A stretch of DNA of 64,000 nt, from assembly GCA_017656345.1 (NCBI GenBank), contig JACDNZ010000010.1, forward strand, positions 19,848-83,847, given 5' to 3'. A model generated the notes under the pieces. It ran no database searches, was not told the origin of the DNA, and was given only the letters and a program-made list of their open reading frames with translations. Shown piece after piece: positions 1 to 64,000 of this stretch. The translations under genes were made by a program, and so were the position numbers. The stretch is from Thermosipho sp. (in: thermotogales) (lineage in GTDB: Bacteria; Thermotogota; Thermotogae; Thermotogales; Fervidobacteriaceae). Within the stretch, counting starts at the first letter, position 1, and each line of letters starts with the position of its first letter.

Positions 1-2
1 CT

Positions 3-161
3 AAAGTATCCAGATATTTTGTCGAGAACAATAATATATTTGTCGTTATAATTAATGAGAAGGATTTTATAGAATTAAATAAAGAGTATTCTCTAGATAA
101 ACGAATTAATGTAATAATAAGGAGGAAGTTAAATGAAGCTGAAAAAGGTAAAAGAGAATAA
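3..161 (+). CDS. C-terminal fragment of an upstream gene (5' end outside window)
   Basis: Open frame from position 3 (KVSRYFVENNNIFVVIINEKDF...) to TAA at 159-161, overlapping the next start at 133. Confidence 0.45.
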   Translation, partial: KVSRYFVENNNIFVVIINEKDFIELNKEYSLDKRINVIIRRKLNEAEKGKRE

Positions 162-711
162 TACTAAGAGAAAGAAAATAAACCCTAAAGAGATTAAGGA
201 ACGAAGAAAGAATTTAGTTGATAGTTTAACAGAAGATTTAGAGCAAAAAGGTGTAGAGTTTTTTAGACCTTCTGAACATGGTGGAACTTTAGATATAGAT
301 TCAGATTATTTAGCTTTACCTAAAGATATTACAGAAATTCCTTCAAGAGAATTAGGAAGATATTTAAACGCTTTTACTCAACAAAGAATGTATATGAGAA
401 CCTTAATTGGTTGGCAAGAAATAGAGGTAGAACAAGCTAAAAGAGTATATTTTGATAAAGCACATAGTCTTTATGAGGAATTAAGTAAAGATAAAAAATT
501 AAGTGAAACAGCTAAAGAAAGAATTGTAAATAATACAGAGGGAATAAAAGAGTATTTTATAAAATATAAAGACGAAAAGAAGAAGCTAACCTTATTAAAT
601 TATAATTTAGCTAGTATCGAGGACGCCATTTTTACAATCTCCAGAGAAATATCACGCAGAGAAGGTGATTTTAATATAGAGAATAGAAATGAGAATGTCC
701 AAAGGAGATGA
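133..711 (+). CDS. hypothetical phage protein
   Basis: 192-aa ORF with SD ggagg upstream; charged, no family recognised. Confidence 0.75.
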   Translation: MKLKKVKENNTKRKKINPKEIKERRKNLVDSLTEDLEQKGVEFFRPSEHGGTLDIDSDYLALPKDITEIPSRELGRYLNAFTQQRMYMRTLIGWQEIEVEQAKRVYFDKAHSLYEELSKDKKLSETAKERIVNNTEGIKEYFIKYKDEKKKLTLLNYNLASIEDAIFTISREISRREGDFNIENRNENVQRR

Positions 712-718
712 TATTAAG

Positions 719-955
719 ATGAGCAAATCCATTATAGAAGATAATTCTTATACACTTTTAGGTGATTGGAAAACTTATGTTAAAAAGCCTATACCTATAA
801 AAGCTATACAAATGCAAACAGATTTTACTGTCAAAACTTTAGAAGGTACTATGATTGGTAAGAAAGGTGATTATTTAATTTGTGGGGTTAAAGGTGAATT
901 GTATGTATGCAATAAAGAAATATTTGAAGAAACTTACGAACTTGTTGAAGATTAA
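719..955 (+). CDS. small phage protein with a GDYLIxGxxGELYxCxxEIFEETYE C-terminus common in phage genomes
   Basis: ATG at 719 has a good SD (aaaggagatg); ORF track start at 689 is probably too far upstream. Confidence 0.7.
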   Translation: MSKSIIEDNSYTLLGDWKTYVKKPIPIKAIQMQTDFTVKTLEGTMIGKKGDYLICGVKGELYVCNKEIFEETYELVED

Positions 956-969
956 CCTCTTAGCCCCCT

Positions 970-998
970 TTGCAATTTTCTAGTATTTAGGTTATAAT
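970..998 (+). promoter_or_regulatory. sigma-A-like promoter (TTGCAA-17-TATAAT)
   Basis: -35-like TTGCAA at 970-975 and TATAAT at 993-998 upstream of the 1030 gene. Confidence 0.5.
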
Positions 999-1029
999 TT
1001 AATTAGTAATAGATAAGGAGGTAACTAAT

Positions 1030-1422
1030 ATGGCAAGAAGAGGTAGAAGTGCTAAAAACAAAGGGGCTAATTATGAAAGAAAAATAGCCGAAAAGTTTAA
1101 AGAAAGGTATAATGTAGAGTTAAAAAGAACTCCCCAGAGTGGTGGATTTGCCAAAGATGTAGAAAAAGCAGAAGATTTTAGAGGTGATATAATACCAGTA
1201 GAAAAAGATTTAGATTTTAAGCTTCATATAGAATGTAAAAATCAAAAATCATGGAAATTAAAAGAGTGGTTACAACAAGCAGAAGAAGATTGCCCAGAAG
1301 GTAAAATACCTGTAGTAGTAATGCACAAACATGGTACAAGTAAAGAATATGTTGTAATAGAATTAAATAACTTCTTTGATATAGTAGATAAAGATAAAAT
1401 ATTTAGGAAGGTGATAAATTGA
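1030..1422 (+). CDS. Holliday-junction resolvase-like / PDDEXK-type nuclease
   Basis: Pattern NKGANYERKIAEKF...RTPQSGGFAKD...GDI...HIECKNQKSW fits Hjc-like/PDDEXK phage nucleases. Confidence 0.6.
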   Translation: MARRGRSAKNKGANYERKIAEKFKERYNVELKRTPQSGGFAKDVEKAEDFRGDIIPVEKDLDFKLHIECKNQKSWKLKEWLQQAEEDCPEGKIPVVVMHKHGTSKEYVVIELNNFFDIVDKDKIFRKVIN

Positions 1423-1757
1423 TTGTAGTAATTATTATAGCTGTATTAATTGCAATTCTTTATATTTTTCCTTTAGCCAGAGTTATTGGTAATTCTATGT
1501 ACCCTATTTTACATGAAGGAGATATACTACTTTGTAGTAGAATATATAAACTAAAAACAGGCAATATTTATGTATATAAATCTCCTGTTTCAGATAAATT
1601 AGTTATAAAAAGATTAAGACATTTAAAGTTTGAAGATAATAAAGTTTATTGTTTTTTTATAGGTGATAACCCCGAAGAAAGTTATGACAGCAGAAATTAT
1701 GGCTATGTAAATGCAGAAAACATTATTGCAAGAGTAATATGGCAACCAAAACACTAA
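1419..1757 (+). CDS. signal peptidase S26-like protein with N-terminal transmembrane helix
   Basis: Hydrophobic N-terminus, then GNSMYPILHEGDILL (Ser box) and DKLVIKRLRHL (Lys box); GDNPEESYDSRNYG. TTG start. Confidence 0.7.
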   Translation: MIVVIIIAVLIAILYIFPLARVIGNSMYPILHEGDILLCSRIYKLKTGNIYVYKSPVSDKLVIKRLRHLKFEDNKVYCFFIGDNPEESYDSRNYGYVNAENIIARVIWQPKH

Positions 1758-1783
1758 TTAATAAAGTAAAGGAGGTAGTAAGC

Positions 1784-2053
1784 ATGAAAAAAGTAAACAT
1801 ATTGAAAGTCGCTGGAAAATCAAATGTTTCAGCAGTAGCAGGAAGTATAGTTAAGTCTATTGAAGACGGAAGAGATGTAGAATTACACGCTATAGGTGCA
1901 AGTGCTGTTAATCAAACAGTAAAAGCTATAGCGACTGCTAGAGGTATACTTTCTGCTAAAGGTAAAGAAGCCTTAGTAAGAGTAGGCTTTGGTGAAACAG
2001 AGATAGAAGGCGAACTAAAAACAATGATGATTTTTAGGATAGTTTTAGTTTAA
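1784..2053 (+). CDS. spoVS: SpoVS-family protein
   Basis: VNILKVAGKSNVSAVAGSIVKSIEDGRDVELHAIGASAVNQTVKAIATARG is the SpoVS signature; ATG 1784 has SD ggaggt. Confidence 0.9.
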   Translation: MKKVNILKVAGKSNVSAVAGSIVKSIEDGRDVELHAIGASAVNQTVKAIATARGILSAKGKEALVRVGFGETEIEGELKTMMIFRIVLV

Positions 2054-2062
2054 TACCAATAT

Positions 2063-2093
2063 AGGTCAGAAGAGTATACTTCTGACCTTTTTT
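2063..2093 (+). terminator. Rho-independent terminator
   Basis: aggtcagaag-agtata-cttctgacct followed by T-tract. Confidence 0.8.
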
Positions 2094-2116
2094 AGAACAT
2101 AAAAGGAGGTATTCTA

Positions 2117-2527
2117 ATGAATAAACTAGTATATGATGAAGAAGCTATAGTATATGTCACTAAAGAATTTACTTTTGATTCAGCCCATTATTTAGATGAG
2201 TATTATGGATTATGTTCTAACTTACACGGACACACATATCGTTTACAAGTTACTGTTAGAGGTATATTAAATGATATTGGAATGGTAATAGATTTTAAAG
2301 AACTAAAAAGTGTAGTTAAAGAAAAGGTAATAGATAAATTAGACCATAAATATATTAATAATACATTACCTTTTAATCCTACAGCCGAAAATTTAGTTGT
2401 TTGGATTTATGATGTTTTAAGAGAAGAATTAGAAAAAAGAAAAATAGTTTTGGATAGCATTAAGTTATGGGAAACTCCAACAAGTTTTGCAGAATACAGA
2501 GGTGATAGACTTGCTTTATATAGATGA
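2117..2527 (+). CDS. queD: 6-carboxytetrahydropterin synthase (QueD)
   Basis: FTFDSAHYL...LHGHTYRLQVTV...GMVIDFKELK...LDHKYIN...PTAENLV. Confidence 0.93.
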   Translation: MNKLVYDEEAIVYVTKEFTFDSAHYLDEYYGLCSNLHGHTYRLQVTVRGILNDIGMVIDFKELKSVVKEKVIDKLDHKYINNTLPFNPTAENLVVWIYDVLREELEKRKIVLDSIKLWETPTSFAEYRGDRLALYR

Positions 2528-3149
2528 AATATTTGTTAGCGTACAAGGTGAAGGAACAAGTATAGGATTACCTACTGTGTTTATAAGATTACACGGCTGT
2601 AATTCGAATTGTATCTATTGTGACACTAATCAAAAAGATAGAAAAAGAAGAAAAATGTCAGTAGATAATATTTTAGAAGCTGTTTTCAGAACTGGAATAA
2701 CTAATGTATGCATTACTGGTGGTGAACCTTTATTGCAAGAAGAAGTTTATTGTTTAATATATGACTTAGTTGGAAGAGGTTATAGTGTGAGTATTGAAAC
2801 TAATGGAAGTATACCAATAAGTGAAGATTTATATAAAAGGTCTTATAAGTATGTAATGGATATAAAATGCCCTTCTAGTTTAATGCACCATAAAAATAAA
2901 TATGCTAATTTAGAAATATTACAGGCACATGATGAAGTAAAATTTGTTATAGCTGATAAAGAGGATTATAAATTTGCTAAAAGTATTTTAAAGAAATATC
3001 CTACTAAAGCACAAATTTTATTTAGTCCCTTATTTAATAAAGATAATAAACAGTATATAGGTAAAGAATTATGTAATTGGATAATTAAAGACAGATTAAA
3101 TAATGCTAGAGTATTACTACAAATGCACAAAATTTTAGGTGTAAGTTAG
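2511..3149 (+). CDS. queE: 7-carboxy-7-deazaguanine synthase (QueE), radical SAM
   Basis: FVSVQGEGTSIGLPTVFIRLHGCNSNCIYCDT (CX3CX2C), TGGEPLLQ. TTG at 2511 has SD agaggtgat; upstream ATG 2487 less likely. Confidence 0.9.
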   Translation: MLYIDEIFVSVQGEGTSIGLPTVFIRLHGCNSNCIYCDTNQKDRKRRKMSVDNILEAVFRTGITNVCITGGEPLLQEEVYCLIYDLVGRGYSVSIETNGSIPISEDLYKRSYKYVMDIKCPSSLMHHKNKYANLEILQAHDEVKFVIADKEDYKFAKSILKKYPTKAQILFSPLFNKDNKQYIGKELCNWIIKDRLNNARVLLQMHKILGVS

Positions 3150-3159
3150 GAGTGATATT

Positions 3160-3696
3160 ATGAAAAAACAAGAATGGGATATAATAAAACAACTACCAGT
3201 TAAAATAGTAAAAGCACTACCTAAAGAAGCAGTAAGAAAAGAGGTAATAGAAAATCTTTCAGAAATATTTAAAGAAACTTATAAAGAGTTAAGAGAAGTA
3301 AATAAAAAAGAGATAGGTAAATTGTCTAGAAAAGTATTTAGTTATAGAAATAGACCTAAAGTATTCGCTATTGACTATGATGGTACTTTAAACAGAGCAG
3401 GGTTTAGAGGCGGAAAACACGAATTAGACCCAGAAATAGTTGAATTTATAATGTTAGCCAAGAAATATGGGCATAAAATAGTTATATGGACTTGCAGAAG
3501 TGACAAGTATTTAAAAGAAGCTTTAAATGTTTTAGATAGAAATAATATACCTTATGATTATGTAAATGAGTTTCCAGAGTGTGATTTTGGAAGTCCTAAA
3601 ATAGTCGCAGATAGGTATATAGATGATTTAAACCTATCAATTAAAGAAGTAAAGGAGATTGTGAGATATGAAAGAGAAAGTAATAGTACTAAATAG
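3160..3696 (+). CDS. HAD-superfamily phosphatase/hydrolase
   Basis: FAIDYDGTLNRAG...IWTCRSDKYLKEAL...VADRYIDDLN. Confidence 0.75.
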   Translation: MKKQEWDIIKQLPVKIVKALPKEAVRKEVIENLSEIFKETYKELREVNKKEIGKLSRKVFSYRNRPKVFAIDYDGTLNRAGFRGGKHELDPEIVEFIMLAKKYGHKIVIWTCRSDKYLKEALNVLDRNNIPYDYVNEFPECDFGSPKIVADRYIDDLNLSIKEVKEIVRYERESNSTK

Positions 3697-5347
3697 TGGT
3701 GGATTTGATAGTGTAGTTTTAATAAAATGGTTAGCACAACAAAAGTATGATATTGTTTCTATTTTCTTTGATTATGAACAAAGAAATGTAAAACAAGAAA
3801 GAGAAAAGGCTAGAAAAGTCGCTAAAGAGGTAAAAGCAGAACACATTGAAATAAAACTCCCAAAATTTGAATGGAGTAATAATAGTTTATATGATAAATC
3901 TTTAGGAATTGATATAAAAAATCAATATATTCATATGAGAAATTTAATATTTTTATCCTATGCAATATCTGTGGCTGAAAGTAAAAAAATTAATAAAATA
4001 TATAGTGCAATAATAAATGCTAGAGAAAATACCTATAGTGATACAAGTATAAAATTTATAAATGCTTTTAATGATTTTGTAAATAAATTTGGTATAGAGT
4101 TTAAAACTCCTTTTAGTGAGCTATCTAAAGTACATTTAGGTTATATAGCTAGAGTGTTAGATATTAAAAAGAACGACTTTTTTAGTTGTAATACTCCTAA
4201 AGATAATGGAGAGCCTTGTGGTAAATGTGGAGATTGTAAATCATTAGATTATATTGTTACTAATATATTAGAGGATAGTATACCTATTCACACTTATTTT
4301 AGAGCGAATTTAAATCCAGATGAAAAGTTTAAAAAATTATTTAGAAATAGTAAGATAAAGGAGTTAAGATTATTAAATACAGACAAATGTCAATTTAATT
4401 GTAAGCATTGTTTTTATGGATTTGATAAAATGAAAGGAAATCAATTAACAATAGAAGAATATAAAAATATTATAGACCAAGCTAACGAATTAGGCATAGA
4501 AAATATACATTTTTCTGGCAGAGAGCCTTTATGTGATGAAAATATATTTGAGATAATGGCTTATATAAAACAGAATTATAGCGATATGACATATGATTTA
4601 GTAACTAATGGAGTCTATATAGAAAGGTATATTGATAGATTAAAAGAGCTTGAAGTAAATAAAATATTTGTTAGTATAGATAACCTAAAAGATTTAAAAA
4701 TAAGACCAACAATAAAAGGGGTAATTGACGCTATAGATTTAATTCAAAATAAAGAAATTCCTTTAGAAGTATTTATTGATATTCATAAAGGTAATAAAAA
4801 TCAAATAAAAGATATTATATATAAATTATATAAAGAGTATAATGTAAGAAATTTTCACGTAAGACCTATTTCACCTTTAGGTAGAGGAAAAAATATAATT
4901 AATGAAATAATAGACGCTAAAGAATTAGATGAGGTGTTTAAGGACTTAATAAATTTAAATTTAGATAATGTAATAATAGAATTTGCAATAAAAAATGTAT
5001 GGACTAAAAAATTATTAGAAAGAAATTATACTTTATCAAATTATTTATATGACCTTATAGATACTACTAATAATATAGTAGGTAATATAGTACTTTTACC
5101 AGAATTTTATTGTAGCAGATTTGAGAGTCAAATAACCTTAACCCCAGATGGTTACATTTTAGGTTGTGCTACAGAAATTAGTTCTATTCATTATGATAAA
5201 ATATCTGTAGGGAATATAAGAGAATTACCTTTAAAAAAGTTAATAAAATTAGGTAAAGAACAGTCTTTGAAGATGATAGATAAGCAACATAAAAATAAAA
5301 ACTATAACGGTAGTTGTTACCATACTTTTTATAAATTGAAAAATTAA
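3668..5347 (+). CDS. QueC-like preQ0 synthase domain fused to a radical-SAM domain with SPASM/twitch-like C-terminal cysteines
   Basis: N-term VLNSGGFDSVVLIKWL (PP-loop) and CNTPKDNGEPCGKCGDC (QueC zinc motif); C-half DKCQFNCKHCFYGF (CX3CX2C), then CSRFESQITLTPDGYILGC...C. Confidence 0.85.
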   Translation: MKEKVIVLNSGGFDSVVLIKWLAQQKYDIVSIFFDYEQRNVKQEREKARKVAKEVKAEHIEIKLPKFEWSNNSLYDKSLGIDIKNQYIHMRNLIFLSYAISVAESKKINKIYSAIINARENTYSDTSIKFINAFNDFVNKFGIEFKTPFSELSKVHLGYIARVLDIKKNDFFSCNTPKDNGEPCGKCGDCKSLDYIVTNILEDSIPIHTYFRANLNPDEKFKKLFRNSKIKELRLLNTDKCQFNCKHCFYGFDKMKGNQLTIEEYKNIIDQANELGIENIHFSGREPLCDENIFEIMAYIKQNYSDMTYDLVTNGVYIERYIDRLKELEVNKIFVSIDNLKDLKIRPTIKGVIDAIDLIQNKEIPLEVFIDIHKGNKNQIKDIIYKLYKEYNVRNFHVRPISPLGRGKNIINEIIDAKELDEVFKDLINLNLDNVIIEFAIKNVWTKKLLERNYTLSNYLYDLIDTTNNIVGNIVLLPEFYCSRFESQITLTPDGYILGCATEISSIHYDKISVGNIRELPLKKLIKLGKEQSLKMIDKQHKNKNYNGSCYHTFYKLKN

Positions 5348-5370
5348 CGTTTGAAGGGTTGTAAAATTTG

Positions 5371-5480
5371 CCTTTTAGTAGTATCCTTAAAGTAGGGTTG
5401 ATAGTAGCCAGAAGTTTTTTTCCTAGTGTTCACTATCTGGTGTATACTAGTTCCTATCAACCTAAAACTACTAGGAGGTG
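5371..5480 (+). promoter_or_regulatory. candidate structured leader RNA that can sequester the SD of the 5486 gene
   Basis: Nested pairings: CCTTTTAGTAGT (5371-5382) with ACTACTAGGAGG (5467-5478, contains SD; two G-U pairs); GGTTGATAG (5396-5404) with CTATCAACC (5454-5462); CCAGA (5408-5412) with TCTGG (5436-5440). Confidence 0.5.
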
Positions 5481-5485
5481 AAATC

Positions 5486-5653
5486 ATGTTTATAAAAGTT
5501 TTTGCAGAAGGTGAAGGTAGTAGAGCTTCTAGAATTGACAGAGCTATGAGAAACTCTGGAAATAGGACAGCTTTGAGAGCCTACAATGAAGCTATCCGAA
5601 GATTAAGAGAAGGTAGAGTAGCTTACCAACCACCAGGACGCCCTAGAGGATAA
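5486..5653 (+). CDS. 55-aa basic protein with N-terminal FIKVFAEGEG motif
   Basis: ATG 5486 preceded by aggaggtg; sequence MFIKVFAEGEGSRASRIDRAMRNSGNRTALRAYNEAIRRLREGRVAYQPPGRPRG. Confidence 0.75.
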   Translation: MFIKVFAEGEGSRASRIDRAMRNSGNRTALRAYNEAIRRLREGRVAYQPPGRPRG

Positions 5654-5709
5654 TCTTTAATTTAGATTAGCCCCTCCCCCTTTCGTGATAAATATATGGG
5701 TCGGAACAA

Positions 5710-5752
5710 GATAGACTACTAGTAAAACTTGCTAGTAGTCTATCTTTTTTAT
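5710..5752 (+). terminator. Rho-independent terminator
   Basis: gatagactactag ... ctagtagtctatc followed by TTTTTT. Confidence 0.85.
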
Positions 5753-5792
5753 ATAATAAAAGTAGATAATACAACATATAAGGAGGTATAGC

Positions 5793-6380
5793 ATGACTGA
5801 TAACAAAATAGAAAGAATTAAAAATCATTTAGAAGAAATAATGGATATATTAGAGTTAGAGAAAAACGATAGTACTAAAGACACCCCATTTAGAGTTGCT
5901 AAGATGTGGGTAAATGAGATATTTAAGAATAGGAATAATAAAAATATTGAAGAATTAAATGCACAAATGAAATTATTTAAAAATAATTTCTGTAATGATG
6001 AATTAATTATAGTAAAAGATATTGAATTTAGCTCATTTTGTGAACACCATTGGCTACCATTTACAGGCAAGATTTCTGTAGGTTATGTACCTACAGATAA
6101 AATAATAGGTTTATCTAAAATTCCTAGAGTGGTGAAATTCTTTAGTCAAAAACCTCAATTACAAGAAAGATTAGTCCATGAGATAGGGGAATATTTAGCA
6201 GGTATTATAAATCCACAAGTTTTATTTGTATCTGCTAAAGCTATACATGATTGTGTAATGTGCAGAGGTGCTGAAAGTAATTCTATAACTGAAACTTCTT
6301 ATGTTTATATGAACTCATATATACCTATTGAAGCAGTTACAGCGTATAAAAAAGAGTTTATTTTAAAGACTACTAAATAG
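5793..6380 (+). CDS. folE: GTP cyclohydrolase I (FolE)
   Basis: DTPFRVAKMWVNEIF, FSSFCEHHWLPFTGKISVGYVPTDKIIGLSKIPR, AIHDCVMCRG. Confidence 0.93.
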   Translation: MTDNKIERIKNHLEEIMDILELEKNDSTKDTPFRVAKMWVNEIFKNRNNKNIEELNAQMKLFKNNFCNDELIIVKDIEFSSFCEHHWLPFTGKISVGYVPTDKIIGLSKIPRVVKFFSQKPQLQERLVHEIGEYLAGIINPQVLFVSAKAIHDCVMCRGAESNSITETSYVYMNSYIPIEAVTAYKKEFILKTTK

Positions 6381-6392
6381 AGGTGATTGTAA

Positions 6393-6959
6393 ATGCGAAT
6401 TTTATTAGCAGTAGGTAGTCCAAGAAAATATGGTAATACATTTAAATTAGCAGAAGAATTTAAGAAACAAGCCGAAATTAAAGGTCATATAGTAGATTTT
6501 TTAGCTTTAGATGATTATACTATAAAACCATGTAATCATTGTGGTTTTTGTATAGAAAAGAGAGAATGTAAACATTTTGATGAGTTAAGAGAGGTATTAA
6601 TAAATTTTGAAGAGAAATATAACGGAATTATTATTGCAAGTCCTATTTATTTTTTCTACCTTACAGCCCAAACTAAATTATTTTTAGATAGATTATATTC
6701 TGTTAATTTAAGTCATAAATTTATTGGTGCTATTTTAGTATCTGGTAGTGAGTTTTTTGAAGGAGGAAATGATTTAGTTATAGATTCATTAAAAAGAGTA
6801 TGTAATTATTGTAATAGTATATTTGTCGGAGTAGTACAAAAAACTACTTATGATGATGTATTAGATTTATCAGAAAATGATAAATCTAATATAGAGAAAC
6901 TAATTTTATCTATAGAAAATAATAATAATATTAATTCCTCTATATTTATTGATTATTAA
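6393..6959 (+). CDS. NADPH-dependent FMN reductase / iron-sulfur flavoprotein-like
   Basis: AVGSPRKYGNTFKLAEEFKKQ, CNHCGFCIEKREC, GIIIASPIYFFYLTAQTKLFLDR. Confidence 0.8.
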   Translation: MRILLAVGSPRKYGNTFKLAEEFKKQAEIKGHIVDFLALDDYTIKPCNHCGFCIEKRECKHFDELREVLINFEEKYNGIIIASPIYFFYLTAQTKLFLDRLYSVNLSHKFIGAILVSGSEFFEGGNDLVIDSLKRVCNYCNSIFVGVVQKTTYDDVLDLSENDKSNIEKLILSIENNNNINSSIFIDY

Positions 6960-6973
6960 AGAGGTGATGTAAT

Positions 6974-9013
6974 ATGAATAAATTAAGAGAAATAATAAAT
7001 AGAGATAGGCTATTCACTATGATTTATTCTGGAGTAGAGAATGAAAAGTATTTTAATATACTTTATAATATGGGAATAAGAAATTTCCTTATATCATTTC
7101 ATTATATTACTGAAAAGAATATTGATATAAAAAAGCAATATAAAGATAAAAATATAAAATTTTTTATAGACTCTGGTGCGCATACCTATCAAAATGACCC
7201 TAAATATCTTGATTATCCAATAGAATATTGGGAAAATCATTTAAAAAAATATTTAGATTGGGCTAAAGAAAATAAAGATTATATATTTGCAATAGCCAAT
7301 TTTGATTTTGAGAATTTAGTTGGTGCTGAAAAAATACAAGAATGGAATAAAAAATATTTTGAACCCTTTATGTTAGAAACAGGTATACCAGTATGTTTTG
7401 TATGGCATCAAGATTCATATACTACATGGGAAAGATATTGTGAAAGATACCCATATGTAGGTTTTTCTTCTGTAAATACAGAAGGTGAAGCTATAGAATT
7501 AAAAGAATATATAAGTAAGCTAAAAATAGCTCAGAAATACAATTCAGTTGTTCACGGATTTGGAATGACTCGAACTTCAATGCTTCCTAAACTTCCTTTT
7601 TATACAGTAGACTCCACTACTTGGTTAGTTGGACTTCAATATGGTGAGATAAACTACTGGAATGGTACTAAAATGTCTAGATTAAAGAAAGAAAAGTGGA
7701 AAGGTGAATATCTACCTAAATTAATAGCTTTAGGTTTAAATAAAGAAAAGTTACTTGCAGAAGATACCGAAGAAATGATAAAAGCTAATATAATACCTTT
7801 TATTGAAGCCGAAAAATATATTAGACAAAGATTAAGAAGTAGAATGTATTGGTTGAAACAAGAAAAGAATAATAATTCTTTAGATGATACTGATTTATTT
7901 CCACCTTTAGATTGGTTAGAAGGTAAGACTGAACCTCAATATGATAATTGGGAAGAGTATGCTAAGAGATTAAACATAAATGTAGAAGATAGGACTTTTG
8001 CTATAAATGCAGTAATAGATTGTTCAGTATTTTGTCAGATAGATATAGACGAAGAAGGAGAAATAACAAGTGAAAACCCAGATTTATTAAATTTCTTTAA
8101 TGAAAGTTATTTAGGTAAAAATTTAATACCAGAATTACACGATTTATATATTAATCAAGTAAGTAGTGATGAAAAAGAACAAATAAGAGATTTAATTAAT
8201 TTCTTTAGAGATGTTGCAACTGGTAAAGAAGAGAAATTACTAAATTGGGGTACTGCTTTTGCGAAAGCAAGAGAAAGAGAAAAGTATATAGAAGAGGAAG
8301 AATATGAGTATGAAGATTTAACAGAAGAAGAAATTAGAGATAAATTAAGCGAACTTCTCCCAGCCCCTAAAGATGATTCTGACCCTCACCCAGAAGTAAC
8401 AGCTTTAGATGATGAAATATTCAACAAAGCTGGAATAGTACCAGTAAGAGATAGTAAAGGAAGATTCTTAAAAGGTCAAAGAAAAGTAAGAAAGCCTAAG
8501 AATATTTATAGTGATAAGTACCCTAAATTAGCTTGTGATACTTGTTATGCGGCACAATCCTGCCCAGAGTATAAAGCTGGTTATGTGTGTGCATATAATA
8601 AAATGTTTAAGAGATTTGATACAAGAGATATGAACGATATAATAGACGCTATGCAAAGTATGGTTAATTTAAACTTAGAACGTATGCAGAGAGTTGCCTT
8701 ATTTGAAATTTTAGATGGTGGTATGCCAGATGGAAACTTAACAGCTATGATAGACCAAAACATGAGATTACTAAAATTATTGAAAGATATGTACCAGTAT
8801 GGTAACCCAGAAGTATTAAAGCAAACTAAAATAAAACGTGCTGACGGTACAGAAGAAACTATAGTACAAGTAAGTAACCCAAGAGGTGGAGGAATATTAG
8901 AGAAGTTATTTAGTCAAACAGTAAATAAAAGTAATAATAATAATAAAGAAGAAGAAACTAATCCTAAGAGTAAGATAGATAAGGAAAATGCAATAGATGT
9001 GGATATTGAATAG
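6974..9013 (+). CDS. TGT/DpdA-like deazaguanine DNA transglycosylase candidate with additional C-terminal Cys-containing domain
   Basis: FFIDSGAHTYQ, ANFDFENLVGAE, VVHGFGMTRTSMLPKLPFYTVDSTTWLVGLQYGE resemble phage TGT-like proteins; C-term CDTCYAAQSCPEYKAGYVCAYNKMFKRFDTRD. Located in the deazaguanine gene block. Confidence 0.6.
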   Translation: MNKLREIINRDRLFTMIYSGVENEKYFNILYNMGIRNFLISFHYITEKNIDIKKQYKDKNIKFFIDSGAHTYQNDPKYLDYPIEYWENHLKKYLDWAKENKDYIFAIANFDFENLVGAEKIQEWNKKYFEPFMLETGIPVCFVWHQDSYTTWERYCERYPYVGFSSVNTEGEAIELKEYISKLKIAQKYNSVVHGFGMTRTSMLPKLPFYTVDSTTWLVGLQYGEINYWNGTKMSRLKKEKWKGEYLPKLIALGLNKEKLLAEDTEEMIKANIIPFIEAEKYIRQRLRSRMYWLKQEKNNNSLDDTDLFPPLDWLEGKTEPQYDNWEEYAKRLNINVEDRTFAINAVIDCSVFCQIDIDEEGEITSENPDLLNFFNESYLGKNLIPELHDLYINQVSSDEKEQIRDLINFFRDVATGKEEKLLNWGTAFAKAREREKYIEEEEYEYEDLTEEEIRDKLSELLPAPKDDSDPHPEVTALDDEIFNKAGIVPVRDSKGRFLKGQRKVRKPKNIYSDKYPKLACDTCYAAQSCPEYKAGYVCAYNKMFKRFDTRDMNDIIDAMQSMVNLNLERMQRVALFEILDGGMPDGNLTAMIDQNMRLLKLLKDMYQYGNPEVLKQTKIKRADGTEETIVQVSNPRGGGILEKLFSQTVNKSNNNNKEEETNPKSKIDKENAIDVDIE

Positions 9014-9022
9014 TAACATAGG

Positions 9023-9066
9023 TTGAAAATCAATGCTTGACAAGCCCCCTTTAAGTGTTATATAAT
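9023..9066 (+). promoter_or_regulatory. sigma-A-like promoter with upstream TTGAAAATCAA box
   Basis: TTGAAAATCAA 9023-9033, TTGACA 9037-9042, TATAAT 9061-9066 (18-bp spacer). Confidence 0.75.
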
Positions 9067-9112
9067 TAAGCTGTGAACAACGATAAATAAACACTTAAAG
9101 GGGGATTTTTAT

Positions 9113-9451
9113 ATGCTATATACTACTTATGATTTCATTTCATTAGAGAAAATGACAGAAAGCCAAGTAAGACAGGAAATTGAGTTAGCCAAGCAAAAGT
9201 ATGAAGAAGTACAGGAATACTTTAAAATGCTTGAAGAAATGACTCCTAATGAGTTTCTAAAACCAGATTTAGAAATACACATTACTACACTAAAAAATAT
9301 AGAGAGTTATATAAGAAAAGCAGAAAATTTACTAAATGAATGGGATAGTAATTCATACATAAGAAAAGCTAGAAAGAGGTTCAAAACCTTTAATTATAAT
9401 AATATAAATAATAAATATATAAATAAAATAAAAATAATAAAAATTAAATAA
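9113..9451 (+). CDS. hypothetical protein
   Basis: 112-aa ORF with SD aaaggggga. Confidence 0.65.
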   Translation: MLYTTYDFISLEKMTESQVRQEIELAKQKYEEVQEYFKMLEEMTPNEFLKPDLEIHITTLKNIESYIRKAENLLNEWDSNSYIRKARKRFKTFNYNNINNKYINKIKIIKIK

Positions 9452-9472
9452 AGCAAAAAGGGGGATTATAAG

Positions 9473-9829
9473 ATGTCATTCAAAAAAGTTAAGAGAGGTG
9501 AAGTTTATTTAGCTAGAGTTGGTAACAAATATGTCGGTAGTGAGCAGAAAGGTACAAGACCAGTTTTAATTATCCAGAATAATATAGGTAATAGATTTAG
9601 CCCAACTGTCATAGTAGCTTTTATAACTTCTAAACTACATAAGAAGAAACTACCGACCCATTGTTTGGTTAATTTAAAAGTACCTTCTATAGTTTTAACT
9701 GAACAACTAAGAACGATTGATAAAACTCGTTTAGTTGAAAGAATGGGTAGATTAACAGAAGAAGAAATGCAAAAGGTTGAAAAGTGTTTAAGAATAAGTT
9801 TAGATTTAGGGGGCGATGGAGGTGACTAA
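9473..9829 (+). CDS. MazF/PemK-family endoribonuclease toxin-like protein
   Basis: KRGEVYLARVG...GSEQKGTRPVLIIQNNIGNRFSPTVIVAFITSK...PSIVLTEQLRTIDKTRLVERMGRL. Confidence 0.88.
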   Translation: MSFKKVKRGEVYLARVGNKYVGSEQKGTRPVLIIQNNIGNRFSPTVIVAFITSKLHKKKLPTHCLVNLKVPSIVLTEQLRTIDKTRLVERMGRLTEEEMQKVEKCLRISLDLGGDGGD

Positions 9830-11159
9830 GACTGAAAGAGATAAAATGTTTGAAGAGAATATGGGTTTAGCTAAAAGTATTGTTTTCAAAGAGTTTAAAA
9901 ATTTTGCACACACAAGTGGTATGACTTTAGAAGATGTATTACAAGTTGCTTATATAGGGTTACTGAAAGCAGTAGATAAGTTTGACGCTAGTAGAGGTTT
10001 AGCTTTTAGTACATTCGCAGTACCTACTATTCGTGGCGAAATTTTGCGTTATATGAGAGATTATAGCCCTAATCAAATAAAAATAAGTAGGAGTATTAAA
10101 ATGTTATATACTAAATATAATAAACTAAAAGATGAAGGTAAAACAGATGAAGAAATAATGAAAGAATTAGAGGTATCTAGAGAAGAATTAGAGAATATAA
10201 AGGTGTCAAAACTTGAGCCTGTGTATTTAGATGATACTGTAAATAACAATAAAATAAAAGATGATAATAAAGATATTTATAGAATTGATAGGTTAACTAA
10301 TGAATATGATTTAGCTGAAAGTACTGTAAATCTAATAGACTTGAGAGAAAAATTAGCATTACTTAGAGATGAAGTTGGTTATAGGAATTTTGAAATATTA
10401 ATGTTAGAAAGATTTGAAGAAATGAACCAAGAAAAAATTGCAAACATGGTTGGTGTTACTCAAGTACAAGTAAGCAGAATAGTAAAAAGAATACAAAATA
10501 AATTCATTCCTTTAGTTGAGCAAAAATATAATAATGGTAAAAGAAGTAAAAACTATAAGGGGGAAAATCTAATGAGTGTAAAAGAAAGACATAAACAACA
10601 AATTGAAGTGTTAATTAATTGGTGCTTAAATAATAAAGGTAAGAAATTAACTAAAATAAGAGAAATTTTAGAAAAGCATAATTTAGATGTAATACCTGGA
10701 TATGAAACTGTATTAAAAAGATATGTACTAGAAGAATTAAATAATAGAGGTGTAGTAATAACTAAAGTTCCGAGAAATGATAGAGGTATAAACTTTTGGG
10801 TATCTACAGATGAAGAATTGAAAAAATATACTCCAGTAAATAATGTAATAGACTTAACTAATGAAGAAGTAATACCTGTGGTTGAAGAGCATAAACAGAA
10901 TACCGAAGATGAAAGTCCTACTTCAACTAAAACAAATAGAGAGGTTTTAAAAGAAACTGTTAATAGAATGGACATAGATAGATTGAAGAAACTTGAGGAA
11001 ATAAAATCAGCTAATAAAATAGTAATATTTAATTATTGTAATAGCCTAACACGTGATACTATATCACCTATTATTGATACTATGAAAAGCATTTTAGAAA
11101 TATCAGAGTTACAGGATAGTTCTTTAGAAGCTAATATTGTTTTAACAATAGAAAAATAA
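9816..11159 (+). CDS. RNA polymerase sigma factor (sigma-70 family, sporulation/stress type) with ~200-aa C-terminal extension
   Basis: LEDVLQVAYIGLLKAVDKFDASRGLAFSTFAVPTIRGEILRYMRDY; region 4-like NFEILMLERFEEMNQEKIANMVGVTQVQVSRIVKRI. Confidence 0.88.
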   Translation: MEVTKTERDKMFEENMGLAKSIVFKEFKNFAHTSGMTLEDVLQVAYIGLLKAVDKFDASRGLAFSTFAVPTIRGEILRYMRDYSPNQIKISRSIKMLYTKYNKLKDEGKTDEEIMKELEVSREELENIKVSKLEPVYLDDTVNNNKIKDDNKDIYRIDRLTNEYDLAESTVNLIDLREKLALLRDEVGYRNFEILMLERFEEMNQEKIANMVGVTQVQVSRIVKRIQNKFIPLVEQKYNNGKRSKNYKGENLMSVKERHKQQIEVLINWCLNNKGKKLTKIREILEKHNLDVIPGYETVLKRYVLEELNNRGVVITKVPRNDRGINFWVSTDEELKKYTPVNNVIDLTNEEVIPVVEEHKQNTEDESPTSTKTNREVLKETVNRMDIDRLKKLEEIKSANKIVIFNYCNSLTRDTISPIIDTMKSILEISELQDSSLEANIVLTIEK

Positions 11160-11172
11160 AGGAGGTGTTATT

Positions 11173-11334
11173 TTGAAGCATAAGATAAGTAATATAATAG
11201 GCAATATATTAAAGTTTATTTTTCTTATTTTATCAATAATGTATTTACAAGAAGGTGAGTACTTACCTGCAATTTATTTTTTAATCTTTTATGGCATAGA
11301 AGAAATAACAGATTTATTTAAGAAAGGGGATTAA
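11173..11334 (+). CDS. small membrane protein
   Basis: TTG start after ggaggtg; MKHKISNIIGNILKFIFLILSIMYLQEGEYLPAIYFLIFYGIEEITDLFKKGD. Confidence 0.55.
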   Translation: MKHKISNIIGNILKFIFLILSIMYLQEGEYLPAIYFLIFYGIEEITDLFKKGD

Positions 11335-11335
11335 T

Positions 11336-11710
11336 ATGTATAGTGAGTTAATTTTAAATGAAGAAGAGTTGAAAAAAGAATTAGAATATTGGAAAAATAA
11401 ACTTAATATGAATGATTGGTATATTAAAGTAAAGAAAGTAAGATTAAATGAGTTAGAGTTACCAGACGTACAAGGAGAGGTTAGCTATGAGGTAGTATCT
11501 AAAACAGCAGTAATAAGAATTTTAGATGAAAAAGACTATCCTAATTTAATATTACCACAAAATCATAGGATAACTTTAATACATGAATTACTACATTGTA
11601 AATTCGCTCATATAGAAAATGCATTAGGTGAAATAGGGTATTCTGTATTACATGGGATAATAGAAGATTTAGCTAAAGCATTTAATTCATGTGAAGAAGA
11701 GAAATGTTAG
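11336..11710 (+). CDS. HExxH-type zinc-protease-like phage protein
   Basis: RITLIHELLHCKFAHIE; SD aaagggga. Confidence 0.6.
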   Translation: MYSELILNEEELKKELEYWKNKLNMNDWYIKVKKVRLNELELPDVQGEVSYEVVSKTAVIRILDEKDYPNLILPQNHRITLIHELLHCKFAHIENALGEIGYSVLHGIIEDLAKAFNSCEEEKC

Positions 11711-11732
11711 AGTTAAATAGGAGGTAGATTAT

Positions 11733-12101
11733 ATGTATTATCAAATAAAACATTTTATTAATGAGAATCAAGAGAAAATAAATAATTTTTTAAAAGATAT
11801 AGGTGATAGAGTAGTAGATATAAAAATATCCAGTAGTGCTACTAACGATGAATGGAGTACAGATATTATAGTAGTATATAAAGAAGGTAATACAAATACA
11901 GAAACAGATATAAAGAGTAAGCTTATTAAATACCTATCAAATCTTACAAGTTTTACAGATAAGGATATTATTGAATATTTTTGCCCTAGTGATTTTGATT
12001 TAGAAGATATTGAATATCTTTGTATGAAACCAGCTACAGAAGAAAGGAATACAGATAAACATTGTTTAGAGTGTTGGAGAAAAGCACTAGAGAAATATTA
12101 A
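11733..12101 (+). CDS. hypothetical protein
   Basis: ORF with SD aggaggt. Confidence 0.65.
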   Translation: MYYQIKHFINENQEKINNFLKDIGDRVVDIKISSSATNDEWSTDIIVVYKEGNTNTETDIKSKLIKYLSNLTSFTDKDIIEYFCPSDFDLEDIEYLCMKPATEERNTDKHCLECWRKALEKY

Positions 12102-12122
12102 TATTATACGGGGAGTGATATT

Positions 12123-12383
12123 ATGGATAGTAAAGAAACCGAAGAGTTATTCCAAGAAGATATAGCACGAATACGAGGTATGTTATTAGATAAAATAAAG
12201 CGTTCTAATTTAGAGGTTATAAACTCTATGAAAGAAAAACTTAAAAATATTGATTTTAATTCAGTAGATATTGAAAAAGCTAATAGTATTATTGATTTCT
12301 ATTATAGACGTGGATATATAACTAAAAAACAAAAATATGCATTATGTATTATAGAAGCTGAATTAGAATTAATAGGGTATTAA
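12123..12383 (+). CDS. hypothetical protein
   Basis: ORF with SD ggggagtg. Confidence 0.65.
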   Translation: MDSKETEELFQEDIARIRGMLLDKIKRSNLEVINSMKEKLKNIDFNSVDIEKANSIIDFYYRRGYITKKQKYALCIIEAELELIGY

Positions 12384-12405
12384 GTATTAAAGGAGGTAAG
12401 ATAAA

Positions 12406-12890
12406 ATGAGTGAAAAGACTAAATTAGAGAAGTTATTTGATTGGTGTGGCATAACTTTAGAGCATTACCATGATTGTGACATTCCAGATGAAGAAATGGA
12501 AGAAATTGAAGAAGCCTTAGAAACACTAAATGAAATAGAAGAAATAATAAAGGAGTATGAACAAGTAATTTATGAATTAAAAGAAGCTTTGAAAGAGTCT
12601 ACAGAGGAAATAAAATATCATATTGAGTGTCTTTGTGGTATATTACCTAACTATACCCATACGTGTTCAAGATGTATTCAAATTAGTAAGAATAAGGCTG
12701 TTCTAAAAATGCAGAAGATATTATCACTAAATATTGTTCTCTTTTAGGTGAAGAATTTGACGTGTGTACTGCTTGTAATGAATGTAATGGTATATTTGTA
12801 GAACGTATTGAAAATGACTTATATAAATGTAAAACCACAGGTAAAATCTTAAAAGTAAATAAAGAAAATGAAAGATTAGAAGAGTTATAG
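12406..12890 (+). pseudogene. Cys-rich (zinc-ribbon-like) protein apparently interrupted by a -1 frameshift
   Basis: Frame 0 12406-12747; -1 frame encodes GCSKNAEDIITKYCSLLGEEFDVCTACNECNGIFVERIENDLYKCKTTGKILKVNKENERLEEL to TAG 12888-12890, just before the next SD. Confidence 0.5.
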
Positions 12891-12901
12891 GAGGTATAAT
12901 T

Positions 12902-13150
12902 ATGAGAATGATAGTTAAGTATCAAGATAAGTCTAAAAGCCTCCCAGAAGTACCTTTTGTTCTTAAAGGTAGAGGCGATAAATTACTTTTAGTTGTTAAA
13001 AATAAAGGTAATGATTTATTTGAATTAATAAGCTTGACAGGAGAAAAAGCAGGTCAAGTTGTAAGTACTAATACTAAAGAAGGTATTGAAGAATTAATAG
13101 TAGTAGAAGAATTTTCTATTGTAGAATCAGAATTAATAATACGTTATTAA
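12902..13150 (+). CDS. hypothetical protein
   Basis: 82-aa ORF with SD ggaggt. Confidence 0.65.
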   Translation: MRMIVKYQDKSKSLPEVPFVLKGRGDKLLLVVKNKGNDLFELISLTGEKAGQVVSTNTKEGIEELIVVEEFSIVESELIIRY

Positions 13151-13172
13151 TATAAGTAAGGGAGTGTTAATA

Positions 13173-13399
13173 ATGCAAGAGCCTAAAATTTGCTGTGAAC
13201 GTACGGTTGAAAATATAAAAATGAACTCCTTAATAGATGTAGAAGGAAAAGCATATCTTTCTTATTATGCTTCCTATTTTGGATTTTAGTTAATGAAGTA
13301 TCTATTGATATTCCTATTAAGTATTGTCCTTTCTGTGGCAAGAAATTAGAAGGCGAAAAAGGGGCAAGAAAAGTGCCGAAAGAGTATTTAGTAATATAA
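13173..13399 (+). pseudogene. small zinc-motif protein apparently interrupted by a -1 frameshift
   Basis: Frame 0 MQEPKICCERTVENIKMNSLIDVEGKAYLSYYASYFGF* (13173-13289); -1 frame FWILVNEVSIDIPIKYCPFCGKKLEGEKGARKVPKEYLVI* to 13399. Confidence 0.5.
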
Positions 13400-13727
13400 A
13401 GAATATATATAATAAGATATATAAATATATACAATAATAACTAAAATATATAATAGAGTAATAAATATAGTAGAGGTTATTTAGTTACTAAATATATAAT
13501 TACTTTTTTTTAGTCATTTTATATAGTAAAATTGGATTTTATTAGGTAAACCTATAACTTTTTCATTTCCGAACGCTATTTTTATACCTATCATTTTATA
13601 TATTTTATATTGAAATTATATACCTAAACCTCTCTAAACCTCTTATGATTCTACCCACTCACATAGTGGTATAAAATTTTTAGGTAGGTATGGTTAAGGT
13701 ACACTTCCACCCACACTACATTTTAGA

Positions 13728-14237
13728 GGTACTTAGAAAGTCCTTCGTAGGCTCTTTCTACCACCTTTTTAAGAGTGGTATAACAATGGAAAGGTACTGA
13801 GAAAGACCTAATGATGGACTTTCTACCACCTTTTTAAAAATTGGTGAAAGTACCTCAAAGAGCCTGTAGAGGACTTTCAGCCACCTTTTAGTAGTAGTGA
13901 AAAGGTACTAGAAAGACCCAATGAAGGACTTTCTAGTACCTTAATTATTATTTAGAGGTACTACTATGTACTTATTATATATAGTGTTTATTATATATAA
14001 GGTCTATTATATATTACTATTATATATACATATAGCACTATGGTTACCTCTAAAAAGTACCAGAAAGTCCTTCACAAGGTCTTTCTCACCACCTTTTTGA
14101 TAGTGGTTATGTAGTGAATTAGTATATAAGTCTATTATATATAGTACTTATTATATATAACTAAGGTACTATTTCAGCCACCTTTTAAAAGGTACTAGAA
14201 AGAGCCTGTGAAGGTCTTTCTCCTACTCTTTAGAAGT
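13728..14237. repeat. array of about six palindromic hairpin repeats
   Basis: Units near 13728, 13793, 13849, 13903, 14056, 14191: GGTACT.GAAAG..CCT..AGG.CTTTCT.CCACCTTTTT. Confidence 0.7.
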
Positions 14238-14471
14238 GACCTCATATTTTGGCTTTTAAGGTGGTTGTTTTTGGTTAGGTAATATAATAAGTCTATGGAG
14301 AAAAAATAAGTACCTTAAAATCGAAAATAAAGCGTGGTTTTATGAACCGTTGAGTACCAATCTATGGAGTTTGACTTTTAAGTACAAAAAATGTATAATA
14401 AGTATGTAAATTGTCCATACTAATTCTGAAAGTTACAATATTAAGTATAAATAGAGAAGGAGAGTGTTAGT

Positions 14472-14945
14472 ATGAAAAATGTATTCTATTTAATCAATGT
14501 GAGTGAAGATTGGTGGCAGTTAAGAGAAAAGAAGTATCATTCAGTAATAAGTACCTCAAATTCTTTAGAGGGTATACTAGCAAGACTAAAGAAGGTAGTA
14601 ATTAAATACAAAACTAAAGAGAGATTCTACAGAAGATTAGAAAGGACTGAAACAGTAAAACCGAATTTAGTGGTATCTAAAAAGAGAGAATTAGAGTACA
14701 AACAAATAGGTGATAAGTTTAATGATTTAGTAGAGGAAGTAGTAAGTGAAGCACTAGCTACAATAAAAGAGGAAAGTAATTTAGTGAGGAAAAATAAAAA
14801 GTCAGTATCTAAAATGAAGAACATATTAAAGGGTAAAATTGAGGTTGAAAAAGTACCAGTAAAAGATGGGGTGAAGAGAGAGGAAAGAAAGTTAGTATCT
14901 ATTAAAAGAAAGATAAAACCAGTTACAAAAAAGTTAACCATTTAG
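14472..14945 (+). CDS. basic hypothetical protein
   Basis: 157-aa ORF with leader GGAGAGTGTTAGT and downstream terminator. Confidence 0.65.
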   Translation: MKNVFYLINVSEDWWQLREKKYHSVISTSNSLEGILARLKKVVIKYKTKERFYRRLERTETVKPNLVVSKKRELEYKQIGDKFNDLVEEVVSEALATIKEESNLVRKNKKSVSKMKNILKGKIEVEKVPVKDGVKREERKLVSIKRKIKPVTKKLTI

Positions 14946-14961
14946 TCAGTACTATATAAGC

Positions 14962-14992
14962 GACTCACTTATAAAGAAGTGAGTCCTTTTTT
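14962..14992 (+). terminator. Rho-independent terminator
   Basis: gactcactt-ataaag-aagtgagtc then CTTTTTT. Confidence 0.85.
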
Positions 14993-16030
14993 ATGCACTT
15001 ATAGCACCAGATAAAGTGCTACTAGTACCAGAAGTATATAATGCACCTTTAGAAGTTCATAATGTACCTTTAGAAGCCTTTATAAGTGCCTTCAAGTCCT
15101 AAGTATCACCTAACCAGCTTATAACCTCTTAGAAGCCTTTTTAAGCCTTCTTTTAGTCCTTAGTATACCTATAGCACCTTTAACCACTTTTAAGCCTGTT
15201 ATAAGTCAAATAAGAGTCTACCAGCTTATAGAGTCCCAAGCGTTCATTATCAATGTATCATGTAAAAAAGAGAGAATGAGAGAGAATGACAAAGCTATTT
15301 AAAGCTAATCGCTTCTAATCGTCTATAATCGCCCATAATGCTAGTTGTAAAAGTGCTATATACCGTCTATACTATACTTGTAAGACAACAGAAGAGCATT
15401 GACACAGTTCGACATTTAAGCATTGACAGCTTAGTTACAACCAAAGATAAACAACCAACGACACCAAAGACAAAGACCTTTTAAATTGTACCTTGACAAG
15501 AGCATATAAACAGTTAGACGAACAGCCTAAAGAGTGCTAGAAGCTACTTTAAGAGCCTAAGCATAAATGTAGCACCTCTTTAGTTGCTTAGTCCTCTTAT
15601 AGCACTAGAAGCTATAAGACTCTATAAAACAGTTAGTGACTAAAGAGAATCATTCCAGACATAAAGCAGTATATACATAAGTAGTTTCTAGAGTCGAACC
15701 ACTTGACGCACCAGAATAAAAGACTTTATACACCAGATACCTAATACTAGATGTAGCTTACTACTTTAGTGACTTAGTACACTGGGTAACCAACAGAAGT
15801 CTGATGTATTCCAGACTTGCTGGGTTGAAAAGAGTCAAGTCTGCCCGAGGGCAATAGCCTGTAGTACAAGTAGTTTAACTGTTTATATGTGACTATATAG
15901 AGTTGGGCAACCTCCACTCACACTCTCCATAGTGTGAATAGTCAGTTATTGACTATTCCCTTTAGTGCTAATATTCTTTATTAGCATTAAGGGGAGTAGT
16001 TAATACTACTCTGAAAAAAATATAAAAATA
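14993..16030 (+). ncRNA. candidate long structured noncoding RNA region (type and exact bounds unknown)
   Basis: About 1 kb with no convincing ORF; direct repeats, consecutive hairpins (e.g. GAATAGTCA/TGACTATTC; CCCTTTAGTGCTAATA/TATTAGCATTAAGGG at ~15936-16005) and an 18-nt anti-SD sequence. Confidence 0.35.
15306..15340. repeat. 10-bp-period direct repeat, TAATCG-type, about 4 copies
   Basis: TAATCGCTTC TAATCGTCTA TAATCGCCCA TAATGCTAGT. Confidence 0.6.
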
Positions 16031-16048
16031 CAAAGGAGAGTGTGTATT

Positions 16049-16804
16049 ATGAAAAAACTAGCAAACATGAGTAAGAAGGAGTTAATAGCTAAGTTAAAGG
16101 AGGTTAGCTCTAGAGTTACAGACAAGAACCTAAAAGATATGGTAGCATACACATTAAAGAAGATAGAAGAGAGTACAAGAAATGTAACAAAGGACGATTT
16201 AGTAACCTTATTAAGTGACCTATTAACTAATGAGCCACTACCAATAGAGAATAACGCTAAGAAAGAAGAACCTAAGAAAGCAAAGATTAAAGCAAAGAAA
16301 GAAGCAAAGAAAGCCGAAAAAGAAGAACCTAAGAAAGACACTAAGAAAGCAGAAAAAGACGCTAAAAAAGACGTTAAAAAGTCCAAGAAAGAAGTTAAGA
16401 AAGAAGTTAAAAAGATATTTCCAGAAGAATTAGGAATAAAAGATACTAACTTCAAGTTAGATTTAGATATAGAAAGTATAAAACAGCTTAAAAAGTTAGT
16501 TGAAGAAGATAACAAAGAAATTATATTTGCCTTCTATTGGACTAAACGTCACTTGAAGCAATATTATAATAGCTATGATATAAGAGGAATCACAGCTAAA
16601 GAAAAAGTAAAAGAATTTCCTAATGATTTGGACTTGTGTATGCCATTATACATTAGTGAAGATAATAAAGTAATATATGTAATTTCCATATATACAGAAG
16701 TAATTTATCAAATAATACCAGAAGAATTAAAAGTATTTAAAGATGAAACTGAGAGTTTAAGGTTCTGTAACTCTATAGAGTATAACCTTTATATAGCTGA
16801 ATAA
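16049..16804 (+). CDS. Lys/Ala-rich basic hypothetical protein
   Basis: ATG 16049 with SD GGAGAG (ORF track start 16040 is an in-frame GTG inside the leader); low-complexity KKAEKDAKKDVKKSKKEVKKEVKK. Confidence 0.7.
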   Translation: MKKLANMSKKELIAKLKEVSSRVTDKNLKDMVAYTLKKIEESTRNVTKDDLVTLLSDLLTNEPLPIENNAKKEEPKKAKIKAKKEAKKAEKEEPKKDTKKAEKDAKKDVKKSKKEVKKEVKKIFPEELGIKDTNFKLDLDIESIKQLKKLVEEDNKEIIFAFYWTKRHLKQYYNSYDIRGITAKEKVKEFPNDLDLCMPLYISEDNKVIYVISIYTEVIYQIIPEELKVFKDETESLRFCNSIEYNLYIAE

Positions 16805-16908
16805 CTCCAAGCTTTAGTATTGATTGTGAGGGCATTACTCTTCGAGTAGTGCCTTCCAATGAGTACTAAAGCTAGTACTCAAATAATAAGATGAGTGGAG
16901 GAATGAGT

Positions 16909-17355
16909 ATGACAAATATTCAATTACTTAAATTAAAAGTGGTTAAAGAGAAAGGTGCAAGATATGATGTACCTAAAAAAGTTACCTGCCCAGATGATAT
17001 AAAAAAGATAGCTATTGAAGTATTAGAGTTAGACGAACAAGCAGAAGAGGTACTAGCACTTGTCACTTTAGATACTAAACTAAAAGTTACAGGAGTATTT
17101 GAAGTAAGTAGAGGTAGTATAAACTCTTCAATAGTACACCCAAGAGAAATATTTAAGAGAGCTATGCTGGTAAATGCTAGTAGTATAGCTATCTTACATA
17201 ATCACCCAAGTGGTGACCCAAAACCAAGTAAAGAAGATAATAAAATAACTAGAAGATTACAAGAAGCAGGTAACTTATTGGGGATTGAACTAATAGACCA
17301 TGTAATAATTGGAGATGATAGCTACTTTAGTTACAAAGAACATGGAATTATATAA
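16909..17355 (+). CDS. radC: RadC/JAB-domain protein
   Basis: AILHNHPSGDPKPSKEDNKITRRLQEAGNLLGIELIDHVIIGDDSYFSYKEHG; SD GTGGAGG. Confidence 0.9.
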   Translation: MTNIQLLKLKVVKEKGARYDVPKKVTCPDDIKKIAIEVLELDEQAEEVLALVTLDTKLKVTGVFEVSRGSINSSIVHPREIFKRAMLVNASSIAILHNHPSGDPKPSKEDNKITRRLQEAGNLLGIELIDHVIIGDDSYFSYKEHGII

Positions 17356-17454
17356 GTATTGCTAGAGTACATTAACATTTTAGTTAGTGTACTCTATGGA
17401 GTACTTATATAATAAGTATTCCTCCACTAAAAATAAAAGAGGAGAGTGTGTTAT

Positions 17455-17703
17455 ATGAAATTAGAAACATTACAGAATATATTAGCTAAAACTCCAGTTT
17501 TGGTGAAAAGAATGGTGCAAGAAAAGCATGATGTAGATGTAGTAGTATTAGAAGTGATAGTATTAAAGTACTGGGAACAAAATGGGATAAATATACACCA
17601 TAAAAATGCATCTAAACTATATGAAGAAGCTGGAGATATAGTAGCTAAGGTATTAGCAGAAGAAATATTACTTTTTAGTGCTGACTTAGAGGACATTAAC
17701 TAA
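17455..17703 (+). CDS. hypothetical protein
   Basis: ORF with leader GGAGAGTGTG and ATG at 17455. Confidence 0.65.
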   Translation: MKLETLQNILAKTPVLVKRMVQEKHDVDVVVLEVIVLKYWEQNGINIHHKNASKLYEEAGDIVAKVLAEEILLFSADLEDIN

Positions 17704-17766
17704 AGGTTAGTGTCCTTTAGTGAGTACTAAAGGGTACTCAAATAATAAAAGAGTGGAGGGAATAAT

Positions 17767-18084
17767 ATGACAACTTATGATTTAGTAAAAGAATTTGTAT
17801 ACGGAGGAACTCATGGAAGTGCTAGTGGTAACAGATTACGAATTGAAGGGGATAAACTAATAAATTATAGTACAGTTATAGCATATAGATATAAAAGGAA
17901 TATAATATTAAATAATACTAAGTACAGCCCGACCACTTCCAAGCACCAAAACAGAGTAAGGGCTTTAACACCAGTTCTAGAATGTGATGAAGATACTCTA
18001 TACAAACTAATAAACGCCAGAAGTGAAAAAGAAAGGGAAGAAGTATTTGCAGAAATAATAAGAATGAACGCAGATTTAGACTAA
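17767..18084 (+). CDS. hypothetical phage protein
   Basis: ORF with leader GAGTGGAGG. Confidence 0.7.
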   Translation: MTTYDLVKEFVYGGTHGSASGNRLRIEGDKLINYSTVIAYRYKRNIILNNTKYSPTTSKHQNRVRALTPVLECDEDTLYKLINARSEKEREEVFAEIIRMNADLD

Positions 18085-18188
18085 ATACTCTTAGAGTCCA
18101 TTATCTCCAAGAAGAGATAGTGGGCTTTATAGAGTATTTAGTTTAATACTCTAATATATAAATAAAAATAAAAGGAGAGTGTGGAGAA

Positions 18189-18497
18189 ATGAATTATAAT
18201 TATTTTTATTTTAATAGTATGTATTATAAAAGAGATGGTTTTAAATATTTAAAAGGAAAAGATTTCTTTAGTTTTAAAGAAATATCTAAAGAAGAGTACG
18301 ATTCTGCTTATGAAAAATGGAAGCAAGAACAAGATTGGTGTATAGTAAAAGATTTTGCCACAGGGGAATATTTTTTAGTAACTAGAGAAGAGAGCGACAG
18401 AATGGAAAGAAGTCATAGTGATTATATAAGAATATCTACTATAGGAAGTTATGATGAAATAGTAAAAGAATATGATAAGTTAATAGAAGAGGAATAG
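18189..18497 (+). CDS. hypothetical protein
   Basis: ORF with leader GGAGAGTGTGGAG. Confidence 0.65.
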   Translation: MNYNYFYFNSMYYKRDGFKYLKGKDFFSFKEISKEEYDSAYEKWKQEQDWCIVKDFATGEYFLVTREESDRMERSHSDYIRISTIGSYDEIVKEYDKLIEEE

Positions 18498-18546
18498 ACT
18501 TAAAATAGTCTATTCCTTCAATAATATTAAGAAGTGAGGTGCTGAA

Positions 18547-18765
18547 ATGAAACTTTTAGTTATAAACCATATACAAAATAATACTTATGCATTAAAGAAA
18601 GGTAAAATAATAAAAGAAAACGGTAGTAAAGTATTTGAGGTTGATGTAATAAAATATTTTACATTAGTAGATAAATTAAATAAACAAACATTGGAAGAAT
18701 TAAAACAAATAAATAATGTAGATAAAGTAATAATGCAGGAAGAATTATTAGAGTTATTAAAATAA
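18547..18765 (+). CDS. hypothetical protein
   Basis: 72-aa ORF with SD gaggtg. Confidence 0.6.
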   Translation: MKLLVINHIQNNTYALKKGKIIKENGSKVFEVDVIKYFTLVDKLNKQTLEELKQINNVDKVIMQEELLELLK

Positions 18766-18789
18766 ATTAAAAAGATGGGAGGATTAAAA

Positions 18790-19044
18790 ATGCCTAAGAA
18801 AGTGAATTATGAACAAATAATAAGCCCAAAAGAACTAGAAATAAGCGACAAAAGCAAGTTAGTATTTAGTGTGTCAAAAGCAGAAGATAGTAACATACCT
18901 CATTTAGACATAAGATTACACGTAACAAGTAACAAATATACTGGGCTTACAAAGAAAGGGATTAACTTTCCAATCGAATGGTTGCCAGACTTCCTAGAGA
19001 TACTAGATAAGATAGACAGAGAATGTGCAGAGAAGGGGTACTAG
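18790..19044 (+). CDS. hypothetical protein; weak resemblance to PC4-like ssDNA-binding proteins
   Basis: MPKKVNYEQII...GINFPIEWLPDFLEILDKI; ATG 18790 after SD gggagg. Confidence 0.5.
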   Translation: MPKKVNYEQIISPKELEISDKSKLVFSVSKAEDSNIPHLDIRLHVTSNKYTGLTKKGINFPIEWLPDFLEILDKIDRECAEKGY

Positions 19045-19065
19045 AAAGTACCTCTTTTTTTTTGC
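19034..19065 (+). terminator. Rho-independent terminator
   Basis: aggggtact-agaa-agtacctct then T-tract. Confidence 0.8.
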
Positions 19066-19226
19066 TTATCCGTTAAGGTGATTAATGTATGTGGTGCATG
19101 ATAGACCCCCCCACCCTTAATTCAATTTTGAAGGTCGTGGAATGAGTACCTCAGTACCTCATAATTGTGCAATAAATTTTACTGGAAGTGTGTATATATT
19201 CCACAACTATAAAGTCGACTCATAGG

Positions 19227-19269
19227 TTGATAATCAATGTTTGACAAATGTTTTGATAGCTGATATAAT
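19227..19269 (+). promoter_or_regulatory. sigma-A-like promoter with upstream TTGATAATCAA box
   Basis: TTGATAATCAA 19227-19237, TTGACA 19241-19246, TATAAT 19264-19269. Confidence 0.75.
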
Positions 19270-19585
19270 ATAGTCAGATGTTGAAAATCAATAAACGAAG
19301 GGAGTGAGTAGCGAATAAATAAACTAGTAGAATTTTGACCTATATAAGCTGGAGAAGTTGTGTAAGTATACTAAACCTAATGAAAGTATTTTGGAAGTAT
19401 TTTAGATGTAATTTTGAGCGTCATACATCTAAACATTTATAGTAGTAGATATACTAAATACATAGTAACATCTAAATAGTTTAGATGTACGGACTCAAAA
19501 CCTTTTATTATTATATATTTATATTATTTATTAATATATTATATATAATATAAATAAAAGTTCTGGAATTGAAAGGGGTGAGAAA

Positions 19586-19825
19586 GTGCTAAAAGAAGAT
19601 TTAGTTAAATTATTAAAAGAACATGGTTATGAAATAAAGCAAACAGCACTAGGTACTACATTAATTGATTTAAGAGGTAGAAAATATGCTAAACTTGATA
19701 TACTTGATGGTGAGTTTAAAGTTGTAACAAAATCAGCTTACTGGGATTTATTAGATACTATTGAGTTTGTAGAAGAAATTATGGAAGCTTCTGATTTATT
19801 TACTATGATTCAAAAGTATATTTAG
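19586..19825 (+). CDS. hypothetical protein
   Basis: 79-aa ORF with SD aaaggggtg. Confidence 0.65.
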   Translation: MLKEDLVKLLKEHGYEIKQTALGTTLIDLRGRKYAKLDILDGEFKVVTKSAYWDLLDTIEFVEEIMEASDLFTMIQKYI

Positions 19826-19836
19826 GAGGTTAAGTG

Positions 19837-19971
19837 ATGATTATAAGAAAAGCTTATAACTCTTTAGGTCAATATTATAAAGATTTACACGATATGCAGT
19901 CTAAAGGATATAGATTAAAAAATATTGATGTTATGTTAAAAAATTTGATAATAGTTAGATATTTTAAATAA
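19837..19971 (+). CDS. small hypothetical protein (44 aa)
   Basis: MIIRKAYNSLGQYYKDLHDMQSKGYRLKNIDVMLKNLIIVRYFK; SD taggaggt. Confidence 0.5.
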   Translation: MIIRKAYNSLGQYYKDLHDMQSKGYRLKNIDVMLKNLIIVRYFK

Positions 19972-19987
19972 GAAGGGGTGAAGTGTT

Positions 19988-20971
19988 GTGAGAGTAAATA
20001 GCAATATAGTAGATTTATCATTATTAAAGTATATGGCTATTGAGATTCAAAACAGATGTGTTGATTATGAAAACAGCGAATTAATAAGAATTACAGAAAC
20101 AGGTGGTAATTTAGAGTTAATATTTACATCTGGAGATAATATTGACAGAAGTATGTATAAGCGACCTCTAAGTGATTTTGCTTTTAGTCAGTTATGTGCT
20201 AAGTTAGGAATACCAGTAAGATATATGAAGAAGTGTTTAGACAATGGGGCAGTTGACCTAGCTATTAGAAATGTAAATGAGTGGATTTTTAAGAATGGTA
20301 AAACTAAATTCTTAATAAGAGAGTTTAATGGTATGATAAGAGGAATATTGAGCAACAGATATTCTACTTTAGATACTCCAGAAATTTTAGACGTTGCAGA
20401 AGATGTATTAGGTAATGACTATAAAGTGAAAGAGTTTTTTATGAATGAAGAAAGATTCCATGTAAGACTTATTGAAGATGAATTAAATGTGCCAGAAGAA
20501 GATTTATTTATAGGAATACAGATAGATAGTTCTGATGTAGGTAAACAAACTTTATTAGTACAATTCTTTGTCTATAAGCAGATTTGTAGTAATGGGTTAG
20601 TTATACCTAAATTAAATAGTGTCATTTATAAGCAACGCCATGTAGGAATAGATGTAGAAGAGTTTAAGAGTGGTTTTGAGATAGGATTGAGAATGATAGA
20701 TTCTCTAAAAGAAGAAGTCGAAAAAGCAATTATAGAAAGTAAAGATGGAATAGATAACCTAGAGTTAGAACTCCTAATAGAGAAGTTTAAAAATATGACT
20801 AAAGTTAGTAAAGAAACTGTGGATAAAATTGTTGATATTGTGAATAGTAATAAGTATGGTGAAAGAAGTCGCTGGTCTTTAGTAAATAGTATAACAGAAG
20901 TAGCACAAGATTTTACCTTAGATAGAAGAATAGAATTAGAGAAGTTCGCAGGTATGCTTTTAGTAGCATAA
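19988..20971 (+). CDS. DUF932/TIGR03299-like phage-plasmid protein
   Basis: MYKRPLSDFAFSQLCAKLGIPVRYMKKCL...GMIRGILSNRYSTLDTPEIL fits this family. Confidence 0.75.
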   Translation: MRVNSNIVDLSLLKYMAIEIQNRCVDYENSELIRITETGGNLELIFTSGDNIDRSMYKRPLSDFAFSQLCAKLGIPVRYMKKCLDNGAVDLAIRNVNEWIFKNGKTKFLIREFNGMIRGILSNRYSTLDTPEILDVAEDVLGNDYKVKEFFMNEERFHVRLIEDELNVPEEDLFIGIQIDSSDVGKQTLLVQFFVYKQICSNGLVIPKLNSVIYKQRHVGIDVEEFKSGFEIGLRMIDSLKEEVEKAIIESKDGIDNLELELLIEKFKNMTKVSKETVDKIVDIVNSNKYGERSRWSLVNSITEVAQDFTLDRRIELEKFAGMLLVA

Positions 20972-20972
20972 G

Positions 20973-20998
20973 GGAGAGTTGAATAAACTCTCCTTTTT
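20973..20998 (+). terminator. Rho-independent terminator
   Basis: ggagagtt-gaata-aactctcc then TTTTTG. Confidence 0.8.
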
Positions 20999-21047
20999 GT
21001 GATATACTAATAATTGCAGTAAGAGATTACTTGACGGAGGTTGAGTT

Positions 21048-21407
21048 ATGACATTAGAGCAGAAAACAAAGTTAGAAAAGAGAATTAGAAAAGATTTAGA
21101 GAAGTTAGGTTTACCTTTAGATTTTAAATTAGATGTTAGAGGTTATAGCAAAACTTATAATGGTAGATACAATCCTAATAATGATACAGTTGTATTATAT
21201 TCTTTAAGAAAAAATGGCGAGTTAAGAGAGTATGACGTTTTATTAAAAATCGTTATACATGAAGTAATACATCATTATCAATGGAAGCATACTGATTACA
21301 AAAGAGTAAAAGGCATAATGCACAACGAAGAGTTTAAAAGATTAGAGCAGTATTATTTAGACAAAGCAGAAGAACTTGGGTTGATAGACCCTATATTTAG
21401 GAGGTGA
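21048..21407 (+). CDS. SprT-like zinc metallopeptidase domain protein
   Basis: LKIVIHEVIHHYQWKH (HExxH) with upstream YNGRYNPNNDTVVLYS. Confidence 0.65.
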   Translation: MTLEQKTKLEKRIRKDLEKLGLPLDFKLDVRGYSKTYNGRYNPNNDTVVLYSLRKNGELREYDVLLKIVIHEVIHHYQWKHTDYKRVKGIMHNEEFKRLEQYYLDKAEELGLIDPIFRR

Positions 21408-21411
21408 TGAT

Positions 21412-21603
21412 TTGCTGTTAAGAGTATGGAAAAAGACTATGAATTTTCTTATGAGATTTGCTTTATTATTTACCTTTTTAAGTATTGTTTTTATGACAGG
21501 ATATGTTATGTATAACGTATATTATTTTAATCCTTTTAAAATTGTAGCAGGTTGTATTGTTATTTATACTTTTATTCATACTAATAAATCATTACAGGGG
21601 TGA
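21412..21603 (+). CDS. small membrane protein
   Basis: Two hydrophobic stretches; SD ggaggtg. Confidence 0.6.
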   Translation: MLLRVWKKTMNFLMRFALLFTFLSIVFMTGYVMYNVYYFNPFKIVAGCIVIYTFIHTNKSLQG

Positions 21604-21908
21604 TATGTTTGGTAAGAGATACTTTTTTATCTAAATTAGTAGACAGTCCGATAGAAGAAGCTAAAGAGATGTTGGAAGATTTAACTTTTGTTGATTTAGT
21701 TAATACTAAAAAGATTTTAGAACTAGAATATAATAGGGTTACTTTTATGAAAGATAATATAGCAGAAGGTTTAAAACAGAATGTATTTGCTGACAAAGAC
21801 AGGGTACAAGAAGTCTTAGAAGATTTATATATAATACTACAGAGATTAGAGGATTTAGCTACTATTATAGAAACATTAAAGAAAGAAAAAGACGTGTATA
21901 AAAATTAG
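21600..21908 (+). CDS. hypothetical protein
   Basis: 102-aa ORF overlapping upstream stop. Confidence 0.6.
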   Translation: MICLVRDTFLSKLVDSPIEEAKEMLEDLTFVDLVNTKKILELEYNRVTFMKDNIAEGLKQNVFADKDRVQEVLEDLYIILQRLEDLATIIETLKKEKDVYKN

Positions 21909-21949
21909 ATTTTGTAGTATACTATAGTTAAATAGAAGTTGTTGAGTGG

Positions 21950-21992
21950 TTGATTTTCAATGCTTGACAACGCTTTTAAAGTTTGCTATATT
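21950..21992 (+). promoter_or_regulatory. sigma-A-like promoter with upstream TTGATTTTCAA box
   Basis: TTGATTTTCAA 21950-21960, TTGACA 21964-21969, TATATT 21987-21992. Confidence 0.75.
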
Positions 21993-22046
21993 ATAAGTGT
22001 AGCTTGAAACTTGAAAATAAAATAAAAATTAAGGAGGTAATTATTA

Positions 22047-23084
22047 ATGAAACAAAAACAATTAAAACGCTTAGTTGAAAGCCTTGATGTAGTTATCAGA
22101 GGACTAACTGACATTAGAGTTATTTTATCTGGAGATTTAATTGATAGTGAGAGTGTGCAAGAAGAAAAACCTTTAGAAGTACCAGCTAATGAAACACCAG
22201 CTAAAGAAGGGGTATCAAGAAAAGATGAACTGGAGTCTATGAAGTACAATGATTTAAAGAAATTATGTAAAGATTTAGGTCTTTCACCTAAAGGAAAGAA
22301 AGATGTCTTAATTGAAAGAATACTTAATTGTGAAGAAACTAAAGAAGAAATTATGCAGTCAGAAGAAGGAGAGCTAGAGCCAGAACTTCAAGAAGTTGTT
22401 GAAGAAAACGAAGTAGAGGAAGAAAGTACAGAAGAGCCAGAAGAAAACGAAGTAGAAATTGAAGAAGATTCAGAAGAGGAAGAAACTTTGTATGAAAAAG
22501 TTGAAAGAGAGTTAGCTGATTATACTTTAGAAGAATTAGCAGAAATACTTGAGAGTGTAGGTAAATCACCTAAAGGTAAACGTCAAGCTTTGATAGCTAA
22601 AATTGTAGACGCTATAGAAGAAGGTTTATTAGAGTTTGATTCAGAAGATGAAGAAGAAATTGAAGAAGAAGATAACGAAGAAGTTGAAGAAGATAACACA
22701 GAAGTTGAGGAAGAAACTACTGATGATGAAGATATTGAAGAGGAAATGACAGAAGCTAGAAGAAAGACTATTGAAGAATTAGTAAAAGAAATAAAAAGAC
22801 AATATAAAGAAGGTGAACTTTCTGATAAAGAAATCAAAGCAACTTTAGAGCAGTATAATGAGTATAGCGAAACTTGCAGTACTTGTAATTGCCCTAAAGA
22901 AGATAGGTTAAAGTGTTATATAGACCTATATACTTCTTTAGTTGATGATGAAGGAAATATGCATGAATTACAAGAAGTATTCTACAGAAATGGTGAACCA
23001 GTATGTTGTGGTAAGTATTTAGTTGAATTAAATAATGGAAATTACTATTGTGAAGTTTGTGGAACTGAATATGAAACAGAATAA
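22047..23084 (+). CDS. acidic protein with two SAP-like domains and C-terminal Cys cluster
   Basis: MKYNDLKKLCKDLGLSPKGKKDVLIERI and YTLEELAEILESVGKSPKGKRQALIAKI; long Glu/Asp tracts; CCGKYLVELNNGNYYCEVCG. Confidence 0.75.
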   Translation: MKQKQLKRLVESLDVVIRGLTDIRVILSGDLIDSESVQEEKPLEVPANETPAKEGVSRKDELESMKYNDLKKLCKDLGLSPKGKKDVLIERILNCEETKEEIMQSEEGELEPELQEVVEENEVEEESTEEPEENEVEIEEDSEEEETLYEKVERELADYTLEELAEILESVGKSPKGKRQALIAKIVDAIEEGLLEFDSEDEEEIEEEDNEEVEEDNTEVEEETTDDEDIEEEMTEARRKTIEELVKEIKRQYKEGELSDKEIKATLEQYNEYSETCSTCNCPKEDRLKCYIDLYTSLVDDEGNMHELQEVFYRNGEPVCCGKYLVELNNGNYYCEVCGTEYETE

Positions 23085-23110
23085 GAGGTAGTCTTTTGAC
23101 TACCTCTTTT
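23085..23110 (+). terminator. Rho-independent terminator
   Basis: gaggtagtc-tttt-gactacctc then TTTT. Confidence 0.8.
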
Positions 23111-23127
23111 ATAAAGGGGGTATAACT

Positions 23128-23364
23128 GTGATATTCTTTGATAGAATAAGTGAATTGATTAATTGGAGAAAGAAAAGAGATTTTCTAAAACTTGAATTAG
23201 AGAAGGCAAAGCAAGAATTAATATTAACAGAGCAGAATTTTAAGTATGCTACTAATGACTATGTTGAAGTCGCAGTTTTAGATTTAGAAAAGGCTAGAAA
23301 GAGATATAGTGCTTTATTAAGAGAATATAAGGAGGTCTTGAGAAATAATGAGGTCATTGATTAA
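23128..23364 (+). CDS. hypothetical coiled-coil protein
   Basis: 78-aa ORF, heptad-like. Confidence 0.6.
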   Translation: MIFFDRISELINWRKKRDFLKLELEKAKQELILTEQNFKYATNDYVEVAVLDLEKARKRYSALLREYKEVLRNNEVID

Positions 23365-24076
23365 CAACTTATTAATAGTTGCTTTAGTAGCTTGTTTATT
23401 AGTTACTGTATCTGTTTATGCATTTACTAAACATGTGGAGTATAGTGTTAATTACGAGGATAAATTTCAAGACTTAGAAGAGTTAGATAGAGAGTTAGCA
23501 GATATAAATAGTAATTTGGACTTGTTATTTTCTGATGTATTACAGACAAAGTCTTATATAGAGGGACTGCCTTTTAGACCAAAGATAGCTGTATCAAGTA
23601 GAGGAATTATATCAAATACTACTTATTATGATTATTCGGATTTAACTAAACGCTCTTATGTAAGTGCCGAGTTTTTAGATAGACATTTAGCTAATACTCC
23701 ACTAGCAAATTTAGGAGAGTATTTTGTGATAGCTGAAAAGCTATATGGTATTAATGCTGTATTTTTATGTGCCTTAGCTATACATGAGAGTAATTGGGGT
23801 AGAAGTAAGTTAGCTAGAGAGAAGAATAATTTATTTGGATTTACTGCCTATAACAATAGTGTTTATAAAAGTGCTAAGAAATTCGACTCTAAAGAAGAAT
23901 GTATTTTATTTGTAGCAGGTTATTTAGCTTATAACTATTTAGATGAGAGAGGTAAACACTATAATGGTAAATCTATTAACGCAATAAATAAGTTATATGC
24001 AGTTAATGATGATATGACTCCTAATTTAGAATGGGGTCAGAATATAAAATTACTTATGCAAAAATTAATAAAATAG
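23348..24076 (+). CDS. glucosaminidase (GH73-like) with N-terminal signal anchor; endolysin candidate
   Basis: N-term LINNLLIVALVACLLVTVSVYAF; FLCALAIHESNWGRSKLAREKNNLFGFTAYN...AKKFDSKEECILFVAGYL. Confidence 0.8.
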   Translation: MRSLINNLLIVALVACLLVTVSVYAFTKHVEYSVNYEDKFQDLEELDRELADINSNLDLLFSDVLQTKSYIEGLPFRPKIAVSSRGIISNTTYYDYSDLTKRSYVSAEFLDRHLANTPLANLGEYFVIAEKLYGINAVFLCALAIHESNWGRSKLAREKNNLFGFTAYNNSVYKSAKKFDSKEECILFVAGYLAYNYLDERGKHYNGKSINAINKLYAVNDDMTPNLEWGQNIKLLMQKLIK

Positions 24077-24256
24077 AAAGTGAGGGTAAGAGATGAATTA
24101 TATATACAATGATTTTTCAATAAAGTTAACCTTTTGGCAGAGATTAAAATTCCTATTCTCTAATAAGCTAAAAGTTCGATTGACTTTAGAGTTTAAAGGT
24201 GAAGGCTCTATTTATATTACAGAGTGTAAATTAGAAAAAGTTGAGGAGGTAAGATA

Positions 24257-24892
24257 ATGAGTAAGAAACTATACTTTAGATATGGAGTAATGAATAGTGG
24301 TAAGTCTACACAGTTACTACAAATAGCCCATGATTATGAAGTAAATAATAATAAAAGAGTTTTAGTTTTAAAGCCTAAAGTAGACACTAAAGCAGGAGAA
24401 TATGTTATTACTAGAATGGGAGATGGTGTATTTAAGAGAAAATGTGATTTTCTAATTGACCCTAAAGATGATTTATTTGAAATACTTTCAGATGAAAAAT
24501 ATAAAGATGTGGCTTGTGTACTTATAGATGAATCACAATTTTTATCTAGAAAAAATGTTGAAAGCTTAACTTTAGTAGTAATTAAATTAGATATACCAGT
24601 TATATGTTTTGGGTTAAGAAATGATTTTAGAGGACACCCATTTGAAGGAAGTAGTTGGTTATTTGCATTAGCCCAAGATATAGAAGAAATAACAACACGT
24701 GCATTAGACAGGTTTGATAGTAAACGAGCAACAATGAATATAAGATTAATAAATGGTAAGCCAGTATTTGAGGGAGAGCAGATAAGTATTGATGATAAAG
24801 TTGAAATAACATATCTTCCAGTATCATTAAAGACTTTTATAGAAATGAAAGAAGAGTATTATAAAAAGGAGAATAAATATTATGATAGTTAA
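24257..24892 (+). CDS. tdk: thymidine kinase
   Basis: YFRYGVMNSGKSTQLLQIAHDYE, VLIDESQFLS, ICFGLRNDFRGHPFEGSSWLFALAQDIEEITT. Confidence 0.9.
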   Translation: MSKKLYFRYGVMNSGKSTQLLQIAHDYEVNNNKRVLVLKPKVDTKAGEYVITRMGDGVFKRKCDFLIDPKDDLFEILSDEKYKDVACVLIDESQFLSRKNVESLTLVVIKLDIPVICFGLRNDFRGHPFEGSSWLFALAQDIEEITTRALDRFDSKRATMNIRLINGKPVFEGEQISIDDKVEITYLPVSLKTFIEMKEEYYKKENKYYDS

Positions 24893-25052
24893 AATTAAAT
24901 TGATTTATAAAAATAATACAATAATAGAAGAAATATTTGAGGAGAAACATCTTAAATGTATAGATGTAGCTTATGCTTTAGCTATTACTCTTGAAAAATA
25001 TGAGGATAGAGAAAATGATTTAGAGTCAATAGATATAAAAATTTATGTATAG
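24882..25052 (+). CDS. small hypothetical protein (56 aa)
   Basis: MIVKIKLIYKNNTIIEEIFEEKHLKCIDVAYALAITLEKYEDRENDLESIDIKIYV. Confidence 0.5.
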   Translation: MIVKIKLIYKNNTIIEEIFEEKHLKCIDVAYALAITLEKYEDRENDLESIDIKIYV

Positions 25053-25064
25053 GAGGTATTAGAA

Positions 25065-25301
25065 ATGAAAATTAAATTTATTAAATCGACAGTAACAGAA
25101 GTAAATGTAGGTGACGTTGTAGAATTTAAAGATGGAGATTATTATTTATTAGTACAAGATACTACAGTAAGTAGTGGTATTAATTTAAAATTTTTAAATT
25201 TAAAAGATTGTAGATTGTATGGATTTGTTTCTGATTTTCATAGACACGTTAAAAGAGTAATTAAAAAAGATAATATAGTAATTACAAATAAGGAGGTATA
25301 A
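25065..25301 (+). CDS. hypothetical protein
   Basis: 78-aa ORF with SD ggaggt. Confidence 0.65.
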
Positions 25302-25302
25302 A

Positions 25303-26115
25303 ATGAAAGTTGAATTAATAAGTTATACACCTAATCCAGAGAGGTTAGTTGCTTCTAGTGCAAAATTATGTTATAGCCCAGTAGGTATAAATGAAATACA
25401 AGAAAATTTAACCTTAGAAAAGACCAAAAAATTTATAGAAAAGCTAATGAGTTTAGGGCATGAATCACCTTTAGAGCATATAACTTTTACTTTTGCAATA
25501 GAGGGAGTAAGCAGAAGTTTAACCCACCAATTAGTAAGACATAGGGTAGCTTCTTATAGTCAACAGAGTCAACGCTATGTAAAATTAGACCATTTTGAAT
25601 ATGTTGTACCTAAATTAATAGAAGAAAGTCCTAAAGCTAAAAGAAGGTTTATTGAAGAAATGGAAAAAGACCAAAAAGCATATGATGATTTAGTAACAAT
25701 ATTATTAGCAGAGGAAATAAGAAAGTTTTATAATTATGAAGGTGTACCATATGATGAGTTATATGCTAGAGATGATAAAGAATTAATTGAAGAATTTAAG
25801 AAGTATAAAAAATATGTATTTAAAATGATGGAGAAAAAAGCAATAGAAAATGCAAGATATGTATTACCTAATGCTTGTGAAACTAAAATTGTTGTGACTA
25901 TGAACGCTAGGTCATTATTAAACTTCTTTAAGCATAGATGTTGTAATAGGGCGCAAGACGAAATAAGAACTTTAGCTGATGAAATGCTAAGGTTATGTAG
26001 AGAAGTAGCCCCTAACATATTTAGATATGCAGGTGCTAGTTGTATAAAAGGTAAGTGTCCAGAAGGTGAAATGAGTTGTGGAAGTCCTAGAATAGATTTA
26101 ATACCCAAATATTAA
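25303..26115 (+). CDS. thyX: flavin-dependent thymidylate synthase ThyX
   Basis: [15 protein letters not shown] (ThyX motif), [27 protein letters not shown]. Confidence 0.95.
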
Positions 26116-26137
26116 TTTTAGTTAAAGGGGGAATATT

Positions 26138-26713
26138 GTGTTTGAAAAATCTTTCTACTATAAAGATAATATATTAGAGTTAAAGAATAATATTATAGAA
26201 GCTGTTAAATTTATTAAGAAGGATTTTAAAGAAATAGCAATAGTAAATATAGGTACTGATAGATGTACTGGAGATTGTTTTGCACCTCTTGTGGGGACTT
26301 TAATTAAAAGTGATGAAAGATTTGATTTCCCTAATGTTAAAGTTTATGGTGACTTAAATGAGCCAATTCACGCTAAGAATTTAGAAGAGTTTTTAGAAGA
26401 TTTTAATAAGCAAGTTACTCCAGATACTTTAGTCATTGCTATTGACGCTTGTTTAGGTAAAGAAGAAGATATAGGTTTTATAAAAATTAAAAGTGAAGCT
26501 TTAAGTCCCGGTAGAGGTTTAGATAAAGACCTACCTAAAGTTGGGGATATATGTATAAATGGTATAATAAGTGAAAATAGTGATTTTAATATTTTTACAT
26601 TATCTCAAGTAAAATTAGGCTTAGTTTACTCTATGGCAGAAGTAACTAGAATTGCTTTAAAACTTGCAATTCAAGAATTATATAATGAAAACTATAAAAT
26701 ATATAAAATATGA
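26138..26713 (+). CDS. yyaC: YyaC-like (GPR-fold) sporulation protein
   Basis: VNIGTDRCTGDCFAPLVGTLI, VYGDLNEPIHAKNLEEFL, VIAIDACLGKEEDIGFIKI...LSPGRGLDKDLPKVGDICINGI. Confidence 0.85.
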   Translation: MFEKSFYYKDNILELKNNIIEAVKFIKKDFKEIAIVNIGTDRCTGDCFAPLVGTLIKSDERFDFPNVKVYGDLNEPIHAKNLEEFLEDFNKQVTPDTLVIAIDACLGKEEDIGFIKIKSEALSPGRGLDKDLPKVGDICINGIISENSDFNIFTLSQVKLGLVYSMAEVTRIALKLAIQELYNENYKIYKI

Positions 26714-26728
26714 AAAGGAGGAGATTTT

Positions 26729-27013
26729 ATGAAAATAAAAGGTATTAATTTTGAAGCAGAATGGACTAAAGACTGTGGAAGTAAAGAAAATTTTGATTTT
26801 AGTGTTATCCGAGTAGATACAAGATATTGGGGAGATTATACAGCAAAACCTTCAATATATTTAGGTGATAAAGTTTTATATGAATTACCAAAAGAACAAT
26901 ATATCGAAGGAGATTCGGAAATAGAATGTAAATATAAAACAGAACAATGGATAAAAGAAAAATTAGAAAAATTAATAGATATAATATTTGAAAAAGTAAA
27001 GGAGGTTGAGTGA
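26729..27013 (+). CDS. hypothetical protein
   Basis: 94-aa ORF with SD aaggagga. Confidence 0.65.
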   Translation: MKIKGINFEAEWTKDCGSKENFDFSVIRVDTRYWGDYTAKPSIYLGDKVLYELPKEQYIEGDSEIECKYKTEQWIKEKLEKLIDIIFEKVKEVE

Positions 27014-27066
27014 TGTGCCTACAAGATTCATGCAACATTATAAAAATTAGAAAGTGAGGTGTAAAA

Positions 27067-27207
27067 ATGCAAATAGATAATAAAAAGTATGAGAAAATTG
27101 TTATAACTACTAAAGAAAATGAAGTTGTTACAGTAATTTCAGACGATAATATAATAGAACATAACGGTTATAAAGTAATTTTAGATTCATATAATGAAAC
27201 GGAGTAG
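27067..27207 (+). CDS. small hypothetical protein (46 aa)
   Basis: MQIDNKKYEKIVITTKENEVVTVISDDNIIEHNGYKVILDSYNETE; SD gaggtg. Confidence 0.5.
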   Translation: MQIDNKKYEKIVITTKENEVVTVISDDNIIEHNGYKVILDSYNETE

Positions 27208-27265
27208 AGAAATCTACTCCATTTTGATATAATATAATTACCACTAAAGAAGGAGGTCTATTTTT

Positions 27266-27925
27266 ATGTCTATTAATCGTGAAGAGTTGAAAAAGAAGTA
27301 CGGAGATGAACAAGTTTTAGTAGTACCTTTAAAAGCCCTGCCAGAGTTAGAAGAAGGATTGAATTTAATATCTAGTAAAGTAATTGAAAAATTATTAGAG
27401 CAATCCTATTTTATACCTCGTTGGGCTAGTGATGAAAACCCAGAAGAGGTAGAGATAATTCCTTATGTAGTCATTAGAACTGTATTCACTAATAAAGTAT
27501 TCTGTGTGAAAAGAATTTCTGGCAGTAATGAAAAGAGATTAGTAAATAAGTTATCAATAGGTATAGGTGGACATATTAATCCAGACCCTAGAGATTTAAA
27601 AGGTATGTATTTAGTTTTAGCTAGTATGCAAAGAGAATTGTTAGAAGAGTTAGAGTTTGACCCTAAGATAATGTTAAAATCTGGATTACAATTATTAGGA
27701 TTAATTCGTTGTACTAAAACTTCTGTAGATAAAGACCATATAGGAATATTATTTATTATTATTGTGCCAGATGATTTTGAAGATAAAATTTCAGTTAAGG
27801 AGGTTGATACCTTAGAAGGTAAATTTGAATTAATAGAAAGTTTAAAAGAGAAGTGGAATTATGATAGATTAGAAAACTGGAGTAAAATAGCTTTAGATAA
27901 TTTAGTAGTAGTGAAAGGGGAGTAG
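27266..27925 (+). CDS. NUDIX-like hydrolase
   Basis: GIGGHINPDPRDLKGMYLVLASMQRELLEELEF fits a NUDIX box with insertion. Confidence 0.7.
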   Translation: MSINREELKKKYGDEQVLVVPLKALPELEEGLNLISSKVIEKLLEQSYFIPRWASDENPEEVEIIPYVVIRTVFTNKVFCVKRISGSNEKRLVNKLSIGIGGHINPDPRDLKGMYLVLASMQRELLEELEFDPKIMLKSGLQLLGLIRCTKTSVDKDHIGILFIIIVPDDFEDKISVKEVDTLEGKFELIESLKEKWNYDRLENWSKIALDNLVVVKGE

Positions 27926-27928
27926 TAT

Positions 27929-30900
27929 ATGCACAACTTTAATCAAAATGCAGTAAAGATTTTAGAAGATAGATACCTATTAAAAGACGGTGATGGAAGT
28001 ATTATTGAAACTCCAGAAGATATGTTAGAAAGAGTTGCAACTGTAGTAAGTAAAGGTGATGAAAAATTAAAAGAAGAGTTTTTAGAAATAATGAGGGAGT
28101 TAAAATTCTTACCGAATAGTCCAACTTTAATGAACGCTGGTGCTAAGTTAGGTCAACTTTCAGCTTGTTTTGTTGTACCAGTAGAAGATAGTATGCATAG
28201 TATTTATAAAGCTATACACGACCAAGCAATTATTCAAAAGACAGGTGGAGGAACAGGATTTAATTTCTCTAAATTATCAGAGAAAGACGCATTTTTAACA
28301 ACAAGTCAAGGTAGAGCAAGTGGACCTATAAGTTTTATGAAAGTGTTTAATGAGTCTAGTAGAACTGTAGAACAAGGTGGAAAACGTAGAGGGGCTAATA
28401 TGGGAATTTTAGAAGCCGACCATTTTGATATTTTTGATTTTATAGAAGCAAAAAATGTTAAGTATTGTGATGTTTGTAATACAAAAATGGGAAGAAATCA
28501 ATTTGAATGTCCTAATTGTGGGAGATATATTCCAGAAGATACAACATTAAACTATTTTAACTTATCAGTAGGTATAAATGACGAATTTATACAAAAAGCT
28601 ATAAATTTAGTTGAAAAAGGGATTGATAGTGATTGGGTTTTAAGAAGTAGACGTGACCCTAATAAAATTAAAGTAGTTAAGTTTAGTGATTTATGGAAGA
28701 AGATTGTTTTTTATGCTTGGTATAGTGGAGAGCCTGGATTAATAAATTTAAGTGAGATAAATAGACATAACCCTATACCTACAGAGCCGATAGACGCTAC
28801 TAATCCATGTGTTGTAGGAGATACTTTAGTCCAAACAGTAGAAGGAGAAATACCAATAAAAGATTTAGTTGGTAAAGAAATTGATGTATATTGTATGAAT
28901 GAAAAAGGTGAGTTAACAATATCTAGGGCATATAATATTAGAAAAACTAGAGAAAATGCAGAGTTAGTTAAAGTTGTTACAACTAGAGGTGAAATTATTT
29001 GTACTCCAGACCATAAATTTTATACTAAAAATAGAGGTTGGGTAGAAGCTAAAGATTTAAACCCTAAAGATAAAATTGTAGGTTTGAATAGAAAAATGAA
29101 AAACGAGAAATATTGTGCTGTAGGATTGACAGGTACAGAATATATATCAGAGCATAGATTTATTATGAGCCATTATGAGGATATTGAAGGTAAAGACGTT
29201 CATCATATAGATGGCAATACATTAAATAATGTAAAATCTAATTTAGAAGTAATAGAACATGGTAAACATTCAGTATTGTCAAATAAAGGGCATATTGATT
29301 GGAGTATTAGAAATGAAAAAGGTCAATTTGTACGAAAGCCTGTAAAAAAAGAGAAGGATAAACTTACATTGAATAGACCTATAGGGGCTAATTTAAGAGT
29401 TAAAGAAGTTATTTATTTAGATTATAAAGAGGACGTTTATGATTTAACTGTAGAAAATTATCATAATTTTATAGCTAACGGTGTTGTTATTCACAACTGT
29501 GGTGAACAACCTCTAAGACCTTACGAAAGTTGTAATTTAGGAAGTATTAATTTAGATAGATTAACTGACATGGAAGGTAATTTAGATTTTAAAGAATTAG
29601 AAAGAGTAACAAGATTAGCAGTAGACTTTTTGGATAATGTAATAGATGTAAATAAATATCCTCTAAAAGAAATTGAAGAAAGTACTAAGCAAACAAGAAA
29701 TATAGGTTTGGGTGTAATGGGATTAGCTAGAATGTTACAGAAGATGGAGATACCTTATGATAGCCCAGAAGGTAGAGCTAAAGTAAAGGAAGTTTTAGAA
29801 ATAATACAATATTTTGCTGATGACCAAAGTATGTATAGAGCAAGAAAATATGGTAATTTCCCACTATATGAAAAAAGTGTTTATGCAGAACAAGGAATAC
29901 CAATGAGAAACGCTACAAGAACTACAGTAGCACCTACAGGAAGTATAGGAACATTAGCTAATACAAGTGGTGGTATTGAGCCAGATTTTACACATAGATT
30001 TACTAGAATAGTTAATCAAGGAGATGAAGAAAAAGAATTTAAAATAGTAGTAGAAAACCCAGTTTTAGTTGCTAAATTAAAGAAATACAACTTATATTCA
30101 GAGGAATTAATGAAAGAGATTGAAGAAAATGGAGGAATGTTACCAGAGAACCCTAAAGCTTTAGTAGGTTATCCAGCTAGTGTATATGATTTATATAAAC
30201 ATCTTAGAGAAGTATTTAAAACTGCAAATGAAATAAGTGTTGAAGGTCATATTGATATGTTGATAGCAGTTCAATCAGTTATAAATAATGCAGTATCTAA
30301 AACTATAAATCTACCTAATGAAGCAACTGTAAAAGAAGTAGAGGAAGCTTTTATTAGAATGATAAAAGGTGGTGCTAAAGGGGTTACTGTTTACAGATAT
30401 GGAAGTAGAAAGTTCCAACCTTTAGTTACTAATAAAAAACAAGAAGAGAAGAAAGAAGAGAAAAAAGCTACCTCTAAGAAAGAAGGTTATATTGAGCCAC
30501 CTAGAGATAATTTACCTTCTATAAAAAGAAGATTATATACAGGCTGTGGTAAGTTGTACTTACATGCAGATTATGACCCAGAAACAGGCGATATAAAAGA
30601 AGTATTTATAGATAAAGGTAGTGAAGGTGGTTGTAAGATATTCACTAAAGCAACAAGTAGATTGTTAAGTGTTGCAATACGTGGAGGAATACCTTTAGAT
30701 ATTTTAGTAGAGCAATTAAATTCTGCTGGTAGCTGTCCTTCATATCAATACGCTAGAGGTAAAGGAAAGAAAGTAAGTCCCGGAATGAGTTGCCCTTCTG
30801 CAATAGGTAAAGAATTAGTAAGATTACAGAAAGAGTTACATGAGAAATTTAGTGATTATACAGTAAAGGAAGTAAAAGAGAATGAGTCTATAACGATAGA

Positions 30901-31048
30901 CCCTACTAAAACTTCTAAAGTTATATTAAAGGTGAAAGAAGAAAAAGAAGTAGAAGATGAAACAATGAAGTGTCCAGAATGTGGTGCTAAATTATTACCT
31001 ATAAGTGGTTGTGTTACTTGCCCAGAGTGTGGTTACAGTAAATGTTAA
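27929..31048 (+). CDS. nrdJ: adenosylcobalamin-dependent (class II) ribonucleotide reductase containing an intein
   Basis: [79 protein letters not shown]-terminal Cys cluster. Confidence 0.92.
28808..29497 (+). mobile_element. intein (230 aa) with HNH-like homing endonuclease
   Basis: Starts [20 protein letters not shown], block [12 protein letters not shown]-like [20 protein letters not shown], ends [14 protein letters not shown] followed by Cys (+1). Confidence 0.93.
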
Positions 31049-31050
31049 TT

Positions 31051-31075
31051 AGAGGGGTTATACCCCTCTTTTATA
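31051..31075 (+). terminator. Rho-independent terminator
   Basis: agaggggt-tat-acccctct then TTTAT. Confidence 0.75.
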
Positions 31076-31100
31076 ATAAAATAAGAGGCGGTGTTATTTT

Positions 31101-31358
31101 ATGTTTAATTTTATAGTAGTATGGACATTAGTATCTTTAACTGTTTGGCTTTTTGTAATACTAGAAAGGTATTGTTATAATGATAATTTAAAAGTGACTA
31201 GATTAGATATTGTTATTATGTTTTTAACATTACCCGGTGCTTTAGTTATTTTTGCAATATTAGGTTTTATAGCTATTTTATTATGTTTAGTAGATAAATT
31301 TGTAACAACTAAATTATGGGTATGGCTTAATGAACCAGTAATTAAGAATAAAAAATAA
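31101..31358 (+). CDS. membrane protein
   Basis: Two hydrophobic segments. Confidence 0.65.
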   Translation: MFNFIVVWTLVSLTVWLFVILERYCYNDNLKVTRLDIVIMFLTLPGALVIFAILGFIAILLCLVDKFVTTKLWVWLNEPVIKNKK

Positions 31359-31374
31359 AGGAGGACTTTACATT

Positions 31375-31926
31375 ATGAAGTTAATCTTAATTAATGGTGA
31401 ATCTAAAAGCGGTAAAAATACTGTAGCTAAAATGATGTATGAGAAATTAAGTAGAATTGTAGGCGAAGAAAGAGTTTTAATAATAGAAAATGCAAATAAA
31501 GTAAAAGAATTAGCTATAGAATTTTTTAATTGGAACAATATAAAAGACGAAAAAGGAAAGCAGTTATTGATAGATATAACAAATACAGGCTATAATTATA
31601 ACCCAACTTTCTGGGAAGAAAAGACTTTAAGGTCAATATTGTATTATACAGAAACTATCTCACCTTTAGATTATGTAATAATACCAGATTGGAGATATGA
31701 AAATACTTATAATTATTTTAGTCAAAATCCATTAATAGAGTCAGTAAAAACTATTAGAGTTGAAAGACCGAATTATGATAATGGTTATTCTGATAAAATA
31801 AAGAATGATTTATCAGAAATAGGTTTAAGAAATTTTAATTTTGACGCTTATATAATTAATTGTGGTGATTTAGAAGAGTTAGAAGAGAAAGTTGATATTG
31901 CATTAGATATGATAAGAGGGTGGTAA
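31375..31926 (+). CDS. deoxynucleoside monophosphate kinase-like P-loop protein
   Basis: LILINGESKSGKNTVAKMM; VIIPDWRYENTYNYF; VKTIRVERPN. Confidence 0.7.
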   Translation: MKLILINGESKSGKNTVAKMMYEKLSRIVGEERVLIIENANKVKELAIEFFNWNNIKDEKGKQLLIDITNTGYNYNPTFWEEKTLRSILYYTETISPLDYVIIPDWRYENTYNYFSQNPLIESVKTIRVERPNYDNGYSDKIKNDLSEIGLRNFNFDAYIINCGDLEELEEKVDIALDMIRGW

Positions 31927-31929
31927 TAA

Positions 31930-32256
31930 ATGAAGCATAAAGTAGTAATTACTGAAAAGAATGGAGAAAAGAGAAATATAGGATATTATGATGATGAAAA
32001 GAATGAGTTTGTAACTTTAAGAGATAATGGTAAACATTTATTAAGAAAATATAATGCTTGGGCTATAGATAAAAAGTTACTAGAAGAACTTTTAGCCCCT
32101 AAAAATACTACAATTATAATAAAAGACACTAAAAATAGAAAAGCTTATAAAATAAATGCTAAAGAGTTTTTAGAGAAAGGAAGAGAAGTAGATTTTCACC
32201 AACACAGGAAGCAAATTTATCTAAATATAAATAGTTTTGAAGTCACCAAGTATTGA
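31930..32256 (+). CDS. hypothetical protein
   Basis: 108-aa ORF. Confidence 0.65.
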   Translation: MKHKVVITEKNGEKRNIGYYDDEKNEFVTLRDNGKHLLRKYNAWAIDKKLLEELLAPKNTTIIIKDTKNRKAYKINAKEFLEKGREVDFHQHRKQIYLNINSFEVTKY

Positions 32257-32295
32257 AACTAGGGGTTTGACATACTCCTAGTTTTATTTTATAAT
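32257..32295 (+). promoter_or_regulatory. promoter with palindrome spanning the -35 box
   Basis: AACTAGGGGT-TTGACAT-ACTCCTAGTT (32257-32283), TTGACA 32267-32272, TATAAT 32290-32295 (17-bp spacer). Confidence 0.65.
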
Positions 32296-32336
32296 ATTAA
32301 TGTAATACAATTTTTATACATGAAAGGGGTTGTTAT

Positions 32337-32540
32337 ATGAGAGAGTTTAATTTTCAACAAGCATTTATGGCTTTAGAAAGAGGTAAAACAATTCAAAGTC
32401 TATTATCAGAAAATAAATTCAAAAAGATAGGTAACGATTATTATGTAGCAGGTATTAGAGATAAAGAATTTAGATTAGTTAAATTAGATGAAGGATTGTT
32501 TACATCTGGAGAAATTCAATGCACATGGTTTGTTTTCTAA
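32337..32540 (+). CDS. hypothetical protein
   Basis: 67-aa ORF with SD aaagggg. Confidence 0.6.
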   Translation: MREFNFQQAFMALERGKTIQSLLSENKFKKIGNDYYVAGIRDKEFRLVKLDEGLFTSGEIQCTWFVF

Positions 32541-32573
32541 ATTAAAAGCTGTATGTAATTAAGGAGGGTTGTA

Positions 32574-33965
32574 ATGAAGATAATAAAACAGAATAATAAT
32601 TTTATTAATGAAGTTACTGGAGAAATAATAGAACCTAAATTTAGTCATTTTACCTCTAAACAAGATTATTTAGACGCAGGAATAAAACCTATAGAGCCTA
32701 TGACAGCGCAAGAAGAGAAAAAAGAAGAAAAGTTAGAGCAGATATTACAAAGCAATAGTGGTTATTATGTAGAAGAAAAATTAGATGGAACACGTGCTAC
32801 AATACATTTCTTTAAAGACCATGCAAGAGTATTTAGTCGTAGAATAAGTAAGAAAACTGGTTGGTATGTAGAGAATACTGATTTACTCCCACATATAAGA
32901 GAAATTGCTATACCAGAATTAGAAGGTACTATAATTGACGGAGAGATGTATATTCCAGATAGACCTTTTAAAGATGTATCAAGTACATTAAACTGTTTAT
33001 GGGATAAAGCAATAGATAGACAGTTAGAGTTAGGTTTTATCCATTTAAAAGCTTTTGATATTTTATACTATAAAGGTATTAATATAAAACAAATGCCACT
33101 ATGGAAGAGAAAACAATATTTACATGATGTAGTAGAGATATTAAAATCTAATGGTATGTATTTTATAGATGAAATAAAATATTCTGATGATAAAATGAAG
33201 ATAAAGGTAACCACTAAATTGATAAAATTAATGAATAAAGATAGTTTTAATGAGAAATATCCGACTTTAGCTAAAGAAATTTATTCAAATAGTAAAGTCC
33301 CACCATTCGCAGGATTAGAATTATTAGTATCAAAGAAAGCATATTATGAATATATTGTAGCTTTAGGTGGAGAAGGTGTTATATTAAAGAATAAAGAAGG
33401 TAAATATTATCATAAAAGAACTAAAGAGTATATTAAAGTTAAGAAATTTGATACTTGGGATTGTGTAATTATAGATTATGTAGAACCTACAATGTTGTAT
33501 GAAGGTAAGACATTAAAAGAAGGAGGTACTTGGGATTATTGGGTTGACGCAGAAGATGATAGTTTAGTAGTACACAAATCTTTAACTTTAAAACAAGCAG
33601 ATGATGAAGGATTAATACCAGTAACAAAATTTTATGCAAATGATTGGATTGGTGCTATTAAATATGGTGTAGTAATTACTGACGAAGAATTAGAAGAATG
33701 GAAGAAAAAGAACCCTAAAGAGAAGCCAGAAGTTGTTGTAATAGATGATTATAAAATATTATGTGTTGGTGAAACAAGTGGAATGACCGAAGAAATAAGA
33801 GAGAAAATTAGTAATAATAAAGAAGAGTATTTAGGTAAAGTCATAGAAGTAAAAGCACAAGAAGTAATAAAGAAAACAGGTAAACTAAGACACCCTCAAT
33901 TTTTACGAATAAGAGAAGATAAAGATTTAAGTCAATGTATATGGAAAGACCATATAAGAGAATAA
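32574..33965 (+). CDS. ATP-dependent DNA ligase
   Basis: EEKLDGTRATIHFF (KxDG), ELEGTIIDGEMYIPD, GGEGVILKNKEGKYYHKRTKEYIKVKKFDTWD. Confidence 0.9.
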   Translation: MKIIKQNNNFINEVTGEIIEPKFSHFTSKQDYLDAGIKPIEPMTAQEEKKEEKLEQILQSNSGYYVEEKLDGTRATIHFFKDHARVFSRRISKKTGWYVENTDLLPHIREIAIPELEGTIIDGEMYIPDRPFKDVSSTLNCLWDKAIDRQLELGFIHLKAFDILYYKGINIKQMPLWKRKQYLHDVVEILKSNGMYFIDEIKYSDDKMKIKVTTKLIKLMNKDSFNEKYPTLAKEIYSNSKVPPFAGLELLVSKKAYYEYIVALGGEGVILKNKEGKYYHKRTKEYIKVKKFDTWDCVIIDYVEPTMLYEGKTLKEGGTWDYWVDAEDDSLVVHKSLTLKQADDEGLIPVTKFYANDWIGAIKYGVVITDEELEEWKKKNPKEKPEVVVIDDYKILCVGETSGMTEEIREKISNNKEEYLGKVIEVKAQEVIKKTGKLRHPQFLRIREDKDLSQCIWKDHIRE

Positions 33966-34189
33966 TAAGGAGGTATTTTATGAAAGATGTATTAATTTTT
34001 ATTGCAGGTTTAATTTTTGCGTTTGCTATTAATTCACTTGTATTATTAATATTTTCATTACCTTTAACCTTTTTATATAATTTAGTTGCTAATAATTTTG
34101 GCTGGATAAATTTAAGTTATTTAAAAGTGTTTATTATTTTATGGATTTTAACATTATTGAATATGTTATTTAGACCTTCAAGTAACTAG
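33935..34189 (+). CDS. membrane protein (probable start 33980)
   Basis: MKDVLIFIAGLIFAFAINSLVLLIFSLPLTFLYNLV; ATG 33980 has SD aaggaggt. Confidence 0.6.
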   Translation: MYMERPYKRIIRRYFMKDVLIFIAGLIFAFAINSLVLLIFSLPLTFLYNLVANNFGWINLSYLKVFIILWILTLLNMLFRPSSN

Positions 34190-34220
34190 CTGGATAAAAA
34201 ATGAATAATGTAGTACAATA

Positions 34221-34258
34221 AGGGTAGATACAAGTATGAGTATCTACCCTTTCTTTTT
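34221..34258 (+). terminator. Rho-independent terminator before structural operon
   Basis: agggtagatac-aagtatga-gtatctaccct then TTCTTTTT. Confidence 0.85.
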
Positions 34259-34287
34259 GCCTAACGTGGAAATTAACATACTAGGAG

Positions 34288-35958
34288 GTGAAGTATTTGA
34301 ATAGAGAACTTAGACGTAAAATGAGAAGAGTACTAAAAAGATTTAGTAGTAAAGTATTAATAAAAGCTAATGCACAGGGCAATAAAATTTCTACAACAGA
34401 GTTAGTTAATTTAATATTTAATTTTTTACCTTTATATTCTGGTATAAAGTTTTACCCATATCAAGAGCAATTTTCTAAAAGAATTATACGAAGTATACTA
34501 GAGAATGACGGTGCTGAAATAACAGCTTTATTTAGCCGACAAAGTGGTAAATCAGAAACTATAGCCACTACAACAGGTGGGTTGATGATTATATTACCTA
34601 AATTAGCTAATATGCCTATGTTTGCTAACGATAAAAGACTACAGATGTTTAAAGACGGTTTATGGGTTGGCATATTTGCCCCTAGTCAAAGACAAGCACA
34701 AATAACTTATAACAGAATAAAGTCTAGGATACAATCTAGAAATGCACAAGCAGTATTAGCTGACCCAGATTTTAATTTAGAATTTAGTACATCTAATGGT
34801 CAAACAGTTGCTTTAACAAATGGTAGTTTTGCTACAGCTATTTCTGCTTCTGATGGAAGTAATATAGAGGGTGAAAGTTTTAAATTATTAATTTTAGAAG
34901 AGTGCCAAGATATTTCAGATTTTAAAATCCGTAAAAGTATTCTTCCTATGGGTTCAGCTTATAACTCTACAGTTGTAAAAATAGGTACTGCTACAACATT
35001 TAAAGGAGATTTTTATGAGTCTATACAAAGAAATAAAAAAGACTATGAGAGAGGTAAAAGTAGATATAAAAATCATTTTGAATATAACTATAAAGTAGTA
35101 ATGAAATACAATCCTAAATATGAAAAGTATGTAATGAAGCAAAAATATAGATTAGGGGAATTTTCTGATGAATTTAGAATGTCTTATAACCTAGAGTGGA
35201 TACTTGAAAGAGGTATGTTTATAGATATAGATAAATTTGAAAAATTATGTTGTGTACCAGATTTAGGAAGAGTACCTTATGATAAAACTAAAAATCACGT
35301 AGCAGGTATAGATTTAGCTAAAAAAGAAGACAGTACAGTTGTAACTATAGTTGAAGTTGATTGGGAAAACCCTGTTGTAGTTGAAAAATCAGATAGTGTA
35401 GATGTACCAGATTTTATTGCATATGAAGTTACATTAAAAGATTGGTTAGAAATACAAGGAACTGATTATAACGAACAATATTATATAATTATGGATTATC
35501 TTAAAAACTTTAATATTAGCCGACTTGTAATAGACGCAACAGCAGAGGGAAGTATGGCAGATAGATTAAGAGCAAATTTACCTTACGAAGTTATACCCTT
35601 TGTATTTAGTTCAGTAGCAAAATCAGATTTATATAAACATTTTGATAGAGAGATAAAAGCAGGTAGAATTAAAATTCCTGCTAATGAGGAAACTAAAAAG
35701 ACTAGAGAATATAAAAAATTTATACAACAAATGACCGAATTACAAAAAGATTATAGAGGACAAATACTTGTAGTATCACACCCACCACAAAGAGGTGCAC
35801 ATGATGACTTCCCAGATTCACTAGCTTTAGCAGTATGGGGTGCTAAAGAAGAGGGTACTACTAGAATAGAAGTAGTAAATAATAATCATTTTATATCAAA
35901 AAGTGATTTGAATAGATTTTATTTAGGAAGAAATAGATTAACTGCTAGAAGGAGGTAA
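34288..35958 (+). CDS. terminase large subunit
   Basis: TALFSRQSGKSETIATT (Walker A-like), LLILEECQDIS (Walker B), AGIDLAKKEDSTVVTIVEVDW, GAHDDFPDSLALAVWG. Confidence 0.93.
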   Translation: MKYLNRELRRKMRRVLKRFSSKVLIKANAQGNKISTTELVNLIFNFLPLYSGIKFYPYQEQFSKRIIRSILENDGAEITALFSRQSGKSETIATTTGGLMIILPKLANMPMFANDKRLQMFKDGLWVGIFAPSQRQAQITYNRIKSRIQSRNAQAVLADPDFNLEFSTSNGQTVALTNGSFATAISASDGSNIEGESFKLLILEECQDISDFKIRKSILPMGSAYNSTVVKIGTATTFKGDFYESIQRNKKDYERGKSRYKNHFEYNYKVVMKYNPKYEKYVMKQKYRLGEFSDEFRMSYNLEWILERGMFIDIDKFEKLCCVPDLGRVPYDKTKNHVAGIDLAKKEDSTVVTIVEVDWENPVVVEKSDSVDVPDFIAYEVTLKDWLEIQGTDYNEQYYIIMDYLKNFNISRLVIDATAEGSMADRLRANLPYEVIPFVFSSVAKSDLYKHFDREIKAGRIKIPANEETKKTREYKKFIQQMTELQKDYRGQILVVSHPPQRGAHDDFPDSLALAVWGAKEEGTTRIEVVNNNHFISKSDLNRFYLGRNRLTARRR

Positions 35959-35962
35959 TTAA

Positions 35963-37498
35963 ATGGAATTTAAAAGACGTTACAAATTTCAAGATTTAAA
36001 CACTTTAGGATTACTTTCTCTTCAAAATGAAATTTCGCCAGAAGATACAGTTAGACTTATGAGAATTTACCAAGCATGGAACTTTTATGATGGCTACCAT
36101 TGGGAGAATATACCACCACAAGATAAGCCAGAAGTAACAGTAAATTATTGTAGACGCTTTGTAGACAAATTTGTAGCTTTTGAATTAGGTAAAGGTTTCT
36201 CTATAAAATACCCAGAAAAGATAGAGAAAACTATTGTAACTGAAACAGGTAAGAATATTGTTCAATATTTAGAAGATATTTGGAAAGCTAATAAAAAGAA
36301 CTTATTTTGTATAGAATTAGGTCAAAGTAAATCCATAACAGGTGATGGTTGGGTTCAAGTAAAATTTGAAGAGCCTGGAACTTATCCAGACCCATTCTCT
36401 CTATTCCCTAATGGAAGAATAAGAATTTTAGTTATACCGACTAGTATTGTATTTCCAGAATATGATAAACATGATAAGGATATACTAACTAAAATGACAA
36501 TAGCTTACCCTATAGAAGTTGAAACTGTAGGAGTTGTAAGTAGAAGAAGAAAAGTAAAGAAAGTTATATATAAACAAGTATGGACTGATAAAACACTAGA
36601 AATTTGGGAAGGTAGTGAGTTAGTATATAGTACTTCTAATAAATATGGTGTTATACCTTTTGTGCAAATAAAGAATTTCCCAATAGTAGGTAGAACAGAA
36701 GGTTTAGGTGATTTAGAAGATATTATACCTCTAAATGTTGAGTTAAACTTAAAGAAATCTGATGTATCAGAAATAATAGATTACCATTCAGCCCCAGTTA
36801 CAGTTGTTTTTGGTGCAAGAATTAGTCAATTAGAAAAAGGTGCTAATAAAATATGGGGAGGTTTACCTAAAGACGCTAAAGTAACAAACTTAGAATTAAC
36901 AGGTGATTTAACTGCAAGTGTAAATTATATAGAAAGTATAAGAAAAGCAATTCACGAAATAGGAAGTATACCAGAAGGGGCTTTAGGTAGTGGTATGCAT
37001 ATAAGTAATACTAGTGGTGTAGCACTACAGCTATTAAACTTACCTATTATAGAAAGAGTTAGAATAAAGAGAATGAGTACTAAAGAAGGTATTGAACAAA
37101 TAAATAGATTAATATTATTAATTTCTCTAAAAGAAGGGCTGATAACAAAGCCTAATGATATTTCAAATTACGATTTTTATTCAAGTGAAGTAATATTCCC
37201 AGATGTATTACCTAAAGATGAATTAATAGAATTACAGAAGATAGAGCAAGAAATGAAGTTAGGTCTAGAAAATAGAGAAGGTGCTATGGAAAGATTGGGT
37301 AGAAAAGATATTCAAGCTAAATTAAGATTAATAGATGAAGATAGAATGAGAAATCCTCTTATATATGGTTTAGATGAAGAATCAACTTTAGGTGTAAATA
37401 AAGAAGGTAAAGAAAAGAAATTAAATAGTGGTCTTACTAATGGAGAAACTGCAATAGAGCAAGTTAGAAAAGAGATAAACGGACAGAATAAAGCATAG
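35963..37498 (+). CDS. portal protein (SPP1-type)
   Basis: VTVNYCRRFVDKFVAFELGKGFSI...NKYGVIPFVQIKNFPIVGRTEGLGDLEDIIPLNVELN...LGSGMHISNTSGVALQLLNLPI. Confidence 0.88.
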   Translation: MEFKRRYKFQDLNTLGLLSLQNEISPEDTVRLMRIYQAWNFYDGYHWENIPPQDKPEVTVNYCRRFVDKFVAFELGKGFSIKYPEKIEKTIVTETGKNIVQYLEDIWKANKKNLFCIELGQSKSITGDGWVQVKFEEPGTYPDPFSLFPNGRIRILVIPTSIVFPEYDKHDKDILTKMTIAYPIEVETVGVVSRRRKVKKVIYKQVWTDKTLEIWEGSELVYSTSNKYGVIPFVQIKNFPIVGRTEGLGDLEDIIPLNVELNLKKSDVSEIIDYHSAPVTVVFGARISQLEKGANKIWGGLPKDAKVTNLELTGDLTASVNYIESIRKAIHEIGSIPEGALGSGMHISNTSGVALQLLNLPIIERVRIKRMSTKEGIEQINRLILLISLKEGLITKPNDISNYDFYSSEVIFPDVLPKDELIELQKIEQEMKLGLENREGAMERLGRKDIQAKLRLIDEDRMRNPLIYGLDEESTLGVNKEGKEKKLNSGLTNGETAIEQVRKEINGQNKA

Positions 37499-37512
37499 CG
37501 TGGTGAAACCCC

Positions 37513-37860
37513 TTGCCTAAAGAAAAGTATTTAGTAAAAGACCTGCCTATTATATATAGAAAAGAAAATTTTGTAGTATATAGAAAATATAATATGGATT
37601 TTATAGTCCACAATATTAATTTACCTTTTAATAAGGGTCATACTCATATAAAAAGTTATAAATTTAGTATAGATATAATCAATTATATTTTAGAGGAAAG
37701 AATACCTTATAATTTAACTTATAGTCAGTTAAAATCTATGTTAAGGATTAGTACTAATGAAAGATTTAAAAGTAAAATACGTTGTTTAATGATAAGAAAA
37801 CACAGAAAAAATAAACAAAGGTATAGAAATAAATCTCAACAAATACCCAGTAATAGATAA
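37513..37860 (+). CDS. hypothetical protein
   Basis: TTG-start ORF in head region. Confidence 0.6.
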   Translation: MPKEKYLVKDLPIIYRKENFVVYRKYNMDFIVHNINLPFNKGHTHIKSYKFSIDIINYILEERIPYNLTYSQLKSMLRISTNERFKSKIRCLMIRKHRKNKQRYRNKSQQIPSNR

Positions 37861-37983
37861 AATTTAATTAAAAGGGTTACAATTACTAAATTCCTATGTT
37901 ATTATAAGGGTGAAGAGTAGTAAAAATGTAGGACTATAACGTGGCAAAATTTATAAATAAAATATTATTAGGAGGTGCTTTAC

Positions 37984-38106
37984 ATGATAAAAGTAAAAGC
38001 AGGAATAACAGACCCTTATTTAAAAGAACAAAAAATATCTAAAATTCACAAGAGTAGACACGTAACTCAAAGAGGTTACACTTCAAAAAATACTAATATA
38101 AAATAA
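37984..38106 (+). CDS. small hypothetical protein (40 aa)
   Basis: ATG after aggaggtg: MIKVKAGITDPYLKEQKISKIHKSRHVTQRGYTSKNTNIK. Confidence 0.5.
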   Translation: MIKVKAGITDPYLKEQKISKIHKSRHVTQRGYTSKNTNIK

Positions 38107-38138
38107 TAATTAAAACTAATAAGGAGGTAGAATTAATT

Positions 38139-38930
38139 ATGAAAAGATATTTTGGTTTTAATGCAAGAATTATTATGAACAATATCAAGGGAAGTTTGAT
38201 TAAATCAGTTTTTGCAGAAGAAGGTAATGATGACCCTAGCAAAACTAACCAAGATGATGGTAATAATACTAACGCTAACAACAACAACAACTCTAATAGC
38301 AACATTACTATTAATTTTGAAGATTTAATTAGTAAAGCTAGGAAAGAGGAAAAAGCAAAATTATACCCTCAAATAGAGGATTTAAAGAAGAAAAACGCTG
38401 ATTTAGTTGAAAAGAATAATAAACTTCTTTTAGAAGTTGAAACTAAAAATAAGGAAATTGAAACACTAAAGAGTGAGATTGAAAACTTAAAGAAAAGTAA
38501 GGTAGAGTCAGAAAGTGAAACTGTAAAAAGACTTAATAAGGAGATTGAAGATTTGAAAGCTAAATTAGAACAAGCTGAAAATTCTAAAGTAGACAGAGCA
38601 AAATTAGAAGAGGAAATAGAAGCAAAATTAAAAGCTGAATACGAAGTTAAACTTTATAGGTTAGAAAAACTTAGCGACCCAGAAATAAGAGATAAAGTAA
38701 TACCAGAATTAGTTACTGGTACTACTAAAGAAGAAATAGATAAAGCTATAGAATTTTCTAAGAAGAAATATGAAGAAATTGTTAATTCAGTTATGAATAG
38801 AACTAGGGTTTCAACTACTGTAAATCCAGATATTTCAAGAATTACTCAAAAAGAATTTAATTTATCGGATATTCAAAATATGTCTGTTTCAGAATGGGCA
38901 GAGTATAGAAAGAAATTAGGACTAAGATAA
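38139..38930 (+). CDS. scaffold protein
   Basis: Acidic coiled-coil protein immediately before the capsid gene. Confidence 0.75.
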   Translation: MKRYFGFNARIIMNNIKGSLIKSVFAEEGNDDPSKTNQDDGNNTNANNNNNSNSNITINFEDLISKARKEEKAKLYPQIEDLKKKNADLVEKNNKLLLEVETKNKEIETLKSEIENLKKSKVESESETVKRLNKEIEDLKAKLEQAENSKVDRAKLEEEIEAKLKAEYEVKLYRLEKLSDPEIRDKVIPELVTGTTKEEIDKAIEFSKKKYEEIVNSVMNRTRVSTTVNPDISRITQKEFNLSDIQNMSVSEWAEYRKKLGLR

Positions 38931-38958
38931 AAAATACTAGAAGGAGGAATGATACATT

Positions 38959-39999
38959 ATGTTTATTAAAAAGTTTTTCTTAAATGTATACGCTGAAAGC
39001 CAGATAACAACTGTTGTTAATAGTGGTACTGTTGATAGTGGTACTGCTGTAGTTTTAGATAATGCTGTAAGAGCAGTATATTCAAAAGAGATTGAATTTA
39101 AGGCTATGCCTAACATGAGATTTTTACAATTTGCAACTATAAAAACTGAATTAGGGGTAGAACCTGGATTAACTATCAATATGCTAACTTATGATAACTT
39201 AAAAATGGGCGGTGCTTTAACAGAAGGAGTTAGAATGTCTACTCAAGCACTAAGCTCAAGTATGAAACAAATAACTGTAGGTGAAAGAGGTAACGCTATT
39301 TCAGTATCAGAACTAACTCTAAAATCTGCATTTGATGATGTAATGGCTACTGCAAGTACATTACTTGCAAGAGATATGGCTTTAGTTTTAGACTGTGAAT
39401 TAAGAGATACATTATTAAATGGATTAACTAATACTATCTATGCTAGAAAGTCAGATGGAACTAAAGTTTCTGATAGAAGTGGTATGGATAAAACTTGTAC
39501 TCTTTCAGTAGCTACTATTAAAGACGCTGTTGAGATATTAGCTACTAATAACGCACCTAAGTTTGATGGAAACTACTATGTATGTTTTGTTCACCCTCAT
39601 CAATCAAGAACATTAAGAGATGACCCAGCTTGGATTGAAGCTAGTAAATATGGTGCACCAGACCAATTATTTACTGGTGAAATTGGAAGAATTGATGACG
39701 TAAGATTTATTGAAACTACTTTAATGACAAACGGTGCTGCACCTGTAGATGACCCAGCATATGACGCTACTTTAGCTAATATTGACCCAGACGGAACTCC
39801 AGATAGTGGTGATGAGTTCAATATCTACAAAGCAGTAATCTTTGGAGAAAATACTTATGGTTTAGCTATTGCTTTACCTGTTGAGTTAAGAGATAACGGA
39901 GTTACTGACTTTGGTCGTGAGCATGGTTTAGCTTGGTATGCTATTTGGGGTGCTGGAATATTACATGACAATTATGGTGTAGTAATAGAAACTGCTTAA
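38959..39999 (+). CDS. major capsid protein (N4-gp56 family-like)
   Basis: YSKEIEFKAMPNMRFLQFATIKTELGVEPGLTINMLTYDNL...LARDMALVLDCELRDTLL...CFVHPHQSRTLRDDPAWIEASKY. Confidence 0.9.
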   Translation: MFIKKFFLNVYAESQITTVVNSGTVDSGTAVVLDNAVRAVYSKEIEFKAMPNMRFLQFATIKTELGVEPGLTINMLTYDNLKMGGALTEGVRMSTQALSSSMKQITVGERGNAISVSELTLKSAFDDVMATASTLLARDMALVLDCELRDTLLNGLTNTIYARKSDGTKVSDRSGMDKTCTLSVATIKDAVEILATNNAPKFDGNYYVCFVHPHQSRTLRDDPAWIEASKYGAPDQLFTGEIGRIDDVRFIETTLMTNGAAPVDDPAYDATLANIDPDGTPDSGDEFNIYKAVIFGENTYGLAIALPVELRDNGVTDFGREHGLAWYAIWGAGILHDNYGVVIETA

Positions 40000-40022
40000 T
40001 TTAGAATTAACGTAGATTTAAT

Positions 40023-40062
40023 GGGAAGGATAATTATTTATATTCCTTCCCTTTATTTAAAA
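40023..40062 (+). terminator. candidate terminator after capsid gene
   Basis: gggaagga ... tccttccc then TTTATTT. Confidence 0.6.
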
Positions 40063-40079
40063 TAAAGGAGGTATTTATC

Positions 40080-40466
40080 ATGGCTGATAAGGTTAAATGT
40101 CAATATTGTGGTAAATTCTTTTCTGAAAAAGGTATAAAGAAACATGAGAAATCATGTTATAAAAACCCTTTAAATGCTAATAAAAATGAAGAAGTTATAA
40201 TTATTGATGAAGATAAAAAAGAAGAGGAAGTAAAAGTACTAAAGAAATTAGAGAAACAAGAGCAAGAAACTAAAAAAGAAGAGGTAACTTTAGTTGTTAA
40301 TACTAAAAAGCCTGTAGAACCTAAGAAGGTTAAAATAAAGACTAAGAAATACCATAGATGTCATATAGGTGGTAATTGGTATGAGTTTTTCCCAGATAAA
40401 GTCTATACTGTACCTGTAAATGTAAAGGAGATTTTGTTAAGAGCAAATATTTTAATGCCTTTATAG
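40080..40466 (+). CDS. zinc-finger-containing head-region protein, copy 1
   Basis: VKCQYCGKFFSEKGIKKHEKSC. Confidence 0.7.
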   Translation: MADKVKCQYCGKFFSEKGIKKHEKSCYKNPLNANKNEEVIIIDEDKKEEEVKVLKKLEKQEQETKKEEVTLVVNTKKPVEPKKVKIKTKKYHRCHIGGNWYEFFPDKVYTVPVNVKEILLRANILMPL

Positions 40467-40479
40467 GAAGTGATAGTCT

Positions 40480-40728
40480 ATGAAAAAAGAAATTGCTTGT
40501 AGATACTGTGGGAAGAAGTTTTCAGTTAAAGGTATCCATAACCATGAAAAGTATTGTGAGAAAAACCCTAATACTTTAACTAAAGGTCAAGTTTTAATAT
40601 GTCCCAAGCAAAGTATTAGTTTAATTGTTTGTGGTAAATATTATCGTTTTGTTAAAAATCAAAAAATGAAAGTTCCAGAAAAAGTTGCTTATTCACTAGA
40701 GGAATTAAATATATGTGAAATTTTATAG
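40480..40728 (+). CDS. zinc-finger-containing head-region protein, copy 2
   Basis: IACRYCGKKFSVKGIHNHEKYC. Confidence 0.7.
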   Translation: MKKEIACRYCGKKFSVKGIHNHEKYCEKNPNTLTKGQVLICPKQSISLIVCGKYYRFVKNQKMKVPEKVAYSLEELNICEIL

Positions 40729-40745
40729 AAAGAGGGGTGAAATAA

Positions 40746-41498
40746 TTGGCAGTTGTAAGACCAGATTTAGTTAATTATCTAAGAAAGAGTTTAGTTTTAC
40801 AAGACCCTCAAGTAGAAACTGACCCTGCTTATGTATTTACAGATGAAGATTTAGAAGAAATAATATCTTCTAAAATTAAGGAAAGAAACCCCTCTTATAC
40901 TCTAACTACTTTACCAGAAGAGGAAGAGTTTTTAGTAATTCTTTTATCTAAGAAAGAAGTATACTGGAGATTAGCAACTTCTTCTGCCCCATTTTATCCA
41001 ATATCAGCAGAAGGTGCTAGTTTACAGAAAGATGTTAGATTCGACCATTATTTAGCTTTAATTAGGGAAATTGAAGCTGAATATGCTAGAGTATTAAGTG
41101 AAGGTAAACACATTAAAATAGATATAGGAGAAGTCCTCTTAGATAGTAGATATTTTTCTAGTCGCAACCTAAAATTTGCAGAAGTACCAAAAGTAAATCT
41201 AAAAGTCGATAATGTGTATTCTGATAAAGTTGAATTAAGTTGGGAGATAGAAAAGCTAAAAAGGAGTAGGTTTCATTCTTTTATATTATATATAGATAAT
41301 AATATAATAATAGATAAATATAAATATAATGAAGTGTCGGAAACTGCAACTAAAGTGGAACAAATTTATGATATTCATAGAGATTGTTATAGAATTGAAA
41401 ACCTACAACCTAACACCCAATATTATATAGCTTTAGAAGTCAGAGAATTGAATGGATTACGTGGATTTAGTCAAGTTAGTGTTACAACATTACCTTAG
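40746..41498 (+). CDS. head-tail connector-region protein with C-terminal FN3-like domain
   Basis: Position after capsid; VPKVNLKVDNVYSDKVELSWEI...YRIENLQPNTQYYIALEVREL. Confidence 0.65.
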   Translation: MAVVRPDLVNYLRKSLVLQDPQVETDPAYVFTDEDLEEIISSKIKERNPSYTLTTLPEEEEFLVILLSKKEVYWRLATSSAPFYPISAEGASLQKDVRFDHYLALIREIEAEYARVLSEGKHIKIDIGEVLLDSRYFSSRNLKFAEVPKVNLKVDNVYSDKVELSWEIEKLKRSRFHSFILYIDNNIIIDKYKYNEVSETATKVEQIYDIHRDCYRIENLQPNTQYYIALEVRELNGLRGFSQVSVTTLP

Positions 41499-41518
41499 CA
41501 GTAAGGAAGTGATATAAA

Positions 41519-41947
41519 GTGCAACAGAATGAAATAGATAAAATATCAGAAGCTTTTAGTGACGCTTGGAAAGAATTTTTTGGGCAAGAAATGTATTATA
41601 TAAAATTTAAAGATACTAATACCCCTTCTGATACTCTTTACTATGAAAATGATGTTAAAGAATATGATAGGGTTAATAAGATAAAATTTTATGGTTCAAT
41701 AAAATTTAATCCAACTAAAAAAGAGATAGAATTAGCAGGGTTAAAAGAAGAAGTAACTGCAATAATAACTGTAGTTACTAAACAGTTAGTAGACGCTGGG
41801 ATACAAGAAGTAAGTTTTAATGACTTAATTGAAATAACAGATAGATTTGGCAATACTTCTGAATATTCAATTATAGATAAAAATTTAAAAGTTCAGTTTT
41901 CAAATAATTTTATATTTACTAAGATTGGGGTTATAAAGAATGAGTAG
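41519..41947 (+). CDS. head-tail joining region protein
   Basis: Synteny; no specific motif. Confidence 0.55.
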   Translation: MQQNEIDKISEAFSDAWKEFFGQEMYYIKFKDTNTPSDTLYYENDVKEYDRVNKIKFYGSIKFNPTKKEIELAGLKEEVTAIITVVTKQLVDAGIQEVSFNDLIEITDRFGNTSEYSIIDKNLKVQFSNNFIFTKIGVIKNE

Positions 41948-42422
41948 ATTAACTGGAGATTGGAGTAAATTAAGTAGAATTTTGAATAACATTGAGAAAT
42001 TTGCTGAGAAGATAAAGATATTATTAGAAGTGGATACTGCTAAGAAAGTTGAAATACAACTAAAAGAAAATATAAAGAAGCAACTTTTAGATTTACCACC
42101 TTTAAAAGAGGAATACAAAAAGAAGAAATCCAAAAATAATTTAGATGTTAGAACTTTAATTGCTACTGGAGAATATGTAGATAGATTAAGAGTATTTGAA
42201 GTAAAGAAAACTAAAGACCAGATAATAATAGTAGTTGGTGCTAGTGATGAAGATAAACACCATTCTGGTTTAACTATTGGTGAATTAGCTAGAATTATTG
42301 AATATGGTACTCCTACACAGCCACCTAGACCACATTTTAGACTAACTTGGGAAGAAATAAAAGGTAAGATAAAGAAAGAAGTAGTAAATTTAGTTGAGAA
42401 AGAATTTAAGAAACTCCTATAG
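41940..42422 (+). CDS. tail completion / HK97 gp10-like protein
   Basis: Synteny plus GELARIIEYGTPTQPPRPHFRLTWEE pattern. Confidence 0.65.
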   Translation: MSRLTGDWSKLSRILNNIEKFAEKIKILLEVDTAKKVEIQLKENIKKQLLDLPPLKEEYKKKKSKNNLDVRTLIATGEYVDRLRVFEVKKTKDQIIIVVGASDEDKHHSGLTIGELARIIEYGTPTQPPRPHFRLTWEEIKGKIKKEVVNLVEKEFKKLL

Positions 42423-42435
42423 GTGGTGATGTAAA

Positions 42436-43008
42436 TTGCAAATACCAACTTTAGACGATTACGATTTAGCTATACAGCAAAAGTTAAAAGGTTTAATTGT
42501 AAAAAATAAAGAAGTTCCAGTTTATTATATGAATCCAGAGCATGAATTTAAAATAAAAGAAGTTCCCTGTATAGTATTTTATAGAGTTGGGCTAGTAAGA
42601 GATTTATCTAGATGGAGTAACGATAAAGTAATTTATGATGTTATAACAGATACAGATAATAATCCTATTGAAGCTAAATACAAAGCACACCCAGAGCCAT
42701 ATAATATATTTTATGTAGTTAGATATTATTATAGATACCATAGAGATGGTATTATATTATTTAATCATATTATGACAACTTTTCCAAGAGCGAGTTATTT
42801 AGATATTTTAGATATGCAGTATGATATTTATTTTGACTCATTTAGTAATCCCTCTTCTGGATACAAAGATTTTGGTATTCAAGATAAAAAGAGGGAATTT
42901 GTTGAGCAGATAACTTACAGACTAGAAGCATTACTTGACTTATCACAACAAGAAGGTCAAGTTAAATTTGTTCAAGATACACCTATTATTAATACCCAAT
43001 TAAAATAA
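42436..43008 (+). CDS. tail terminator-like protein
   Basis: Synteny before sheath. Confidence 0.55.
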   Translation: MQIPTLDDYDLAIQQKLKGLIVKNKEVPVYYMNPEHEFKIKEVPCIVFYRVGLVRDLSRWSNDKVIYDVITDTDNNPIEAKYKAHPEPYNIFYVVRYYYRYHRDGIILFNHIMTTFPRASYLDILDMQYDIYFDSFSNPSSGYKDFGIQDKKREFVEQITYRLEALLDLSQQEGQVKFVQDTPIINTQLK

Positions 43009-43021
43009 AGGAGGTATTTAT

Positions 43022-43204
43022 ATGATTAAAGTTATGAATAAGCTAAGACAGCCTTTAGCTATAACTCTTGATGATGGCAATAGTATAATATTTTTAGCTA
43101 GAGAGAAAAAAGACTTAACAACAGAGCAATATAATTCTACAGAAGTGCAAAAGCACATTAATTTAGGTAATTTAATTGTTTTAGAAATAGTAGATAGTCA
43201 ATAA
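43022..43204 (+). CDS. small structural-region protein
   Basis: 60-aa ORF with SD aaaggaggt. Confidence 0.6.
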   Translation: MIKVMNKLRQPLAITLDDGNSIIFLAREKKDLTTEQYNSTEVQKHINLGNLIVLEIVDSQ

Positions 43205-43222
43205 TAAAGGAGGTATGTTTCT

Positions 43223-44647
43223 ATGCAAACTTTACACCCAGGATTATATTTCCAAGAAGTTAAAGGTACAGCACCAGTTGAGGGTACTTCGACTTCTATT
43301 GGTGCATTTGTAGGAACAGCAATAAAAGGTCCAATTAGAGAAGCTATATTAGTTACTAATTGGACACAATTTGTTGAAACTTTTGGAAGCTTTGATACAA
43401 ACTCTTATTTAGCTTATGCAGTAAGACAATTCTTTGAAAATGGTGGAACACAAGCATATATTGTTAGAACAGTTCATTATGTATCTGGAGTAAAGCAATC
43501 TGATAATGCTAAAGCTGATATACTAGATACTTTATCAAATCCACTTATAAAAGTTGAAGCAAAATATGATGGTACTTGGGGAGATAACTTATCAGTAGAG
43601 GTTGTAAGCTTTGATTCTCCTAATATTACTCTTTACGTTAAAGAGAATGGAGAAATAGTAGAAAAATATGAGTCAATAGATATAAGCACTATAGAAGATG
43701 AAATAAATAATAGTTCAAAGTATATTACAGTAACTTATTTAGATACTGGTAATGACCCTCAAGTAGGTAGTGTAAGTTTAACAGGTGGTGTTGACGGATT
43801 AATTGATATAACAGATACAGATTATACTGACGCTCTACAAGCACTAGATAACAAACAAATAAATATGGTTGCTATCCCCGGAATGACTACTAATGCTATT
43901 CATACAGGATTAATCTCTTATGTAGAGAGTAGAAAAGACTGTATAGCTATTTTAGATAGCCCATTAGGAAATACTCCTTCTGATATTTTAAGTTATGTAA
44001 ATACTAATAATCTATCAAGTTCATATGCTACTCTTTATTATCCTTGGTTAAAAGCTAGTGACCCAATAGGAATAGGTAAGAACCCTACTAAACTACTCCC
44101 ACCTTCTGGTGCAATTATGGGTATCTATGCAAGAATAGATAGTAGTAGAGGTATTCATAAAGCCCCAGCAGGGATAGAAGCGACTGTTTTAGGTGCTATA
44201 GATTTAGAATACCATGTAACAGATTCAGAGCAAGATACTCTAAATCCAGTAGGTGTAAACTGCATTAGAGTATTTGAAGGTAGAGGAATAGTAGTTTGGG
44301 GTGCCAGAACTCTATCAAGTGATTCAGAATATAAATATATAAATATTAGACGTCACGTTATGTATGTAAAAGCTAGTCTATTAAAGAATTTAGATTGGGT
44401 TGTATTTGAACCTAATGATGAAACTCTTTGGGGTAAAATTGAAGTTGCTGTTTCTGATTTCCTAAGAAATGAATGGAGAAATGGTGCATTGAAAGGTTCT
44501 GATGAACAATCAGCTTTCTATGTGAAGTGTGATAGCGAAATAAATACTCCAGAAACAGTAGATTTAGGAAATGTTTATATAGATATAGGTTTAGCTGAAC
44601 AAAAACCAAGTGAGTTCGTAGTATTTAGAATAAGCCTAAAAAGATAA
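43223..44647 (+). CDS. tail sheath protein
   Basis: PGLYFQEVKGTAPVEGTSTSIGAFVGTAIKGPI...VNCIRVFEGRGIVVWGARTLSSDSEYKYINIRRHVMYVKASL. Confidence 0.93.
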   Translation: MQTLHPGLYFQEVKGTAPVEGTSTSIGAFVGTAIKGPIREAILVTNWTQFVETFGSFDTNSYLAYAVRQFFENGGTQAYIVRTVHYVSGVKQSDNAKADILDTLSNPLIKVEAKYDGTWGDNLSVEVVSFDSPNITLYVKENGEIVEKYESIDISTIEDEINNSSKYITVTYLDTGNDPQVGSVSLTGGVDGLIDITDTDYTDALQALDNKQINMVAIPGMTTNAIHTGLISYVESRKDCIAILDSPLGNTPSDILSYVNTNNLSSSYATLYYPWLKASDPIGIGKNPTKLLPPSGAIMGIYARIDSSRGIHKAPAGIEATVLGAIDLEYHVTDSEQDTLNPVGVNCIRVFEGRGIVVWGARTLSSDSEYKYINIRRHVMYVKASLLKNLDWVVFEPNDETLWGKIEVAVSDFLRNEWRNGALKGSDEQSAFYVKCDSEINTPETVDLGNVYIDIGLAEQKPSEFVVFRISLKR

Positions 44648-44665
44648 TTTAGGAGGTGTCCTTAG

Positions 44666-45187
44666 ATGATAGATAAGTTATTAATGAATGTTTATGCAGA
44701 AAGTGGTCAAACTTATGCTAATTCCCAAAGACATGACCCCTTAAAGAATTATAAGTTTTTAGTTGAAATTACAGGTAATATGGTATTTGCTAAAGCAGGT
44801 TTCCAAAAAGTAACTGGCTTAAAAATGTCAGTAAATGTTATAGAGTATAGAGAAGGTGGAGATAACGACTCTAAGAGAAAAATGCCTGGATTAGCAAATT
44901 ATGAACCTATAACTCTTGAAAGAGGTATGTCAGAAGATAAAGATATGTGGGAATTTGCTATGAAAACTTTTGATATAAATAAGAAAGGTCAACTTCTTGA
45001 CCCAGATTTTAGAGCAGTAATGATAATAAAACTTTTAGATAGGTCAGGAAATGTAGCTAAAGCTTGGAGAGTAGACAGAGTTTGGGTAAGTGAATACGAA
45101 ACTGGAGATTTTGACGCAGAAAGTGATGGAGTAATGATAGAAAGAATAGTTTTACAACATGAAGGTTTTACTAAAATTGTAGGTTAA
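44666..45187 (+). CDS. tail tube protein
   Basis: DPLKNYKFLVEITGNMVFAKAGFQKVTGLKMSVNVIEYREGGDN...YEPITLERGMSEDKDMWEF. Confidence 0.93.
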   Translation: MIDKLLMNVYAESGQTYANSQRHDPLKNYKFLVEITGNMVFAKAGFQKVTGLKMSVNVIEYREGGDNDSKRKMPGLANYEPITLERGMSEDKDMWEFAMKTFDINKKGQLLDPDFRAVMIIKLLDRSGNVAKAWRVDRVWVSEYETGDFDAESDGVMIERIVLQHEGFTKIVG

Positions 45188-45222
45188 TAATAAAGAATTC
45201 GTATTAACGTATGATATGTAAG

Positions 45223-45254
45223 GACAGAGGTTGTTTTTACCTCTGTCTTTTTAT
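45223..45254 (+). terminator. Rho-independent terminator
   Basis: gacagaggt ... acctctgtc then TTTTTAT. Confidence 0.85.
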
Positions 45255-45297
45255 ATAATAAAGATGAAAATAATATAATAAATAAGGAGGAATTAAT

Positions 45298-46065
45298 ATG
45301 TCAAGAGTTAGAGATTTTATGCTAGAAGAAAACAGATTTAAACTACCTGTAGGTTATTTAGATAGTGAGGGAGTTGTTCACAATATAGTGACCTTAACTC
45401 CAATTACAGGTGAAGTTGAAGAGAAAATGCAACAACCTAAAATAAGAGAAAATTCTGGTAAAGTTATAACTGAATTATTATTTGGCATAGTTGAGTCTTT
45501 AGGTTCAATAAAGAAAGTGAATAAAGAAATATTAAGAGATTTAACAACTATTGATAGGGATTTCTTAATTTTAGCTAATGCTATAGTATCTTTTGGTAAA
45601 GATGTAGAGCCTTTAAAATTTGTTCACAAATGCCCATATTGTAAAGCTAAAAATGAAATAGAAGTAAATCTTTTAGATTTAGAAGTAAATGGATTAGAAG
45701 ATTATCAAAGAGAATGGACATTTGAGTTAAAGAACGGAATAAAAGATAGCGAAGGTAAAATTCATAAGCAAATAACAGTACAATTACCGACTGGTAGAGT
45801 GCAAGAAAGAATAGCCCCTATAATGACAACAAATACTGCTAGTGCTATTACTATGATGTTACAGCTTATAACTAAAAAACTTGGTGAGTTACCTTATTTA
45901 ACTCCAGATACTTTTAAGAAAATGACAAAACGTGATAGAGATTATATTAGCAAATTTTTAGCTGATTTGAATTTAGGCGTTAATTTTGAAGTAACTACTA
46001 CTTGTTATGATTGTGGTGAAACTTTAGAAACTGTAATTCCTATTTCTGCATTATTGGGGGAGTAG
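45298..46065 (+). CDS. tail assembly chaperone / T4-like baseplate hub assembly protein with zinc ribbon
   Basis: KFVHKCPYCKAKNEIEVNL...CYDCGETLETV; sits between tube and tape measure. Confidence 0.7.
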   Translation: MSRVRDFMLEENRFKLPVGYLDSEGVVHNIVTLTPITGEVEEKMQQPKIRENSGKVITELLFGIVESLGSIKKVNKEILRDLTTIDRDFLILANAIVSFGKDVEPLKFVHKCPYCKAKNEIEVNLLDLEVNGLEDYQREWTFELKNGIKDSEGKIHKQITVQLPTGRVQERIAPIMTTNTASAITMMLQLITKKLGELPYLTPDTFKKMTKRDRDYISKFLADLNLGVNFEVTTTCYDCGETLETVIPISALLGE

Positions 46066-46235
46066 AGAACAACCTTAATCAACTTTATAGTGAAGTACAC
46101 CTTATAGCATATTATTATAAATGGTCGGAGAAAGAGATTCTTTCTCTTTCTCCTAAAAAACGTAGAATGTATGTTGAATTAATAATAGAGCAATTAAAAG
46201 CTGAAAGAGGTGATAAAGATGACCCAGAAAGTTAA
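46056..46235 (+). CDS. -1 frame extension of the tail assembly protein (putative programmed frameshift product)
   Basis: Open -1 frame without a standard start: GGVENNLNQLYSEVHLIAYYYKWSEKEILSLSPKKRRMYVELIIEQLKAERGDKDDPES. Confidence 0.55.
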   Translation, partial: GGVENNLNQLYSEVHLIAYYYKWSEKEILSLSPKKRRMYVELIIEQLKAERGDKDDPES

Positions 46236-46258
46236 AAGAAAGTAGGTGAGATAATAGT

Positions 46259-49200
46259 ATGTTAGATAGATTAGGTTTAGGTATACAGTTAAATATGCAA
46301 GAAACTATTACTTCTAAATCTAAAAGTATTGTAAGTGCTTTTGACGATATTCAAAATAGTGCTGAAAGAATGGTTAATAATGTAGATAAAAGTATGCAAA
46401 GATTTCAGAATTTAGTTATAGGTGGATTAGGATTAAATAAAGTAGGTAATGAATTAAAAAGCTTTGGTAATTCAATAATAAATACTTTTATCAATGCTGG
46501 TAAGCAAATAATGAATATAGGTTCGATATATGAAGATTTTAGACGAACTCTAAAAGCACTTTATAAAGATGGTGAAAAAGCTAATGAAGTATTAGAGTGG
46601 GCTATTAAATTAGGTAAGACTACTCCTTTTGAAACAATAGACGTTATACAAAGTGTTATTGGTTTAAAAGGAATAGGTGCTGATGCCCAAAAGAGATATA
46701 AAAGTATAAACGGTGAAATGAAACAATTAATTGAATATGTAGGTGATTTAGCAGGTCTTAGACCAGATAGAGGTATAGATAGTGCTAGATTAGCAGTAAT
46801 GAACGCTATCATGGGTAGAACAAGAATGTTAAGACTTACTTATGGTCTTGACCCAGAGCAAATTTTAGGTAGAGAGATAGATAGAAGTAGTATAGATAAA
46901 ACTGTTCAAGATATAGTTACAATAATAAGTTCAAGAGCAGACGGATTAATGAAGTCTTTAGAAGGTACTTGGCGACAAATACTTTCTAACTTAGAAGATT
47001 ATAAAGCTGACTTTTTAAGAGGAATTGCCGAAGGTGGATTCTTTGAAAAAGTAAAAAGTACTTTAGTATACTTACAAGATACTTTAAATAATATAAATTT
47101 TAAAGAAGTAGGTAAGACCTTATCAGATATATTTTCAATGTTATACAAACCTTTAGATTTATTTGCTAGAACTTTAATAAATATAAATAAAGGTTTATTA
47201 GATTTTACTAAGAAATACCCTACACTATCTAAAATATTTGGTTTATTTGTCGGTGGTATAGGTATAGTTTCTGTTTTAGCTGGAACATTTTTAAAACTTG
47301 CTGGTAATACAATAATAGTAGTCGCAAATATAGGTATGTTAATTGCACAAATGCAACTATTAAAAGTTGCAGGAGTTGGTGTAAATAATACTTTATTTAA
47401 AACTATAGGATTATTAAAATCATTTACTAAATTCTCTTTAATTGCAGTATCAAGTGCTGGGTTATTATTTTATGCTTATGAGAGAAATTTATTTAATCTA
47501 CAGCAAAGATTTAATGACTTTATGGATAGTATAGAAAATAATCCTACATTAAATAGATTAAAATTAATAGGTAGAGTATTATATAATCTATTTGCAGAAG
47601 ATACAGGAACTAAAGTATTCTTTAGTGAAGAATTAGTAAATAGTTTAAAGAAAGCAGGTTTATGGGATTTAACAATACAGCTAGTTGTATTAAAAGGTAG
47701 AATAGAAAGTTTATTAACTGGAATAGTAACAGGAATAAAAGAAGTAATAAAATCTGGTGTTGAAATAATAAATGCTTTTATTAGCCCATTAAGAAAATCT
47801 CTAGACCCAATCCTACCTTCATTTAGTAAATTTACCGACCTACTAAAAAGTATAAATAAAAATGATTTAAACTCTTTTAAAAATTTAGGAAAAGTAATAG
47901 GTAAGATAGCAGGGATATTACTATCAACTAAGTTAATAAAATATACTTTATTATTTAGTAAGGGAGTAACTTCATTTACTTTAGGTTTAATAAAAGTTAA
48001 TAAATTAAAACTTTTAGGTTTAAGTACTATATTACTTCTATTTAAAAAATATATTGATAGTGGTGGAAGTATAGAAGATATAACTAATAAAATAAATTAC
48101 TCAATGTATAGATTAAAAGAAATATTCTCACCTTTAGCCGATATTACACAAAATTTCTTTGATAATATATCTAAGTATGGTTTACTTGGTGCATTTAGTA
48201 GAGCCTTAGATGATTTAGCAAATTGGTACAACAATGGTGGAAGAGAAAAATTAGCAAAATTAATGCAAGATATAATAAACTTTATTACTCAAAAAATTTC
48301 TGATTTTAATAAAGCAGTAGATGTTTGGTGGAATAATGGAGGTAAAGAGAAGTTTACTGAAATATCTAATAAGATTGGTGTATTGTTTGGAAAAACTTTA
48401 ATGTCTTTAACTGTAAAAATGCCAGATATAGAAACAGGTGAGATAACTAATAGAAGTATTTGGTTTAAAATAGGTTATGATATGGCTAAAGCTTTTGTAG
48501 AAGGTTTTAAAGAAGCTTTTAATTCTTCTGAATTTGGTAAGAATATGGCAAGTAGTGTAAAAAATATTGCGTCAAATAAAGGTATTTTTGGTAAAGCATT
48601 TGAATTTATCTCTAGTTTCTCTATAGGAAAGCTCTTTGGATTTAAAAAAGGTGCAATATCTTATGGAGTGCAACAGAATAAATACTTAACTGATGATGAA
48701 ATTAACTGGAGAGATTATTCTGCTGTAGCTACCGATGTTTATTTAGCAGTAAAATTATCTAAATGGTTCTCTAAATTAAAAGAGGGTAAAATAAACACTC
48801 CTATTGATTTTATGAAAAAATCAATGGATTTCTTTAAGAATTCTAATGTGTGGGCTTCTATAAGAAATTGGTTTACTAGAGGTAGAACAGTAGTAGATGA
48901 AATGCAAAGTACATTTAATAGTCAAAATATGACTAATATTTGGGTTTCTATAAGAGATTTCTTTAGTAATTTTGGTGATAAGATAGGGTTAGCAGTAACA
49001 GGAATGTTTCAAACAATAAAAGGATTTATACCTAGTATTCCTCTAGTTGGTGCTACTCTAGCAAGTCTTTTAGGTATAACTGCTGTTAAAGGTTATAGAG
49101 ATTATAAGTTTATTTCTGAAAATAAGAAAACTTTTGAAGAAGCTATAAATAAAAACCATGAAGCTATATTCGTTCAAGAAGAAACTCCAATTATAGATAG

Positions 49201-49663
49201 AATACTAGGTTTAGGTACAGCAGATAAAACTAGGTCTAAAGTAATAGATTTAGACGAATATAAAAAATCAGTAGAAGGATTAAATTTAGAAATAAAACCT
49301 ATGGAAGAAGTAAAACCTAAAAAGAAATGGTATAATCCTTTTACTTGGTTTTCTCATAAGACAGGTCTTGATGAAGTACCTTATGATGGTTATAGAGCAG
49401 AGTTACACAAGGGCGAAGCAGTTTTAAATAGAGAAGAAGCTAGAGTATGGCGTGAGCAGAAGAAAGTAATAAATTTAGACAGTAAAAGACCTGTAAACAA
49501 CAATATAGATAATAGCATAAGAATAGATAAGATTGAAATTATTGTTCAAGCTAATAATCTAAGTAGAGATGACGCAAGACAACAGGCATTAATGATTTTA
49601 GAAGAATTAGAAAAGTTAAGGGAAGAAAATAATATTAGACGTTACAAAGATAATATAATGTAG
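46259..49663 (+). CDS. tail tape measure protein
   Basis: 1134 aa, hydrophobic segments, located after tail assembly genes; C-terminal YDGYRAELHKGEAVLNREEARVWRE. Confidence 0.88.
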   Translation: MLDRLGLGIQLNMQETITSKSKSIVSAFDDIQNSAERMVNNVDKSMQRFQNLVIGGLGLNKVGNELKSFGNSIINTFINAGKQIMNIGSIYEDFRRTLKALYKDGEKANEVLEWAIKLGKTTPFETIDVIQSVIGLKGIGADAQKRYKSINGEMKQLIEYVGDLAGLRPDRGIDSARLAVMNAIMGRTRMLRLTYGLDPEQILGREIDRSSIDKTVQDIVTIISSRADGLMKSLEGTWRQILSNLEDYKADFLRGIAEGGFFEKVKSTLVYLQDTLNNINFKEVGKTLSDIFSMLYKPLDLFARTLININKGLLDFTKKYPTLSKIFGLFVGGIGIVSVLAGTFLKLAGNTIIVVANIGMLIAQMQLLKVAGVGVNNTLFKTIGLLKSFTKFSLIAVSSAGLLFYAYERNLFNLQQRFNDFMDSIENNPTLNRLKLIGRVLYNLFAEDTGTKVFFSEELVNSLKKAGLWDLTIQLVVLKGRIESLLTGIVTGIKEVIKSGVEIINAFISPLRKSLDPILPSFSKFTDLLKSINKNDLNSFKNLGKVIGKIAGILLSTKLIKYTLLFSKGVTSFTLGLIKVNKLKLLGLSTILLLFKKYIDSGGSIEDITNKINYSMYRLKEIFSPLADITQNFFDNISKYGLLGAFSRALDDLANWYNNGGREKLAKLMQDIINFITQKISDFNKAVDVWWNNGGKEKFTEISNKIGVLFGKTLMSLTVKMPDIETGEITNRSIWFKIGYDMAKAFVEGFKEAFNSSEFGKNMASSVKNIASNKGIFGKAFEFISSFSIGKLFGFKKGAISYGVQQNKYLTDDEINWRDYSAVATDVYLAVKLSKWFSKLKEGKINTPIDFMKKSMDFFKNSNVWASIRNWFTRGRTVVDEMQSTFNSQNMTNIWVSIRDFFSNFGDKIGLAVTGMFQTIKGFIPSIPLVGATLASLLGITAVKGYRDYKFISENKKTFEEAINKNHEAIFVQEETPIIDRILGLGTADKTRSKVIDLDEYKKSVEGLNLEIKPMEEVKPKKKWYNPFTWFSHKTGLDEVPYDGYRAELHKGEAVLNREEARVWREQKKVINLDSKRPVNNNIDNSIRIDKIEIIVQANNLSRDDARQQALMILEELEKLREENNIRRYKDNIM

Positions 49664-49678
49664 AATATTAATTAATAA

Positions 49679-49748
49679 GGTACTCTAATATACTAATTAA
49701 AGTAATTGCTATATAATATTAGTATAGAGGAGTACCTTATTTTCTTTA
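49679..49748 (+). terminator. long hairpin, terminator candidate
   Basis: aaggtactc ... gagtacctt then ATTTTCTTT, with internal pairing. Confidence 0.65.
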
Positions 49749-49763
49749 TAAGGAGGTTGTAAT

Positions 49764-50183
49764 ATGAAAAAGATAAGCAAAGCTAAATTAATAATAAATG
49801 GTAAGATAATGTCCTTTCCCTTTAACCCAGAAAAATTTAGAAAAGCAGTTGGGATAGAATATTCAGAGATAAAAAGTGCTGGAACAAACTATCCTATAAA
49901 TCAATTTAGTGGAGGGAAAACAGCAGAGATAACTTTTGATATTTATTTAAACGCAAGAGAAGGACATGATGTAAAAGGGTTCATAGCTTTTTTAAATGAT
50001 GGATTACCTTATGAAAGATATACCCCACCTTTTAATGTACCACCACCAGATGTTATATTTGCATATGGTTGGTTTGTAAAGAGATGTAAAATAAAAGAGT
50101 TTACAACTGATTATACAATGTTTGATAGGGACTTAAATCCTTTAGAAGCAAAAATAAATTTAACTTTAATAATTGTACCATAG
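49764..50183 (+). CDS. baseplate/CIS tube-like protein
   Basis: AKLIINGKIMSFPFNPEKFRKAVGIEYSEIKSAGTNYPINQFSGGKTAEITFDIYLNA. Confidence 0.7.
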   Translation: MKKISKAKLIINGKIMSFPFNPEKFRKAVGIEYSEIKSAGTNYPINQFSGGKTAEITFDIYLNAREGHDVKGFIAFLNDGLPYERYTPPFNVPPPDVIFAYGWFVKRCKIKEFTTDYTMFDRDLNPLEAKINLTLIIVP

Positions 50184-50186
50184 GAG

Positions 50187-50480
50187 GTGCATAAAATGGC
50201 AATATACGAAGGTAGTAGATATATAGGCAGTAAAACTTTAATAGATAAAAATGGTATAAGATATTTAAAATCTAGGAAACCTAAAATAAAACCTCATAAA
50301 GATGATTATATTATACAATTTAAAGCTGGAGATAGATTAGATTTATTAGCTAAAAGATTTTATGGTGACTCTCAATTACAATGGGTAATTTTAGACGCTA
50401 ACCCAGAATATTTTTCACCTTTAGATATTGAAGTAGGGGATTATTTAGTAATACCTAACCCAGAAAGGATAGATGTATAA
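50187..50480 (+). CDS. LysM-like/gp53-like tail protein
   Basis: IIQFKAGDRLDLLAKRFYGDSQLQWVILDANP...IEVGDYLVIPNP. Confidence 0.75.
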   Translation: MHKMAIYEGSRYIGSKTLIDKNGIRYLKSRKPKIKPHKDDYIIQFKAGDRLDLLAKRFYGDSQLQWVILDANPEYFSPLDIEVGDYLVIPNPERIDV

Positions 50481-51295
50481 TGCAAGATAGAAGAATTTTA
50501 GAAGAGTATTGGTTTCAAATTATAATAGATAATAAACCTCTACCTCAAGAGTATTATAAGTATATAGAAGAAGTTATGGTTGATGAAATAGATGATAAAG
50601 CTGATTTAGGTAGAGTTGTAATAAATGATGTTGATAGAATATTTTTAAATGACCCTAAAATATTAGAAGATACCCCTATAGTTATAAAAATGGGTCATTA
50701 TAAAGGTGATAGAAGAACAATGTTAGAAGGAAAGATTAGTCATATTGACGTTGACTTTCAACCTAATAATATACCTAGAGTAACTATTAATGCTTTAGAT
50801 AATAGTAAGAAAATGGATAGTGAAAAGAAAACTAGAATATTTAGAGATATGAAAAAGTCAGATGTAGTAGCTACTATTTTAAGAGAGCATGGATTTATTC
50901 CTAAAGTAGAAGATACTAAAATTGTAATGGGTCAAATATCACAGGATAATGAAACAGATATACAATTTATTCAAAGACTTGCTAAAGAAGAAGGGTTTTA
51001 TTGTTATACTATTAATGTAAATGAGTTTTATTTTGGAAGGCGACAAAAATCTCAAACTCCAACAGAAGTTTTAACTTATGGTAATGGTGGAGAGATAATT
51101 TCTTTTAGACCAAGATATGTAGAAAAATATAATAGTTCTAATACAACTACAACGCAAGATATAGATTTATATAAAGGTGATACTAAATTGAGCGAAAAAT
51201 CTAAAACAGATGTTACAGGTGATGGAAATATTAGTGGTGTAGAAATAGATAAAGGAGATGGTTCAGTAGTAGAAGTTAAGAAGAGAAAGAGGTGA
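50480..51295 (+). CDS. baseplate hub protein (late control D-like)
   Basis: FRDMKKSDVVATILREHGF...QDNETDIQFIQRLAKEEGFYCYT. Confidence 0.8.
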   Translation: MQDRRILEEYWFQIIIDNKPLPQEYYKYIEEVMVDEIDDKADLGRVVINDVDRIFLNDPKILEDTPIVIKMGHYKGDRRTMLEGKISHIDVDFQPNNIPRVTINALDNSKKMDSEKKTRIFRDMKKSDVVATILREHGFIPKVEDTKIVMGQISQDNETDIQFIQRLAKEEGFYCYTINVNEFYFGRRQKSQTPTEVLTYGNGGEIISFRPRYVEKYNSSNTTTTQDIDLYKGDTKLSEKSKTDVTGDGNISGVEIDKGDGSVVEVKKRKR

Positions 51296-51300
51296 TTTAA

Positions 51301-51855
51301 TTGAGTAGGTATTCAATAAATAAAAGTACTGGTTATGTTGAATATCTTTATGATGATGAAACTTATGACGAGGATATTAGTACAGGAAGTGACTCCAGCA
51401 CACAGGGAAATTTAGATAAAGAAGCACAGATAGAAGCAGATAAAAAATCAGAACAGATGTTACAAGGTACTCTACAAGTAATACCAAGTGCCAAGTATAC
51501 AGCTAAAAAGAATTATGTATTAAAAGGTTTAGGTGCTGTATTTGATGGTACTTATTATGTAAAACAATGTACTCATAGAATTACTAGAAGTGGTGGATAT
51601 ACTGTTACTATGAAAGTTATAAAAAATGAATTAGGGGGTAGCAGTTCTTCTAATATAAATAAAGAAACTACAAGAAAGCAGAAATATGAAAATACAGACG
51701 TTTATAGTGATATAACTTATACAGTAAAAAGTGGTGATACTCTTTGGAAGATAGCAAAGATAAATAATACAACGATAGACGCTATAGTTAAATTGAATAA
51801 TATTACTAATCCAAACTTAATTATAACAGGTCAAAAATTAAAAATTCCAACATAG
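51301..51855 (+). CDS. LysM-domain tail protein
   Basis: C-term [46 protein letters not shown]. Confidence 0.85.
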
Positions 51856-51865
51856 GAGTGATAAA

Positions 51866-52495
51866 ATGCGAAGAAAATATTATGGTAAATATAGAGCAAT
51901 TGTGTTTGATGTAGACGACCCTAAATTAATGGGTAGGGTAAGAGTAAAAATCCCTTCTATTTTAGGTGATAGACCTAGTAATTGGGCTATACCAGTAACT
52001 CCTTTTATAACAGATTTTTACGGTTTACAAAAAGATGATATAGTTTGGGTAGAATTTGAAGAAGGTCACATAGATAGACCTCTAGTAGTAGGTGTGTGGT
52101 GGAAAGAAAGAGAAACACCTATAAAAGAGTATAACGATAGTTATGCAGATAATCTAAAAAGAAGGAGAATAAAAACTAATAAGCATACAATAGATTTAGT
52201 TGACAAAGACGGAGAAGAACAAATAATTATAACTGATATGAATAATAACAAAATTGTTATTGATAGCGTTAATAATATAATAACAGTAGAAAGTACTGGA
52301 ACACTAAATATAAATGCTAATAATGTAAATTTAGGTGGTGCAAATGGTAAAAGTGTAGCTAGAGTAGATGATGAAGTAGAGATAACAATAACAGGTACAA
52401 CTAGTTCCTCTGGTGACCCTTCACATACACATACTATAAATTTAACAGTAACAGGTAAAATAACTAAAGGGTCAGATATTGTAAAGTCACTATAG
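51866..52495 (+). CDS. baseplate assembly protein V / spike-like
   Basis: YYGKYRAIVFDVDDPKLMGRVRVKIPSILGD...GDIVWVEFEEGHIDRPLVVGVWW-like pattern. Confidence 0.85.
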   Translation: MRRKYYGKYRAIVFDVDDPKLMGRVRVKIPSILGDRPSNWAIPVTPFITDFYGLQKDDIVWVEFEEGHIDRPLVVGVWWKERETPIKEYNDSYADNLKRRRIKTNKHTIDLVDKDGEEQIIITDMNNNKIVIDSVNNIITVESTGTLNINANNVNLGGANGKSVARVDDEVEITITGTTSSSGDPSHTHTINLTVTGKITKGSDIVKSL

Positions 52496-52498
52496 GAG

Positions 52499-52915
52499 GT
52501 GATAATCTTGGAATCTAAACTTTTAGGTTTTAAAGGTATTTCTTTTCCTTTTAGAATTGACTCTTCTGGTAGAGTCGCAACTTCTACTACAAGCCCTAAC
52601 GATTTTACACACATAAAAGAAAGTATAGAGCAAATATTAAAGACCAGAAAATATGAAAGAATTATGGAAAATGATTTTGGTAATGAAATTGATATATCAT
52701 TATTTGAAGTGGCAGATGACCCAACTAATTTAGCAATTTTAAAGCATAATATTACTGAATGTATAGAAACTTGGGATAATAGAGTAAAAGTTTTAGATGT
52801 AAAATTTGAAATAGAGGATACTTTAATAAACGCTTATATAACTATATTTGTTAAAAAGTATTTAGTTACTGATGTAGTTACAGTTACTTTTGAAAGAAAG
52901 GTCGGTGAGTATTAA
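52499..52915 (+). CDS. baseplate wedge gp25-like protein
   Basis: HIKESIEQILKTRKYERIMENDFGNEIDISLFE. Confidence 0.88.
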   Translation: MIILESKLLGFKGISFPFRIDSSGRVATSTTSPNDFTHIKESIEQILKTRKYERIMENDFGNEIDISLFEVADDPTNLAILKHNITECIETWDNRVKVLDVKFEIEDTLINAYITIFVKKYLVTDVVTVTFERKVGEY

Positions 52916-54330
52916 TGAAAAGTAAAAGTAAACATATAGATTTTGTTACTAAAGACTATGAAGGTTTTAGACAACTTATGATTGACGCTATACCTAAATA
53001 TTTACCAGAGTGGACTGATAGAAGTCAGAGTGATTTTGGTATAGTTCTTATTGAGTTATTTGCTTATGGACTTGATATTTTATCTTACTATCAAGATAAA
53101 GCAATTAATGAAAACTTACTATCTACAGCACAGATAAGAGAAAGTGTAGTTAATTTAGCTAGATTTTTAGGTTATGAAGCTACTCCACAAACACCAGCTA
53201 AAGTTATGGTTCAATTTACTAAATATAGTGACTTATTAAATCAAGATGTTGTAATACCAGCAGGAACAAAAGTTAGTACTTCTGACGGTAAAATTATATT
53301 TGAAACAGATAGTGAATTAACTATACCTAGTGGGCAATTATCAGCACAGATAAGTTGTACTCATGGTGTAACTTATTCAAATGATGTAATAGGAAAAAGT
53401 GACGGAAGCGAAAATCAAGTATTTAAACTAACTCAACCTAATGTATTATTAGATACAGTTTCAATATATACCCAAGATAGTGATGGTACATTAGAGAAGT
53501 GGGATAGAGTAGATAACTTTTTAAATTCTACTGTAGATGATAAACATTATAGGTTATATGAAATTGGCGAATTTACCTATGTCGAATTTAGTAATGGTAA
53601 CTCTGGTATGATACCACCTGTAGATGTTAAAATAGTAGCTTCATATAGAGTAGGAGGTGGAGAAGAAGGTAATGTAGGTGCTAATACTTTAGTAAGATTA
53701 TATGATGATTACATTGATGGTATAGAAAGTGTTACAAACCCTTCAAGTCCTTATGAATTAGGTAAAGAGAAAGAAAGTATAGAAAGTATAAGATTAAATG
53801 CACCTAAAGCATTTAGAACTAATTTAAGGGCTGTTACTAAGCAGGATTTTGAAGATATAGCCACTTCCTTAGACGGAGTAGCAAAAGCTAAATTAGAAGA
53901 ATTATTTGATTTTGAAAGGAACGTAAATTTATATATTGTACCAGATACTTACGATACCCCTACCCAAAAATTAAAGGATTATGTAAAAACAGAAATAGAA
54001 AAAGTAATGTTGGTAAACACTAATCTAAATGTTTTAGACCCAACTTATGTGGATTTTGACTTAACATTAGATTTAGTTGTAGAAGATAACTATGTTAGAG
54101 ATGATGTGGCAAATAACTTAAAAACTTTAATAGAAGAAGAGTTTAATATACAATACATGGATTTTGGAGAAAATATAAAACTAAAAGATATTTTAGCATT
54201 AACTAGAGATGTAGAAGGTATAGAAGATTTAACAGTAACTAGTACCTTACCAACTGTTACAGAATATGAAATATTGAGATTAAATACTGTTACAATAAAT
54301 GCTACAGGGGGTGTTGTAATTGGACAGTAA
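52915..54330 (+). CDS. baseplate J-like protein
   Basis: DFGIVLIELFAYGLDILSYYQDKAINENLLSTAQIRESVVNLARFLGY...VVIPAGTKVST. Confidence 0.9.
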   Translation: MKSKSKHIDFVTKDYEGFRQLMIDAIPKYLPEWTDRSQSDFGIVLIELFAYGLDILSYYQDKAINENLLSTAQIRESVVNLARFLGYEATPQTPAKVMVQFTKYSDLLNQDVVIPAGTKVSTSDGKIIFETDSELTIPSGQLSAQISCTHGVTYSNDVIGKSDGSENQVFKLTQPNVLLDTVSIYTQDSDGTLEKWDRVDNFLNSTVDDKHYRLYEIGEFTYVEFSNGNSGMIPPVDVKIVASYRVGGGEEGNVGANTLVRLYDDYIDGIESVTNPSSPYELGKEKESIESIRLNAPKAFRTNLRAVTKQDFEDIATSLDGVAKAKLEELFDFERNVNLYIVPDTYDTPTQKLKDYVKTEIEKVMLVNTNLNVLDPTYVDFDLTLDLVVEDNYVRDDVANNLKTLIEEEFNIQYMDFGENIKLKDILALTRDVEGIEDLTVTSTLPTVTEYEILRLNTVTINATGGVVIGQ

Positions 54331-55435
54331 TAAAAATTTTGGTAGTATTTTTTACAACACCCTCCCAGAAGTATATAGAAATGAGGATACTTCTAAACAA
54401 TTAGAAAACTTTTTAAAAGTTTTCGGTGAAGGTGCTAATTTCTTATATAGTAAGATATATGATTATTATAACTTGTTTAATGTTGATAAAGTGCCGAAAG
54501 AGTTACTACCTTATTTAGCAGAGATGTTAGGTTTTTATTTCCCTTACGATATACCAGAGCAAGACCAAAGAAAGTTTATAAAAATAATTCCTTACCTTTA
54601 TAGACTAAAAGGAACTCCTACAAGTTTTGAATATTTAGGTAGAGAATTATTTGGTTGGGATACTAAAGTTGAAAAAAATAAAGTTTTCTATACAGGTGAA
54701 GACCCTGTAGGCGGTGAAACTCAAATTTTAGATAATGAAACAGCAGTAGTAAAAGTTTATGCTGACGTAGAAGAATCTTTAGTATTTAATAAGGTAGAAA
54801 ATTTTAAAAAATTTGCTGAATTTATAAGACCTATAAATACTATAATAAGTGTGGTTATTTCTTACTTATATTTTGATGAATATAATAAATATAAATTAAG
54901 TGAAACTTCTTCTGGAATATTAAAATTCGTATCTACAGATGAAAAAGATATATCCACCATGACAAACACAAGTATTTATGATATACTAACAATGAAGGTA
55001 GTAGAAGAATTATTTGATAAAAATAAGGTAAGTGATATTACCATAATTGCATTAAATGATATTAATTTTAAATTAAATTCTAATTTATTATTAAATGGTT
55101 TACTTTCTGATATAAGTTCATATGATAAAACTGTTATAATTTTAAAAGAAATACTAGAAAGTTATAAAAAAGTGCCAACTGATGTAATAAGTAATAAAGT
55201 AACTTTAGTTACAATTAATGAAACATTTACAAAGAAACAAACCGACCAACAATTAGAGGATATAAAAACAGCATATGAAGAATCTAATTTAATAACAATT
55301 ATAGGTTTACCAGAAGTAAGTAGTCTAAATAATGATAATTTTAAATTAAGTGTTAATTTTAGACTAAACGGTATAACTTCATTCGACAAAATTATTTATA
55401 GTGATAATTCAGTACAATATTTATATCATTATTAA
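54320..55435 (+). CDS. tail protein I-like
   Basis: N-term LPEVYRNEDTSKQLENFLKVFGEGANFLYSKIYDYYNLFNVDKVPKELLPYLAEMLGF...YRLKGTPTSFEYLGRELFGW. Confidence 0.85.
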   Translation: MDSNKNFGSIFYNTLPEVYRNEDTSKQLENFLKVFGEGANFLYSKIYDYYNLFNVDKVPKELLPYLAEMLGFYFPYDIPEQDQRKFIKIIPYLYRLKGTPTSFEYLGRELFGWDTKVEKNKVFYTGEDPVGGETQILDNETAVVKVYADVEESLVFNKVENFKKFAEFIRPINTIISVVISYLYFDEYNKYKLSETSSGILKFVSTDEKDISTMTNTSIYDILTMKVVEELFDKNKVSDITIIALNDINFKLNSNLLLNGLLSDISSYDKTVIILKEILESYKKVPTDVISNKVTLVTINETFTKKQTDQQLEDIKTAYEESNLITIIGLPEVSSLNNDNFKLSVNFRLNGITSFDKIIYSDNSVQYLYHY

Positions 55436-55450
55436 AGGAGGTAGAAATTT

Positions 55451-55975
55451 ATGTATCAAGAAAAATTAAATCCTAAATTTAAAGGTGAAGTAACAGATGT
55501 TTTAATTAATACTAAAACAGGTGAGAAAAAAGTATTATGGACTAGTAAAAATGTTGTTGTTGATGATTTCTCTAAATTAATCGCGGCTTTAGTAAAGAAT
55601 GAATCTGGTTATAGTGGTGCATTGTATTGGGCTGTAGGTAGTGGTTCTGATTCTTGGGACGACAGTAATCCACCGTTACCTAGTGTAACAGATACTAAAT
55701 TAACTTCTGAAACTTATAGAAAAGCTATTACAGCAGATGATATGGCATTTTTAGATGACAATGGAAATGAAACAGCTACTATAACAAATAAGTTACAAAT
55801 AAAAGTAACATTTACTGAAACAGAAGCTAATGGTGCATTAAGAGAATTTGGAATATTCGGAGGTAATGCAACTTCTACTAAAGATAGTGGTATAATGATA
55901 AATCATAAAATACACCCTCTAATTTACAAAACTAGTGACATGATTTTAGAGAGAACAATAAGATTCACTTTCTAA
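55451..55975 (+). CDS. tail-associated protein
   Basis: TNTKTGEKKVLWTSKNVVVDDFSKLIAALVKNESGYSGALYWAVGSGSDSWD; synteny. Confidence 0.65.
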   Translation: MYQEKLNPKFKGEVTDVLINTKTGEKKVLWTSKNVVVDDFSKLIAALVKNESGYSGALYWAVGSGSDSWDDSNPPLPSVTDTKLTSETYRKAITADDMAFLDDNGNETATITNKLQIKVTFTETEANGALREFGIFGGNATSTKDSGIMINHKIHPLIYKTSDMILERTIRFTF

Positions 55976-56000
55976 TTTTTCAGTAAAGGAGGTTAGTTAA

Positions 56001-59000
56001 ATGAGTGCTAATTTTACTAAAGATTCAACTTTTAATAAGGACTCTAACTTCCAGAAAGTTAGGTTTGCCTCTAATGTTCCTCTATTAGAAGTTGAATTAA
56101 ACGAAATGCAGGATATTCAAAATGAAGCAAGAGCAAGTTTAGTAAGAGAACAAGTACCTAGTGGCTTCTTAAAACTTTCAGATATAGAATATCTATTTAA
56201 CCCTAATCAAATTAAATTAAAAGACGAAAGTGTTGCAATAGTAAATGGATATAAAATAACAATACCAGCAGGGACAATAATAACTTTAAATAATCCAGAT
56301 ATTTTAAATACTAGAGATGATTTAGTATTTTTAGAAGTATGGTTTGAAGAAGTAGATTATACAGATACTATTTATAAATATGGTGGCGAAGGTCAAGAAA
56401 CTTTAACTAATGAAATTTTAGACAGTAGAGCAGGGATAGAAACAACTAGAAGAGTGCAACTAAAATGGAGATTAAGAGTAGTAGATAATGTAGATTTTTC
56501 ACAAGACGAAGAAGGTTTAACTTTAGTTAATGCAAAAGCACAACTAGATAATGAAAGTTCAGTAAAATTTGTTAAAGATACTAAAGATGTAGGATTATAT
56601 GTAGCAGAAGATAGCACTTTAGGATATGACAATAAATGTTATGCTATACCAATGTTTAAAGTTCATAGACGACCAAGTTGTGGGTATATGAGAAGTAATG
56701 AATATAATAAAGTATATCCTTTAGGAAATGTTAAAAATTTATGGTATTTAGAAAACGCTACTAGAATAGCTCATGTGAGTGACAATGGGCAAGTTAGCGT
56801 AACTGTGAAGGGTAGGACGTATACAAATTTATTAGGTAGTGATGGGGATTGTGAGGATACAAGTAAATTTACTCCTTATCATTCGCAAGCAACATTAGAT
56901 AGTACAAATAAAGTATTTGGGAATAATAGTATTAAAATTACAATAGACACAGGATATACATTAGGCTCTATAGATACTCAAGATTTATTATCAAAGATGA
57001 AACAAGGTAGTTATTATTTTGCAAGTGCTTATTTAAAAAATGGTAATGCAACTGATATGTATTTAGTTTATAACGGTGTTTATGATACAACTAATGTAAA
57101 ATCTTCATTAGTAAGCGATAATAATTTTAAAAGAGTTGGGCTTAAAATATCACCGACGTATTTTGATACTGCAAGTAGTGCAAAATTAGGGGTAGTAGTT
57201 GAAGGTACAGAAGGTCAATATGGTTATGTAGATGGTGTAATGCTCGTAGAAATTACAGAAGAAGAATATAACAACCTAACAGTAGACGAATTATTAGAGA
57301 AATATCCATATGTGAGTGGCACTAAATCTACAAACAGCGTCAGAGTTAAGAGTGTTGGGAAGAATTTAATATATTCAGCATATAAAGCAGAAGACATTGG
57401 CTCAAATGTTGAAGTATTAAGTGATAGTAGTTTTAAAGTTACAAATGATGATTATAATGGTAAAAAATGGACATTAAAAGTTAAACCAAATACTACTTAC
57501 ATTTTGCAATTTAAACAAAAAGATTATACTGATAATGCTGTATATTTACAAGTATATGATTCTGTTGGAAATAAACTTGTAAATATAAATGCTGGATTAG
57601 CAGATTATTATTACAAAACTTTTACAACATTAGATAACGATTTAATTACTATAGAAATCAGAACAGGTGGAACTGTTACAAATAAAACGTTCTATGACAT
57701 CCAACTCGAAGAAGGCGACACAGCAACAGAATACGAACCATACAAAGAAAGCGTACAATACATCACACTTCCAGATGGTGTTGATGGGTTGCACTCACTT
57801 CCAAATGGCGTTAAAGATGAAATTACCGAAGATGGAAGGCTTATAAAGAAAGTCGAGCAAGAAACTATAACAGAAACAGGTGCAATATTGAATACAACTC
57901 TTTGTACTAATATTGATTTAATCGCTATACCTAAACCTAGCAACTCATATGTATACGGAAATAAAAATGTAAATTCGGGTGCAGTATATATTCCTGCTAC
58001 AAAAGGGCAATCCAATGCTACAGGAACGTCATCTTTTGATGATGTAGCAAATATAGGAAAATTTACTTGCACAATAGGGGATAGTTATATTCATATAGGT
58101 GTTACAAAAGGGTTGTATGCTGATATATCTAGTGCTATGAGTGGTGAAGGATTAACTGGAACTCCATTAATTTATCAGTTAGCAGAGCCAGTTATTTATG
58201 ATTTAAATCTAGAAGGAGATTTATACTTTACAGAAGGAACATATCACGTTATAGTAGATTGTTTACCTTCTGAAAAAGTTACTCCAGTATTAAATGCTGG
58301 AAATTATGAAATAACATTATCTAATTCAAACGCAGAAATAGAGGGAATAACTGTAGATGGACACAATGTAACACATTTATGGGCTATAAATGGTAATACT
58401 GCAACTATACCAGAAGCTAATTATATAGCAGGTGAATATAAAGTATATTATAAAGAAACTGATGGAGAAGTATTACCAGATACAACTATAACAGTAGGAA
58501 GTCAAACTTTACAATTAAATGGGCAATCAATAGGAACATTAACTTTAACTGCTGATGATTTACCATATAAAAGACACGCTGACGGTGCTATAGACTATGT
58601 AGATAGTAACTCAATATCAGATAGACCAGATGGATTATTTGCAAATATAATTAATGAAAGAGATATACTAGACCTTAGACATAAAGTAAGTCTAACAGGA
58701 TTTAACTATCAGAAGTTATTAGAAGAAAATTTTGATAAACTACTTCGTGGTGAATTGCAAACTAAAGAAAAAACTAAAATGAAAAAGACTTACTTTGGTA
58801 TACCAAAAACTCCAATAGACGAGCATACTGTATTTTATGCAAGTTTTGATGGAACCACTATAGCAGAAGTAGGAGGAAGTTTATCTGATTTATCTAATGA
58901 TTTTATCCCTATGCCAACTGGTTTAGGTATTAAGTTTAATTTATCATATCAAGAATTAAATATTAATACAATAAGCCCAAATGAAGGTACAGTAGATTTT

Positions 59001-61391
59001 TATGTTAATACTGATGAATTATTCAGGTCAACTATAAATGAAACTTTCTTTAGCTTTCTTAATACTAACGGATATAATGCATTAAGGATAACTTATGGTT
59101 ATACTAGTAAAAAATTATATGTAGCATTAAGTGAAAGTGAAGGTGATGTTTTAGATAAAATTGTTTACGATATATCAAATTATAAAGGATATCTTCATAT
59201 AAGAATTACATGGAAATTAAATAATAGTTTTAATCTTTATATAAATGGGGTAAAAGTAACAACAGTTTCTTACAATCAACCATTTTTAACTCCTACTAAA
59301 TTAGTTTTAGGGGCTGGTAAGTATAATTCAACATCTTATTATTATAATTGTAGTGTGTCTATATCAGATTTTATGATTTCTAATATAGACAGAGGTTCTA
59401 TTTTCGCAACTCTACCACAAGATTTTATTAATGGTTACGCTGAAATAGTACCAGCATTTAACGAACAAAGAAGAGTATATGCTGACCCATTAACAAGTCA
59501 ATATACAGTAGACATAATAAAACCAGATGGAAGTAATACAGAAAGACATATAGAAATAACTCAAGCAACTGCTGGGCAATGGAGTGCTGGAGATACAATA
59601 AAGATAAAAGGATTAACTGGTGAATTAATAACAGGAGTAATAGATAGTGATACAGTACTAGCAAGAGTAGTAGAAGATAACAATTCAGACACAACTAAAG
59701 TAAAATTAGATGATGTATCTGCTTTGGCAGTAGACGACCAAATAGCATTTTACGATTCTTCTTTAACAACTTATCAAGGTAATAGAACAATTACAGCTAT
59801 AGATACCACCAATAATATTATAACTTTAGATAGTGCATTAACACTTTCTGCTGGAATGGTTGCAGTAGAAATTACTTCAAGTTCTTCAAGTCCAGTAGTA
59901 AAATTCAATAATGCTGGAACATTAACTACAGTAACAGGTACTTGGAGTGGATTAGGAACGAATGAAGCTACTTTCACACTATCTGACCCTGCTACTGATG
60001 GATTAACTACAGAAGATATACAAATAGAATATTCAGTAAACTACCCAGCAGGGCAAGGAAAAGTGCCAGTATATAGTGAAGTAAAAATGGCAGAAATAAA
60101 CGGAAAAAGATTAATACCAAGTAATAGTATAACAATAGTAGATGATTTTAAAGGAAAAGTTAGTGGAAGTACAGTAGAGTGTCCTCATACCTTTAAATTA
60201 ATACAAACTACTAGTTTATTATCTCCATATGATAATTGGACAGAGCAAAATCAAGGTGCTATAGATAGTATAAAAACTTTAGACGGTACTTTATCTGGTA
60301 ATAGTTATAATTCAGCGAATGGTATGGCTCTCCATTTATTCTCATTTAACTTAATAGAAATAGTGGAAAGAAAATTCGGAAAAATTCAAGCAGTAGATAA
60401 AATACAATGGTTAAAGGATAATATAACATTGTTAAAAATAGCACATTATGGATATGGTGTTAATCCTAATGGAAACTTTATAAAAATAGAAGGTTGGAAT
60501 AACGACATTAATGATTGGTCTGCATGGGGCGGTTCTTATGCTAGTCATACAAATGATTTTGTATCTCAATGTTATTTTGATTTGGGTACAGACGCACCTA
60601 AATCAATAGATGATAATGGATTTGTTCATGCAGTAGTTTATACAGACCCAAGTGATGGAGTAACCCCAAGTACAGTTTATACTGACTACGTATCAATAGA
60701 AATAACTTTAAAATCATCTGCTTATACAAGTAATGGTTATAAGATTTTAGCACCAGAAAATAATCGTGCTAGGGAAGATATGGATAGTGGAATATTATTA
60801 GTAAGACCAGAAACAAAAGAAGTAGAAAGATACCCATTAGGAAAAGCAGATGAATATAGTAATATAGTGTTATATGGAGATTATGTACCATATCAGTGTT
60901 ATGATAATACAAATAGTTTTGATAAATGGATTATGCGACCAATTGTTCTATTTTCTACTCTTGGTACTGGTGGTAGATTGTCTTCAACTTATAATAGTAG
61001 TCCTTGGAGAAATTTATTATGGAATATATTAGCAGATAATTTAGACTTATATAATTATAATTGTGAATCTATTATAGAAAATGGAAACAATGATTTTATT
61101 AAAAAGATTATGACATTTGTTCCTACATTTAATAATAATGCATACGGAGGTTGTCCTTTATTCGACTCTGGCACTTCAACTTTTGATATGTTATGGGTAG
61201 ATACTTTACAAAATTTCAATAATAAGGTTGCTAAAGTAGCAAATATACAAGCTACTTTAATATTAGAAAATGAAGAATTAGCATTAATGTTATCCATAGG
61301 ATACTTTACCACAGAGAACCCTGCTTATAATGATGTAAAAGTATATAAATTCAAACTTCAAGGTAAACCTTTAATTAAGGAGGTTGAATAA
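56001..61391 (+). CDS. large tail fiber/receptor-binding protein with LamG-like domain
   Basis: 1796 aa; N-terminal phage tail domain; FYDIQLEEGDTATEYEPYKE module; TVFYASFDGTTIAEVGG...LHIRITWKLNNSFNLYINGVKV. Confidence 0.8.
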   Translation: MSANFTKDSTFNKDSNFQKVRFASNVPLLEVELNEMQDIQNEARASLVREQVPSGFLKLSDIEYLFNPNQIKLKDESVAIVNGYKITIPAGTIITLNNPDILNTRDDLVFLEVWFEEVDYTDTIYKYGGEGQETLTNEILDSRAGIETTRRVQLKWRLRVVDNVDFSQDEEGLTLVNAKAQLDNESSVKFVKDTKDVGLYVAEDSTLGYDNKCYAIPMFKVHRRPSCGYMRSNEYNKVYPLGNVKNLWYLENATRIAHVSDNGQVSVTVKGRTYTNLLGSDGDCEDTSKFTPYHSQATLDSTNKVFGNNSIKITIDTGYTLGSIDTQDLLSKMKQGSYYFASAYLKNGNATDMYLVYNGVYDTTNVKSSLVSDNNFKRVGLKISPTYFDTASSAKLGVVVEGTEGQYGYVDGVMLVEITEEEYNNLTVDELLEKYPYVSGTKSTNSVRVKSVGKNLIYSAYKAEDIGSNVEVLSDSSFKVTNDDYNGKKWTLKVKPNTTYILQFKQKDYTDNAVYLQVYDSVGNKLVNINAGLADYYYKTFTTLDNDLITIEIRTGGTVTNKTFYDIQLEEGDTATEYEPYKESVQYITLPDGVDGLHSLPNGVKDEITEDGRLIKKVEQETITETGAILNTTLCTNIDLIAIPKPSNSYVYGNKNVNSGAVYIPATKGQSNATGTSSFDDVANIGKFTCTIGDSYIHIGVTKGLYADISSAMSGEGLTGTPLIYQLAEPVIYDLNLEGDLYFTEGTYHVIVDCLPSEKVTPVLNAGNYEITLSNSNAEIEGITVDGHNVTHLWAINGNTATIPEANYIAGEYKVYYKETDGEVLPDTTITVGSQTLQLNGQSIGTLTLTADDLPYKRHADGAIDYVDSNSISDRPDGLFANIINERDILDLRHKVSLTGFNYQKLLEENFDKLLRGELQTKEKTKMKKTYFGIPKTPIDEHTVFYASFDGTTIAEVGGSLSDLSNDFIPMPTGLGIKFNLSYQELNINTISPNEGTVDFYVNTDELFRSTINETFFSFLNTNGYNALRITYGYTSKKLYVALSESEGDVLDKIVYDISNYKGYLHIRITWKLNNSFNLYINGVKVTTVSYNQPFLTPTKLVLGAGKYNSTSYYYNCSVSISDFMISNIDRGSIFATLPQDFINGYAEIVPAFNEQRRVYADPLTSQYTVDIIKPDGSNTERHIEITQATAGQWSAGDTIKIKGLTGELITGVIDSDTVLARVVEDNNSDTTKVKLDDVSALAVDDQIAFYDSSLTTYQGNRTITAIDTTNNIITLDSALTLSAGMVAVEITSSSSSPVVKFNNAGTLTTVTGTWSGLGTNEATFTLSDPATDGLTTEDIQIEYSVNYPAGQGKVPVYSEVKMAEINGKRLIPSNSITIVDDFKGKVSGSTVECPHTFKLIQTTSLLSPYDNWTEQNQGAIDSIKTLDGTLSGNSYNSANGMALHLFSFNLIEIVERKFGKIQAVDKIQWLKDNITLLKIAHYGYGVNPNGNFIKIEGWNNDINDWSAWGGSYASHTNDFVSQCYFDLGTDAPKSIDDNGFVHAVVYTDPSDGVTPSTVYTDYVSIEITLKSSAYTSNGYKILAPENNRAREDMDSGILLVRPETKEVERYPLGKADEYSNIVLYGDYVPYQCYDNTNSFDKWIMRPIVLFSTLGTGGRLSSTYNSSPWRNLLWNILADNLDLYNYNCESIIENGNNDFIKKIMTFVPTFNNNAYGGCPLFDSGTSTFDMLWVDTLQNFNNKVAKVANIQATLILENEELALMLSIGYFTTENPAYNDVKVYKFKLQGKPLIKEVE

Positions 61392-61393
61392 TT

Positions 61394-62659
61394 ATGATTA
61401 TTCTTATAGATAAAATAACAAATAAAGTCGTGGGAGTTAATTCTCCTGCGACTCCTCTTACAATTTCTATTACAGTTCCAGATGATTTTGATTTAACTAA
61501 AGAAATTCAAGAGGTAGATTTAGAAAAACCTCTAATACAAAAAACAGATAGCGAAGGTAATTTACTTTATAAGAAACCTAAATTTAAAACTATAACTATT
61601 CAGCGTGTTGTAGGTCAAGAAGAAACTACAGAAGTAACAGATAAGCCCGTAATGGAAACAGTACAGAAAACTGATATAGCAGGTAATCCTCTTTACTATG
61701 AGCCTATTTACGAAGAAAGATTAGTAAGATATGAAGAAACTACAGAAGTAACAGATAAACCTTCTTATGATTATATAGTTGTAGGTACTGACGAAAATGG
61801 AGAACCAATCTATGAACAAGTACAAAGAGTTAATGAGAATGGAGAACCTTTATATCTAAAACCTATATATGAAAAATATATTATTGATTATGTAGAATCT
61901 ACTAAAAAATTTGATGAAGATGGTACTCCTTTACAGCCTGTTTTAGTTCAAAAGCAAAAATTATCAGTTAATGGAAATCCTTTATACTGGAAAGACATTA
62001 TTGAAGTAGAAGAGCAAGTAATAGAAGATGGTTACGAAGAAGTACCTTATGAAAGAGAAGTTTTAGAGTGGGAAACTAAAGAAGAAACTATAACTTATAC
62101 AGTACCAAAAGAAGAAATAGACCCAGAAACAGGAGAAACTATTACTGTATATGAAGAAGTACAAGAAACTAAAACAGTACAAGTGCCTAAGAAGTATGGT
62201 GAACCTTATGAGCCTGTTATGATAGATAATTTAGTTACTAAAACTGTAACATTAAAGGAAAGACCTAAAGAATTTACTTTAGAGGAAGTTTTAATTGAAA
62301 AGTATAAAGGGTTGTTAGAAAAAGAGTTATTAGCAGATTATATTTTAGCTGATTGCTTCCTAAATGAGCAGGATTTAGATTTAACTGACCCAAACCATAG
62401 TGCTAATACAGGTCTTGCTTTAGTACAACTTTTACCTTATGGACAATGTAAGACTAAGTCAATAACTTTAGAAGTTCCTGCTAAAGAGTTTTATTTAATA
62501 GAATTTGACGCTGATGAAGGAGTTGAAATTTATTTAGCAGGAAAGAAATTTACTGATAATAAAGTAATTTTAACTGATAATATATCTACTTGTACTATTA
62601 AATTTGTAAATACAACTGATAAGCCTAAAATGATTAGAAGTTATGCAATAGGTTACTAA
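61394..62659 (+). CDS. repetitive Glu/Pro-rich tail protein
   Basis: Internal repeats EETTEVTDKP and GNPLYYEPIYEE. Confidence 0.65.
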   Translation: MIILIDKITNKVVGVNSPATPLTISITVPDDFDLTKEIQEVDLEKPLIQKTDSEGNLLYKKPKFKTITIQRVVGQEETTEVTDKPVMETVQKTDIAGNPLYYEPIYEERLVRYEETTEVTDKPSYDYIVVGTDENGEPIYEQVQRVNENGEPLYLKPIYEKYIIDYVESTKKFDEDGTPLQPVLVQKQKLSVNGNPLYWKDIIEVEEQVIEDGYEEVPYEREVLEWETKEETITYTVPKEEIDPETGETITVYEEVQETKTVQVPKKYGEPYEPVMIDNLVTKTVTLKERPKEFTLEEVLIEKYKGLLEKELLADYILADCFLNEQDLDLTDPNHSANTGLALVQLLPYGQCKTKSITLEVPAKEFYLIEFDADEGVEIYLAGKKFTDNKVILTDNISTCTIKFVNTTDKPKMIRSYAIGY

Positions 62660-62675
62660 TAAGGAGGGATAATAT

Positions 62676-63050
62676 ATGCCTATAAAAATAAATAGAGGTA
62701 CTGACGTAAAAGTTCCACCTAAAGAAGTTCTTTTAGAAAATGTAAAAAGTCAAGTAAATGAAGCTCATTTAATGGCTAGTATGGAGTATATGTTTGATTT
62801 AATGTTAGATATGATGTTTAAAGTTATAGATACTATGGTAGCTAATGGTGAAATTACTTTAACTCCAGAAGAACAAGCTACTTATGACTCATTAAAACAG
62901 GCACAAAGTAATATTCATACCTTTGATTTACAAAATAGTCAATTCCCTAATGGGCGTTCAGTTGTAGATTATATGTACTATTTTAAAGATATAATAAAGA
63001 AAAGAAGAGAGGAATACTTTAAGATAAAACAAAAATTTAATATAGAGTAA
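62676..63050 (+). CDS. tail-associated hypothetical protein
   Basis: 124-aa ORF with SD aaggaggg. Confidence 0.6.
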   Translation: MPIKINRGTDVKVPPKEVLLENVKSQVNEAHLMASMEYMFDLMLDMMFKVIDTMVANGEITLTPEEQATYDSLKQAQSNIHTFDLQNSQFPNGRSVVDYMYYFKDIIKKRREEYFKIKQKFNIE

Positions 63051-63065
63051 AGAAGGTGTTTTAAA

Positions 63066-63548
63066 ATGAATTTAAAAGTTGGTGATATAGTTTTTATAAA
63101 ACCTAAAGGATTTATTTCAACTCTTATAGCAAAATTAACTAAATCAGAATATAGTCATGTTGCAATTATATATTCTACTAATAATCCACCTTCTATACTT
63201 GACGCAACTTGGGAAGGTACTAAAATAAGACCTTTAAGTTATTATGATGATAGAGGTTACGATATTTATAGACTAAAAGAAGAACTAAATAATTTTGATG
63301 AATTTTTGATAAGAAATTGGATTTTAAATAATATTGATGTGAAATATGACTATATACAATTAGTAAGCTTTTTAAATAGGATAATATTTCATGTTAATAA
63401 AATATTCAATAATCCAGATAAATTTGTTTGTAGTGAAATGGTCGACAGATTATATAAACATTTAGGTATTGATTTAGTTCCTCAATACAAAGATGGTAAT
63501 GTTACCCCAGAGGACTTAAAAAATTCACCTTTATTAATTAAAATATAA
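63066..63548 (+). CDS. YiiX/permuted NlpC-P60-like cysteine hydrolase
   Basis: LKVGDIVFIKPKGFISTLIAKLTKSEYSHVAIIYS...DKFVCSEMVDRLYKHLGIDL. Confidence 0.75.
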   Translation: MNLKVGDIVFIKPKGFISTLIAKLTKSEYSHVAIIYSTNNPPSILDATWEGTKIRPLSYYDDRGYDIYRLKEELNNFDEFLIRNWILNNIDVKYDYIQLVSFLNRIIFHVNKIFNNPDKFVCSEMVDRLYKHLGIDLVPQYKDGNVTPEDLKNSPLLIKI

Positions 63549-63589
63549 TATTTTAATTATATTTATTTTATAAATGGAGGTATTTGCGT

Positions 63590-64000
63590 ATGGGATTTCA
63601 ACGATATATGGGGCAAATTTTAGGTACTGATGAATTAAATAATCCAAAAAGAATTAAAGTTGACACTAATGGATATTTGAAAACAACAGGAGATTATATT
63701 GATAGTATTTCTGATTCTATTAGTACTATAGAAGTAGAACATACTGAAATTCATAAAGGTAATAGTTTTTCTTTACTATATAAATCCATTATAGTAGCCG
63801 AAGTTTCTGTATATATTCAAATAAAAACTGGTTCTAAATCTGTGCATTTAAAGCCTACAAATTTCTCTACTGATGGTGATAAATTCACAATAGAGTTTTT
63901 TGAAAATCCCACTTTAACAGATGGCACGACCCCAATTACAATAATAAATAGAAATAGAACGAGTAGTAATACACCACTAACAGTATTTTATTCAGACCCA
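63590..64000 (+). CDS. virion-associated hypothetical protein (3' end outside window)
   Basis: ATG after tggaggt; open to window end: MGFQRYMGQILGTDELNNPKRIKVDTNGYLKTTGD... Confidence 0.6.
   Translation, partial: MGFQRYMGQILGTDELNNPKRIKVDTNGYLKTTGDYIDSISDSISTIEVEHTEIHKGNSFSLLYKSIIVAEVSVYIQIKTGSKSVHLKPTNFSTDGDKFTIEFFENPTLTDGTTPITIINRNRTSSNTPLTVFYSDP

Follow-up and report, generated by a model that had tools for sequence, protein, structure and literature searches.

In a phage genome recovered with a Thermosipho assembly, one reading frame joins QueC, an enzyme of 7-deazaguanine synthesis, to a radical-SAM (rSAM) domain, and a gene for a short basic peptide follows it. What does this protein make, and does its product end up on a DNA base or on a protein? 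The stretch analysed here (the window, 64,000 nucleotides) is part of contig C10 (83,847 bp, 28.5% G+C). Because C10 carries a 55-bp terminal repeat, it is probably a complete phage genome inside a 2.1-Mb bacterial assembly. Its sheath, tube, portal, and terminase genes indicate a contractile-tailed phage.

A predicted CDG pathway and a DNA transglycosylase share one cluster

The cluster encodes, in order, an S26 peptidase, a SpoVS-like protein, QueD, QueE, a HAD protein, QueC-rSAM, the small basic ORF, FolE, a flavoprotein, and DpdA (Table 1). Pfam and PHROG matches place FolE, QueD, QueE, QueC, and DpdA together, a predicted full pathway to 7-carboxy-7-deazaguanine (CDG) plus a DNA transglycosylase. 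The original prediction, which centred on the fusion and the peptide, had omitted the next genes: FolE, the flavoprotein, and the DpdA-type transglycosylase with both candidate active-site aspartates. The flavoprotein is possibly an iron-sulfur flavoprotein and a candidate electron donor. SpoVS-like genes also adjoin queC and dpdA in Bacteroides-type phages. Among the window ORFs around the cluster, no CD-NTase gene was found (ORF list, Pfam, and PHROG). The host assembly contains Tgt and its own QueD-like gene and lacks its own QueC; its remaining PF06508 matches are weak and fall within far longer frames, as is typical of other PP-loop enzymes.

The DpdA sequence has the Asp of FIDSGAHT and that of TVDSTTW, both aligned with those of its relatives; from the TGT/DpdA family, we take these to be candidate catalytic residues. 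No sequence similarity to solved structures, Cap10 included, was detected for it. Among DpdA relatives, that of phage MT835482 (L012, 9808-12006) carries an intein inside the active-site DSTTW motif, and in the homolog of Streptomyces phage GiJojo (L013, 7989-9494) the second candidate catalytic Asp is gone (VAST instead of VDST).

Elsewhere in the window, a ribonucleotide reductase gene (27929-31048) appears to carry an intein (CVVGDT...VVIHNC), and a spore-protease-like gene (PHROG 8268, 26138-26713) is present besides the SpoVS-like gene. As judged by eye, a MazF/PemK-like toxin gene (9473-9829) is followed by a sigma-factor-like gene (9816-11159); a perfect sigma-70-type promoter match lies upstream, at 9037-9066.

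Table 1. Features of the deazaguanine cluster in window coordinates.
Feature	Coordinates	Strand	Evidence
S26-type signal-peptidase-like protein, kept in L010	1419..1757	+	Pfam PF10502 8.3e-15
SpoVS-like protein, kept in L010	1739..2053	+	Pfam PF04232 3.5e-22
QueD (6-carboxytetrahydropterin synthase family)	2117..2527	+	Pfam PF01242 1.8e-40
QueE (CDG synthase, separate radical SAM enzyme)	2487..3149	+	PHROG 2076 2.6e-42
HAD-type hydrolase, kept in L010	3160..3696	+	Pfam, PHROG; frame overlaps queC-rSAM start
QueC domain, aa 1-191 of fusion	3668..4240	+	Pfam PF06508 6.9e-36; TIGR00364; alignment
Radical-SAM core and reduced SPASM/twitch region, aa 229-550 of fusion	4352..5317	+	Pfam PF04055, SPASM; PHROG 1802; Foldseek
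Untranslated region before small gene, 138 nt	5348..5485	+	No Rfam match
55-aa basic protein MFIKVFAEGEGSRASR...	5486..5653	+	ORF; counterparts beside QueC-family genes in five other phages
Intrinsic terminator closing small gene, 18-bp stem then T-run	5708..5746	+	Equivalents in 5/5 relatives
FolE (GTP cyclohydrolase I)	5793..6380	+	Pfam PF01227 8.7e-47
FMN-reductase-type flavoprotein	6393..6959	+	Pfam PF03358 3.1e-19; CX2CX2CX5C read from sequence
DpdA-type DNA transglycosylase	6974..9013	+	PHROG 887 1.7e-79; alignment

QueC and the radical-SAM enzyme are fused in the window phage and split in a relative

The joined frame (3668-5347, + strand) is intact and encodes 559 aa. Pfam assigns aa 4-191 to QueC (6.9e-36, 124 bits), aa 238-382 to Radical_SAM (2.1e-20), and aa 482-550 to SPASM (4.5e-4; 20.9 bits, slightly below the 21.5 cut-off). 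The frame, these matches, and the motifs bear out the claim that a single ORF joins QueC to a radical-SAM/SPASM-like domain. Its companion, that the extra domain is not QueE, also holds: a real QueE is encoded separately (Table 1) and the two match different families, which rules out a second QueE.

Further evidence came from IMGVR_UViG_3300031521_000253 (IMG/VR; hereafter L010), a distant relative reached via DpdA, which has the gene order of the window over more than 10 genes and a QueE 55% identical to that of the window. In L010, QueC (210 aa) and the rSAM enzyme (318 aa) are separate full-length proteins, so the window ORF truly fuses two proteins that are each conserved. With both halves complete and kept as separate genes there, a sequencing artefact was rejected as the main reading. 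The rSAM gene of L010 lies between folE and dpdA, its start and stop codons overlapping on both sides, which ties the enzyme to deazaguanine chemistry. Fused to QueC in one phage and split from it in the other, it is thus coupled to a deazaguanine gene in both arrangements, and it was found in these two phages only. The earlier linking of the rSAM domain to the adjacent peptide was not sustained, as in L010 the enzyme goes with folE and dpdA.

The proposed search for further QueC-rSAM fusions covered IMG/VR, GTDB species genomes, and 103 genomes of the host phylum and found no other; since such scans can pick up close relatives only, they do not prove that the fusion is rare. We found no description of such a fusion in the literature, and the main text of a 2026 survey of the QueC family mentions none (PMC13329287).

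The QueC domain lacks residues kept by canonical enzymes

The window QueC has the P-loop LNSGGFDS and the zinc set C174/C184/C187/C190. Its variant motifs read YEQRNVKQE, IHMRN, YSDT, and SCN (SCNTP), and those aligned in L010 read YGQEFEQPE, NPARN, FPDA, and SCN. Against NCBIfam TIGR00364 (QueC), the two score 105.5 and 99.9 bits, respectively, both under the cut-off of 150.3. They were aligned with phage QueCs whose product (dPreQ0, dG+, dADG, or dPreQ1) is known or predicted. The product assignments come from PMC6884629 and PMC8306585 and in several cases were made for a phage closely related to the one aligned; motif definitions for QueC and Cap9 come from PMC13329287. Hits labelled 'Acinetobacter phage MD-2021a' turned out to be loci of bacterial type (PQQ, host queC operons) and were excluded as phage evidence; a QueC from these loci (L006) served solely as a canonical QueC. 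In the tree, the window and L010 proteins form one clade (support 0.99).

In both proteins, the Tyr that follows the first zinc Cys is gone (SCN in place of SCY); among the aligned QueCs, it is otherwise missing only in that of a Flavobacterium phage with a degenerate zinc site (L060). Both also lack the Cys of YPDC. Mutation of the matching Tyr in E. coli QueC (Y189A) gives an inactive enzyme (PMC13329287). Since residues kept by canonical preQ0-making QueCs are missing, the product is probably other than plain preQ0. The aromatic and Asp positions (YSD/FPD), which hold the deazaguanine base in Cap9 and QueC (PMC13279940), are retained. The domain can reasonably be read as a ligase that uses CDG and either does not form preQ0 or goes beyond it. 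The Flavobacterium protein, the QueC of phage immuto (L060, 3995-4876), has lost its zinc cysteines.

Some of the variant motifs resemble those of Cap9. Y/FxQ(x)5E, RN, and PF(x)4K are present in both QueCs; the Cap9 zinc spacing CE(x)6CxxCxxC and its CE are absent, and YxDC is partial. The L010 protein matches the Cap9 structure 9nto at 2e-7. The Y/FxQ(x)5E loop alone is not specific for Cap9, because the dG+ (9g), dADG (CP20), and HVTV-2 proteins have the longer loop too.

The radical-SAM half belongs to the SPASM/twitch fold class

The SAM-cluster motif CX3CX2C of the window enzyme corresponds to C241/C245/C248. Its C-terminal cysteines are three in all (C482, C500, and C550), and the first two form the motif C482-x12-G-x4-C500. 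The spacing from C482 to the PDG described for this region is 10 residues, not the 14 given. The full SPASM cysteine set is absent, the later SPASM cysteines being mostly lost in the window. As L010 has seven C-terminal cysteines and the window enzyme only three, the auxiliary-cluster region of the latter is reduced. Both enzymes contain CX3CX2C, an unusual G[RK]EPL, and C-x12-G-x4-C.

An AlphaFold2 model of the fusion, built from a ten-row alignment, was of moderate quality (pLDDT 67.7, pTM 0.54). Foldseek placed its first domain near QueC (3bl5 and 2pg3) and its rSAM half near PqqE, MoaA, SkfB, anSME, and viperin, in agreement with the predicted SPASM/twitch fold class. As judged from this model, the fold leaves the substrate undecided, because the class includes both peptide and small-molecule enzymes. 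No Pfam or NCBIfam match to an RRE/PqqD-like leader-binding domain was found in the window fusion or the L010 rSAM enzyme, and the latter begins straight at the barrel; the rSAM half has no room for a RiPP leader-binding domain.

A small basic gene recurs beside QueC

The short Arg-rich peptide gene described next to the fusion is present as stated, with Arg at 12 of its 55 residues and a strong ribosome-binding site (AGGAGG). The region before it gave no Rfam match at gathering thresholds, and a preQ1 or other riboswitch was therefore rejected. The L010 counterpart (60 aa, MFKVYAVNGGSN...) lies between queC and folE and has a terminator. Bacteroides phage BS162P1 and MT835482, which have the capsid family of the window phage together with a QueC-like gene, DpdA, and QueE, each encode a basic protein (36 and 43 aa, respectively) directly upstream of the QueC-like gene, again with a terminator; in BS162P1, none of the other small annotated genes, 65 in all with this one, is as basic. 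A further viral scan, used as a test, yielded two more phages of this Bacteroides type (L072 and L073), and both had a small basic gene and terminator beside QueC. The co-occurrence that the original prediction proposed to check thus extends to 6/6 phages examined, which represent one broad lineage and not six independent events, and in the canonical-QueC phages checked, QueC has no small basic gene annotated next to it. A chance ORF was rejected, as counterpart and terminator recur in five other phages. Relative to QueC, the gene is on one side in the window phage and L010 and on the other in the Bacteroides-type phages, and no rSAM gene was found near it in four of the six phages.

The six proteins start with MFIK, MFKV, and, in the four Bacteroides-type phages, MAKR, MARR, MPKG, and MART. 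A conserved N-terminal Gly (MGGS-type) is not seen across them, which leaves an N-terminal-Gly substrate of the CBASS type unsupported; none of the six contains Cys, His, or Trp. The window and L010 peptides share a leader-like V[FY]A start, followed by GEGS and NGGS, respectively. Among the coding-strand frames of the window, V[FY]AE near the N-terminus occurs only in the small ORF (5486), the capsid (38959), the scaffold-like protein (38139), and the tail tube (44666), which suggests that the small basic protein may be a virion protein; LFAE/LFAD starts are found on capsid and scaffold in MT836159. Overall, the small protein looks separately transcribed and virion-type. Given the S26 signal-peptidase-like gene, leader cleavage at VFA/VYA is conceivable.

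In the Bacteroides-type phages (L011 at about 11017-11086, L012, L072, and L073), a conserved 7-bp hairpin (GCGGUUA..UAAUCGC), in which one pair covaries, and a promoter-like TAnnTTTG precede the small gene; the hairpin gave no Rfam match in L072 or L073. The capsid proteins of BS162P1 and MT835482 (L049, 7489; L051) start with a long hydrophobic signal-peptide-like stretch.

Proposed tailoring of a phage DNA base and its alternatives

We favour, with middling confidence, the reading that QueC-rSAM produces a tailored 7-deazaguanine, which DpdA inserts into phage DNA. FolE, QueD, and QueE would supply CDG. The QueC domain would activate the CDG carboxylate with ATP and join an amine, probably halting at the amide and not the nitrile, since residues needed for canonical preQ0 synthesis are missing. 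The fused rSAM/SPASM-like domain, perhaps reduced by the flavoprotein, would then modify the deazaguanine by radical chemistry. DpdA would replace guanines of the phage DNA with the tailored base, an exchange that would protect the DNA against host nucleases, and the small basic protein would be an abundant virion or DNA-binding protein of the module, not the rSAM substrate. The chemical steps, their order, DNA as the final acceptor, and the protective role are what we infer; gene content, fusion, split counterpart, synteny, and motif changes are observed directly. DNA-base tailoring accounts for the FolE-QueD-QueE-DpdA set, the rSAM links, and the missing host QueC: all four preQ0-pathway families and DpdA lie in one cluster, and the closest folds include that of MoaA, an rSAM enzyme acting on a purine nucleotide. 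Against it, only two phages carry the rSAM enzyme, whose window copy keeps only three C-terminal cysteines, compared with seven in L010; in a model of moderate quality, the top structural matches include peptide-modifying enzymes besides MoaA; and DNA modification alone leaves the conserved small basic gene unexplained.

The same genes could serve an ordinary dPreQ0 pathway, in which QueC still makes preQ0, the rSAM enzyme has a different, accessory role and became fused by chance, and the small gene is a mere neighbour. FolE-QueD-QueE-QueC-DpdA yields dPreQ0 in phages CAjan and Rosebush (PMC6884629), the Pfam QueC score is high, and the CDG-binding positions are kept. However, both phages have lost the essential Tyr and the Cys of YPDC, and both have kept the rSAM enzyme with the cluster; these motif losses, and a score below the curated NCBIfam cut-off, make this pathway a doubtful explanation. 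The main rival is protein modification: QueC would conjugate CDG to the small basic protein, much as Cap9 modifies the CD-NTase of type IV CBASS, DpdA would take the part of Cap10, and the rSAM enzyme would add a second modification. This reading draws on the small gene beside QueC in all six phages, on either side; on the Cap9-like motifs with loss of the zinc-site Tyr (PMC13329287); and on the 9nto match. Cap9 and the TGT-family Cap10 act on a protein N-terminus (PMC11996544), and GEGS and NGGS recall the MGGS tail of CBASS substrates. Yet no N-terminal Gly is conserved, DpdA has its candidate catalytic Asp and no detected sequence similarity to Cap10, and the full FolE-QueD-QueE set seems more than a protein tag needs. 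Protein deazaguanylation of this kind would account for the small gene and for the Cap9-like losses. It does not account for the rSAM position in L010, and phages lacking the rSAM enzyme still carry the small gene; we consider it unlikely. Quite improbable, too, is a nucleobase-protein conjugation for building the virus, not for defence, a viral relative of type IV CBASS deazaguanylation in which the variant QueC puts deazaguanine on an abundant small basic protein, the rSAM enzyme tailors this base, and binding or transfer falls to the TGT-family protein.

The original prediction had left deazaguanine tailoring and peptide or protein modification side by side. RiPP-like maturation, in which the rSAM/SPASM enzyme would introduce cross-links or epimerisation into the small peptide and have only incidental deazaguanine neighbours, could draw on the maturases SkfB, PqqE, and SuiB among the closest folds, on the adjoining peptide gene, and on the leader-like start of two peptides. 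We judge it very improbable, because the small proteins have no Cys, His, or Trp, no RRE domain was found, and no rSAM gene lies near the small gene in four of six phages; moreover, capsid, scaffold, and tail tube carry the same leader. Tailoring is thus favoured over peptide maturation, on account of the FolE and DpdA neighbours, the rSAM link to folE and dpdA, the virion-type peptide, the unconserved Gly, and the lack of room for an RRE; neither is proved. The rSAM half matched no known deazaguanine-tailoring family and the small gene does co-occur with QueC, so the outcome that would have spoken against the prediction on both counts did not arise.

Comparison with known systems

We rate the window system as a new variant of phage deazaguanine modification. 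Cui and colleagues reportedly described eight 7-deazaguanine variants in phage DNA in 2023, and we know of none that arises from a radical-SAM/SPASM enzyme. The fusion of QueC with an enzyme of this class suggests a new modified base for which a genetic handle is already available. If the small basic protein were the acceptor, protein deazaguanylation would occur in phages as well as in anti-phage defence, directly linking the two.

The phage dPreQ0/dG+ pathways (FolE-QueD-QueE-QueC or Gat-QueC, with DpdA; CAjan, Rosebush, and 9g) have the same 7-deazaguanine enzyme set and DpdA family, and there, too, QueC is sometimes fused to a tailoring domain (Gat-QueC). In the window, however, the fused domain is radical SAM/SPASM-like and not an amidotransferase, the conserved Tyr and the Cys of YPDC are missing from QueC, and a flavoprotein, a HAD protein, a SpoVS-like protein, an S26 peptidase, and the small basic gene are added. 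Type IV CBASS Cap9/Cap10 and QatC protein deazaguanylation likewise combine an altered-motif QueC-family enzyme, a TGT-family protein, and a small partner in one cluster, whereas the window has no CD-NTase, QatB, or conserved N-terminal Gly, encodes the complete CDG pathway, and has a DpdA that keeps its candidate catalytic Asp. With the SPASM-twitch enzymes PqqE, MoaA, SkfB, and anSME, the window rSAM domain shares CX3CX2C, the auxiliary-cluster motif C-x12-G-x4-C, and the Foldseek fold; it differs from them, together with its L010 counterpart, in having G[RK]EP for the usual GGEP and no RRE domain, and on its own in its fusion to QueC and in having only three auxiliary cysteines.

Follow-up and report, generated by a model that had tools for sequence, protein, structure and literature searches.

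Upstream of gene 16049 of a phage contig, within a 1.1-kb non-coding stretch, lies an 18-nt segment, CCTCCACTCACACTCTCC, that is the exact complement of two types of SD leader found in front of neighbouring genes. The initial annotation proposed that this segment belongs to a regulatory RNA able to pair with six start regions. Does the segment serve such a trans-acting RNA, or does it act within the transcript on which it lies?

The window analysed, 64,000 nt in length, corresponds to positions 19848–83847 of the 83,847-bp contig C10, which, given its 55-nt terminal overlap, very probably represents an entire circular phage genome (~83.8 kb). Its structural module resembles that of myoviruses (sheath, major capsid protein, terminase); among named phages, Streptomyces phages provide the best relatives of the capsid and sheath, at 33–49% amino-acid identity. 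A complete reverse gyrase is encoded in the remainder of the assembly, so the putative host of C10 is presumably thermophilic. The assembly searched contains no 16S rRNA gene, hence the host anti-SD is not readable from it. ORFs of at least 100 aa number 84 on the plus strand versus 8 on the minus strand; a simple gene-calling script, applied after this count to the plus strand only, gave 119 genes and their starts.

Positions 2117–6959 of the window hold genes for a QueD-family (PTPS) protein, a radical-SAM (QueE-like) protein, QueC, GTP cyclohydrolase I and FMN reductase, a 7-deazaguanine (preQ0) pathway with a possible role in phage DNA modification; QueC is here fused to a radical SAM domain. 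A phage-encoded sigma-70-family factor (9816–11159; regions 2 and 4) could recognise phage-specific promoters. In the ribonucleotide reductase gene (27929–31048), an intein splicing domain was recognised, along with a weak match to HNH. Outside the window (L025 12000–14661), the DNA polymerase A gene ends with a stop at 13883; behind it comes a LAGLIDADG endonuclease ORF (PF03161), probably an intervening element, for which Rfam returned no match. At 13718–14240 of the window, at least five copies of the imperfect dyad AGAAAGNCCTTC...GGNCTTTCT lie next to AT-rich inverted repeats within a ~1.2-kb stretch nearly without genes; this array could mark an origin or a partition site. The ~900 bp at 14990–15890 lack clear genes, and compared with the genes on either side their GC content is higher and their GC skew lower or reversed; they are not clearly coding and do not correspond to a known RNA.

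Two leader classes are defined by GGAGAGTGT (class A, four genes) and GAGTGGAGG (class B, two genes), which have GAGTG in common. They precede six consecutive genes, 14472 to 18189, and no other gene among the 119 called carries either leader; most of the others have an AGGAGGT-type SD. Across the whole 2.12-Mb assembly, GGAGAGTGTG occurs five times, always on the phage contig, as three leaders and two complements. The coordinates of the 18-mer and its exact complementarity to both leader types were confirmed, as were the positions of all six leaders, but the leader at 14459 reads GGAGAGTGTT and matches the segment over 9 nt, not 10 (Table 1).

Table 1. Features of the anti-leader segment, the six leaders and the predicted folds of the gene 16049 leader (window coordinates).
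Feature	Position	Strand	Remarks
Anti-leader segment CCTCCACTCACACTCTCC	15911–15928	+	18 nt, complements both leader classes
CCTCCACTC, class-B leader complement (16893, 17751)	15911–15919	+	no pairing in predicted leader fold
Putative anti-SD arm CACACTCTCC, 5′ strand of predicted P1	15919–15928	+	predicted to pair with 16035–16044
Second anti-class-B segment ATTCCTCCACT	17418–17428	+	precedes gene 17455
Class-A leader (GGAGAGTGT), gene 14472–14945	14459–14467	+	
Class-A SD leader GGAGAGTGTG, gene 16049	16035–16044	+	3′ strand of predicted P1
Class-A leader, gene 17455–17703	17441–17450	+	
Class-A leader, gene 18189–18497	18174–18183	+	
Class-B leader, RadC-like gene 16909–17355	16893–16901	+	
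Class-B leader, gene 17767–18084	17751–17759	+	
Hairpin 1 inside P1, GAATAGTCA-gttat-TGACTATTC	15936–15958	+	predicted closed state
Hairpin 2 inside P1	15959–15993	+	15 bp
Hairpin 3 inside P1	15994–16011	+	7 bp
TGACTAT	15890–15896	+	pairs with 15938–15944 in predicted open state
Alternative local hairpin TCACACT/AGTGTGA	15918–15937	+	predicted open state, SD freed
Imperfect 27-bp hairpin	15947–16005	+	predicted open state
Gene 16049, orphan Lys-rich protein	16049–16804	+	251 aa, downstream of leader

The complementarity between segment and leaders is not due to chance. When the interval 15905–15935 was paired with all 119 start regions at 65 °C, the six leaders ranked 1–6 by duplex energy, a ranking that none of 1,235 composition shuffles reproduced, in a post hoc test for which the six genes had been chosen by their leader motif. 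The rank sum was 21, against 57 in the comparison with 664 intergenic windows, and no independent window came close. The potential to pair with all six start regions, as first proposed, is thus real and specific. It is the specificity of the pairing, rather than its strength, that stands out, since the 37 °C duplex energies of the 15911 site are ordinary for a C/T-rich sequence and do not exceed those of shuffles. Furthermore, CACACTCTCC and CCTCCACTC each averaged 0.0 plus-strand copies per shuffled contig, and CCTCCACT has two plus-strand copies versus 0.11 expected, both inside the cluster.

Folding of the region upstream of gene 16049 predicts a 10-bp helix, P1, that joins the CACACTCTCC half of the segment to the SD of the gene across 106 nt, enclosing three perfect or near-perfect hairpins. 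P1 has a predicted pairing probability of 0.7–1.0 at 37 °C and still of 0.8–0.9 at 80 °C, with energy models extrapolated above 37 °C, and it persists at 65–80 °C and in folded contexts with starts at 15000–15740. The hairpin stack that it closes has a z-score of about −8 to −10, and the upstream folding z-score of gene 16049 (−9.9) is the lowest of 43 phage leaders tested, followed by those of 16909 (−7.7), 17455 (−7.5) and 18189 (−5.5). The SD of gene 16049 is predicted to be paired with a probability of about 0.95–0.97. None of 60 upstream shuffles matched this value; in a second shuffle test 8 of 300 did so at 37 °C and 3 of 300 at 65 °C, and shuffling the anti-SD arm alone gave 3 of 300 and 2 of 300, respectively. 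The length of the complement is in itself a weak argument, because exact 10-nt complements occur within 250 nt upstream of 6 of the 119 genes. SD pairing clearly exceeds shuffles for 16049 and 17455, and not for 16909, 17767 and 18189; the leaders of 16909, 17455 and 18189 are predicted to be strongly structured with paired SDs, on weaker evidence for SD-specific pairing. Elsewhere in the window, at 9045–9113, a 15-nt complement lies ~60 nt upstream of the 9113 leader, which may form another SD-hiding hairpin (predicted SD pairing 1.0).

The CACACTCTCC half is predicted to find its thermodynamically dominant partner in the SD that follows on the same RNA, that of gene 16049 (P about 0.9–1.0); an anti-SD arm within the 16049 leader is therefore the better reading of the site. 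No intrinsic terminator was found between position 15928 and gene 16049, so segment and gene would share one transcript. Promoter-like sites were no commoner than in shuffles, and no good promoter was found for the leader. TATAAATA occurs upstream of 14472 and 18189, among 6 of the 119 genes that have it (hypergeometric p 0.03), and gene 16049 has only TATAAAAATA; an internal promoter, by analogy with T4, is possible. Rfam searches at gathering and permissive thresholds gave no credible family match, and a tRNA/tmRNA search found none. The sequence TTGGGCAACCTCC ahead of 15911, which by eye resembled the 3′ end of a 16S rRNA whose anti-SD had changed, was rejected on the lack of an SSU match in Rfam.

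The leader is also predicted to have a second fold. In the closed state, CACACTCTCC would cover the SD GGAGAGTGTG around the three hairpins and block ribosome loading. In the open state, CACACT would instead pair locally with AGTGTG (15931–15936), TGACTAT at 15890 would pair with ATAGTCA at 15938, replacing the alternative TGACTAT copy at 15950–15956 used in the closed state, and a single 27-bp hairpin would form, leaving the SD free. The local hairpin TCACACT-ctccat-AGTGTGA, noted in the initial annotation, does exist, but it is predicted solely in this fold, and CTCCAT is accordingly looped in the open state alone. The closed state is favoured by −7.9 kcal/mol at 37 °C and by −2.7 kcal/mol at 65 °C (the latter extrapolated), so the two states are close enough for a switch. 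By prediction, a nascent RNA that has not yet reached the SD folds into the open state first; opening might be triggered by an internal promoter, processing, a ligand, a trans RNA or heat. It is proposed, with about an even chance of being right, that 15919–15928 serves as the anti-SD arm in a 5′ leader that acts in cis, has two states and would govern translation of gene 16049. On this cis reading, the segment matches the other class-A leaders because they share GGAGAGTGT. The exact match of CCTCCACTC to the class-B leaders is not accounted for by the cis fold.

Known systems offer partial parallels. In phage T4, the SDs of I-TevI, segB, soc, e and other genes are hidden on early read-through transcripts (PMC2988022). 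As there, the upstream arm of a phage 5′ leader is predicted here to pair with the SD, which would leave long transcripts untranslated, and several of the present genes have an A/T-rich, promoter-like stretch separating arm and SD. The T4 cases differ in having mapped late promoters; the 16049 leader differs in its predicted 10-bp helix over 106 nt, its three hairpins and its alternative open fold. The mutual exclusion of SD-open and SD-closed folds is shared with translational riboswitches and other two-state leaders, but the 16049 leader has no Rfam match and no recognised ligand-binding domain.

A trans-acting anti-leader RNA is the strongest rival explanation, although a rather unlikely one. 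RNAs carrying CACACTCTCC and/or CCTCCACTC would pair with the six SD regions and repress the genes jointly; their sources would be 15911–15928 of the 16049 leader RNA, possibly freed by hairpin cleavage, and the 3′UTR of the phage HU gene. The exclusive 1–6 ranking of the six genes among 119 and the excess of CCTCCACT copies within the cluster both argue for such an RNA. Against it stand the predicted locking of the class-A half in cis, the unexceptional 37 °C duplex energies, the lack of relatives, and the absence of a terminator after 15928 and of a convincing promoter before it. The pairing potential claimed for a regulatory RNA held, but a free-standing sRNA at 15911–15928 is less well supported (no terminator in 15928–16049, promoter-like sites at shuffle level). 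The trans-RNA idea survives in the CCTCCACTC half, which is unpaired in the predicted fold, and in the HU 3′UTR.

The anti-leader in the HU 3′UTR lies outside the window, at C10 positions 11808–11826 (L025), directly behind the stop of an HU-family phage gene (PF00216). It is a 19-nt exact complement of the 16049 leader, including bases up to the start codon, and complements the leaders of 18189, 17455 and 14472 over 15, 12 and 11 nt, respectively. In 300 shuffled contigs, the longest complement reached 15 nt for the six leaders and at most 18 nt for any of the 119. The HU 3′UTR ranks the four class-A genes 1–4, and it is predicted to be unpaired and followed by a 16-bp intrinsic terminator. 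For the four GGAGAGTGT genes only, it is a better candidate trans RNA than 15911–15928. Small RNAs derived from 3′UTRs with an intrinsic terminator are a known kind; the HU 3′UTR resembles them in its predicted unpaired seed followed by a terminator hairpin, but it is phage-encoded, matches one leader perfectly over 19 nt and has its predicted targets in the same phage.

The C-rich SD-targeting sRNAs of Firmicutes include RsaE/RoxS and LhrC. Like them, the 15911 segment is a C/T-rich complement of SD regions in several mRNAs. It differs in having no discrete transcript unit with promoter and terminator, in the predicted cis pairing of its C-rich part, in a complementarity of 9–10 nt to non-canonical leaders and in its presumably thermophilic, not evidently Firmicute host. 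CCTCCACT is unpaired in some predicted folds and CACACTCTCC is paired in cis. The likeness to Firmicute sRNAs with C-rich loops, suggested initially, is doubtful because the assembly carries the reverse gyrase of a thermophile.

Cis and trans pairing may also operate together. The segment at 17418–17428 is complementary over 11 nt to the leader of the RadC-like gene, and its TTCCTC pairs with the gene 17455 SD as well. Judged from sequence, six non-standard SD leaders of two classes and three anti-leader RNAs might form one regulon whose members would be switched together; such an arrangement is considered unlikely. An equally tentative assignment would direct 15911–15928 to both classes, 17418–17428 to class B and the HU 3′UTR to class A.

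The complementarity could alternatively reflect a DNA operator, an improbable explanation in which a phage transcription regulator binds GAGTG motifs in both orientations and the complement is simply an inverted site. GAGTG is present in both leader classes, and non-coding DNA holds inverted copies at 15911, 17418 and contig position 11814; the last of these is followed by a promoter-like site ahead of the DNA polymerase gene. However, every direct copy occupies the SD position before a start codon, which operators need not do, and the 19-nt HU 3′UTR match extends to the start codon. Translational coupling or RNA processing alone, with hairpins that block the SD until opened by a ribosome arriving from upstream or by a nuclease, and with leaders spread by cassette duplication, is more improbable still. 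The anti-SD strands of 16909 and 18189 do start right behind the upstream stops (16805 and 18085), and the two class-B leaders have ~50 nt in common, including a hairpin; yet no translated gene lies within 1.1 kb upstream of gene 16049, and the HU 3′UTR match is left unexplained. A minus-strand ORF of 47 aa does exist at 15774–15917; that GGAGAGTGTGA-GTG should serve as its ribosome-binding site is scarcely credible given the plus-strand coding of the phage, a spacing to GTG of 7 nt, shorter than in class-A genes (9–11), and the lack of relatives.

Searches with terminase, HU, tail sheath, the 16049 protein and DNA found no close relative of this one genome from which covariation could be read. 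The tail sheath search returned only relatives below 50% identity, and no homologue of the 16049 protein was found. Blastn of phages and plasmids and a search for the exact 18-mer in viral contigs gave no close relative, and the leader pattern gave 80 single, unrelated hits in viral contigs. Two short DNA matches in related bacteria were discarded, one being an ordinary-looking gene start and the other an apparent chance match within a bacterial gene.

If real, the cis-acting two-state leader would give the phage a translational switch that has to work in a thermophile, by way of an unusual helix of long range. Should the trans network prove real as well, it would be a compact case of a phage gene cluster coordinated by private SD/anti-SD words, a pairing network amenable to short constructs.
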